From the NCBI GenBank assembly GCA_903872155.1, contig CAIQJP010000159.1, forward strand, positions 1 to 33,059: a stretch of 33,059 nucleotides of DNA, read 5' to 3'. Source of the DNA: an uncultured Actinomycetes bacterium. Lineage in GTDB: Bacteria; Actinomycetota; Acidimicrobiia; Acidimicrobiales; Ilumatobacteraceae. The notes beneath the pieces were generated by a model, which ran no database searches, was not told the DNA's origin, and worked only from the letters and a program-made list of their open reading frames with translations. Both the position numbers and the translations under genes were made by a program. This document shows, one piece after another, positions 1 to 33,059 of the stretch. Numbering within the stretch: the stretch's first letter is position 1; the number at the start of each line of letters is the position of its first letter.

Positions 1-1
1 G

Positions 2-508
2 GCATGCGCATTGCACCTGCCGATTGTGTTCGCCTGTGAAAACAACGAATACGGCGAATTCACTCCTCGCGACAAGACCATGGCCATCACCGACGTTGTT
101 GACCGTGCCGCTGGTTATGGAATGCCCGGAGTCATCGTTGACGGCATGGATGTCATCGCTGTTCATGAAGCTGCTGTCGAAGCAGTTGAACGTGCTCGTC
201 AAGGCGGCGGACCTTCAATGATCGAAGCCAAGACCTACCGCTTCTATAACCACCACGGTGTACAGAACCTCGGTTTGAAATATCGCTCTGATGAAGAAGT
301 CGCTATCTGGAAGCAGCGCGACCCAATCTTCACATTCGAAGATCGCATGATCGAAAATGGTGTCGCGACTCGCGCCAACTTTGATGACATCTGGGCCGAA
401 CTGCGCGCCGATATTGAAACATCAATTCAGTTTGCTGAAGATAGCCCCTACCCCACCCCCGACCAAATCATGGTCAACGTGTACACGAGCATGACTGGAG
501 CAAACTGA
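2..508 (+). CDS. E1 alpha subunit of a 2-oxoacid/acetoin-type dehydrogenase complex (5' partial)
   Basis: This is the C-terminal 168 codons of a thiamine-diphosphate-dependent E1 alpha subunit; the start lies left of the window. With E1 beta it decarboxylates or cleaves the substrate and passes the acyl unit to the lipoyl arm of E2. The fragment opens with the ENNEYGEF segment of the ThDP-binding region, followed by DGMDVIAV and EAKTYRFY, all in family order. The loop after EAKTYR normally contains GH-x-x-x-D in pyruvate and branched-chain enzymes. Here it reads NHHGVQNLGLKYR, so the substrate cannot be read from this part. The TGA stop shares a base with the next ATG (TGATG), which implies translational coupling to E1 beta. 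An acetoin-type role is inferred mainly from the acoX-like gene downstream. Membership in the E1 alpha family is secure; the substrate is not. Confidence 0.88.
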   Translation, partial: ACALHLPIVFACENNEYGEFTPRDKTMAITDVVDRAAGYGMPGVIVDGMDVIAVHEAAVEAVERARQGGGPSMIEAKTYRFYNHHGVQNLGLKYRSDEEVAIWKQRDPIFTFEDRMIENGVATRANFDDIWAELRADIETSIQFAEDSPYPTPDQIMVNVYTSMTGAN

Positions 509-1497
509 TGAGTGACGATCGCAAACTCACATACGCACAGGCTTTCAATGAAGCCGTTTCGCAAATGATGGAAGCCGACCCCGACGTATTTTGTGCTGGT
601 GAAGACATCGGTGCTTTCGGCGGAGTCTTCGGAACCTTCGCTGGTCTGCAGGCCAAGTTCGGTGAGAAGCGGGTTGTTGACACGCCCATCAGCGAACAAG
701 CCATTGTTGGTCTTGGCGTTGGCGCATCGGTCACTGGCTTGCGACCCATCGTTGACTTGATGTTCATGGACTTCATCTGCGTGGCCTTCGACCAGATCGT
801 CAACCAGGCCGCCAAGTTGAAGTACATGTTCGGTGGAGACGCAACCTTGCCGATGACCATCACCACTGCTGGTGGTGGCGGATTGTCAGCAGCTGCTCAA
901 CACAGTCAGTCTCTTGAAGCTTTGTTGTGCCACATTCCTGGCCTCAAAGTTGTCATGCCGTCAAACCCGTACGACATGAAGGGCTTGATGATCTCGTGCA
1001 TCAAAGAGAACAACCCAACTGTCATGATCAAGCACAAGCGTCTGCTGGGCATGAGTGCACCGGTTCCGACTGAGGCATACGGCATTCCGCTTGGCAAGGG
1101 CAACATCATTCGCCCCGGCAAAGACGTCACAATCGTTGCTTATGCCCGCATGGCCAACGAAGCGATCATCGCCGCAAAAGAACTTGCCGAAGAAGGAATC
1201 GATTGCGAAATCATCGACCCGCGTACTTTGCAGCCTCTTGACACTGATCTCATTGTTGACTCAGCAAAGAAGACCAATCGTGTTGTCGTTGCTCAAGAAG
1301 CAGTTCGCTTTGGCGGACTTGGTGCTGAGATCGCTTCACAAATTCAAGAGTTGGCCTTCGATTATCTCGATGCTCCAGTCTCGCGAATTGGTGCTCCGTT
1401 CTCACCCGTGCCATTTAGCCCGGCGCTTGAATCGCATTACATCCCCGATGCCAAGAGCATTGTCAAAGGCGTCCGTGACGTCATGGCACGACGCTAG
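508..1497 (+). CDS. acoB: E1 beta subunit of a 2-oxoacid/acetoin-type dehydrogenase complex
   Basis: The 329-residue length is normal for an E1 beta subunit (transketolase pyrimidine-binding plus C-terminal domains). Visible landmarks are GEDIG at residues 31-35, which supplies the acidic residue near the ThDP pyrimidine, then DTPISEQAIVGLGVGAS, the FMDF segment, and the C-terminal DPRTLQPLD and VVAQEAVRFGGLGAEIA stretches typical of transketolase_C domains. It forms the alpha2beta2 E1 with the preceding gene and sits in the cytoplasm as part of the E1-E2-E3 complex. The start ATG overlaps the E1 alpha stop by one base. An acoX-like gene follows after 37 bp and then E2, an order matching acoA-acoB-acoX-acoC clusters of some acetoin degraders. 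Pyruvate or branched-chain 2-oxoacids remain possible substrates, so the symbol is tentative. Confidence 0.9.
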   Translation: MSDDRKLTYAQAFNEAVSQMMEADPDVFCAGEDIGAFGGVFGTFAGLQAKFGEKRVVDTPISEQAIVGLGVGASVTGLRPIVDLMFMDFICVAFDQIVNQAAKLKYMFGGDATLPMTITTAGGGGLSAAAQHSQSLEALLCHIPGLKVVMPSNPYDMKGLMISCIKENNPTVMIKHKRLLGMSAPVPTEAYGIPLGKGNIIRPGKDVTIVAYARMANEAIIAAKELAEEGIDCEIIDPRTLQPLDTDLIVDSAKKTNRVVVAQEAVRFGGLGAEIASQIQELAFDYLDAPVSRIGAPFSPVPFSPALESHYIPDAKSIVKGVRDVMARR

Positions 1498-1534
1498 ATA
1501 ACGTCGAAGATTTCTCATTGTCCGTGAATTTCCT

Positions 1535-2566
1535 ATGAGCATCGTCGGAATCATTGTCAACCCCAATGCGGGTAAAGACATCCGTCGTTTGGTGACCCCT
1601 GCAACGCATACCTCTGATGGCACGAAGGTCGGCATTGTTCGACGGGCCATCGTTGCTGCGTTTGAATCTGGGGCAACCAAAGTGTTGCTCATGCCTGACC
1701 GCCATCGGTTGTCAGAAAAAGCCGCTGAAGGAATTGCCGGAGACATTGTTCTTGTTGATGAACCACTCAGCGGTACTCGCTTTGACACCATCGCTGCGGC
1801 TCGACGCTTTTGGAAAGAACAAGTTGGAGCAGTGATTGCCCTTGGCGGAGACGGCACGTCGCGAGACGTCGCAATCGGTTGGCCCGATGCCCCGCTCATT
1901 GCGATTTCTACTGGCACCAACAACGTGTACCCCTCGGCGATTGATGGAACCTCTGCTGGTGCCGCTGCAGCATTTGTTGCGACCGGCGTCGTTTCGATGT
2001 CCGATGTTGGCCGACGTTCAAAGAGAGTTGTCGTTCGAGTTGAAGATGGTGACAAATCCATTGACGATCTTGCACTCGTTGATCTGGCCTTTATCAATTC
2101 GATGTTCACTGGGGCGCGTGCTGTTCGCGACCCCAATACGGTCAAAGCAGTCATTGCTGCGGTGGCAACACCTGCGAGCACGGGGCTCTCGAGCATCGCT
2201 GGTCGCATTCACCCCGTTGGCCGTTGGGATGCCTGTGGAGTATTCGTACGCCTTGGCGAAGGTGGCCGCAAAGTTCGCGTACCCCTTGCACCTGGTTCAT
2301 TCATCACGATGGAAATCGCTGAGGTTCGTCCACTCGAACTGGGCGAAGAGATCACGATGACCGGCAAAACCATTCTGGCCTTTGATGGCGAACGCGATCT
2401 GCCGGTGAGCGCTGATGGAGTTGTCACTGCTCGCGTCGAGGCCAGTGGCCCCCTGCTCATTGATGTCGAGAAAACTCTCGTCATCGCCGCCCAGTCACAG
2501 ATGTTTGACGAACAAGCACGACACGTGACAAGCAAAGATTTATACACGTCTCCGGAGGAAAACTAA
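1535..2566 (+). CDS. acoX: AcoX-like protein (ATP-NAD kinase-like fold)
   Basis: This 343-residue protein starts with IVGIIVNPNAGKD and carries GGDGTSRD at residues 104-111. Both are hallmarks of the NAD kinase / diacylglycerol-kinase-like nucleotide-binding fold; GGDGT is the phosphate-binding motif. A second family-like feature is the STGTNNVYP stretch around residues 125-133. AcoX proteins of this type occur inside acetoin dehydrogenase clusters, and to my knowledge their biochemical role is unsettled. The gene lies between E1 beta and E2, ends directly against the E2 start codon, and contains the E2 ribosome binding site in its last codons, so it is part of the complex operon. No strong Shine-Dalgarno precedes its own ATG. 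An ordinary NAD kinase is less likely because of the operon context. The family call is solid and the function unknown. Confidence 0.8.
   Translation: MSIVGIIVNPNAGKDIRRLVTPATHTSDGTKVGIVRRAIVAAFESGATKVLLMPDRHRLSEKAAEGIAGDIVLVDEPLSGTRFDTIAAARRFWKEQVGAVIALGGDGTSRDVAIGWPDAPLIAISTGTNNVYPSAIDGTSAGAAAAFVATGVVSMSDVGRRSKRVVVRVEDGDKSIDDLALVDLAFINSMFTGARAVRDPNTVKAVIAAVATPASTGLSSIAGRIHPVGRWDACGVFVRLGEGGRKVRVPLAPGSFITMEIAEVRPLELGEEITMTGKTILAFDGERDLPVSADGVVTARVEASGPLLIDVEKTLVIAAQSQMFDEQARHVTSKDLYTSPEEN
2554..2559 (+). promoter_or_regulatory. Ribosome binding site of the E2 gene
   Basis: GGAGGA lies 7 bases before the ATG at 2567, inside the last codons of the acoX-like gene. It is the strongest Shine-Dalgarno of the cluster and fixes the E2 start; E2 may therefore be translated more strongly than acoX. 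Confidence 0.75.
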
Positions 2567-4054
2567 ATGTCCACTGAATTCATCATGCCCAAGCTCGGAC
2601 TCACCATGGAAGAGGGCACCATTCTCGAGTGGCTCGTTGAAGACGGTACCGAGATCACTCAAGGTATGGCCGTGCTTCGCATTGAGACTGACAAAGTTGA
2701 AAGTGATGTCGAGTCACCAGGCGCTGGACGATTTCATCGAGTCGGCAATCAAGGCGACACCTACCCATGTGGCGCGCTAATTGGTTACTTGTTGGCTGAT
2801 GGCGAAGAGCCACCCGTCGCACAAGTCATTGCTCCTGTGGCTGCAGCGACCCCGGCAGCATCAGCACCAGTTGCCTCTTCTGCACCAGTTGCAGCAGTTG
2901 CATCAAGCCTCGCCGCGCCCCGTCGTGAAGGTCGTTTGTTTGCCTCGCCGAATGCTCGTCGTGTTGCCAAAGAGCTCGGCATTGATATCGAGACCGTTGT
3001 CGGCAGTGGCCCCGAAGGTCGCATCACTTCAGAAGACGTCGAAGAAGCGCATAAGAATCCAGGCGCACCGCGTGTAACTAATTCATCTATCTCAGCAATC
3101 GCCGTTCCACCGATCTTGTCGGCGAATGGCAATGTGCTCGCGACTGCTGCAGCCCGTCAACTCGCCGAGCTGTTGGGCGTTGATCTTGCTCAGGTCCCTT
3201 ATGACGCCACCGACGGTCGTGTCACCAAAGATGGTGTTGCTGCGTTCGTGCGAGCGCAACTTGCCGGTTCTCGCTCACCCAGCACACCAGCAACCCCCGC
3301 GCCATCATCTACTTCAACTTCAACATCAACAACGGTCCTCGCTCCTGCCAGTCAGACGCCGACGTCGATCAAGAAGATGTCCGGCATGCGTGGCACGATC
3401 GCCAAGCGCATGCAGTCGTCGTTACAAGACATGGCGCAACTCACCCTGCACATGGATGCCGACCTTGACGCCATCGTCGAAGATCGCGAGTCACGCAAGA
3501 ATTCTGGAAACAATGATTCAAGCAACAGCCTTCCGGGCTTTACCGATTACGTCATCGCCGCTGCTGCACGAGCATTAAAACTGCACCCGATTGTCAACTC
3601 GCAAGTCACTGCCGAAGGTATTGCCCTTCTCCCCGAGATTCACGTGAGCATGGCCGTCGCCCTTCCCGAGGGACTCATTGTTCCGGTCATCAAGAACACC
3701 ACGTCCCTTGACTTGGCTTCACTTGCATCTGAAACCAAGCGTTTGTCTGGCGCAGCCCGCGAAGGCAAGTTGGGACTTGGCGAACTTGAAGGCGGAACTT
3801 TCTCGGTGAGCACCCTTGGTATGTTCGGCGTCGACGGCTTCACCCCGGTCATCAACCCGCCCAATACCGCAATTCTTGGTGTCGGTCGTTTACGAGATGA
3901 TGTCGTGGTCAGCAAGAAGGGCAAAGTGTCAACCGTCAAGCGCATGACCCTCAGCCTCACCTGGGATCACCGAGTCTTCGACGGTGCCCCCGCTGCCGAG
4001 TTCTGCAAGTCGATCGTTGATCTTCTTGCCGATCCCTCAGCGTTGAACAAGTAG
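2567..4054 (+). CDS. acoC: Dihydrolipoamide acyltransferase (E2) with one lipoyl and two E3-binding-like domains
   Basis: E2 core of the dehydrogenase complex: it carries the acyl group on a swinging lipoyl arm and transfers it to CoA. Domains along its 495 residues are: a lipoyl domain at about 1-80 with the lipoylation lysine K43 in ETDKVE; an Ala/Pro/Val linker; a peripheral-subunit-binding domain at about 124-163 (SPNARRVAKELGID...GPEGRIT); a second, weaker copy at about 190-230 (ATAAARQLAELLGVD...TDGRVTKDGV); a Ser/Thr/Pro linker at 233-265; and the catalytic acyltransferase domain from about 270 to the end. The catalytic DHRVFDG has H468 and D472. Two binding domains is more than the usual one. 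The gene follows acoX with no spacing. Its last 18 bases overlap the convergent HNH gene. The E2 family call is certain; the acetoin assignment is inferred. Confidence 0.92.
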   Translation: MSTEFIMPKLGLTMEEGTILEWLVEDGTEITQGMAVLRIETDKVESDVESPGAGRFHRVGNQGDTYPCGALIGYLLADGEEPPVAQVIAPVAAATPAASAPVASSAPVAAVASSLAAPRREGRLFASPNARRVAKELGIDIETVVGSGPEGRITSEDVEEAHKNPGAPRVTNSSISAIAVPPILSANGNVLATAAARQLAELLGVDLAQVPYDATDGRVTKDGVAAFVRAQLAGSRSPSTPATPAPSSTSTSTSTTVLAPASQTPTSIKKMSGMRGTIAKRMQSSLQDMAQLTLHMDADLDAIVEDRESRKNSGNNDSSNSLPGFTDYVIAAAARALKLHPIVNSQVTAEGIALLPEIHVSMAVALPEGLIVPVIKNTTSLDLASLASETKRLSGAAREGKLGLGELEGGTFSVSTLGMFGVDGFTPVINPPNTAILGVGRLRDDVVVSKKGKVSTVKRMTLSLTWDHRVFDGAPAAEFCKSIVDLLADPSALNK

Positions 4055-5254
4055 TACTCGCGTCTCCGTATTGAGTTTCAGTTTCCACCCTCCTTCGTGT
4101 GCCGCATGATGGTGTCGTGAGCAGAGTGGAACCAAGTTGTTGAAGTTGGTTTCTCCCCCGTTCTCCCAGTATTCAATGTGGTGCGGTTCGCAATGACTGA
4201 ACTTCACCGAACATCCGTCAATCGCACAGGTCTCATGTACTGCGGCCAATGCCCGGCGTTGATAGGCCGTGGCTAATCGTTTCGATTTTCCAACATCGAG
4301 TGGAACACTCTTGCCGTCAAGAACAAGTGGAATGATCTCGGCTTCACAAGCCAAACGGCGAATCGTCTCAACTGAGAGCTCTGAACCATTCAAGATGCGG
4401 CATGTACGAGCATCACCCAAGCCTGTCTCACTCACTGCGCCAGCCAACAACTCGTAATCAATATGCACCACGATCTCAGCACGAGCCGGACGGTCACACA
4501 AAGAACTACTCAATGCACCGCCCAAGGAATCACTGTCTAGGCGACTTTGCAACAAGGCCACAAGAGCCAATGCTCGGCGATGATCATTGGGCTCGATTGA
4601 AGCATCACATTCGACTGGGACTTCTCGATCACCCGAATGAAACATTGCTTCTACTCCGGCATCAAGTAATGCCGAGACTATTGATCCTCGTTCGGGGTCA
4701 AACTTGCCGAACAAATTGGTCATACCGTCGGCATCGACCCAGTGGCGAAGAAAGGTCTGACGACGTTGTTTCTCGAAACGACCAACACCACCGTCATCGG
4801 TCAGCGTTTGCGCGGTTCGGCGCACGAATTTCGTGAACTCATCGGCAGTCATAGCTTGGGCCGTCACCAAAAGCTCTGGTGCTCGTTCAATCAATTTGCC
4901 AGATTGCTCACCCAAAATTTTGAGTCCGCTTGACAGTGCGTCAACATGCGCAGACGTGACGTTGCCCGCGGCCAAGGCCTCACCGAACGCTGGAACCGAC
5001 CCAATGGTTTCGGTACGGGCCATCACTTTGCGAACATCAGAAGTTGATAATCCGCTCTCGCGGATGAGTTCAACTTCGGGCATTACAGAATTGAGTTCGG
5101 ACATCGTCGCAACCAAACGTGATTGCAACGAATCAAGCCATGATCGCAGGCAGCGAATATCGTTCAACCCTTCACGAAGTTCAGCTACCGAACACTTTGA
5201 GGTGTCACGAGAAGTCAGAGCGTTTACTCGCTCAATGACTACGGAACTATTCAT
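4037..5254 (-). CDS. DUF222 / HNH endonuclease-like protein (13E12 repeat family)
   Basis: A 405-residue protein of the actinobacterial DUF222-HNH type. The first ~300 residues are the helical DUF222 region. The C-terminus is an HNH nuclease module, with C343 and C348 followed by EPHHIEYW (H358-H359), an Asn-rich N-F-N-N segment, and LCSRHHHAAHEGGW (C378, H381-H383), which completes the Cys/His metal site and the catalytic His. I chose the ATG at 5254 because GGGAGG sits 8 bases upstream; a longer reading frame starting at 5314 lacks such support. The last 18 bases overlap the E2 gene tail to tail. These proteins are often multicopy in actinobacteria and their role is poorly known; a DNA-processing function is plausible because the nuclease residues are intact. 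Nothing around it suggests a mobile element. Confidence 0.88.
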   Translation of the reverse strand: MNSSVVIERVNALTSRDTSKCSVAELREGLNDIRCLRSWLDSLQSRLVATMSELNSVMPEVELIRESGLSTSDVRKVMARTETIGSVPAFGEALAAGNVTSAHVDALSSGLKILGEQSGKLIERAPELLVTAQAMTADEFTKFVRRTAQTLTDDGGVGRFEKQRRQTFLRHWVDADGMTNLFGKFDPERGSIVSALLDAGVEAMFHSGDREVPVECDASIEPNDHRRALALVALLQSRLDSDSLGGALSSSLCDRPARAEIVVHIDYELLAGAVSETGLGDARTCRILNGSELSVETIRRLACEAEIIPLVLDGKSVPLDVGKSKRLATAYQRRALAAVHETCAIDGCSVKFSHCEPHHIEYWENGGETNFNNLVPLCSRHHHAAHEGGWKLKLNTETRVLLVQR

Positions 5255-5262
5255 GCAACACA

Positions 5263-5268
5263 CCTCCC
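5263..5268 (-). promoter_or_regulatory. Ribosome binding site of the HNH gene
   Basis: Read on the minus strand this is GGGAGG, 8 bases before the ATG at 5254. It decides the start of the DUF222/HNH gene in favour of the internal Met over a codon 60 bases further upstream. Confidence 0.7.
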
Positions 5269-5315
5269 AACGAAACAAGTTAAAACTGAAGTCGCGGGAA
5301 GTCGACACACACAAC

Positions 5316-5345
5316 TTAATTCAGGGGTGTCACAGAGTTAGTCAA
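5316..5345 (-). promoter_or_regulatory. Candidate promoter of the HNH gene
   Basis: On the minus strand a TTGACT -35-like hexamer (5340-5345) is followed 17-18 bases later by a weak GAATTA/AATTAA -10-like hexamer. It lies in the 132-bp gap between the LLM gene end and the HNH start, the longest gene-free stretch here. The -10 match is poor, so this is only a candidate. Confidence 0.25.
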
Positions 5346-5386
5346 AAATATGACGTCTCCCAAAAACTTTTCTAAATATTTCTTGC

Positions 5387-6298
5387 TTAACCGCGAGCAG
5401 CTTCAACAACTGGCAAGAAACGTTCGGGAACATCAAGCCAGTCTTCGGGCTTTTCAATGTCTTGCCAGAAGTTATGTTCAAGTGTTAACTCAACAAAGCC
5501 AGCCTCACGACACGCAGCCGCATCGGCGACAAGCGCGGCCATGTTGTCGCCGTCGGCAGCACGTGGAGCAAGTGGTCCCTGAATAAACGAGCGATAGTAA
5601 ACCTCAAGCGGCTTTTGATCAGCACTTCGTTGCTCGTTTAATCCAGCAACAATTTTCTGCACTTTGCCGATTGGCATACCGGCGGGATTCCATGCATCAA
5701 ACCATTGAGCAGTGCGTCCCATACCATCGGCCGACCACATTCCCGACAACAATTTTGGACGCGGACTCTGCACTGGCTTCGGACTCACGAACGAACTTGG
5801 TATCGAAAAGATTGGTCCTTCGTACGACACCGGATCTTCTTGCCAACACGCCAACATCGCTGGAATGAAATCATCCATGCGACGACCACGAGTTTCAATC
5901 TCGGTGCCAGATGCGGTGTGCTCTTCAGCGTTCCAACCCACACCAAGCCCAACAATCAAACGTCCGTTGCACATCTGGTCAATCGTGGCCAAGCGTTGCG
6001 CTAACGGAACTGGCCAGTGATTACCCGCCACCAAAATACTGGTTCCTAAACGAACTTTCGAAGTAATACCAGCGACAAAGGCCAGTGTCTCAGTGGGCGC
6101 GAACACCGACTTGTACTGATGCGGCGGCAAGCGATCGGTGGCGCCATATCCACGAATCGGCTTTTCTGGATACATGAAATGATCTTGCACCCACAGTGCC
6201 TCATACCCCATCGCTTCAGCACGACGAGCAAACTCAGCAACAATGTCGGCCCGTACATGGGGGCCAAGTTGCGGCAGACATAATCCAACACCGGTCAC
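5387..6298 (-). CDS. LLM-class oxidoreductase, probably F420-dependent
   Basis: This 303-residue protein has the luciferase-like (beta/alpha)8 barrel signature. It begins GVGLCLPQLGPHV, followed by EAMGYEALWVQDHF, then KVRLGTSILVAGNHWPVPLAQRLATIDQMCNGRLIVGLGVGWNAEEH, in which RL-x-x-G-x-GVGWN is the classic LLM core, and LLSGMWSADGMGRTAQWFDAWNP later. Actinobacterial members mostly use coenzyme F420, a few FMN; the sequence alone does not separate them. The start is GTG at 6298, with AAGGGA upstream inside the 13-bp gap after the nitroreductase gene. It is the last of three genes (Rieske oxygenase, nitroreductase, LLM), so it probably reduces or oxidises an intermediate of the same catabolic route. 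The substrate is unknown. Confidence 0.87.
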   Translation of the reverse strand: MTGVGLCLPQLGPHVRADIVAEFARRAEAMGYEALWVQDHFMYPEKPIRGYGATDRLPPHQYKSVFAPTETLAFVAGITSKVRLGTSILVAGNHWPVPLAQRLATIDQMCNGRLIVGLGVGWNAEEHTASGTEIETRGRRMDDFIPAMLACWQEDPVSYEGPIFSIPSSFVSPKPVQSPRPKLLSGMWSADGMGRTAQWFDAWNPAGMPIGKVQKIVAGLNEQRSADQKPLEVYYRSFIQGPLAPRAADGDNMAALVADAAACREAGFVELTLEHNFWQDIEKPEDWLDVPERFLPVVEAARG

Positions 6299-6311
6299 GA
6301 GATATTTCCCT

Positions 6312-6917
6312 TCACGAAAACGTCTCCCAACAAATCACTTCATCAACCGGCTTGCGATTCACGCTGGCAAACTTCTTTTCGGGATACCCCATGGCGATCG
6401 CGGTTCCCAAGTACGCGTCATCAGGCAATCCCAACTCTTCTCTGAACTTCTGTTCAGCCACATAGTGAAATGTCGTGAACGTAGTTCCGAGCCCGAGCGA
6501 CCGAGCGGCCAACACCAAGTTCTGTGAAGCGGGATACACCGTCGACCACACAAAGTTTTCGTTGGGCGCCTGCGGCGGGTACTTGTTGAATCCGACTACG
6601 AAAATCCACACCGGCACATCGGCAAAACCTTCGACCAATCGACGAGCACCAGCCATCATCTTGTCGCGTGACGCATCACCAGTTGGTCCACCAGAAAAGT
6701 GCGATCCGAGCATGGCTTGAACCGCCGTCGCCATTCGTTCTTTACGCGCACGATCGCGCACCACAACGAATTTCCAGTTTTGGCTGTTGCCAGGGTTCGA
6801 CGCGTACGTCGCTGCTTGAACGACTTTTTTGATGAGGTCCTCTGGGACTTCATCAGTTTTGAGATGCCGCATCGCAATACACGTACGCATCATTTCAATC
6901 ACGTCAATTTCAGACAC
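6312..6917 (-). CDS. Nitroreductase-family FMN oxidoreductase
   Basis: This protein of about 201 residues is of the nitroreductase fold. The N-terminus has the RTCIAMRHLKTDEVPEDLIKKVVQAA pattern, in which the Arg-rich segment contacts the FMN phosphate, followed by ASNPGNSQNWKFVVV, the canonical P-x-x-x-N-x-Q-P/N-W-x-F FMN-binding loop. The C-terminal half has SQNLVLAARSLGLGTTFTT and AIAMGYPEKKF, also standard. It would transfer hydride from NAD(P)H or a related donor to its substrate through FMN. Adjacent TTG (6920) and GTG (6917) codons could both start it. GTG has the better distance to the GAGAG upstream. The gene lies 13 bases after the Rieske gene stop and 13 bases before the LLM gene, so all three are likely cotranscribed. 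The physiological substrate is not readable. Confidence 0.87.
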   Translation of the reverse strand: MSEIDVIEMMRTCIAMRHLKTDEVPEDLIKKVVQAATYASNPGNSQNWKFVVVRDRARKERMATAVQAMLGSHFSGGPTGDASRDKMMAGARRLVEGFADVPVWIFVVGFNKYPPQAPNENFVWSTVYPASQNLVLAARSLGLGTTFTTFHYVAEQKFREELGLPDDAYLGTAIAMGYPEKKFASVNRKPVDEVICWETFS

Positions 6918-6930
6918 CAAAATCTCTCAA

Positions 6931-8139
6931 TCAGTAGTTCGTGATGCGACCGGCATCAATGCCGTTGCGGAACAATTCATTGAGGTCTTCATCTGCAGTG
7001 ACCAACAAAGCATCCAACCATCCGTGCACGTATTGCGCGCCACCTTCGTTGCGACCAAAGATCAGATCTTTCTTTGCACCCGTCTTCACGGTGCGTTGAA
7101 TCTTCAATCCAGTTGCGTAGTCCTCATCACGAACGACGTTCTCAAGGAACGCAATTTGCTTATTGGCAGCCGCAATGAACTCTTCGGTTTTCGGTGCCGT
7201 TGAAATGAAGTCGAGATATGTCACTGATTCGTCGGCTGTCGCACCAGGAAACACTCGAGCAACCTGATAAATCTTGTGACCTTCAATTTCGAAACCAGCG
7301 ATTGAACCGTGTGGGAAAACACTCCATACACCACCGGTTAACACTGACTCGGGCCACTCAGAAGTTGGGCGACCTTCAAGCTTTGCCCAGTTGCCACGCG
7401 GACCAGTCACGCGTTGGTGCGGACCAACGCGGTGGAACAATGCGTCGGGCGACATATCAGGACCAAACGTGTTCTTATGCAGAATTGGTAAATGGTAAAA
7501 ATCGACGTAGCCATCAAATGAAATCTTCCAGTTTGGTCCAGCCAAAATTCGGGTTCCGAAATGATTCATGCTGGCGAAGTCACAGAACTCGAGCATTTCG
7601 TCGTAGCCAGCAAAGAACGCATCAAAATCAAGTTTTGAATCGGACGACAAGGTCACCCAGATCAAACCGGCGCGTTCAGCAATCGGCAGCTGCGTGAGAC
7701 CGAGACACGATGTATCGAGTTGACCGAAATCATCTTGTTTGAAAACACCAACAAGGTCACCCTCTTGGTTGTACGTCCAGTTGTGATACGGGCACGCAAA
7801 GCGACGGGCCGTGCCGACACCTGGATCCACAAGTTGTGCGCCACGGTGACTACACATGTTGACGAATGCCCGAGCGACCCCATCAGCACCGCGCGAGATG
7901 AGCACAGGCATACCAACAACATCAATGGCTTTGTACGTATTGACTTCTTTGATTTCGGCAGTCATGGCGAGCAACAACGGCACTCGCTTGAAGATCATGT
8001 CAACTTCGCGCTGCCAACGTTCGGGGTCAAAGTAGTTCGAGGCAGGAATCGTGGTAATCGATTCGGTGAGGTGCACGGTTCCGGCTTTGTTGTGAGCAAT
8101 TGTGCGCTCGGCCATTGCGACAAGTTTCTCGCGGCTCAT
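6931..8139 (-). CDS. Rieske non-heme iron oxygenase, alpha (large) subunit
   Basis: A 402-residue ring-hydroxylating-type oxygenase. The Rieske [2Fe-2S] site is complete: C96-S-H98 and C116-P-Y-H119. The mononuclear iron site follows: NWKISFDGYVDFYHLPILH supplies H216 and H221, with D213 as the electron-transfer bridge residue. The C-terminal half is the helix-grip catalytic domain. It would hydroxylate or demethylate an organic substrate with O2 and electrons from a reductase, and no reductase or beta subunit is next to it. The ATG at 8139 follows a GGGGGT box by about 5 bases. It is first in a three-gene operon with the nitroreductase and LLM oxidoreductase. The substrate class (aromatic, steroid, quaternary amine or other) cannot be decided from these residues. 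Confidence 0.93.
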   Translation of the reverse strand: MSREKLVAMAERTIAHNKAGTVHLTESITTIPASNYFDPERWQREVDMIFKRVPLLLAMTAEIKEVNTYKAIDVVGMPVLISRGADGVARAFVNMCSHRGAQLVDPGVGTARRFACPYHNWTYNQEGDLVGVFKQDDFGQLDTSCLGLTQLPIAERAGLIWVTLSSDSKLDFDAFFAGYDEMLEFCDFASMNHFGTRILAGPNWKISFDGYVDFYHLPILHKNTFGPDMSPDALFHRVGPHQRVTGPRGNWAKLEGRPTSEWPESVLTGGVWSVFPHGSIAGFEIEGHKIYQVARVFPGATADESVTYLDFISTAPKTEEFIAAANKQIAFLENVVRDEDYATGLKIQRTVKTGAKKDLIFGRNEGGAQYVHGWLDALLVTADEDLNELFRNGIDAGRITNY

Positions 8140-8248
8140 GGTTACCCCCAGGTACCTCGGACAGCGTGCTGCTGTGTGTTTTCAGCCTAGATGTTTCGAA
8201 TCAGTTCAAACGATTGCTCGTTCGCGTGCCCATCATTTGTTGTGACAG

Positions 8249-9172
8249 TTAGTCGTTTTGCAGTAAATGCACGAGGCTGCTGGTGTCCCAGCGGCTTCCA
8301 CCACGGGCAATGACCTGGGCATAGAACTGATCAACCAAAGCAGTCATTGGCAATCGAGCACCATTGCGGTTTGCTTCATCGAGGCAGATGCCTAAGTCTT
8401 TGCGCATCCACTCAACGGCGAAGCCAAACTCGAATTCGCCACGGTTCATCGTGCTGGCTCGATTGTCCATCTGCCAGCTGGCTGCCGCACCTTTGCCAAT
8501 GACATCGACCAACTTGTCAACATCAAGGCCGGCGCGCTGGGCGAAATTGACACCTTCGGCCAGACCCTGCACGATTCCGGCGATACAGATTTGATTCACC
8601 ATTTTCGCCAATTGGCCCGCACCGGCTTTTCCAAGCCGCTCACAGGCCCGCGAGTACGGCGCGATCGCAGCCTTAGCCCGCTGGAACACCGCCTCGTCGT
8701 CGCTACCGCACATGATGGTCAAGGCACCGTTTTGGGCTCCAGCCTGCCCTCCAGACACTGGGGCGTCGACGAACCCAATCCCCCGTTCGGCACATGCCGC
8801 TGATAATTCTCGAGCTACGTCTGCTGAAGCTGTCGTGTGGTCAATCAAGATCGAGCCTGGCTTCATCCCGGCTAAAGCGCCCTGCGGGCCATAGACAACT
8901 GAGCGAACGTCATCGTCGTTGCCCACGCACATCATCACGAAATCGGCGTATTCGACGGCTTCAACCGGAGTGGGCTTAGCAAAGCCACGGTTGAGCGCCA
9001 CCCACGCCAAAGCCTTAGGTGCCGAGCGGTTGTACACCGTGATCTGGTAATCAGCCTTGGCTAAGTGACTCGCCATGGGGGCACCCATGACTCCGAGTCC
9101 GAGAAATGCCACTTTGGGTCCGGTCCCGATTGTAGGAATTGGTCCGGTTGCGTCTTCAGGAGTTTGTGCCAT
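8249..9172 (-). CDS. 3-hydroxyisobutyrate-dehydrogenase-like beta-hydroxyacid dehydrogenase
   Basis: A 307-residue NAD(P)-dependent beta-hydroxyacid dehydrogenase. The N-terminal Rossmann motif is VAFLGLGVMGAPMA (residues 21-34). The substrate-binding DAPVSGGQAGAQNGALT stretch lies at about 137-152. The catalytic lysine is K190 in AGQLAKMVNQ, with N193 as its partner. The family oxidises 3-hydroxyisobutyrate, tartronate semialdehyde or related short acids, so the exact substrate is open. I chose the ATG at 9172; a longer frame to 9400 would overlap the first 195 bases of the divergent glyoxalase-like gene, and its extra residues carry no family signature. Only 33 bp separate the two divergent starts, so both promoters must lie partly inside coding sequence. 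Confidence 0.9.
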   Translation of the reverse strand: MAQTPEDATGPIPTIGTGPKVAFLGLGVMGAPMASHLAKADYQITVYNRSAPKALAWVALNRGFAKPTPVEAVEYADFVMMCVGNDDDVRSVVYGPQGALAGMKPGSILIDHTTASADVARELSAACAERGIGFVDAPVSGGQAGAQNGALTIMCGSDDEAVFQRAKAAIAPYSRACERLGKAGAGQLAKMVNQICIAGIVQGLAEGVNFAQRAGLDVDKLVDVIGKGAAASWQMDNRASTMNRGEFEFGFAVEWMRKDLGICLDEANRNGARLPMTALVDQFYAQVIARGGSRWDTSSLVHLLQND

Positions 9173-9205
9173 GCCCTCTAGTTTGTCAGGCTCTGAGGTA
9201 CCACC

Positions 9206-9871
9206 ATGAGCAAGAACCTTCATATTGACCATCTCGTCTACGCGACCCCCGATCTGGCGGCCGCCGTTGCCGACATCGAAGAGCGTTTTGGCGTCGCCCC
9301 AACGCCCGGCGGAGCCCATGTTGGGCTCGGAACTTTCAATGCTTTGCTCGGTCTTGGCGGACGTACATATCTCGAGATTGTCGGACCCGACCCTGCTCAA
9401 CCCGAACCCGTCAACCCGCGACCTTTTGGTATTGATGATTTAACTGAGTCGTCGCTCGTCGCATGGTGCGCAGCGCCGCAACGTGCACTCATTGATGTTG
9501 TGCAAGCCGCGCGAGAAGCTGGTTTTGATCCGGGTGATGTTCGCGCCATGAGTCGTCAACGTCCCGATGGCGTGTTGCTTGAATGGGAACTCACACTCAC
9601 TTCGCTTCCCATTCCTGAAGGTGGCGTGCTTCCGTTCTTCATTGATTGGGGTCGCACTGTTCATCCGACCGCCGATATGCCCATCGGTGGAACATTGATG
9701 GCGCTTGATCTCTTTCATCCGCAGCCGCGAACTATTGACTTGTTCTTGTCGGCTGTGAGTGATGAAGCACAACTCGGTGACGATGAAGCAAACATCACGC
9801 TGAACTACGCCGACCGCGCCAAGTTGACCGCCGAAATTCTCACCGCCAACGGTTTAGTCATCCTTCACTAA
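9206..9871 (+). CDS. Glyoxalase-like (VOC superfamily) protein
   Basis: A 221-residue protein starting IDHLVYATPDLAAAVADIEERFGVAPTPGGAHVGLGTFNALLGLGGRTYLEIVGPD. This is the pattern of the Glyoxalase_3 type: a metal-ligand His near the start, a paired beta-alpha-beta-beta-beta module and the YLEIVGPDP strand. H8 and E59 (in YLEI) are the likely first-module metal ligands. The family includes glyoxalases, dioxygenases and unassigned hydrolases, so no reaction can be given. GAGGT lies 6 bases before the ATG. The gene is divergent from the beta-hydroxyacid dehydrogenase and convergent with an SDR gene, separated from the latter by a long perfect inverted repeat. Confidence 0.85.
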   Translation: MSKNLHIDHLVYATPDLAAAVADIEERFGVAPTPGGAHVGLGTFNALLGLGGRTYLEIVGPDPAQPEPVNPRPFGIDDLTESSLVAWCAAPQRALIDVVQAAREAGFDPGDVRAMSRQRPDGVLLEWELTLTSLPIPEGGVLPFFIDWGRTVHPTADMPIGGTLMALDLFHPQPRTIDLFLSAVSDEAQLGDDEANITLNYADRAKLTAEILTANGLVILH

Positions 9872-9876
9872 AAGTC

Positions 9877-9939
9877 CCTTGTGATTCTGGTGAGGAATTT
9901 TCTTCATTTTGAGTAAAAATCCTCACCAGAATCACAAGG
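9877..9939. repeat. Perfect 20-bp inverted repeat, probable bidirectional terminator
   Basis: Arms at 9877-9896 and 9920-9939 are exact reverse complements (left arm begins CCTTGTGATTCTGG), separated by 23 bases. It fills the 78-bp gap between the convergent glyoxalase-like and SDR genes, where a terminator is expected. On the minus strand the stem is followed by GACTTTTA, a weak U-tract; on the plus strand no T-run follows. The stem is longer than most intrinsic terminators, so a palindromic repeat element is an alternative. Confidence 0.75.
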
Positions 9940-9949
9940 TGAGCGGGAG

Positions 9950-10732
9950 TTATTCAGGGGTGACGTAAGCAGCGGTGATGCCACCGTCAATGATGAGCGA
10001 TTGCCCCGTCATCCAACTGCTCTCATCTGAAGCCAAGAACAACGCGCCGTTAGCAATCTCGATCGGATCACCGAAACGTCCCATCGGAATATGCACCAAA
10101 CGTCGATTGCGCTTGGCATCATCGCTCAAGAACTTGGCCAACATCGGCGTCATAATTGGGCCAGGACACAACGAATTCGCGCGAATTCCTTGGCGGGCAT
10201 AGATCACGGCAATCTCACGTGTCATCGCGAGTACAGCACCTTTAGATGCCGTGTACGCCACTTGCGGTGTCGCTGCACCCATGTGGGCCACAAAGCTCGC
10301 AACGTTCACGATCGAACCGCCACCAGATGCCAACATCGCTGGAATCGCGTAACGACAACCGAGCAACGTGCCCTTGACGTTGATGTCCATCGTCTTTTGG
10401 TACACATCAACTGAAGTATTGGTCGGGCCGTCATCATCACTCAACATCACACCGGCGTTGTTATACAAGATGTGCAGACCACCGAATGTCTCAACGGCGT
10501 GCTGAACTGCAGCTTCAACCGAACCTTCATCACTCACATCGCAACTCACAAAGGTTGCTTCGCCTCCAGCGGCATCAATGGCGTCAACAACTTCATCACC
10601 GTCAACAACGTCAGCGATCACAATCTGTGCGCCTTCACGGGCAAACAATTCAGCCCCGACACGACCAAGACCCGACGAACCTCCAGTGATGATGGCAACT
10701 TTTCCTTGTAGACGACCCGCGACTGCGCTCAT
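9950..10732 (-). CDS. Short-chain dehydrogenase/reductase (classical SDR)
   Basis: A 260-residue classical SDR, a cytoplasmic NAD(P)-dependent oxidoreductase. The cofactor motif TGGSSGLG is at residues 16-23, the NNAG motif at 91-94, and the catalytic triad is S146 (NVASF), Y160 and K164 (YTASK). The C-terminus reads CPGPIMTPM and then MTGQSLIIDGG, as in FabG-like enzymes. An Asp after the second strand (IADV) suggests NAD preference. The ATG at 10732 is supported by GGAG 7 bases upstream; an in-frame extension to 10822 has none. It faces away from an EEP-family gene with 101 bp between. A glutamine-synthetase-like gene on the same strand lies beyond that. SDR genes sometimes accompany such synthetases, but cotranscription is excluded by the intervening opposite gene. 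The substrate is unknown. Confidence 0.9.
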   Translation of the reverse strand: MSAVAGRLQGKVAIITGGSSGLGRVGAELFAREGAQIVIADVVDGDEVVDAIDAAGGEATFVSCDVSDEGSVEAAVQHAVETFGGLHILYNNAGVMLSDDDGPTNTSVDVYQKTMDINVKGTLLGCRYAIPAMLASGGGSIVNVASFVAHMGAATPQVAYTASKGAVLAMTREIAVIYARQGIRANSLCPGPIMTPMLAKFLSDDAKRNRRLVHIPMGRFGDPIEIANGALFLASDESSWMTGQSLIIDGGITAAYVTPE

Positions 10733-10833
10733 GACAAACTCCGTTCTTTGCTCACGACGATACTGCCCGCATCGGCAAGAATGCAGGAGTGATCCCCGAG
10801 CACTTGCCACACTCTGCGTCAACGCTGACGATC

Positions 10834-11553
10834 ATGACGCTCAAAATCATGACTTGGAATCTGCAGGGATCGCAACGACCCAACATCGGCACGGTCGCCG
10901 ACAAGATTCAGCAGCTTCAACCAGACATCATCGCTATTCAAGAAATCCAAAAACATCAGGCCCGGGCTTTGGCTCTGCGACTGGCATGGTCACATGTCTG
11001 GGCCTTCAAACACAATGGTTACGGACCACTACTTCCCCGTCGAGCTGAGGGAATGTCAATCATGTCGCAGCTACCCCTGAGCAACACGGGCAAGACCACA
11101 TTGAGTTCTGGATATGGACGCTTTACCTATCGGCGCAGAATTGCCATGTGGGCCTCCGTCGATATTGGCGGTCATCAATTCACTCTCTTCAACACCCATC
11201 TTGCTTCTGATGACATTGGTGACGAAGGCACTACTCAGGCTCAACGATTGCGACAGATTGTTGACGCCCACCTTCAACACCCCACCGTGATCGCCGGTGA
11301 CTTCAATGATCATCAACGACCCGACATCGTAAACATTCTCAATGGCGAACAGAACCACGATGCCTGGAACTACGCCCAGTCGCGATCGCGAAATGGACTT
11401 ACTAATCCAACCAAAAATCCCTTTCAGCGACTTGATCACATTTTGGTTCCACGGACTCACACGATTGCCCGTGTTCTAGTTCCTGACTCCGACCAGTCAT
11501 GGATTGAACTGTCTGATCACATACCAGTGATCGCCACAATCAATCTTGCCTAG
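10834..11553 (+). CDS. Endonuclease/exonuclease/phosphatase (EEP) family protein
   Basis: A protein of about 239 residues with all main EEP motifs in order: MTWNLQG near the start (metal-site Asn), IAIQEIQ (metal-binding Glu), FTLFNTHLAS (catalytic His region), VIAGDFNDHQ (Asp and Asn of the active site), and LDHILVP followed by SDHIPVIA at the end (the final catalytic Asp-His pair). The fold covers DNA repair nucleases, DNase I-like enzymes and phospholipid or sphingomyelin phosphodiesterases, so the substrate is open. There is no evident signal peptide. The start is uncertain: the ATG at 10834 lacks a clear Shine-Dalgarno, and a GTG at 10789 in the same frame would add 15 residues. It is convergent with the glutamine-synthetase-like gene (12 bp apart). 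Confidence 0.85.
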   Translation: MTLKIMTWNLQGSQRPNIGTVADKIQQLQPDIIAIQEIQKHQARALALRLAWSHVWAFKHNGYGPLLPRRAEGMSIMSQLPLSNTGKTTLSSGYGRFTYRRRIAMWASVDIGGHQFTLFNTHLASDDIGDEGTTQAQRLRQIVDAHLQHPTVIAGDFNDHQRPDIVNILNGEQNHDAWNYAQSRSRNGLTNPTKNPFQRLDHILVPRTHTIARVLVPDSDQSWIELSDHIPVIATINLA

Positions 11554-11565
11554 ATACATTCCTGG

Positions 11566-12942
11566 CTAGATGCGTTCGAAGTAACGGTTCTTTTCCCAGT
11601 CGGTCACAGTGCGATTGAAGGCTTCCCATTCGCTTTCGGCCGAACGCAAGATCCAGTGGTGAACATTCTCACCAAAGCACTCACGGGCGATTGCACTATT
11701 GCGCCACAGTTCAATGGCATCAGGAAGATTCCACGGCACTCGACCAACGTTGGCATCTTCGTATCCGTTGCCAGCAAATGGTTCGCCTAACGCCAACTTG
11801 TTCTTGATGCCATACAGGCCACCAGCAATTGTTCCGGCGAATGCCAAGTAACTATTGGCATCAGCACCTGGAATGCGGTTTTCAACCCGAGTACCCGAAC
11901 CATGACCAACTTTGCGGAAGCCAAGAGTGCGATTGTCGACTCCCCAACCAATACCGGTTGGCGCCCACGAACCAGGCTGAAAACGTCGATAGCTATTCAC
12001 AGTTGGCGCCCACAGCAATGAGAATTCGCGAGCCGTATGAATTTGTCCAGCCAAGAAATGGCGGAATGTCTCGCTCATACCCAACGCGTCGTTGTGATCT
12101 TCAAAAACCGACTTTGAACCGTCAAGGGTCCACAAACTTGCATGAATGTGACACGACGATCCGACATCATTGAAATCGGGCTTAGCCATAAAGGTGATTG
12201 ATCGGCCATTGGCTGCAGCAATTTCTTTAGCGGCATTTTTGTAGATGTGATTACGGTCGGCCATTTCAACTGCTGTTGAATACGACAAGTTGATTTCGTG
12301 TTGACCAGCGCCAGCCTCACCCTTTGAGAACTCAATCGGTACACCAGAGTTTTCAAGCGCACTACGAATTGCACCCACGATGTATTCATCGCGTGTCGTT
12401 TGCAAAATGTTGTAGTCCTCGGCCCATGCCGAATGTGTGCGCAACGAGTGATAGTTCTTTGCCTTCGCTTCGTCGTACGAATCGTGATACAAAAAGAATT
12501 CAATTTCGCTACCTAGCATCGGCAAGAAACCCAGGGCCGCAGCCTGATCAACCTGCGCGCGCAAAATACTTCGTGGTGCAACATCAACAAAGGTGTTATT
12601 CGCGACGTCCAACAAATCACACATGATGATTGCGGTTTTGGGCAGCCATGACGCGATGCGCACGGTATCCCAATCGGGCATGGCCAACATGTCGCCGTAG
12701 CCCTTATCAAAACTCGAGAATCGGAAACCATCAGACGGTTGATTATCGATATCGCACGTCAGTAGATAGTCGCAGTTCTCGGTGCCATGGTCGGCCACGT
12801 GATCAAGAAAGAAACGACCCGTCGCACGCTTACCGACAAGACGTCCGTAGCGATCGACAAAAGCCATAATGACCGTGTCAATTTCGGAACGCAAAATACG
12901 ATCGGCAAGTTCTTGACGGGCAATGACTTCGCGCTTCATCAT
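11566..12942 (-). CDS. Glutamine-synthetase-like ligase (gamma-glutamyl ligase type)
   Basis: A 458-residue glutamine-synthetase-family enzyme. The active-site series is complete: GSEIEFFLY (E146, E148), GEAGAGQHEINLSYS (E209, E216), SSCHIHASL (H265, the metal-site His), NSYRRFQPGSWAP and NRTLGFR (the ATP/glutamate Arg region), and RVENRIPGADAN (E354). The Tyr-containing NLYDLPP motif used for adenylylation in GlnA1 is absent; the region reads ANVGRVPWNLPDAIELW. This favours a PuuA- or GlnA3/4-like enzyme that joins glutamate to an amine and argues against the main nitrogen-assimilation enzyme. The ATG at 12942 has AGGG 8 bases upstream; a GTG at 12960 is possible. It lies downstream of carD on the same strand, with a small hairpin between. 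The amine substrate is unknown. Confidence 0.88.
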   Translation of the reverse strand: MMKREVIARQELADRILRSEIDTVIMAFVDRYGRLVGKRATGRFFLDHVADHGTENCDYLLTCDIDNQPSDGFRFSSFDKGYGDMLAMPDWDTVRIASWLPKTAIIMCDLLDVANNTFVDVAPRSILRAQVDQAAALGFLPMLGSEIEFFLYHDSYDEAKAKNYHSLRTHSAWAEDYNILQTTRDEYIVGAIRSALENSGVPIEFSKGEAGAGQHEINLSYSTAVEMADRNHIYKNAAKEIAAANGRSITFMAKPDFNDVGSSCHIHASLWTLDGSKSVFEDHNDALGMSETFRHFLAGQIHTAREFSLLWAPTVNSYRRFQPGSWAPTGIGWGVDNRTLGFRKVGHGSGTRVENRIPGADANSYLAFAGTIAGGLYGIKNKLALGEPFAGNGYEDANVGRVPWNLPDAIELWRNSAIARECFGENVHHWILRSAESEWEAFNRTVTDWEKNRYFERI

Positions 12943-12984
12943 GAAACGAACCCTAGCCACGCATTATTGAAGACACTCACGCAT

Positions 12985-13001
12985 CACCTCAACCAGAGGT
13001 G
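12985..13001 (-). terminator. Small hairpin after carD, possible weak terminator
   Basis: On the minus strand CACCTC and GAGGTG form a 6-bp stem with a 5-base loop, 11 bases past the carD stop and before the glutamine-synthetase-like gene. No U-tract follows, so it may attenuate or stabilise the transcript rather than end it. Confidence 0.3.
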
Positions 13002-13012
13002 CACTAGGAAGA

Positions 13013-13774
13013 TCAGTCTTTGGCGGGCTTTTTGGCGACGGCCTTCTTGGCCGGAGCCTTCTTCGCAGGAGCCTCGGCCTTCTCAGCCTCGTCGGCAACA
13101 GGCTTGGGTGCAGTCGCCTTCTTTGCCGGCGCAGCCTTCTTGGCTGGTGCGGCCTTAGCGACTGGTGCTGCCGGCTTCTCGTCGAGGTCGTCATCGAGAT
13201 CGTCGTCGTCACTCTCAACCTTTGGCGCTTCAACCTTGGGGGCAGCAGCCTTGGCTGGCTTGGCAGCCTTTACTGGCTTCAAGACGCCCTTAGCCAAAGC
13301 TTCGTCGAGGTAGACCTCGGCTTCATCGGTGGTGACCTTCAAAGCCGGAGCAATTTCAGAAATGAGGTTGACGCGGGCCCGCTCGTACATGGTGCGCTCG
13401 GCAGCCGACAACGATGCATCGCGGTTACGCGCCGCGAGGTTACGCACCACTTCAGCGACCTGGTACACGTCGCCACTCTTCAGCTTTTCTTGGTGGTTCT
13501 TGAAGCGACGACTCCAGTTACTGGGCACGCGAGGGTCGGCCTTAGCCAATACTGCGACCAAGTCTTCAAGTTCGTCTGGTGACACCGGCGGGCGAACGCC
13601 GACTTCGTCGACCTTTGACATCGGAACTCGCAGGGTCATGTCGCCGATCACGGTGCGGAGAACGAGGTATTCCTGTTGCTTGCCAGTATTGAGAGGATCT
13701 TCCTTGCGAATGGCCTCAACTTTGCAGGCTCCATGCTGGGGATAGATGACGGTGTCGCCCTTTTTGAACTTCAC
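13013..13774 (-). CDS. carD: CarD-family RNA polymerase-binding regulator with a long charged tail
   Basis: CarD binds the RNA polymerase beta subunit and stabilises open promoter complexes. Residues 1-165 match the family: a Tudor-like RNAP-interaction domain with FKKGDTVIYPQHGA, and a helical DNA-binding domain with the wedge tryptophan W87 in SNWSRRFKNH. Residues 166-253 are an extra tail: Ala/Pro/Lys-rich, with an acidic block ESDDDDLDDDLDE at 187-199, then repeated AAPAKKA / APAKKA units resembling histone H1 tails. Mycobacterial CarD has about 162 residues and lacks this. The start is GTG at 13774 with GAGG 5 bases upstream; a 109-bp leader separates it from the tRNA gene. The identity of the core is secure; the tail is likely an additional nucleic-acid or RNAP contact. 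Confidence 0.93.
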   Translation of the reverse strand: MKFKKGDTVIYPQHGACKVEAIRKEDPLNTGKQQEYLVLRTVIGDMTLRVPMSKVDEVGVRPPVSPDELEDLVAVLAKADPRVPSNWSRRFKNHQEKLKSGDVYQVAEVVRNLAARNRDASLSAAERTMYERARVNLISEIAPALKVTTDEAEVYLDEALAKGVLKPVKAAKPAKAAAPKVEAPKVESDDDDLDDDLDEKPAAPVAKAAPAKKAAPAKKATAPKPVADEAEKAEAPAKKAPAKKAVAKKPAKD

Positions 13775-13832
13775 TCAGACCTCGCTCAGAATCGCCGAAA
13801 TGGGCTAGAAACCCCTTCGGAACAGACGCTGA

Positions 13833-13838
13833 AGTGTA
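13833..13838 (-). promoter_or_regulatory. Candidate -10 box for carD
   Basis: TACACT on the minus strand, within the 109-bp gap between tRNA-Arg and carD, would give a leader of about 50 bases. No convincing -35 hexamer precedes it, so the call is weak. Confidence 0.25.
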
Positions 13839-13883
13839 GGGGGAAAATGGTCGTTTTCATCGGGAAATGCCCGTTTTGATGTG

Positions 13884-13957
13884 CGCCCTCGGCATGATTC
13901 GAACATGCGACCGATGGATTAGAAGTCCATTGCTCTATCCAGCTGAGCTACGAGGGC
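13884..13957 (-). tRNA. tRNA-Arg (anticodon UCU)
   Basis: A full cloverleaf is visible on the minus strand. The acceptor stem GCCCTCG pairs with CGAGGGC. The D arm is GCTC/GAGC around AGCTGGATA. The anticodon arm is ATGGA-CTTCTAA-TCCAT with anticodon TCT. The T arm is GCATG-TTCGAAT-CATGC, and the discriminator base is G. CCA is not encoded. It reads AGA codons and lies between cinA and carD, all on the same strand. Confidence 0.96.
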
Positions 13958-14009
13958 AGGCGATCAAAGGTTACAAGCACGAGACATCACCGATCACCCA
14001 GAACAGTTT

Positions 14010-15260
14010 TCAGTCGGTGTTGGAAGAGACCAATATCTGGCGTCGCAAAAAGTCCAACGACGAAATCACCGACATCTGTCGCATCTGATCTCGTTGGCCA
14101 GGCATCCGAAGTGTCGTCGAAACAGTCGCTCTGCCATTAATAGCCACGGCAATACACAACGTGCCAACTGGCTGACCATCTTGCTCAGCAGGGCCAGCAA
14201 CACCGGTCAACGACAGCGCAACATCGGCACCAAGTACCCGTCGAGCACCTTCGGCCATCGCAACCGCAGCATCTTCGCTCACAACAGGTCCGCGCGGAAC
14301 ATCAAGCAAATCAAACTTGACCTCGCTCGAATACGACACCACACTCCCTCGAAGCACGTCACTCGCGCCAGGAATCGATGTCAAACGTCCCGACACCAAA
14401 CCACCAGTTACCGATTCGGCGAGACCAAGAGTAAGTCCTTGTTCGCGCAACAGATTTAACACAACCGATTCCATGTTGTCAGTGTCAAAACCAAAGACCA
14501 CATCACCGACAACGTCAAGAACCTTCGTTTGCCATTCATCGAGAACCGCGTGAGCTTGTTGACTGTCGGCACCTTTAGCAGTGAGACGAACCTTGATGCC
14601 TTCCCAACCACTTGCCAGAAAAGCCAACGTGGGATTACCGACTTCTTCAAGCTGGGCGATGATCGGATTGAGGCGTTCGTTCAGACCACTTTCGCTCTCA
14701 CCCCATGTGCGAATCACTCGACTCGCAATCACACTGGTGTCACCACTTCGTGCTCGAAGATCGGGCAAGATCGCGCGCTCCATCATGTCTTGCATTTCGT
14801 GGGGCACACCTGGCACGGCGTAAATCACTTTGTCACCAACCGGACACATCAACCCTGGCGCAGTGCCCCGAGTTTGGTGAATGACCGTGGCCCCAACAGG
14901 CACCATCGCCTGCTGCAGATTGTTGTCGGCCATACGTCGACCGCGGGATTCAAAGATGTTACGAATCACTTGGGCGATGTCGTCGTGCATGACAAGTTCG
15001 ACACCCATCACTTCGGCGATTGCTTCACGAGTCAAGTCATCGTGAGTTGGCCCGAGGCCACCACACATAATCACGGCATCTGCTTCGCGCAAAGCCGATC
15101 GAACTACATCAACAATGCGTTGATGATTGTCCCCTACTTTGACTTGCAACAGCGAATCAATTCCATTTGCGGCTAGTTGCTCACCGATCCACGACGAATT
15201 GGTGTCAACAATTTGGCCAAGCAGTAATTCGGTTCCGACGGCAACGACCGAACAACGCAT
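14010..15260 (-). CDS. cinA: CinA: competence/damage-inducible protein, nicotinamide-nucleotide amidase
   Basis: A 416-residue two-domain protein of normal CinA length. The N-terminal MoCF-like domain (about 1-170) has AVGTELLLGQIVDTNSSWI and CGGLGPTHDDLTREAIAEVMG, linked in the family to ADP-ribose pyrophosphatase activity. The C-terminal domain (about 255-416) has LAESVTGGLVSGRLTSIPGASDVLRGSVVSYSSEVK and LTGVAGPAEQDG, the amidase that deaminates nicotinamide mononucleotide for pyridine-nucleotide recycling. The nucleophile motif usually reads ESCTGG and is ESVTGG here; the catalytic Ser is kept. The ATG at 15260 lies 1 base after the pgsA stop (TGA-G-ATG), so it is translationally coupled. 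Many actinobacteria have recA after cinA; here a tRNA and carD follow. Confidence 0.95.
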   Translation of the reverse strand: MRCSVVAVGTELLLGQIVDTNSSWIGEQLAANGIDSLLQVKVGDNHQRIVDVVRSALREADAVIMCGGLGPTHDDLTREAIAEVMGVELVMHDDIAQVIRNIFESRGRRMADNNLQQAMVPVGATVIHQTRGTAPGLMCPVGDKVIYAVPGVPHEMQDMMERAILPDLRARSGDTSVIASRVIRTWGESESGLNERLNPIIAQLEEVGNPTLAFLASGWEGIKVRLTAKGADSQQAHAVLDEWQTKVLDVVGDVVFGFDTDNMESVVLNLLREQGLTLGLAESVTGGLVSGRLTSIPGASDVLRGSVVSYSSEVKFDLLDVPRGPVVSEDAAVAMAEGARRVLGADVALSLTGVAGPAEQDGQPVGTLCIAVAINGRATVSTTLRMPGQRDQMRQMSVISSLDFLRRQILVSSNTD

Positions 15261-15261
15261 C

Positions 15262-15828
15262 TCAGGCCATCAAATTTGGAGTCGTCTTACGCAATTTCTG
15301 GGCGCGCCACAAATACTGCAAACCACTCACGGTTGTGAAGGCCACAGCGATCCACAACAACCACAGCCAGAGCCATGTGGCTTTGTCCGCGGTCAACGGA
15401 GCAATAGCAAAACCAACGCTGAGTTGTTGAAAGAGAGTTTTCCATTTCGCAAGACGGCTCGCCGGAACGCTGATTCCTTTGGCTCCAACCATCACGCGAT
15501 ACATGCTGATTGCTACTTCACGAGCTGCGATGAGCAACACCGGCAATGCCCAATACACATCGCGACTCACCAAGGTGAACATCGCTCCCAACACCAAAAC
15601 CTTGTCGGCCAACGGGTCGAGGAAAGCTCCCGAACGAGTTGATCCATGACGTCGAGCTAAATAGCCGTCGATTCCGTCACTTGAACACAACACGAACCAC
15701 AAACCAAATGCGACCCAAGAACCACCAGGAAAATCTGGAATGACCACAAACATCAAAGGCGAAACAAGAATTCGCCCGACTGTTACTGCATTTGCCCAAG
15801 TAGCAATGGCATTAGGGTCAACCGGCAC
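15262..15828 (-). CDS. pgsA: CDP-alcohol phosphatidyltransferase (phosphatidylglycerophosphate synthase type)
   Basis: A membrane enzyme of 188 residues that exchanges CMP of CDP-diacylglycerol for an alcohol, most likely glycerol 3-phosphate, to make phosphatidylglycerol phosphate. The full CDP-alcohol transferase motif is present: DGIDGYLARR...G-A-F-L-D-P-L-A-D, with all four Asp residues and the AR and G positions. Hydrophobic segments flank it (ILVSPLMFVVIP, WVAFGLWFVLC, VLVLGAMFTLV, and a C-terminal pair ending WLWLLWIAVAFTTV). The position beside cinA and rimO matches the common pgsA-cinA arrangement and supports PgsA over other family members such as phosphatidylinositol phosphate synthases. 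It starts with GTG at 15828. Confidence 0.92.
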   Translation of the reverse strand: MPVDPNAIATWANAVTVGRILVSPLMFVVIPDFPGGSWVAFGLWFVLCSSDGIDGYLARRHGSTRSGAFLDPLADKVLVLGAMFTLVSRDVYWALPVLLIAAREVAISMYRVMVGAKGISVPASRLAKWKTLFQQLSVGFAIAPLTADKATWLWLWLLWIAVAFTTVSGLQYLWRAQKLRKTTPNLMA

Positions 15829-15880
15829 CCTCTAAGCCTGCCACACCGGGCCCTCGCTCAACGATATTTCGTTTGTGTGA

Positions 15881-17152
15881 CTATTCGGCGACGAGATCTG
15901 GGCCCATGGCCGACTTCACCGTGACGTCATAAAACTGACCGACTTCAAGCGCCGTGGGAACTTCAATAATTCCGTCAATTTCGGGAGCTTCACGATGGCT
16001 ACGGGCAACACCTGGCTCATCAACCAACACATTGACGGTGCGACCAATCAAATCATCGCGACGGCGAGACGTGATGTTGTCTTGCATTTCACTGAGTTCC
16101 GATAGACGCTCACGCATCAGACCTTCGGGCACCTGACCATCAAGATCTTTGGCGTAGGTGCCATCTTCAGCCGAATAGGCAAAGAATCCACACCAGTCAA
16201 GTTCGGCCTTTTCAACGAAATCAAGCAGTTGATCGTGGTCTTCTTCAGTTTCACCTGGATACCCAACGATGAAATTGCTACGGAAGGCGGCATCTGGTTC
16301 GCGTTTGCGAATATCGGCGATGCGATCTAAGAAACGTTGACCGTCTCCCCAACGACGCATGCGACGCAAAAGCGGCTTGCTGACGTGTTGCAGCGACAAG
16401 TCGAAATACGGAACGCCCGAATCGCAAATGGCATCAATAAGTCCATCGCTTAAGTCGCTCGGATACAGATACAACAAACGAGTGCGGTCAACCATTGACG
16501 AAACTTGACGCACCAGCGACACAATGCTGCCGGCGCCGAGTTCGTCAGGTCGATCTTTTCCGTAACTCGCCAAGTCTTGAGCGATCAACACAATTTCGCG
16601 GGCCTCTAATTGCTCAACTTCAGAAATGATCGATTGCACATCACGACTGCGTTGCGGTCCACGGAATGATGGAATGGCGCAGAAACCGCACATGCGGTCG
16701 CAGCCTTCGGCGATTTTTACATAAGCCCATGGTGACGAACTCTTGGGGCGGGGCAAGTTCAACAAATCAAGGGACGGAACTGGCGCCGATCCAACGGGAA
16801 TGAGCTTCTTCGGAGCAGGCGTGTGTACCGGAACTCCAAAACCCGCAACCAAGTCAACTTCTGGCAGTTCGTCGGCGAGTTCTTGTCCGTAACGTTCGGC
16901 CATGCAGCCAGTCACCACTAAACGTGATGACTTCTTGCGTTGCTCATCAAGACTCAGAATTGTGTCAATTGATTCTCGTCGAGCTTCGTCGATGAATGCA
17001 CACGTGTTGACCACAACTAAGTCAGCATCTTCAGCCGAGTCGGTCGCCAACATGCCATCTGCCAACAAAGTGCCGATCAGCTTGTCGGAGTCAACCTGAT
17101 TTTTGGGACAACCAAGGGTCTCGACGTAAAAGCGCTTCCCTTGATTCGTCAC
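15881..17152 (-). CDS. rimO: Ribosomal protein S12 methylthiotransferase RimO
   Basis: A radical-SAM methylthiotransferase of 423 residues that modifies an aspartate of ribosomal protein S12. The N-terminal UPF0004 domain carries the auxiliary [4Fe-4S] cysteines C15 (TLGCPKNQVDSD, the RimO-type signature), C51 (VNTCAF) and C83 (TGCMAERYG). The radical-SAM cluster is C151-x3-C155-x2-C158 (GCDRMCGFCAIP). A TRAM domain closes the protein (about 360-423). The TLGCPKNQVDSD opening distinguishes it from MiaB. The start is GTG at 17152, with only a distant AGG upstream. The stop is followed 52 bp later by pgsA on the same strand. Confidence 0.95.
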   Translation of the reverse strand: MTNQGKRFYVETLGCPKNQVDSDKLIGTLLADGMLATDSAEDADLVVVNTCAFIDEARRESIDTILSLDEQRKKSSRLVVTGCMAERYGQELADELPEVDLVAGFGVPVHTPAPKKLIPVGSAPVPSLDLLNLPRPKSSSPWAYVKIAEGCDRMCGFCAIPSFRGPQRSRDVQSIISEVEQLEAREIVLIAQDLASYGKDRPDELGAGSIVSLVRQVSSMVDRTRLLYLYPSDLSDGLIDAICDSGVPYFDLSLQHVSKPLLRRMRRWGDGQRFLDRIADIRKREPDAAFRSNFIVGYPGETEEDHDQLLDFVEKAELDWCGFFAYSAEDGTYAKDLDGQVPEGLMRERLSELSEMQDNITSRRRDDLIGRTVNVLVDEPGVARSHREAPEIDGIIEVPTALEVGQFYDVTVKSAMGPDLVAE

Positions 17153-17182
17153 GATGTACGAGGCTACCTGCTCAGGTTCTCG

Positions 17183-18106
17183 TCATGCCGAATATGCCAA
17201 CTTCAAACCACCGTAGGTCCACTTGGTCTTCAGTAATCGACCCGTTCCCGACAAAGTGATGTATGCCGTGTCGCTTCCATCTGCGGCGAAGCAGATATTG
17301 GTTGTCAACATGTCGCCGGTTGCAACATGCTCAACAAGTTCACCCGAAGGCGAGATCACGGTGATTCCACCGTTCACCAGAGTCGCCACACAAACATTGC
17401 CCGAACCGTCAACACCGAGCGAGTCAAGCAATTGGTAGCCAGGAAGGCCGTACAAAACGACGCTTGGATCTCCAGGCATCGTGGGCGCAAGCACACCTGG
17501 TTCAACGATGTCACGCTGAAATACGCGACCCGTGTGAGTCTCGGCCCAATAGACCTTCTTGCCATCAGGCGATAGACCAATTCCGTTCGGACTTTCAACG
17601 GGGAAATCAATTTCGCGAATTGCTGACCCATCAGCCTTGGCGTAGTAGATCGCTGTCAAGTCGGCAGTGCGTGCTTCAAGATCGCGAATTCCGTGATCGG
17701 TGAAGTAGAAGCCTCCAACGGTGTCGAATACCAAGTCGTTCGGTGCACGCAATGGACGTCCATCACATTCGGTGTACAAATCGGTGACTGCTCCAGTGGA
17801 AATATCGACACGCTGAATACGACCACCGCTGTACTTTGACTTGTCAAATGGTCCGGGGAAACTTAATCCGCCGAAATCAATTTCGGTGAAGCAACCACCG
17901 TTATTACATAAGTACAAGGCGCCGTCTGGGCCAATGGCGGCACCATTGGGTCCACCCGTGATTTCGGCAATCGTTTCCTTAGATCCATCGGGACGCACGC
18001 GGGTAATTCGCGGGCCAAACATTTCGACCAAGATCACGCTGCCATCGTTCATGGCGATCGGACCTTCGGGAAACTTCAAACCAGATGCGACTTCGATGAG
18101 TTCCAT
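17183..18106 (-). CDS. SMP-30/gluconolactonase-like beta-propeller protein
   Basis: A 307-residue protein with the six-bladed propeller pattern of the SMP-30/gluconolactonase/LRE family: LKFPEGPIAMNDG (metal-binding Glu of the FPEGP motif), GGPNGAAIGPDGALYLCNNGG, LRAPNDLVFDTVGGFYFTDHG (Asn and Asp metal ligands), SPNGIGLSPDGKKVYWAET, and LLDSLGVDGSGNVCVAT (second Asn/Asp set). Members hydrolyse sugar or other lactones with a divalent metal; the substrate here is unknown. There is no signal peptide, so it is cytoplasmic. GGGGGA lies 6 bases before the ATG. It sits between ftsK and rimO on the same strand, unrelated to either by function. A small 13-bp inverted repeat precedes it. Confidence 0.9.
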   Translation of the reverse strand: MELIEVASGLKFPEGPIAMNDGSVILVEMFGPRITRVRPDGSKETIAEITGGPNGAAIGPDGALYLCNNGGCFTEIDFGGLSFPGPFDKSKYSGGRIQRVDISTGAVTDLYTECDGRPLRAPNDLVFDTVGGFYFTDHGIRDLEARTADLTAIYYAKADGSAIREIDFPVESPNGIGLSPDGKKVYWAETHTGRVFQRDIVEPGVLAPTMPGDPSVVLYGLPGYQLLDSLGVDGSGNVCVATLVNGGITVISPSGELVEHVATGDMLTTNICFAADGSDTAYITLSGTGRLLKTKWTYGGLKLAYSA

Positions 18107-18123
18107 TGCATTCCCCCGTTCAT

Positions 18124-18136
18124 GCCCAACTTGGGC
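18124..18136. repeat. Short inverted repeat upstream of the SMP-30-like gene
   Basis: GCCCAA-C-TTGGGC is a perfect 6-bp inverted repeat around one central base, 18-30 bases upstream of the ATG at 18106 and inside the 96-bp gap after ftsK. It could be an operator or a small hairpin; at this length chance is also possible. Confidence 0.3.
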
Positions 18137-18202
18137 TAACTAGAGATCATGCTAATCATCTGACCGAGAGGCCAATGACTCGGAAGTTACAACTCTCTGA
18201 AC

Positions 18203-20551
18203 TTACAGGGCCTCAAACTCTTCAACGGTCATCAGCACTTCGCGGGCTTTACTGCCGATACTTGGACCAACGATGCCATTTTGTTCAAGCAAGTCCATCA
18301 AACGTCCAGCACGGGCAAAACCCACACCGAGCTTGCGCTGCAACATTGACGTCGAGCCCATCTGGCTGCGGACCACGAGTTCCATTGCCCGCTTTAACAA
18401 GGCTTCATCACTGTCATCGTTTCCGACGCCATCAGTAATTGAATGCCCACCCGCATTACTTGACGATGATTCTTCGCCCTCGACACCGCTGACGTATTGA
18501 ACTGTCGGAGCCTGCTGACGCCAGAAGGCCACGACTTTGCGCACTTCTTCTTCATCAACCCAGCAACCCTGAATTCGTTGAGCCACCGACGAGTTACCAG
18601 GCAACAACAACATGTCACCCTTACCGACTAATTTTTCGGCACCAATCTGATCAAGGATGACTCGACTGTCCATCTGTGATGACACCGCAAACGCAGCACG
18701 GGCTGGCACGTTCGCTTTGATCACACCCGTAATGACGTTCACTGACGGACGCTGGGTCGCAACGATGAGGTGGATACCAACCGCTCGAGCTTTTTGAGCG
18801 ATACGGGTAATGCTTTCTTCAACGTCACGCGCTGCCACCATCATGAGGTCATTTAATTCGTCAACCACCACAACGATGTAGTGCATGCGTTCAAACTCGC
18901 GCTCAGAACCAATCTCGGCCTTAATCTCGCCTCGGTCATAAGCCGCGTTAAAACCGGTGATATCGCGATAGCCCATTTCGAAAAGCAAGTCGTAACGCTT
19001 TTCCATTTCTTTCACAGCCCACGCCAAAGCATTTGCTGCCTTCTTCGGATTCGTCACTGGCTGTGTCAGCAAATGCGGCAAACGCGCATATTGACCCATT
19101 TCAACTTGCTTGGGGTCAATCAAAATGAGTTTCACTTGATCAGGGGTTGCTCGCATCAAGATTGAGGTGATGATGCAGTTGATACCACTTGACTTACCAG
19201 CACCTGTTGCGCCGGCGATCAGTAAGTGAGGGGTGGTTGCCAAGTTCAAGAAAACCGAACGCCCCGCAATGTCTTTGCCCATCGCCACATCGAGTGGATG
19301 ATTGGCAACCTTTGCTTCGTTCGATGTCATGAGATCACCCAGCGAAACCAACTGACGTGTTCGGTTCGGAACCTCAATACCAATGGCCGATTTGCCAGGA
19401 ATCGGCGCCAAAATTCGCACGTCGGTGGCGGCCATCGCATACGCAATGTCTTTTTGCAGACTGGTCACGCGCGCGACTTTGACACCAGGCCCAAGTTCAA
19501 GTTCGTAACGTGTCACCGTTGGCCCAACGGTCTGATTCACCAATGTGACTGCCACACCGTGTGACTGCAAAGCTTCAGCAAGGTCTTGACCGCGCTGATC
19601 AACTTCAGCCTGATCGATGGCCTGCTTTCCGCTTCGCGTGAGATACGAAACAGGCGGAAGCTTCCACGAGCCCTTCTTGGGCGAAGGACCTGTCTCTAGT
19701 TGACCTTGAGTATGCGGTTCATCGGCAACAACTTCTGGGGTCGGCTTTTTACGTTCGGGTTTCGGCGCTTCGGGCTCATCTTCGACAACCTCGGGCACAC
19801 GACGATCTTCGGGTTCAACGATGAACATCGGTGGCGTGGGATCTGCTTCATCGTCATAAGCGTCTTCAGCATCTTGTTCGTCTTGCTCATTTGACAAAGT
19901 GCTCAGACTTTGAGCGGCCGAACGCATGCGTGACGATGCACCGCCGAAAGCCTTTGCTGATATCTCGCCAATTTTCGTGGCGGTGTCCTTCAGACTTAAC
20001 GACGTAATCAACAAACTGCAACCAAGACATATCGCAATCAAGATAAGAACTGCGGCAATCGCACCAACAGCCGACGCGAGCACCTGACCAAGTAATGCAC
20101 CGAGCCAGCCACCTGCTCCGCCAAGGGCCGCGACTCCAGTGAAAGCATCGGGTCCTTTGACCACATGCAGTATTCCCAAACCGGCCAGGACGACACCACC
20201 CCAACCCAATGCAAGTTTCATGCGATTTGGAGAATCGTCACCGCGTAGATGCGACACGCCAACTGCCACGAAAATTGGCGGCAAGGCATAGCGACCAAGG
20301 CCCAAGAGACAACCGAGTGCAGTATCGGCACCACGACCTACTGGACCAGCCAATCTCAGGTACACCGCCAGACCCACGATGATTCCGAGCAAGATAAAAG
20401 CGATCGCCGAAAACTCGCTTTGCCGACCGTCGATCGCCTGACGCACTTCGCTTTGGCGCGGTTCACGCTTGTTTGGCTTGCTGGCTTCAGTTTCTGAAGC
20501 AGATTTTGTACGTGATGCAGGCTTTTTAGCTGCGGGTTTCTTGGCGGCCAT
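18203..20551 (-). CDS. ftsK: DNA translocase FtsK/SpoIIIE
   Basis: An ATP-driven DNA pump at the division septum, 782 residues. The order is a basic Lys/Ala/Pro N-terminus; four to five membrane helices (about 45-190); an acidic, Pro-rich linker (about 220-300); the alpha/beta motor with Walker A GATGAGKS at about 447-454, LILIDPKQVEM and VVVVDELNDLMM (Walker B); the TQRPSVNVITGVIKANVPARAAF segment; and a C-terminal winged-helix gamma domain (SMLQRKLGVGFARAGRLMDLLEQNGIVGP) that reads the chromosome-orienting sequences. In many homologues the Walker B region reads DELADLMM; Asn replaces Ala here. The start at 20551 is preferred because the family begins with the charged tail, but in-frame ATGs lie at 20581 and 20593. 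The sequence between them forms a hairpin. Confidence 0.96.
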   Translation of the reverse strand: MAAKKPAAKKPASRTKSASETEASKPNKREPRQSEVRQAIDGRQSEFSAIAFILLGIIVGLAVYLRLAGPVGRGADTALGCLLGLGRYALPPIFVAVGVSHLRGDDSPNRMKLALGWGGVVLAGLGILHVVKGPDAFTGVAALGGAGGWLGALLGQVLASAVGAIAAVLILIAICLGCSLLITSLSLKDTATKIGEISAKAFGGASSRMRSAAQSLSTLSNEQDEQDAEDAYDDEADPTPPMFIVEPEDRRVPEVVEDEPEAPKPERKKPTPEVVADEPHTQGQLETGPSPKKGSWKLPPVSYLTRSGKQAIDQAEVDQRGQDLAEALQSHGVAVTLVNQTVGPTVTRYELELGPGVKVARVTSLQKDIAYAMAATDVRILAPIPGKSAIGIEVPNRTRQLVSLGDLMTSNEAKVANHPLDVAMGKDIAGRSVFLNLATTPHLLIAGATGAGKSSGINCIITSILMRATPDQVKLILIDPKQVEMGQYARLPHLLTQPVTNPKKAANALAWAVKEMEKRYDLLFEMGYRDITGFNAAYDRGEIKAEIGSEREFERMHYIVVVVDELNDLMMVAARDVEESITRIAQKARAVGIHLIVATQRPSVNVITGVIKANVPARAAFAVSSQMDSRVILDQIGAEKLVGKGDMLLLPGNSSVAQRIQGCWVDEEEVRKVVAFWRQQAPTVQYVSGVEGEESSSSNAGGHSITDGVGNDDSDEALLKRAMELVVRSQMGSTSMLQRKLGVGFARAGRLMDLLEQNGIVGPSIGSKAREVLMTVEEFEAL

Positions 20552-20554
20552 CAC

Positions 20555-20590
20555 CCCGAACGCTAGCAATGAGGCGCACATGCGTTCGGG
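20555..20590 (-). repeat. 9-bp inverted repeat just upstream of the ftsK start
   Basis: Arms 20555-20563 and 20582-20590 (CCCGAACGC / GCGTTCGGG) are exact complements around an 18-base loop. In the ftsK transcript the 3' arm ends in GGGG directly before GTGATG, so folding would hide the presumed ribosome binding site. If translation starts at 20593 instead, the repeat is coding. Confidence 0.5.
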
Positions 20591-20641
20591 CATACCCCTG
20601 AATTACTCACACCAAATAGAGGCAGAACAACTTCGAAATGG

Positions 20642-21196
20642 CTATTCGGCGTCAGTTCCGACGATTTCACCGGTGTTCGTTAAAACGATTGACATTTGAC
20701 CGCCCTGAGACGACTGCATGAGTAATCGGTATTGAACTGTTCCTGTTGAATTCTCTGCAGTACCCGCAGCGGTGATGACGAACATCTGCGGCGTCGATTC
20801 AGGGAGTTCCGATAAAACTTTCTTCAAAATGGATGATGGCTCATAATCAAGCGCCGATCGAGCAAAGGTTGGGCCGTTGGCTCCCACTGGTTCGGGTGCA
20901 GTTTCAAGCCCGTCTTTTTCAGTGAAGACGTAATGCACGACCGCATCGGGCAAACCATCGGCATTGGGCGTTCCGTCAAGATCAGTTGCCACAAAAACGT
21001 TGACAATCTCAGTCGTGGCATTGATTTCGAAAAACTGTACATCGGTGCCAGTTTGCTGTTCGACAGCGTCAAGCGCATTTTCAATTTGGTCCAGACGTAA
21101 TCCAGCCGTATCGGGCGCGGCTGCATCCTTTCCGCACGATGAAAGAACAATCAGCACACTCGATAACGCAACAACTCTTCCTAGCCGACGCAACAA
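20642..21196 (-). CDS. Putative lipoprotein of unknown function
   Basis: A 184-residue protein I do not recognise. The N-terminus is a lipoprotein signal peptide: RR-x-x-R, a hydrophobic stretch VVALSSVLIV, and the lipobox L-S-S-C with lipidated C21. The mature part is mixed alpha/beta with no obvious repeats; it includes an acidic Asp/Gly segment ATDLDGTPNADGLPD and a C-terminal strand-rich half. It is therefore exported and anchored at the outer face of the membrane. It follows the RNase J gene without a gap: the start TTG at 21196 (or TTG at 21193) directly abuts the RNase J stop, and GGAGG lies within the end of the RNase J gene. It precedes ftsK, so its expression is tied to both housekeeping genes. 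Function unknown. Confidence 0.82.
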   Translation of the reverse strand: MLRRLGRVVALSSVLIVLSSCGKDAAAPDTAGLRLDQIENALDAVEQQTGTDVQFFEINATTEIVNVFVATDLDGTPNADGLPDAVVHYVFTEKDGLETAPEPVGANGPTFARSALDYEPSSILKKVLSELPESTPQMFVITAAGTAENSTGTVQYRLLMQSSQGGQMSIVLTNTGEIVGTDAE

Positions 21197-22858
21197 TTAC
21201 GCCTCCATAACAACTGGAACGATCATTGGTCGACGCTTCGTACGTTCGTTCACAAATCGACCAGCTGCCCGACGCACATCTTTTTCAAGAGCCTCAGGAC
21301 TGCGCACACCTTCGGCGAGAGCCTTTTCAACTGCGGCCGCAACAACGTCGCAGGCTTCATCAAGCAAATCTTCGGCTTCTGGGGCATACACCCAACCGCG
21401 GGTGATGATTTCTGGACCAGTGAGAACTTTGCCTGAACCAATATCAACGGTCACAACGACAACAACGACGCCTTCTTCGGCGAGCACTTTGCGATCACGC
21501 AAAACACCTTGCCCAACATCGCCAACGATGCCATCAACGTACAAATATCCAGCAGGAATGCGATTGGCATGATCGAGACCCTCATCGGACAATTCGATGA
21601 CGTCGCCATCTTCACAGAGCAACACATTGTCCTTTTCAACACCCATCAAAATTCCGAGTTTGGCGTGAGCAACGAGGTGCCGGTATTCGCCATGAACGGG
21701 AACAAAAAATTCGGGTTTAACGATTGACAAATATGTCTTCAGTTCATCTGCCTGAGCGTGTCCGGTGGCATGAACATCAGCAATACCCGAGTGCACAACC
21801 TCTGCACCGAGACGCAATAAGCCATCAATGACTCGAGTGACATTGGTTTCGTTGCCAGGAATGGCGTGACTCGACAAAATCACTGCATCACGTTCGCCGA
21901 CTTTGAGCCACTTGCTGTCACCACGCGCCATCAAAGACAGCGCCGACATCGGCTCGCCCTGACTGCCCGTCGAAATAATGCACACCTTGTTGGGCGGATA
22001 ATCATCGGCTTGCTCGATATCAATCAGCGTGTCGTCAGGAACTCGTAAGACCCCAAGATCGCGGGCCATGCGCACGTTCTTTTGCATTGAGCGACCCATC
22101 GTGGCCACTTTGCGACCTGTGTCAACAGCGGCATCAATGATTTGCTGAATGCGGTGAATATGGCTAGCGAAACTTGCCGTAATGATGCGACGATCTCGGT
22201 GTTCATGAAACAGCGACCACAACACGCCACTAATTGACGTTTCACTTGGTGCGTGCCCATGTTCTTCAGCGTTTGTTGAATCGCACAGCAACAAACGAAT
22301 ACCTTCGTTTGAAGCAATGGATCCAATTCGCGCCAAATCAGTACGCCGACCATCAACTGGGGTCAGATCTAATTTGAAGTCTCCGGAGTGAAGGATGACT
22401 CCTTGCGGTGTATGAACCGCAATTGCAAATGCATGCGGCACTGAGTGCGTGACCGGAATGAATTCAACATCAAATGGGCCGATCATTCGTCGTTCGCCAT
22501 CGCGGACAACGATGAGTTCGGTTTTTCCAAGAAGTCCGGCTTCTTCAATGCGATTCTTGGCAAGCCCCAAAGTGACATCGGAGCCATACACCGGAAAGCT
22601 GAGATCGCGGAGCAAATACTGCAGTCCCCCAACGTGGTCTTCGTGCCCATGTGTCGCCACACATGCCACAACCCGATCAGCGTTTTCGCGCAACCATGTG
22701 AAGTCGGGAAGAACTAAATCGATGCCATGCATGTCGGCATCAGGAAACATCAAACCGCAGTCAATGAGTAACAACTTGTCATCTTGTTCGATGACCATAC
22801 AGTTGCGACCGATCTCGCCAAGGCCTCCTAAAAAGGCCACGCGGACCGGAGCGGCCAT
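21197..22858 (-). CDS. rnj: Ribonuclease J
   Basis: A beta-CASP metallo-beta-lactamase RNase of 553 residues acting in rRNA and mRNA processing as 5'-exonuclease and endonuclease. The N-terminus VAFLGGLGEIGRNCMVIE is diagnostic. The zinc motif is H70-G-H72-E-D74-H75 (ATHGHEDHVGG), with later ligands in FVPVTHS-like VTHSVPHAFAI and LHSGDFKLD. The beta-CASP region has STGSQGEPMSALSLMARGD and the VHGEYRHLVAHAKLG His motif, and a C-terminal domain follows. The ATG shares a base with the dapA stop (TGATG). The dapA-rnj pairing is common in actinobacteria and supports the identification. The small lipoprotein gene follows without a gap. Confidence 0.96.
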   Translation of the reverse strand: MAAPVRVAFLGGLGEIGRNCMVIEQDDKLLLIDCGLMFPDADMHGIDLVLPDFTWLRENADRVVACVATHGHEDHVGGLQYLLRDLSFPVYGSDVTLGLAKNRIEEAGLLGKTELIVVRDGERRMIGPFDVEFIPVTHSVPHAFAIAVHTPQGVILHSGDFKLDLTPVDGRRTDLARIGSIASNEGIRLLLCDSTNAEEHGHAPSETSISGVLWSLFHEHRDRRIITASFASHIHRIQQIIDAAVDTGRKVATMGRSMQKNVRMARDLGVLRVPDDTLIDIEQADDYPPNKVCIISTGSQGEPMSALSLMARGDSKWLKVGERDAVILSSHAIPGNETNVTRVIDGLLRLGAEVVHSGIADVHATGHAQADELKTYLSIVKPEFFVPVHGEYRHLVAHAKLGILMGVEKDNVLLCEDGDVIELSDEGLDHANRIPAGYLYVDGIVGDVGQGVLRDRKVLAEEGVVVVVVTVDIGSGKVLTGPEIITRGWVYAPEAEDLLDEACDVVAAAVEKALAEGVRSPEALEKDVRRAAGRFVNERTKRRPMIVPVVMEA

Positions 22859-23757
22859 CAGGAAACTCGCTGACGGGATGCTTGCAAATTGGCCCAGACT
22901 GTCTTGGCCTTGTCAGCAACAAAGTCGGCTGGTGGTCCCATTGGCAAACGACATTGACCCACATTGAGCCCGAGCAGATTCATCATGACCTTGCTCGGGA
23001 TGGGGTTTGGTGATTCATCACCAGTCTCGTACGCGAAACTTTCGAGCAACGTCTGATTGATGGCGATTGCACCAGCAATGTCACCGGCTTCCCAACGATC
23101 AAACATGCGTTGATGGTCGGCAGCCGCCCAGTGTGTCGCGACACCAATCACGCCGACTGTCCCGACTGCCATCAATGGCATGGTCAAACCGTCATCTCCG
23201 CTGTATACCTCAAAACCATCGGGAGCGTTCGCGATGACATTTGCTGTTTCGGCTGGGTTACCGGCGGCGTCCTTGAGCGCAACAACGTTCTTTACCTCAC
23301 GGGCCAACTTCAACAATGTTGAGGTGTTGATCTTGCGACCAGTTCGTGCAGGAATGTCATAGACAACAACTGGCAAATGTGAAGCTTCGGCAACCGCGCG
23401 CACATGGGCTTCGATTCCCGACTGTGGTGGGCGGTTGTAATACGGAGCTACCACCAACAAACCAGCAACACCTAATTTGGTGGCCTCTTTGGTCATATGA
23501 ATTGAATGCAGCGTGTCGTTGGTACCCGTTCCGGCGATCACCGGAATCGTGACTGCTTCGGTGACAGCAGCAAACAAACTCAATCGCTCATTGTCGGTGA
23601 GCACGGGAGCCTCACCTGTCGTTCCGGCAATGACAAGTGCGTCGTTGCCATTGTCTTGCAACCAACGCGCCAAACGGCGAGCACCATCGAGATCAAGAGC
23701 ACCGTTTGCATCAAATGGTGTCACCATTGCTGTGATGACACGTCCAAAGCGGGCCAT
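22858..23757 (-). CDS. dapA: 4-hydroxy-tetrahydrodipicolinate synthase
   Basis: Catalyses condensation of pyruvate with aspartate semialdehyde in lysine and diaminopimelate synthesis. Its 299 residues form the (beta/alpha)8 barrel. GTTGE at 45-49 holds the catalytic threonines. The second-site Tyr lies in APYYNRPPQ. Y133 and R138 are in VYDIPARTG, and the Schiff-base lysine is K162 in VALKDAAG. All key residues are present, so it should be active. The ATG overlaps the stop of the upstream winged-helix-like gene, and the TGA overlaps the RNase J ATG. With ddl next door across the divergent gap, the area is enriched for peptidoglycan precursor functions. Confidence 0.96.
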   Translation of the reverse strand: MARFGRVITAMVTPFDANGALDLDGARRLARWLQDNGNDALVIAGTTGEAPVLTDNERLSLFAAVTEAVTIPVIAGTGTNDTLHSIHMTKEATKLGVAGLLVVAPYYNRPPQSGIEAHVRAVAEASHLPVVVYDIPARTGRKINTSTLLKLAREVKNVVALKDAAGNPAETANVIANAPDGFEVYSGDDGLTMPLMAVGTVGVIGVATHWAAADHQRMFDRWEAGDIAGAIAINQTLLESFAYETGDESPNPIPSKVMMNLLGLNVGQCRLPMGPPADFVADKAKTVWANLQASRQRVS

Positions 23758-24386
23758 CAGAATGAACCCTCGGCAGCACGGTCAATACCTTGCGACAAAA
23801 TGAGATCTTCATGAAGTTCCATCCAGACGTCATGGAACGAACCACACATCACACCTGTGAACATATTGTTCGCACCACCCACGACCAACTTGCACGTTGA
23901 TTCGAGTCGAGGCACATACGGCGACAAGCGGGGAACAATAGTGGCCATCGACGAGACCACCGGCTCGGCAGCAGTATGAAGAGTTACTAGACGCTTAATG
24001 ATCTCTTGGTCGTATTTGTCATCTGAGTGATCGTTCGGTGCGCCATCGCGCAACTGCCAATCGCCACACAGGTGCTTAAACGTGTCATTGATTTCTAAGA
24101 ACGAGTGGTAGTGCGGCTTCAACGCATCGAGATCGAGCCCAGCCACATCTTTTGCTAAGGCTTCGGGGTGAGCAGCCCGACCAGCGGGGGTCAGCTGCCA
24201 CAACGACCGAGCCTCGCGGAACATCGCCATTTCTTCGGCCTGCAACTCGTGTAAATGCTGATCGACGACAGCAACATCAAGTGCCACGATCTCTGCCAAG
24301 GTCTCACTCTTCGAAAAGCCCTTGATTCGCAATGCGTGATGGGTGAGAAACTTCGGATCTGAACTATTTGACTGTGACCGTGCCAT
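23757..24386 (-). CDS. Winged-helix-like protein of unknown function
   Basis: A 209-residue protein without a confident family name. Residues about 13-75 (THHALRIKGFSKSETLAEIV...LWQLTPAGRAAH) look like a MarR-type winged helix: a helix-turn-helix with a SKSETLAEI recognition-like segment, then a wing ending LTPAGR. Residues 80-209 are helical and rich in His, Trp and Asp (KPHYHSFLEINDTFKHLCGDWQLRD, HDVWMELHEDLILSQGIDR), perhaps a ligand-binding or metal site. It is first in an operon with dapA and RNase J, sharing one base with dapA (TGATG). A role as regulator is inference; it could equally be a non-DNA-binding adaptor. The ATG at 24386 has only a poor Shine-Dalgarno, and a TAGATT box lies 9 bases upstream. 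Confidence 0.75.
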   Translation of the reverse strand: MARSQSNSSDPKFLTHHALRIKGFSKSETLAEIVALDVAVVDQHLHELQAEEMAMFREARSLWQLTPAGRAAHPEALAKDVAGLDLDALKPHYHSFLEINDTFKHLCGDWQLRDGAPNDHSDDKYDQEIIKRLVTLHTAAEPVVSSMATIVPRLSPYVPRLESTCKLVVGGANNMFTGVMCGSFHDVWMELHEDLILSQGIDRAAEGSF

Positions 24387-24395
24387 ACGGCTTCA

Positions 24396-24401
24396 AATCT
24401 A
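24396..24401 (-). promoter_or_regulatory. Candidate -10 box for the winged-helix/dapA/RNase J operon
   Basis: TAGATT on the minus strand ends 9 bases before the ATG at 24386, which would give a leader of only one to three bases. No clear -35 hexamer is visible. It sits in the 82-bp divergent gap with ddl. Confidence 0.3.
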
Positions 24402-24468
24402 GTGCGTCGGGTTCGTTGACGACCGACCTATTGCCCGCCTTTCCGATTACCTGCCTGTACCGACTGCC

Positions 24469-25581
24469 ATGGCGCACTATCGTCTAGCCGTGGGCCACAT
24501 TGAGAGCAGCGGGACCGACCGCATCAATCTCGTCATCATTTTCGGAGGCCAGTCGGCTGAACACGATGTGAGTTGTTCGACCGCCGCCCACGTCATGAAA
24601 GCCGTCAATCCCGATCGATATACCGTGACCGCTCTCGGCATCGACCGATCGGGCCAGTGGCACCTTGCCGAATCAGCGATGGCGGCACTTGACCAAGGCC
24701 CCGACGCCATTCCTGCTCGACTTGAGGCCTCTGGACGCTCGGTGTCGTCAGCACTTGCCCTCACTGCGGCTTCGGCAGGCGGATCGACCGTGGTGATGCC
24801 ACTGCTCCACGGACCATTAGGCGAAGACGGCACCGTTCAAGGACTTCTTGAACTACTCGATGTCCCGTATGTCGGAGCTGGAGTGTTGGCCTCTGCAGTT
24901 GGCATGGATAAAGCCATGTCAAAAGATGTACTTGCACGACACGGAATCGCTCAGCCTCGTTATGTGGCTGTGCGTGACAGCGATGTTTCAACTTCGCGAC
25001 TTCAACAAATTGCCACCGAACTTCAGTACCCGATCTTTGTGAAACCAGCGAACATGGGTTCGTCCGTTGGCGTGAGTAAAGCCCATGATTTTGACGAACT
25101 TGTTGCGGCGACCGATATTGCAATGACGTACGACGAGTGGATTGTTTTTGAAGAAGCAATTGTTGGACGCGAAATTGAAGTGGCAGTTCTGGGCAGCCAT
25201 CATCCGCAAGCAAGTGTTGCTGGCGAGATTGTTCCTGGACACGAGTTCTACGACTACGAAGACAAGTACCTCAGTGATGGTGCTCAACTCATGATTCCTG
25301 CGCCGCTCACCGCAGGGCAAAGTGACACCGTCCGTCAACTAGCCATTGAGGTTTTTCAAGCTCTTCGCGGTGAAGGCTTAGCCCGAGTTGATTTCTTCTT
25401 TGAAGAAAATGGCCGTGGATTTTTGTGCAACGAAGTGAACACCATGCCCGGATTTACACCGATCTCGATGTACCCGAAACTATGGATGGCAACGGGCGTC
25501 AGTTACTCTGACCTCATCGATCGCCTTGTTGAACTCGCTCGCGAGCGTCACGCACGACGCCGTCGCAATACCGGTCACTGA
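24469..25581 (+). CDS. ddl: D-alanine--D-alanine ligase
   Basis: An ATP-grasp ligase of 370 residues that makes the D-Ala-D-Ala dipeptide for peptidoglycan. Motifs in order: FGGQSAEHDVS (N-terminal substrate loop, Glu and Ser), HGPLGEDGTVQG, VGAGVLASAVGMDKAMSK, FVKPANMGSSVGVSKA (ATP-grasp Lys and glycine loop), YDYEDKYLSDGAQLMIPAPL (omega loop), and ARVDFFFEENGRGFLCNEVNTMPGFTPISMYPKLW with the Mg-binding Asp, Glu and Asn. DKY in the omega loop is typical of D-Ala-D-Ala enzymes rather than VanA-like D-Ala-D-Lac ligases. The N-terminus runs about 18 residues before the first strand. A GTG at 24490 is an alternative start, 6 bases after a TATCGT box. It faces dapA's operon and converges with tetR after 2 bp. 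Confidence 0.94.
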   Translation: MAHYRLAVGHIESSGTDRINLVIIFGGQSAEHDVSCSTAAHVMKAVNPDRYTVTALGIDRSGQWHLAESAMAALDQGPDAIPARLEASGRSVSSALALTAASAGGSTVVMPLLHGPLGEDGTVQGLLELLDVPYVGAGVLASAVGMDKAMSKDVLARHGIAQPRYVAVRDSDVSTSRLQQIATELQYPIFVKPANMGSSVGVSKAHDFDELVAATDIAMTYDEWIVFEEAIVGREIEVAVLGSHHPQASVAGEIVPGHEFYDYEDKYLSDGAQLMIPAPLTAGQSDTVRQLAIEVFQALRGEGLARVDFFFEENGRGFLCNEVNTMPGFTPISMYPKLWMATGVSYSDLIDRLVELARERHARRRRNTGH

Positions 25582-25583
25582 AT

Positions 25584-26210
25584 TTACGATTTTTCGGGCG
25601 TCAACGCAGCCCGCAAAAAACGAGTCATCTCGTGACGCAGATTTCGTAGCCCCGCGATGTCTTGTTGCCAGCCCACGACGCGCAAGGCCTCCGGCTCAGT
25701 CGCAATACCCGTGACAGTTGCGTACACCATTGCCACGATGATCGCTGGATTACCTCGACGCAGGCGACCGAGTTCCATTTCTGATTGCATCCAGTTCACC
25801 GCACGATCAACAAGCGGAGTTAAGTGCTCGGTCATGTACCCCGTTGCACCGCTTGGCAATCGACTCAACTCACGCAACAAGCCAAGCAACGCTGGACGAC
25901 GAACTGCCGACCGAAATACGGCATGGACGACGGCATCCAAACGATCAAGCGGATCATCGGGGGCGGCCCGCATCGCTGCTTCGACAACCACGGTGAGTTC
26001 GGTAGCCATATTGGCCAAAACCGCCTGCACTAGGTCGTCTTTCGAGGCAAACCAATACAACAAGGTCTGCTTGGCAACCCCCACTTCGGTCGCAATCTGA
26101 TCAAGGCTGACCGCGTCAAAACCCCTGGTCCCGAACAGAATCGTGGCACTTTCCAAAATGCGCTCGCGGGTATCTCCGCGTCGATTTGGACTCACTGGGC
26201 GACTGGCCAT
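25584..26210 (-). CDS. TetR-family transcriptional regulator
   Basis: A 208-residue repressor-like protein. The N-terminal helix-turn-helix (about 17-62) reads RERILESATILFGTRGFDAVSLDQIATEVGVAKQTLLYWFASKDDLVQAVL, a textbook TetR pattern with LYWF-x-SKD-x-L. The rest is an all-helical ligand-binding and dimer domain with no recognised ligand signature. The ATG at 26210 is preceded by AGGA 8 bases upstream. It is divergent from a four-gene operon, and the 89-bp gap holds a perfect 22-bp palindrome, so it most likely represses that operon and possibly itself. A fatty acyl-CoA or alcohol ligand would fit the neighbours but is inference. Confidence 0.93.
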   Translation of the reverse strand: MASRPVSPNRRGDTRERILESATILFGTRGFDAVSLDQIATEVGVAKQTLLYWFASKDDLVQAVLANMATELTVVVEAAMRAAPDDPLDRLDAVVHAVFRSAVRRPALLGLLRELSRLPSGATGYMTEHLTPLVDRAVNWMQSEMELGRLRRGNPAIIVAMVYATVTGIATEPEALRVVGWQQDIAGLRNLRHEMTRFLRAALTPEKS

Positions 26211-26259
26211 TCCCTATTCCTACCAGCCCATTCGGCCAAGAATCCCGATTTTCTGAGAT

Positions 26260-26281
26260 TTCTCTACCAATTGGTAGAGAA
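26260..26281. promoter_or_regulatory. Perfect 22-bp palindrome, probable TetR operator
   Basis: The half-site TTCTCTACCAA and its exact complement meet without a spacer at 26270/26271. It lies between the divergent tetR and acyl-CoA reductase genes and covers the -35 region of the operon promoter. Length, symmetry and position are typical of a TetR-dimer operator. Bound repressor would block RNA polymerase at this promoter. Confidence 0.85.
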
Positions 26282-26287
26282 CCGTGT

Positions 26288-26293
26288 TATAAC
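26288..26293 (+). promoter_or_regulatory. -10 box of the acyl-CoA reductase operon
   Basis: TATAAC, close to the TATAAT consensus, ends 6 bases before the GTG start at 26300. Transcription would begin at or next to the start codon, giving a leaderless mRNA, which fits the lack of a Shine-Dalgarno. The -35 position falls inside the palindrome and matches consensus poorly. Confidence 0.6.
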
Positions 26294-26299
26294 TGATTC

Positions 26300-28684
26300 G
26301 TGATTTCCGAAAATCTCCATGGCAAACGCATCGCAGTCACCGGCGCAACCGGTTTTGTGGGCACCGCCCTCGTCGAACGTCTGCTCTTTAGCGTCCCCGA
26401 TTGCGAAGTCGTTTTACTCGTTCGCAACGGTCGTCGCACTGCAGCAGCCGAACGCGTGCGCCGTGAGATTTTTAAGAACGATGCCTTTGATCGCTTACGT
26501 GCATCGCTTGGCCCCGCCTTTGATGCAACCATGCAACGTCGCGTCAGCGTTGTCGCTGGTGACGTCGGAACTGATGGACTTGGTTTGTCAGATGAAGACG
26601 CCAAAACATTTGCTTCATGCGACACCATCATCCACTCAGCAGCGAGTGTTTCATTTGACTCACCGCTCGACAGTGCCGTCGAAGTCAACTTGCTCGGACC
26701 AATGCGCATTGCTGAATTAGTCAACCGCATCGGACCTCGCGCCAACGGAACCTTTCCACACCTCGTTGCGGTCAGCACGTGTTATGTCGCAGGTAACCGC
26801 CGCGGTACTGCACCCGAACAACTCGTGAGTGCTGGACCATTTGATATCGGTCTGAACTGGAAAACTGAAGTCACTGCGGCACGTCGTTTGCGCGGTGACG
26901 CCGAAGCAGCTAGTCGCATGCCATCGGAACTACAAAAGTTCCGTTCTGAAGCTCGTTCCGAACTAGGCGCTGCTGGTGCACCGGCACTTGCTGAAAAGAC
27001 CGAACAAAATCGTGAACGTTGGGTCAAGGACCAATTAGTTGAAGCAGGTCGTTCACGGGCCGCAAGTGTTGGCTGGCCCGATGCCTATGCATTCACTAAG
27101 GCATTAGGCGAACAAGCACTGCATGAAACAAAGGGTGCTGTTCCCGTCAGCATTGTTCGCCCTTCAATTATTGAATCTGCGTTAGCGGAACCGTCACCTG
27201 GCTGGATTCGTGGCTTCCGCATGGCCGAACCAGTCATCATTTCGTATGCCCGCGGTTTGCTTGATCAATTCCCCGGAGTACCCGAAGGAACCGTTGATGT
27301 TATTCCTGTCGACATTGTTGTGGCGGCGATCATTGCGGTCGCAGCCCTTGGCCCAGAAGACGCTCCACACATCACGCAAGTAGCAAGTGGTTCTACCAAC
27401 CCGCTCAAGTATCGAACACTCGTTGACAATGTTCGCGATTGGTTCACTGAACACCCCATCTACGACTCTGAAGGTCAACCGATTGTTGTCGCCGACTGGA
27501 AGTTCCCGGGTCGTGGAAAAGTTGAAAAGCAACTCACTCGTGCCAAGAGCATCATCACGAAGAGTGAAAAGGTTTTGCAGGCACTCCCCTTGCGAGGCAA
27601 TCAAGCAACATGGTCAGCCAAACTCGAAGACAAACGAGGCGATCTTGAACGAGCTCTTGAATACGTCGAGCTCTACGGTCTGTATACCGAATGTGAAGCG
27701 ATTTATTCGGTTGACAATCTTTTAGCAATCAACGATCGACTTGATGCCCACGATCGATCAGCCTTTTGTCTTGATCCGCGCGTCGTTGATTGGCCCACGT
27801 ACATCTCGACTATTCACCTTCCGTCAATTGTCTTACACAGCCGAGTCAAAACCACACCAGGCAAGAGCACTCTTGACCGCAGTGATCGTCTGCGCAAACA
27901 GATTCTTGATCCGAAACGTCATGTCGCCGCCTTCGACCTCGAAAACACCCTGATCTCCAGCAATGTTGTTGAAAGCTATTCGTGGCTAGCAACCCGCCGC
28001 CTCAATTCGCCAGAGCGCGTGCGTTATGTCTTGCGCACGATGAAGGAAGCACCGAACTTGCTATCAATGGATCGCAAAGATCGATCGGACTTCTTGCGCT
28101 ACTTCTATCGCCGTTACGAGGACGCTCCCGTTGAACAGATTGAAGAAGACTCACGCGAGTTGCTCGCTCAACTCATTATGACCAAGAGTTTCCCCGCTGG
28201 CCTTCGTCGTGTTCGTGAGCACCGCGCCCTTGGTCACCGCACGATCTTGATTACAGGCGCCATGAGTTTCGCCGTCGAAGGTCTGCGGCCACTTTTTGAT
28301 GAGATCGTTGCTGCCGAAATGACGATTCGCCCTGATGGAACCTACTCAGGTGAGCTCGCCAAGGTTCCGCCTACAGGCGAAACTCGCGCTCAAGTGTTGG
28401 CCGAATATTGCGCCGCAGAAGGACTTCGTCTTGAAGAGTCAATTGCGTACGCCGACTCAAGTAGCGACCTTCCGATGCTTGAAGCAGTCGGATTCCCGGT
28501 TGCCGTGAACCCAGAAACACGACTTGCTGCTATTGCTCGCAAACGCGGTTGGCTCGTTGAAAATTGGGAGAAGTCACCAGGCGGACCACGCCCACGTCTT
28601 CCGCTCGGACCCATGATGTCTGAGCGTGAACAGAAACGTTTCTCGGTTCGTAATGGACGTAACTCATATAGGTCACTCTCATGA
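26300..28684 (+). CDS. Fatty acyl-CoA reductase fused to a HAD-IB phosphatase-like domain
   Basis: A 794-residue fusion. Residues 1-380 are an extended-SDR fatty acyl-CoA reductase domain (NAD_binding_4/Male-sterility type): TGATGFVG at 14-21, HSAASVSFD, and the catalytic Y263-x3-K267 (YAFTK). Residues about 450-515 resemble the FAR C-terminal domain (IYSVDNLLAINDRLD...PRVVDWPTYISTIHLP). From about 540 a HAD-IB domain of SerB/CicA type follows: D546-L-E548-N-T, TILITGAM (motif II), and ADSSSDLPML with D719 and D723. Motif I reads DxE where DxD is usual, so its phosphatase activity is uncertain. It would reduce an acyl-CoA or acyl-carrier thioester to aldehyde or alcohol; the HAD substrate is unknown. 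The GTG at 26300 starts an apparently leaderless transcript; the last 4 bases overlap the next gene (ATGA). Confidence 0.88.
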   Translation: MISENLHGKRIAVTGATGFVGTALVERLLFSVPDCEVVLLVRNGRRTAAAERVRREIFKNDAFDRLRASLGPAFDATMQRRVSVVAGDVGTDGLGLSDEDAKTFASCDTIIHSAASVSFDSPLDSAVEVNLLGPMRIAELVNRIGPRANGTFPHLVAVSTCYVAGNRRGTAPEQLVSAGPFDIGLNWKTEVTAARRLRGDAEAASRMPSELQKFRSEARSELGAAGAPALAEKTEQNRERWVKDQLVEAGRSRAASVGWPDAYAFTKALGEQALHETKGAVPVSIVRPSIIESALAEPSPGWIRGFRMAEPVIISYARGLLDQFPGVPEGTVDVIPVDIVVAAIIAVAALGPEDAPHITQVASGSTNPLKYRTLVDNVRDWFTEHPIYDSEGQPIVVADWKFPGRGKVEKQLTRAKSIITKSEKVLQALPLRGNQATWSAKLEDKRGDLERALEYVELYGLYTECEAIYSVDNLLAINDRLDAHDRSAFCLDPRVVDWPTYISTIHLPSIVLHSRVKTTPGKSTLDRSDRLRKQILDPKRHVAAFDLENTLISSNVVESYSWLATRRLNSPERVRYVLRTMKEAPNLLSMDRKDRSDFLRYFYRRYEDAPVEQIEEDSRELLAQLIMTKSFPAGLRRVREHRALGHRTILITGAMSFAVEGLRPLFDEIVAAEMTIRPDGTYSGELAKVPPTGETRAQVLAEYCAAEGLRLEESIAYADSSSDLPMLEAVGFPVAVNPETRLAAIARKRGWLVENWEKSPGGPRPRLPLGPMMSEREQKRFSVRNGRNSYRSLS

Positions 28685-29904
28685 AAGCACTCAAGATCTC
28701 CCGCAAGACCGCCAAGTTTGCCGTCGCTCGTTTGATGAGTCCGGTGAGCACAATTGGTGCCGCAAAGTTTGGACCATTGTCATTGGTTAACGAATCTGCG
28801 CCGACGATGCCAAACGCCGAAGGATGGCACCGCATTCAGCCGCGACTCACCGGTATTTGTGGAAGTGACCTCTCATTAGTTGAAGGTCATGCGTCGACAT
28901 ATTTCGATGACTGGGTGTCTTTCCCATTCGTTCCGGGTCACGAAGTTGTGGCCGATTGCGATGATGGTCGTCGCGTTGTTCTTGAACCAGTTCTTGGTCA
29001 TGCGTGTCGCGGTTTGCCGCTACCTTTCGAAGGTGCAGCACCCGGAGATGGTGACGACTACGCGCACCTTGTTGGTGGACATCTTGAGCCCGGTATTCAA
29101 ACTGGATTTTGCACGTCCACGGGCGGCGGTTGGGCGACCGAACTCATCGCCCACGACAGCCAACTTCATGAAGTGCCCGACAGCATGTCCGATGAGCAAG
29201 CGGTGCTCGTTGAACCTGCTGCCGGTGGAATTCACGCGGCACTCGCAACGTGGCCCGCAGTGCAAGCAGCGATTCAACGTGGCGAAACTCCAATTGTTGC
29301 CGTGCTTGGCGCCGGGTCTATGGGACTATGCGCTATCGCTGGCCTACGTCGTTACGTTCCGCAAGTACGCATCATTGTTGGTGCTCGCTACCCCCATCAA
29401 CAAGCATTCGCTCGCTCACTCGGAGCCGATGTCGTTGTGCCCGCCGCCGAATTGGCACGGGCAGTACGACGCGAATCGGGTGGACATATTGTTGGCGACT
29501 ATTTGTCGGGCGGATGTCATGCAACCATTGACGCAGTTGGCTCATCAGACAGCATCATGGATTGCCTGAAGTTCACTCGTCCTCGTGGTCGCGTTGTTTT
29601 GCTTGGTATGCCTGCAGTTGTTTCACTTGATCTCACCGGATTGTGGCACCGCGAGACCGCCCTGATTGGCGCATACACCTACGGAACCGAATCAATGCCT
29701 GATGGCACCAAGCGCCACACTTTCGATCTCGCGATTGAAACTGCTGCCGATTGCCAACTCAACCGTCTTGTCTCTGCGACATATCGCTTAGACGATTATC
29801 AAAATGCCCTTGCCCATGCCGCCGGAGCCGGTCGTCGTGGTGCAGTCAAGATCGTGTTCGACTTACGCGCGTCTGACGCTCGTAACAAGAAGGAGACAAA
29901 CTAA
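28681..29904 (+). CDS. Zinc-type medium-chain dehydrogenase (alcohol dehydrogenase-like)
   Basis: A 407-residue MDR protein. Catalytic zinc ligands are C60 (TGICGSDL), H87-E88 (VPGHEVV) and probably E178 (LVEPAAGG). The Rossmann motif VLGAGSMGLCAIAG is at about 208-221. The usual four-cysteine structural zinc lobe after the GHE motif is missing: that region (about 103-150) has isolated Cys residues and a Gly/Pro/Asp-rich loop instead. The family oxidises or reduces secondary or primary alcohols with NAD(P). The first ~45 residues are longer than usual and basic. It overlaps the reductase gene by 4 bases and the LarA-like gene by 1, so all are translated together. It may handle the alcohol or aldehyde made by its neighbour, or a polyol head group; the sequence does not decide. 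Confidence 0.87.
   Translation: MKALKISRKTAKFAVARLMSPVSTIGAAKFGPLSLVNESAPTMPNAEGWHRIQPRLTGICGSDLSLVEGHASTYFDDWVSFPFVPGHEVVADCDDGRRVVLEPVLGHACRGLPLPFEGAAPGDGDDYAHLVGGHLEPGIQTGFCTSTGGGWATELIAHDSQLHEVPDSMSDEQAVLVEPAAGGIHAALATWPAVQAAIQRGETPIVAVLGAGSMGLCAIAGLRRYVPQVRIIVGARYPHQQAFARSLGADVVVPAAELARAVRRESGGHIVGDYLSGGCHATIDAVGSSDSIMDCLKFTRPRGRVVLLGMPAVVSLDLTGLWHRETALIGAYTYGTESMPDGTKRHTFDLAIETAADCQLNRLVSATYRLDDYQNALAHAAGAGRRGAVKIVFDLRASDARNKKETN
29891..29895 (+). promoter_or_regulatory. Ribosome binding site of the LarA-like gene
   Basis: AGGAG lies 8 bases before the ATG at 29904, inside the end of the dehydrogenase gene. It is stronger than the sites of its operon neighbours and fixes the start at the TAATG overlap. 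Confidence 0.7.
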
Positions 29905-31490
29905 TGCCCCGTCCCGGATTTGTCCTTGAAGTCGATAAGTCGACTCCCCCCATTCTTTTTTGGCGTGGCGAAAACTTCTCATTAGAGAAGCTGCCTGCTG
30001 GTCGTAGTCGCGTGATCTACGCGCCAGAACCGTTGCCCGCGATCGAAGACGTTGATGGTGCGATTCGCCATGCATTACTGAACCCCATCGAGCAAGATCC
30101 GTTGCCCGAGCAATTGTTCCCAGGCATGAAGCTCACCATTGCGTTTGACGACGTCAGTTTGCCTCTTCCGAAGATGCAACGCCCCGACATTCGTCAAAGG
30201 GTCATTGAGGCCGTTCTTGACATGGCTGCCGAAGCCGGCGTCGATGATGTGCACATCATTTCGGCGCTTGCACTACATCGCCGCATGACCGAAGCCGAGT
30301 TGCGCCACGCCGTCGGCGACCGCGTATATGACGCCTTTGCACCTCGCGGAACCCTCTATCAACATGACGCCGAAGATCCCGAGAACTTGTCGTACCTTGG
30401 TACGACTCCTCACGGCGAAGATGTCGAGATCAATAAGCGAGCCGCCGAAAGCGACTTGCTTGTATACGTCAACATCAACCTCGTTGCCATGGACGGTGGC
30501 TGGAAGAGCACGGCTACTGGCTTGTCGTCGTACAAGTCGTTACGTCACCACCACAATCCCGAGACCATGATTCATTCCCGCAGTTTCATGGATCAACATC
30601 GCAGTGAATTGCACAAGAGCAACTGGCGCATGGGCAAGGTTCTTCTTGACAGTGGCGTCAAGGTTTTCCAGATTGAGACAACACTCAATACCGACACGTT
30701 CCCATCACCGTTTGGTTTCTTGGCCAAGCGCGAATGGGAATGGAAGCCATCAGATCGCATGACTTTCTTGGCCTCAACGAAAGCATTGAATCGCACGCCA
30801 ACACGCTTGGCTCGCAAGATCTTTCATTCAATTGAAGCCCCGCACCAGATGACGAGCGTGCAGGCCGGCGATGTTGAAGCAGTTCACCGCATCACCACCG
30901 AGCACGTGTACAAACAACAACTCGTTGAAGTGAAGGGTCAGACCGACATTTTGACGTTGGGTATCCCGTACATCAGCCCGTACAACGTGCACTCAATCTT
31001 GAACCCCATCTTGGTGATGTGCATGGGCCTTGGTTACTACTTCAACATGTACAAGGGAATGCCATTGGTGCGTGAAGGTGGTGTCATCATCATGACGCAC
31101 CCCACCCAACCCGATTTCCACCCAGTTCATCATCCGTCGTACATCGACTTCTTCGAACAAGTTCTTGCTGATACCACTGATCCCAAAGTGATGTCGCAGA
31201 AGTGGGAAAAACAGTACGCCGAAGACGAGTGGTACAAGCACCTCTACCGCACCACCTACGCCTATCACGGGGTGCACCCCTTCTACATGTGGTACTGGGG
31301 CAGCCACGCGTTGCAGCATTGCAGTCGCATCATCATTGTCGGGGGCGATCCAAAGACTGTGCGTCGCCTCGGATTTGTTCCGGCTTCAACGATGGACGAC
31401 GCCTTAGAAATCGCCAGCGATGTCGTTGGTCGTGCACCCACCATTACTCACCTTCATGCGCCGCCTTTGATGGTGGCCGACGTTTCGTGA
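29904..31490 (+). CDS. LarA-like protein (lactate racemase / DUF2088 superfamily)
   Basis: A 528-residue member of the nickel-pincer-nucleotide lactate racemase superfamily. FDDVSLPLP at 81-89 matches the DD-x-(T/S)-x-P motif. LALHRRMTEAEL puts H125 at the position of the first catalytic His. H154 and YLGTTPHGEDVEINKRAAESDLLVYVN follow as in the family. MDGGWKSTATGLSSY contains K201 in the GG-x-K position that carries the pincer cofactor, and H215-H217 lie at the metal-ligand His spacing. The second catalytic His expected about ten residues before K201 is absent (the segment reads NINLVAMD). The C-terminal ~200 residues have several aromatic- and His-rich stretches (YMWYWGSHALQHC) and are longer than plain LarA. 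The superfamily acts on 2-hydroxyacids; the substrate here is unknown. No LarB, LarC or LarE homologue is in the window. Confidence 0.8.
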   Translation: MPRPGFVLEVDKSTPPILFWRGENFSLEKLPAGRSRVIYAPEPLPAIEDVDGAIRHALLNPIEQDPLPEQLFPGMKLTIAFDDVSLPLPKMQRPDIRQRVIEAVLDMAAEAGVDDVHIISALALHRRMTEAELRHAVGDRVYDAFAPRGTLYQHDAEDPENLSYLGTTPHGEDVEINKRAAESDLLVYVNINLVAMDGGWKSTATGLSSYKSLRHHHNPETMIHSRSFMDQHRSELHKSNWRMGKVLLDSGVKVFQIETTLNTDTFPSPFGFLAKREWEWKPSDRMTFLASTKALNRTPTRLARKIFHSIEAPHQMTSVQAGDVEAVHRITTEHVYKQQLVEVKGQTDILTLGIPYISPYNVHSILNPILVMCMGLGYYFNMYKGMPLVREGGVIIMTHPTQPDFHPVHHPSYIDFFEQVLADTTDPKVMSQKWEKQYAEDEWYKHLYRTTYAYHGVHPFYMWYWGSHALQHCSRIIIVGGDPKTVRRLGFVPASTMDDALEIASDVVGRAPTITHLHAPPLMVADVS

Positions 31491-31503
31491 TTCGGAATTT
31501 GTA

Positions 31504-32526
31504 ATGGCTCGCGACGACGCACCCTGGAAACCAAGCAACCTTGCTAAAGCTGCGCGCATTGGCGAGTTAGTTGAACGCGTTACCCACCCCATCGCAAAAC
31601 GCACGTACCGCAAGGGCTTTCCGTACTTACCTCCGACAATTCCGCTCGGCGTTGAAGTGCCCGAAGACGAGCCCACACTCGGCGCCGACTACGACACTGA
31701 TTGGGCACGTCGTTCGCCTGCCAAATTCGTACGCAAAGGTCTCGTGAATGGACCCATTCGGCTGACTATTCAAGGATTAGCAAGCCCGAAGGTTTACGGC
31801 GTTGATCGCTTGCATGACCTCGCACAGCTCAAAGATCCGCCGCCGTTGATCTTTACACCGAATCATCATTCACATCTTGATACTGCAGTCATGGCGGTCG
31901 CTGTCCCCGAACCGTGGCGTTCAAAACTGGTTGTTGCGGCAGCTGCTGACTATTTCTTTGACAAGCGCTGGAAAGCAACAATGGCGGCATTGGCACTCAA
32001 TGCAATTCCGATTGATCGCGAAGTCACTGGGCGTAAATCTTCAGACATGATCAAAGAACTCATTGAAGATGGCTGGAGTTTGATGATCTATCCCGAAGGC
32101 GGTCGCTCGCCCGATGGTTGGGGTCAAGATTTCAAGGGCGGTGCTGCGTATTTATCAGGCCGCACCGGAGCCGCCGTCGTACCTGTTTTCATTGACGGCA
32201 CTGGCGCACTTTTTGGCAAAGGTATGAAGCGTCCAAAATTCGGAACAACCAAAGTTGTTTTCGGTGCTCCGTTGAGAGCTCTTGACGACGAAAACACGCG
32301 TCGCTTCTCGGCCCGCATCGAAGCCGCCGTGACCGAACTCGGCGATGAATCATTGACCGACTTTTGGACTGCCCGTCAACGTTCGGCCCGCAATGAAAGC
32401 ACCAAGTTAACTGGACCCGAATACACCGGCTGGCGACGTCAGTGGGCGTTGTCGGAACGGCGTGAAATGGGAACCGCTGGACTGCGTCGCCGTCAAAAGC
32501 GCCGCTGGCCCGACATCGGAAACTAG
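31504..32526 (+). CDS. PlsC-type lysophospholipid acyltransferase
   Basis: A 340-residue LPLAT-family acyltransferase. Motif I is H121-H-S-H-L-D126 (TPNHHSHLDTA, H-x4-D); motif III is YPEGGRSPDG (E198, R201; usually EGTRS), and IPIDRE precedes it. VVPVFIDGTGALFGKG corresponds to the last motif. A hydrophobic AALALNAIPI segment lies between. It transfers an acyl chain from acyl-CoA or acyl-ACP to a lysolipid or other hydroxyl acceptor at the membrane. The first ~95 residues are a charged extension before the core. The gene starts 13 bp after the LarA-like gene and ends the operon, abutting the convergent LysM gene. Its presence is the main argument that the operon makes or remodels a lipid. 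Confidence 0.9.
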   Translation: MARDDAPWKPSNLAKAARIGELVERVTHPIAKRTYRKGFPYLPPTIPLGVEVPEDEPTLGADYDTDWARRSPAKFVRKGLVNGPIRLTIQGLASPKVYGVDRLHDLAQLKDPPPLIFTPNHHSHLDTAVMAVAVPEPWRSKLVVAAAADYFFDKRWKATMAALALNAIPIDREVTGRKSSDMIKELIEDGWSLMIYPEGGRSPDGWGQDFKGGAAYLSGRTGAAVVPVFIDGTGALFGKGMKRPKFGTTKVVFGAPLRALDDENTRRFSARIEAAVTELGDESLTDFWTARQRSARNESTKLTGPEYTGWRRQWALSERREMGTAGLRRRQKRRWPDIGN

Positions 32527-33059
32527 TTACGGTTTTGGTGTTTTGGTTTGCGCCGGGATATTGATTTCATCACCCGGCAAAATAACAACTGATGCGTCAA
32601 CCCAACCATTGGCTGCCATCAGCGCTGACGCTTCAACGCCCCACTTGTCGGCGATACGCGACAAACAGCAGTCGCCTTCAACAACGGTGTACTTACCTTG
32701 ACCCGGATCTGGACCAGGCATCGTTGTCTCGGTCGGAATCGGCAAGCCTGGCAAAGTTGTTGTCTGCACAGCCGATGGCGGAATCAAGATATTGGTTCCA
32801 ATAGCCAACGGGTGCAACACACCTTCTGGCCAGTTGTTGTAAGCCGCCAACTCATCGGGAGCGACACCAAACTTTCCAGCGATTGCATACACCGAGTCGT
32901 TAGAAACAATTGTGTAACTGATCGCTGGAGGAAGTGTGTTCGCTGGATCAACTGTTGTGACGACCGAGGGTGGCGTGGTGGCATAGTTCGTCGAAGTAAG
33001 TGGACGCAATGTCGTGACCGACGAGCCGGGATCACTTCCGCATGCACTCAACAGAGCAA
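32527..33059 (-). CDS. LysM-domain lipoprotein (5' partial)
   Basis: The C-terminal 176 codons of a cell-wall-associated lipoprotein. At the right edge the frame reads A-L-L-S-A-C-G, a lipobox (L-S-A-C), so the signal peptide and start lie outside the window; an internal TTG at 33051 would cut through the lipobox and is not the start. After a Ser/Thr/Pro-rich spacer come two LysM modules: YTIVSNDSVYAIAGKFGVAPDELAAYN...ILIPP and YTVVEGDCCLSRIADKWGVEASALMAANGW...INIPA. The modules are joined by a Thr/Pro linker and followed by a short basic tail. LysM binds N-acetylglucosamine in peptidoglycan, so the protein probably bridges membrane and wall. It carries no catalytic domain. It is convergent with the acyltransferase gene with no intergenic bases. 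Confidence 0.88.
   Translation of the reverse strand, partial: ALLSACGSDPGSSVTTLRPLTSTNYATTPPSVVTTVDPANTLPPAISYTIVSNDSVYAIAGKFGVAPDELAAYNNWPEGVLHPLAIGTNILIPPSAVQTTTLPGLPIPTETTMPGPDPGQGKYTVVEGDCCLSRIADKWGVEASALMAANGWVDASVVILPGDEINIPAQTKTPKP

Follow-up and report, generated by a model that had tools for sequence, protein, structure and literature searches.

The window, by which we mean the whole 33,059-nucleotide stretch of DNA analysed here, carries four same-strand genes encoding a fusion of an acyl-CoA reductase to a HAD-IB phosphatase, a zinc-type MDR related to sorbitol dehydrogenases, a LarA-like protein and a PlsC-type acyltransferase, opposite a divergent TetR-family regulator (Table 1). 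In gene order, the junctions are a 4-bp overlap (reductase/HAD–MDR), a 1-bp overlap (MDR–LarA) and a 13-bp gap (LarA–PlsC), as the original prediction had described them and as the ORF coordinates bear out, and the four genes probably form one operon and are switched together. The coordinates, the divergent TetR gene and the 22-bp palindrome beside it were verified on the window with its ORF list.

Table 1 Features of the operon and its upstream region, in window positions.
Feature	Position	Strand	Remarks
TetR-family regulator	25584..26210	-	divergent from operon; PF00440 50.8 bits, cut-off 24
Palindrome TTCTCTACCAATTGGTAGAGAA	26260..26281	.	22 bp, perfect; likely TetR operator
TATAAC, -10-like hexamer	26288..26293	+	6 bases before GTG start; found by eye
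Acyl-CoA reductase/HAD-IB phosphatase fusion, 794 aa	26300..28684	+	GTG start
Reductase domain, residues 13-344	26336..27331	+	PF07993 (NAD_binding_4, male-sterility/FAR type)
HAD-IB domain, residues 543-728	27926..28483	+	PF12710
Zinc-type MDR, sorbitol/ketose-reductase-like	28681..29904	+	PF00107, PF08240
LarA-like protein, LarAH14/15/16	29904..31490	+	NF052592
H125 = LarA H108 (catalytic)	30276..30278	+	HMM alignment
N192 at LarA H174 position (second catalytic His lost)	30477..30479	+	alignment with one-residue gap nearby
K201 = LarA K184 (covalent NPN attachment)	30504..30506	+	HMM alignment
H217 = LarA H200 (nickel ligand)	30552..30554	+	HMM alignment
PlsC-type acyltransferase	31504..32526	+	PF01553 62.5 bits, cut-off 23

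The TetR gene had been predicted to face the operon across a palindromic operator, and the palindrome, perfect over its full length, is a likely, though putative, binding site for the regulator. With up to two mismatches allowed, its 16-bp core occurs at a single site in the 2.8-Mb genome to which the window belongs. In the fetched loci, which total 1,362,752 bases, the operator core TACCANNTGGTA precedes 53 of 79 reductase genes and occurs at no other place; locus L077, with a reductase truncated at a contig end, is scored as a miss. A TetR match was present in 51 of the 53 loci carrying the core before the reductase, and in 52 of the 80 close relatives, which are the top 80 among 583 confirmed stretches. 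The regulator itself matched no NCBIfam equivalog above cut-off. A scan with the sigma-70 consensus returned no site; the placement of the TATAAC hexamer would suggest a leaderless transcript with the operator lying over the -35 region.

Encoded proteins and their conserved residues

The LarA-like protein scores 138.3 bits against Lar_N (PF09861, cut-off 23.3) and 898.5 bits against the NCBIfam model LarAH14/15/16 (NF052592, cut-off 740), and it resembles the members of that family (Desguin et al. 2020; PMC7583248) both in score and in the loss of the second catalytic histidine, a loss reported for groups 14 and 15 in passages of PMC12611868. All 95 close homologues carry K201, H217, H125, D83 and N192. 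The position of LarA R75, which contacts the NPN phosphate and the substrate carboxylate, is occupied by L86, with Leu in 92, Ile in 2 and Cys in 1 of the 95 homologues. The AlphaFold2 monomer model has a pLDDT of 84.6, falling below 50 at residues 86-90 and 357-365, and because it is poor at 86-90 another residue could do the work of R75. The HMM alignment of the C-terminal domain (K298 region) to LarA is of low confidence. Compared with the LarA lactate racemase (5huq, 8ezf), the protein has the Lar_N fold, the NPN lysine, the nickel histidine and H108 in common, but lacks H174 and R75 and is ~100 residues longer.

The best Foldseek match of the model is 9q3k (TM 0.76/0.83), one of the structures of the single-histidine LarA proteins of Streptococcus plurextorum and Blautia wexlerae (9q2u, 9q3k, 9q3j), with which the window's protein shares 21-24% identity. 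Alignment gives counterparts in single-histidine LarA (PMC12611868) for H125, N192, K201, H217, Y360 and H458, whereas H306 and K76 of the Streptococcus enzyme are replaced by P359 and L86. Passages of the same report describe two solved single-histidine LarAs, one with the nickel-pincer cofactor bound, for which no substrate was found and which sit among sugar genes, in contrast to the lipid-enzyme genes surrounding the protein described here; this gene context is likewise not mentioned in the main-text passages of PMC7583248 on groups 14, 15 and 16. From its residues, the LarA-like protein is probably an NPN enzyme with a single catalytic histidine.

The reductase/HAD fusion matches NAD_binding_4 with 199.3 bits and HAD with 89.9 bits, and its best solved relative is 7eoz, annotated 'Fatty acyl-CoA reductase' (E 3.5e-59, the phmmer match reaching residue 513). 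It has the NAD-binding and YxxxK motifs in common with fatty acyl-CoA reductases (PF07993; 7eoz), with both GxxGxxG and YxxxK present and G18, Y263 and K267 in 80 of 80 relatives, but, unlike them, carries a fused HAD-IB phosphatase domain. Its match to 'Sterile', the Pfam C-terminal domain, scores 26.5 bits against a cut-off of 35.4. The HAD-IB assignment has a TIGR01490 score of 101.2 (cut-off 98.3). Residues D546, D719 and D723 each occur in 80 of 80, the latter two forming motif IV (DxxxD), and motif I, classically DxD, reads DxE in 70 of the 80 and DxD in the other 10. No second reductase of the operon type was found in the same genome, where the other 3 matches cover the HAD part alone. 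The closest solved relatives of the MDR are the ketose reductase 1e3j and sorbitol dehydrogenases; C60, H87, E88 and E178, which we take to be the catalytic zinc ligand set, are kept in 79 of 79 sequences, and no NCBIfam equivalog was reached at cut-off. All 83 acyltransferase sequences retain PEG-x-R as well as HX4D (H121/D126); by the TIGR00530 model the window's protein is not a canonical AGPAT, since its score (46.6) is below the cut-off of 102.95.

Conservation of the gene set and cofactor genes

The search for a conserved gene order proposed with the original prediction found the genes together. In the phylum sample (296 genomes, common to the homologue, larC and gene-neighbourhood counts, with neighbour distances taken between match edges rather than gene ends), 54 of the 58 strong LarA homologues that could be assessed have the reductase/HAD fusion upstream of them and in the same orientation. 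Among the best 80 of 583 relatives, the reductase was present in 72, the MDR in 70 and PlsC in 78, and the 8 reductase-less contigs start inside or within 50 bases of the MDR, or 85 bases before LarA. The arrangement is thus conserved well beyond chance. Gene calls in G+C-rich relatives relied on tblastn and third-position G+C, and one LarA fragment (G135) was left out of the fetched loci. Carriers include Ilumatobacter nonamiensis YM16-303 (L037) and Aquihabitans sp. G128 (L062), and within the same family and order some genomes lack the operon.

The composition of the set varies between lineages. The MDR was rejected as a core member because 9 of the 72 reductase-showing relatives (among the best 80 of 583) have the order reductase-LarA-PlsC with no MDR; G235 of the phylum sample lacks the MDR too. 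PlsC was rejected as a universal member, being absent from 21 of 21 loci of LarA family f24; of the 41 remaining strong loci, 37 have it and 4 lie on contigs that stop before it would be reached. Four f24 loci of the phylum sample also have no reductase nearby, so that neither PlsC nor the reductase is obligatory. Some f24 loci contain an inserted MOSC gene and, from a reading of the sequences, globin-like and MarR-like genes. Of the four proteins, LarA shows the strongest conservation (median identity 73% to the window's protein in near relatives and 60% in others), and its gene overlaps or sits within 50 bases of the MDR in 66 of 85 loci. Pairwise distances of LarA correlate with reductase distances (r 0.89) and with PlsC distances (r 0.88), which is weak mirror-tree evidence because the neighbouring Ddl gene correlates with the four operon genes too (r 0.72-0.84). 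In family f28, a sister group with ~40% identity to LarA, a class III CoA-transferase adjoins in 9 of 9 loci, a neighbourhood that points to CoA-bound acids; it is absent from the 3 other mid-scoring loci (f38, f41). Spread of LarA on plasmids was set aside: among 72,556 plasmid records only 8 gave matches, all of them distant, with identity under 60% and query coverage short of 80%.

The cofactor genes larB, larC and larE all score above cut-off in the window's own genome. A second Lar_N protein there (contig C64) is a group-22 NPN isomerase (427 bits, cut-off 400), on which ground the LarA-like protein was rejected as sole client of the NPN genes; the presence of larBCE is therefore no proof that it is a client. 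Elsewhere, larB and larC, sought with the proteins of locus L105 as queries, follow LarA at a distance of ~1.8-2.7 kb, past PlsC and in the same orientation, for 5 of the 62 strong homologues fetched. In the phylum sample, 58 of the 64 genomes that have strong LarA homologues also have larC, which is undetected in the other 6, vs 115 of the 232 genomes without such homologues (compared by Fisher's test, which ignores phylogeny).

Possible pathway and alternatives

We tentatively favour, at a little under even confidence, a lipid pathway under TetR control whose NPN enzyme would isomerise an alpha-hydroxy intermediate (acyl or aldehyde), with substrates and step order that we infer. The TetR regulator would repress its own gene and the operon through the 22-bp palindrome, and the operon would synthesise or remodel a lipid. 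The reductase domain would convert an acyl-CoA, probably 2-hydroxylated, to an aldehyde or alcohol; the LarA-like protein would hold the nickel-pincer nucleotide via K201 and H217 and, with H125 as sole base, would transfer a hydride within an intermediate bearing an alpha-hydroxy carbonyl group, the outcome being either a one-handed epimerisation or a C2-C1 shift. Where present, the sorbitol-dehydrogenase-like MDR would oxidise or reduce the resulting hydroxyl or keto group, the HAD domain would remove a phosphate and PlsC would add an acyl chain. A more specific version, in which a C2-C1 hydride shift on a long-chain 2-hydroxyaldehyde by the single-base nickel-pincer enzyme yields a ketol, the MDR produces a 1,2-diol and PlsC acylates it, appears quite improbable as formulated. 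None of the operon genes matches an ether-bond-forming family in Pfam or NCBIfam.

The operon might instead supply fatty alcohol for wax esters or storage lipid, with LarA in a side step and PlsC serving ordinary glycerolipids, and the uniqueness of the reductase in its genome, together with a WS/DGAT wax-ester-synthase-type gene elsewhere in it (PF03007, 152.9 bits), would fit such a role. We consider this unlikely, since the most conserved member of the set is LarA, closely coupled to the MDR, and to our knowledge wax ester synthesis requires no isomerase. There is also only a small chance of a catabolic or detoxifying operon, in which the MDR and reductase would oxidise an alcohol, ketol or aldehyde, its stereochemistry would be set by LarA, and TetR would sense an acyl-CoA intermediate; an operon that is accessory and likely TetR-inducible is compatible with this, as are the genes inserted in some f24 loci, but in Pfam and NCBIfam matches the window's operon has no transporter, CoA ligase, thiolase or acyl-CoA dehydrogenase, and PlsC and HAD are better accommodated by synthesis.

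The original prediction was upheld for the operon, the likely operator and the conserved gene set, and was not supported for ordinary 2-hydroxyacid epimerisation. A conventional two-directional racemase or epimerase has the Lar_N score and the conserved NPN residues on its side, as well as LarAH15, a D-gluconate epimerase of the GntE branch according to passages of PMC11770544, whose numbering may differ from group 15 of 2020. Such an enzyme is nevertheless improbable, given the loss of the second catalytic histidine and of the carboxylate- and phosphate-binding arginine in all 95 homologues and the single-histidine fold match; furthermore, the LarAH14 of Frankia showed none of seven racemase/epimerase activities in the assays described in passages of PMC7583248. 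A LarA-like protein that no longer uses NPN and acts as a structural or regulatory partner, as might be imagined from group 16, which the same passages judge to be without the NPN residues and which NCBIfam lumps with 14 and 15, is very improbable, as K201 and H217 are invariant here and larBC accompany some operons.

In line with the original prediction, searches of open PMC text gave no characterised pathway with this gene set, and searches of the same text on whether these lineages make long-chain diols or ether lipids, or on a part for LarA in lipid synthesis, returned nothing relevant. What single-histidine LarA homologues do is an acknowledged puzzle (PMC12611868), and the operon assigns to one branch of them fixed partners (an acyl-CoA reductase/phosphatase, a dehydrogenase and an acyltransferase), as well as a regulator whose site is conserved. 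Since this set is kept together in many actinobacteria, it provides a concrete clue to the role of the nickel enzyme, and points to CoA-linked or lipid alpha-hydroxy substrates for it. If this is true, NPN chemistry would extend past small hydroxyacids to lipid metabolism, and a C2-C1 shift, if it takes place, would be a way of building a lipid backbone that depends on nickel, as well as the first reaction for single-histidine LarA enzymes.

A conserved gene set and its probable regulator

Five genes at the end of the window form a unit: a TetR gene on the minus strand and four plus-strand genes, whose junctions are, in order, overlaps of 4 bp and 1 bp and a gap of 13 bp. The D-Ala-D-Ala ligase gene that adjoins tetR is matched in 43 of 80 close relatives within the stretch fetched, perhaps through shared descent, and the LysM-domain gene directly after the acyltransferase (PlsC) gene is matched in 11 of the 80.

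Features of the unit and its flanks, in window coordinates
Feature	Position	Strand	Basis
D-Ala-D-Ala ligase	24469-25581		
TetR regulator	25584-26210	-	ORF call, Pfam/NCBIfam
Perfect 22-bp palindrome	26260-26281		
Male-sterility/FAR-type reductase fused to HAD-IB phosphatase domain	26300-28684	+	GTG start; Pfam/NCBIfam
HAD domain of the fusion	27926-28483		
Zinc-type medium-chain dehydrogenase (MDR)	28681-29904	+	Pfam/NCBIfam
LarA-like protein, Lar_N	29904-31490	+	898.5 bits against NCBIfam LarAH14/15/16 (cut-off 740)
PlsC-type acyltransferase	31504-32526	+	Pfam/NCBIfam
LysM-domain gene	32527-33051	-	

The four-gene operon of the original prediction stands, and its gene set is conserved more widely than could be seen from the window. 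A scan of one genome per species (84,980 species) retained the best 80 of at least 583 relative-encoding stretches, with identities of 70–100% and including Ilumatobacter nonamiensis and Aquihabitans sp.; their titles name Acidimicrobiia, Acidimicrobiales, Ilumatobacteraceae or often just Actinobacteria, and some look mislabelled (Bifidobacterium breve). Among these best 80, the reductase lies upstream in 72, MDR is present in 70 and PlsC in 78; the contigs of the 8 with no visible reductase start at MDR, no more than 50 bases from it, or 85 bases ahead of LarA. MDR is missing from nine of the 72, in which the reductase, LarA and PlsC are all retained. With script-chosen gene starts, the 80 relatives and 20 further loci show overlaps in 60/78 reductase–MDR, 50/85 MDR–LarA and 33/87 LarA–PlsC pairs, the LarA–PlsC gap never exceeding 200 bases.

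In the phylum sample of 296 genomes, LarA exceeded the NCBIfam cut-off in 62, with strong fragments in 2 more. One of these 64 genomes is the window's own, and 62 of the remaining 63 loci were fetched, the fragment of genome G135 being left out. The reductase occurs within 4 kb upstream on the same strand in 54 of 58 assessable loci, after four of the 62 were dropped because the contig ends before a reductase could show. All four misses (G062, G084, G106 and G115) belong to family f24, in which PlsC is absent from 21/21 loci; among the 41 loci outside f24, 37 have PlsC after LarA and 4 are on contigs that stop short of that point. Some f24 loci (L089, L090, L092) carry extra genes between MDR and LarA, identified in L092 as a MOSC gene (Pfam). 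Globin-like and MarR-like genes, labelled from reading the sequence, are also among the f24 inserts.

The GTG start of the reductase gene lies 6 bases beyond a TATAAC hexamer. Read by eye, the arrangement resembles a leaderless start in which the likely operator covers the -35 region; no sigma-70 site came up in a consensus scan. The core of this operator, TACCANNTGGTA, precedes 53 of the 79 reductase genes having enough upstream sequence and occurs at no other place in 1,362,752 bases of fetched loci. A TetR match accompanies the core in 51 of its 53 loci and is found in 6 of the 26 loci without it, the other 20 having neither; in families f20, f46 and f49 a TetR match instead follows PlsC, on the same strand. 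Given this distribution, and since the 16-bp core, searched with up to 2 mismatches, occurs just once in the window's own genome, TetR probably governs this unit only.

The LarA-like active site and cofactor supply

Residues were matched through an HMM alignment with structurally solved LarA, whose numbering follows PMC7583248 and PMC12611868. LarA D72, H108, K184 and H200 correspond to D83, H125, K201 and H217, while R75 is replaced by L86 and H174 by N192, the latter with a one-residue gap nearby. D83, H125, N192, K201 and H217 each occur in 95/95 close homologues, in which position 86 is Leu (92), Ile (2) or Cys (1) and never basic. Four mid-distance LarAs (36–40% identical) all retain D83, H125, K201 and H217, and three retain N192; the most distant homologue (L107), which aligns poorly, has none of the five. 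These two losses speak against simple racemisation of a free 2-hydroxyacid in both directions, and the simple epimerase first proposed for this protein is unlikely.

An AlphaFold2 model (45 sequences; pLDDT 84.6, poor at 86–90 and 357–365) best matched the fold of 9q3k, a single-histidine LarA (TM 0.76/0.83), with lactate and malate racemases ranking lower. His115, Asn185, Lys195, His211, Tyr307 and His401 in the active site of this single-histidine enzyme correspond to H125, N192, K201, H217, Y360 and H458, whereas its His306 and Lys76 are replaced by P359 and L86. Aromatic residues are very frequent in the conserved C-terminal stretch (YHGVHPFY..YW), a composition that may accommodate a chain-like substrate.

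The window's own genome encodes larB and larC side by side on one contig (C87) and larE on another (C44), all over NCBIfam cut-offs. These genes alone do not establish the LarA-like protein as a client of the nickel-pincer nucleotide (NPN), since a group-22 NPN isomerase is encoded in the same genome (contig C64; L111:931-2214; NCBIfam, 427 bits). Two further observations favour the LarA-like protein as an NPN client. Five of the 62 fetched loci, L105 (3121-5099), L096, L097, L122 and L128, have larB and larC after PlsC on its strand (NCBIfam for L105, tblastn for the other four), with space for another gene in between; these are 4/5 loci of family f22 and 1/1 of f66. Moreover, larC occurs in 58/64 genomes with a strong LarA, being undetected in 6, vs 115/232 without (phylogeny not corrected).

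A candidate lipid pathway

The partner proteins have intact catalytic residues. The best solved relative of the reductase is the fatty acyl-CoA reductase 7eoz, and those of MDR are ketose reductase and sorbitol dehydrogenases. Reductase G18, Y263 and K267 and HAD D546, D719 and D723 are intact in 80/80 aligned relatives, PlsC H121 and D126 in 83/83, and MDR C60, H87, E88 and E178 in 79/79. The second position of HAD motif I is Glu in 70/80 and Asp in 10/80 (DxE vs DxD); enolase-phosphatase carries the same DxE change.

The LarAs of family f28 (L100, L101, L102, L162–L167), ~40% identical to the LarA-like protein, have no reductase nearby. In 9/9 loci a class III CoA-transferase gene precedes LarA by 22–355 bases on the same strand (tblastn in all, Pfam in 3), and a divergent AMP-binding gene lies further out. 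The CoA-transferase is absent from the 3 other mid-scoring fetched loci (f38, f41). Class III CoA-transferases include enzymes acting on (R)-2-hydroxyacids. The f28 arrangement is another orphan NPN context; together with the reductase context, it hints that the acids are handled as CoA esters.

The evidence best fits a lipid pathway under TetR control. Its steps on an alpha-hydroxy acyl chain or aldehyde would be reduction, isomerisation by an NPN enzyme that uses a single base, dephosphorylation or a redox adjustment, and acylation. Wax-ester supply is a real rival, as the window's own genome contains a WS/DGAT gene and a second reductase of the same kind was not found there. No description of the operon was found in the accessible literature, including text of PMC7583248, PMC11770544 and PMC12611868; supplementary gene-neighbour tables of LarA groups may list the association. 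PMC11770544 ascribes D-gluconate epimerase activity to an oomycete protein of the GntE branch named LarAH15, a number that may differ from group 15 of the 2020 paper. The LarA-like proteins are an orphan class of probable nickel enzymes, and the operon offers this class a substrate clue, which makes the finding worth a bench test.
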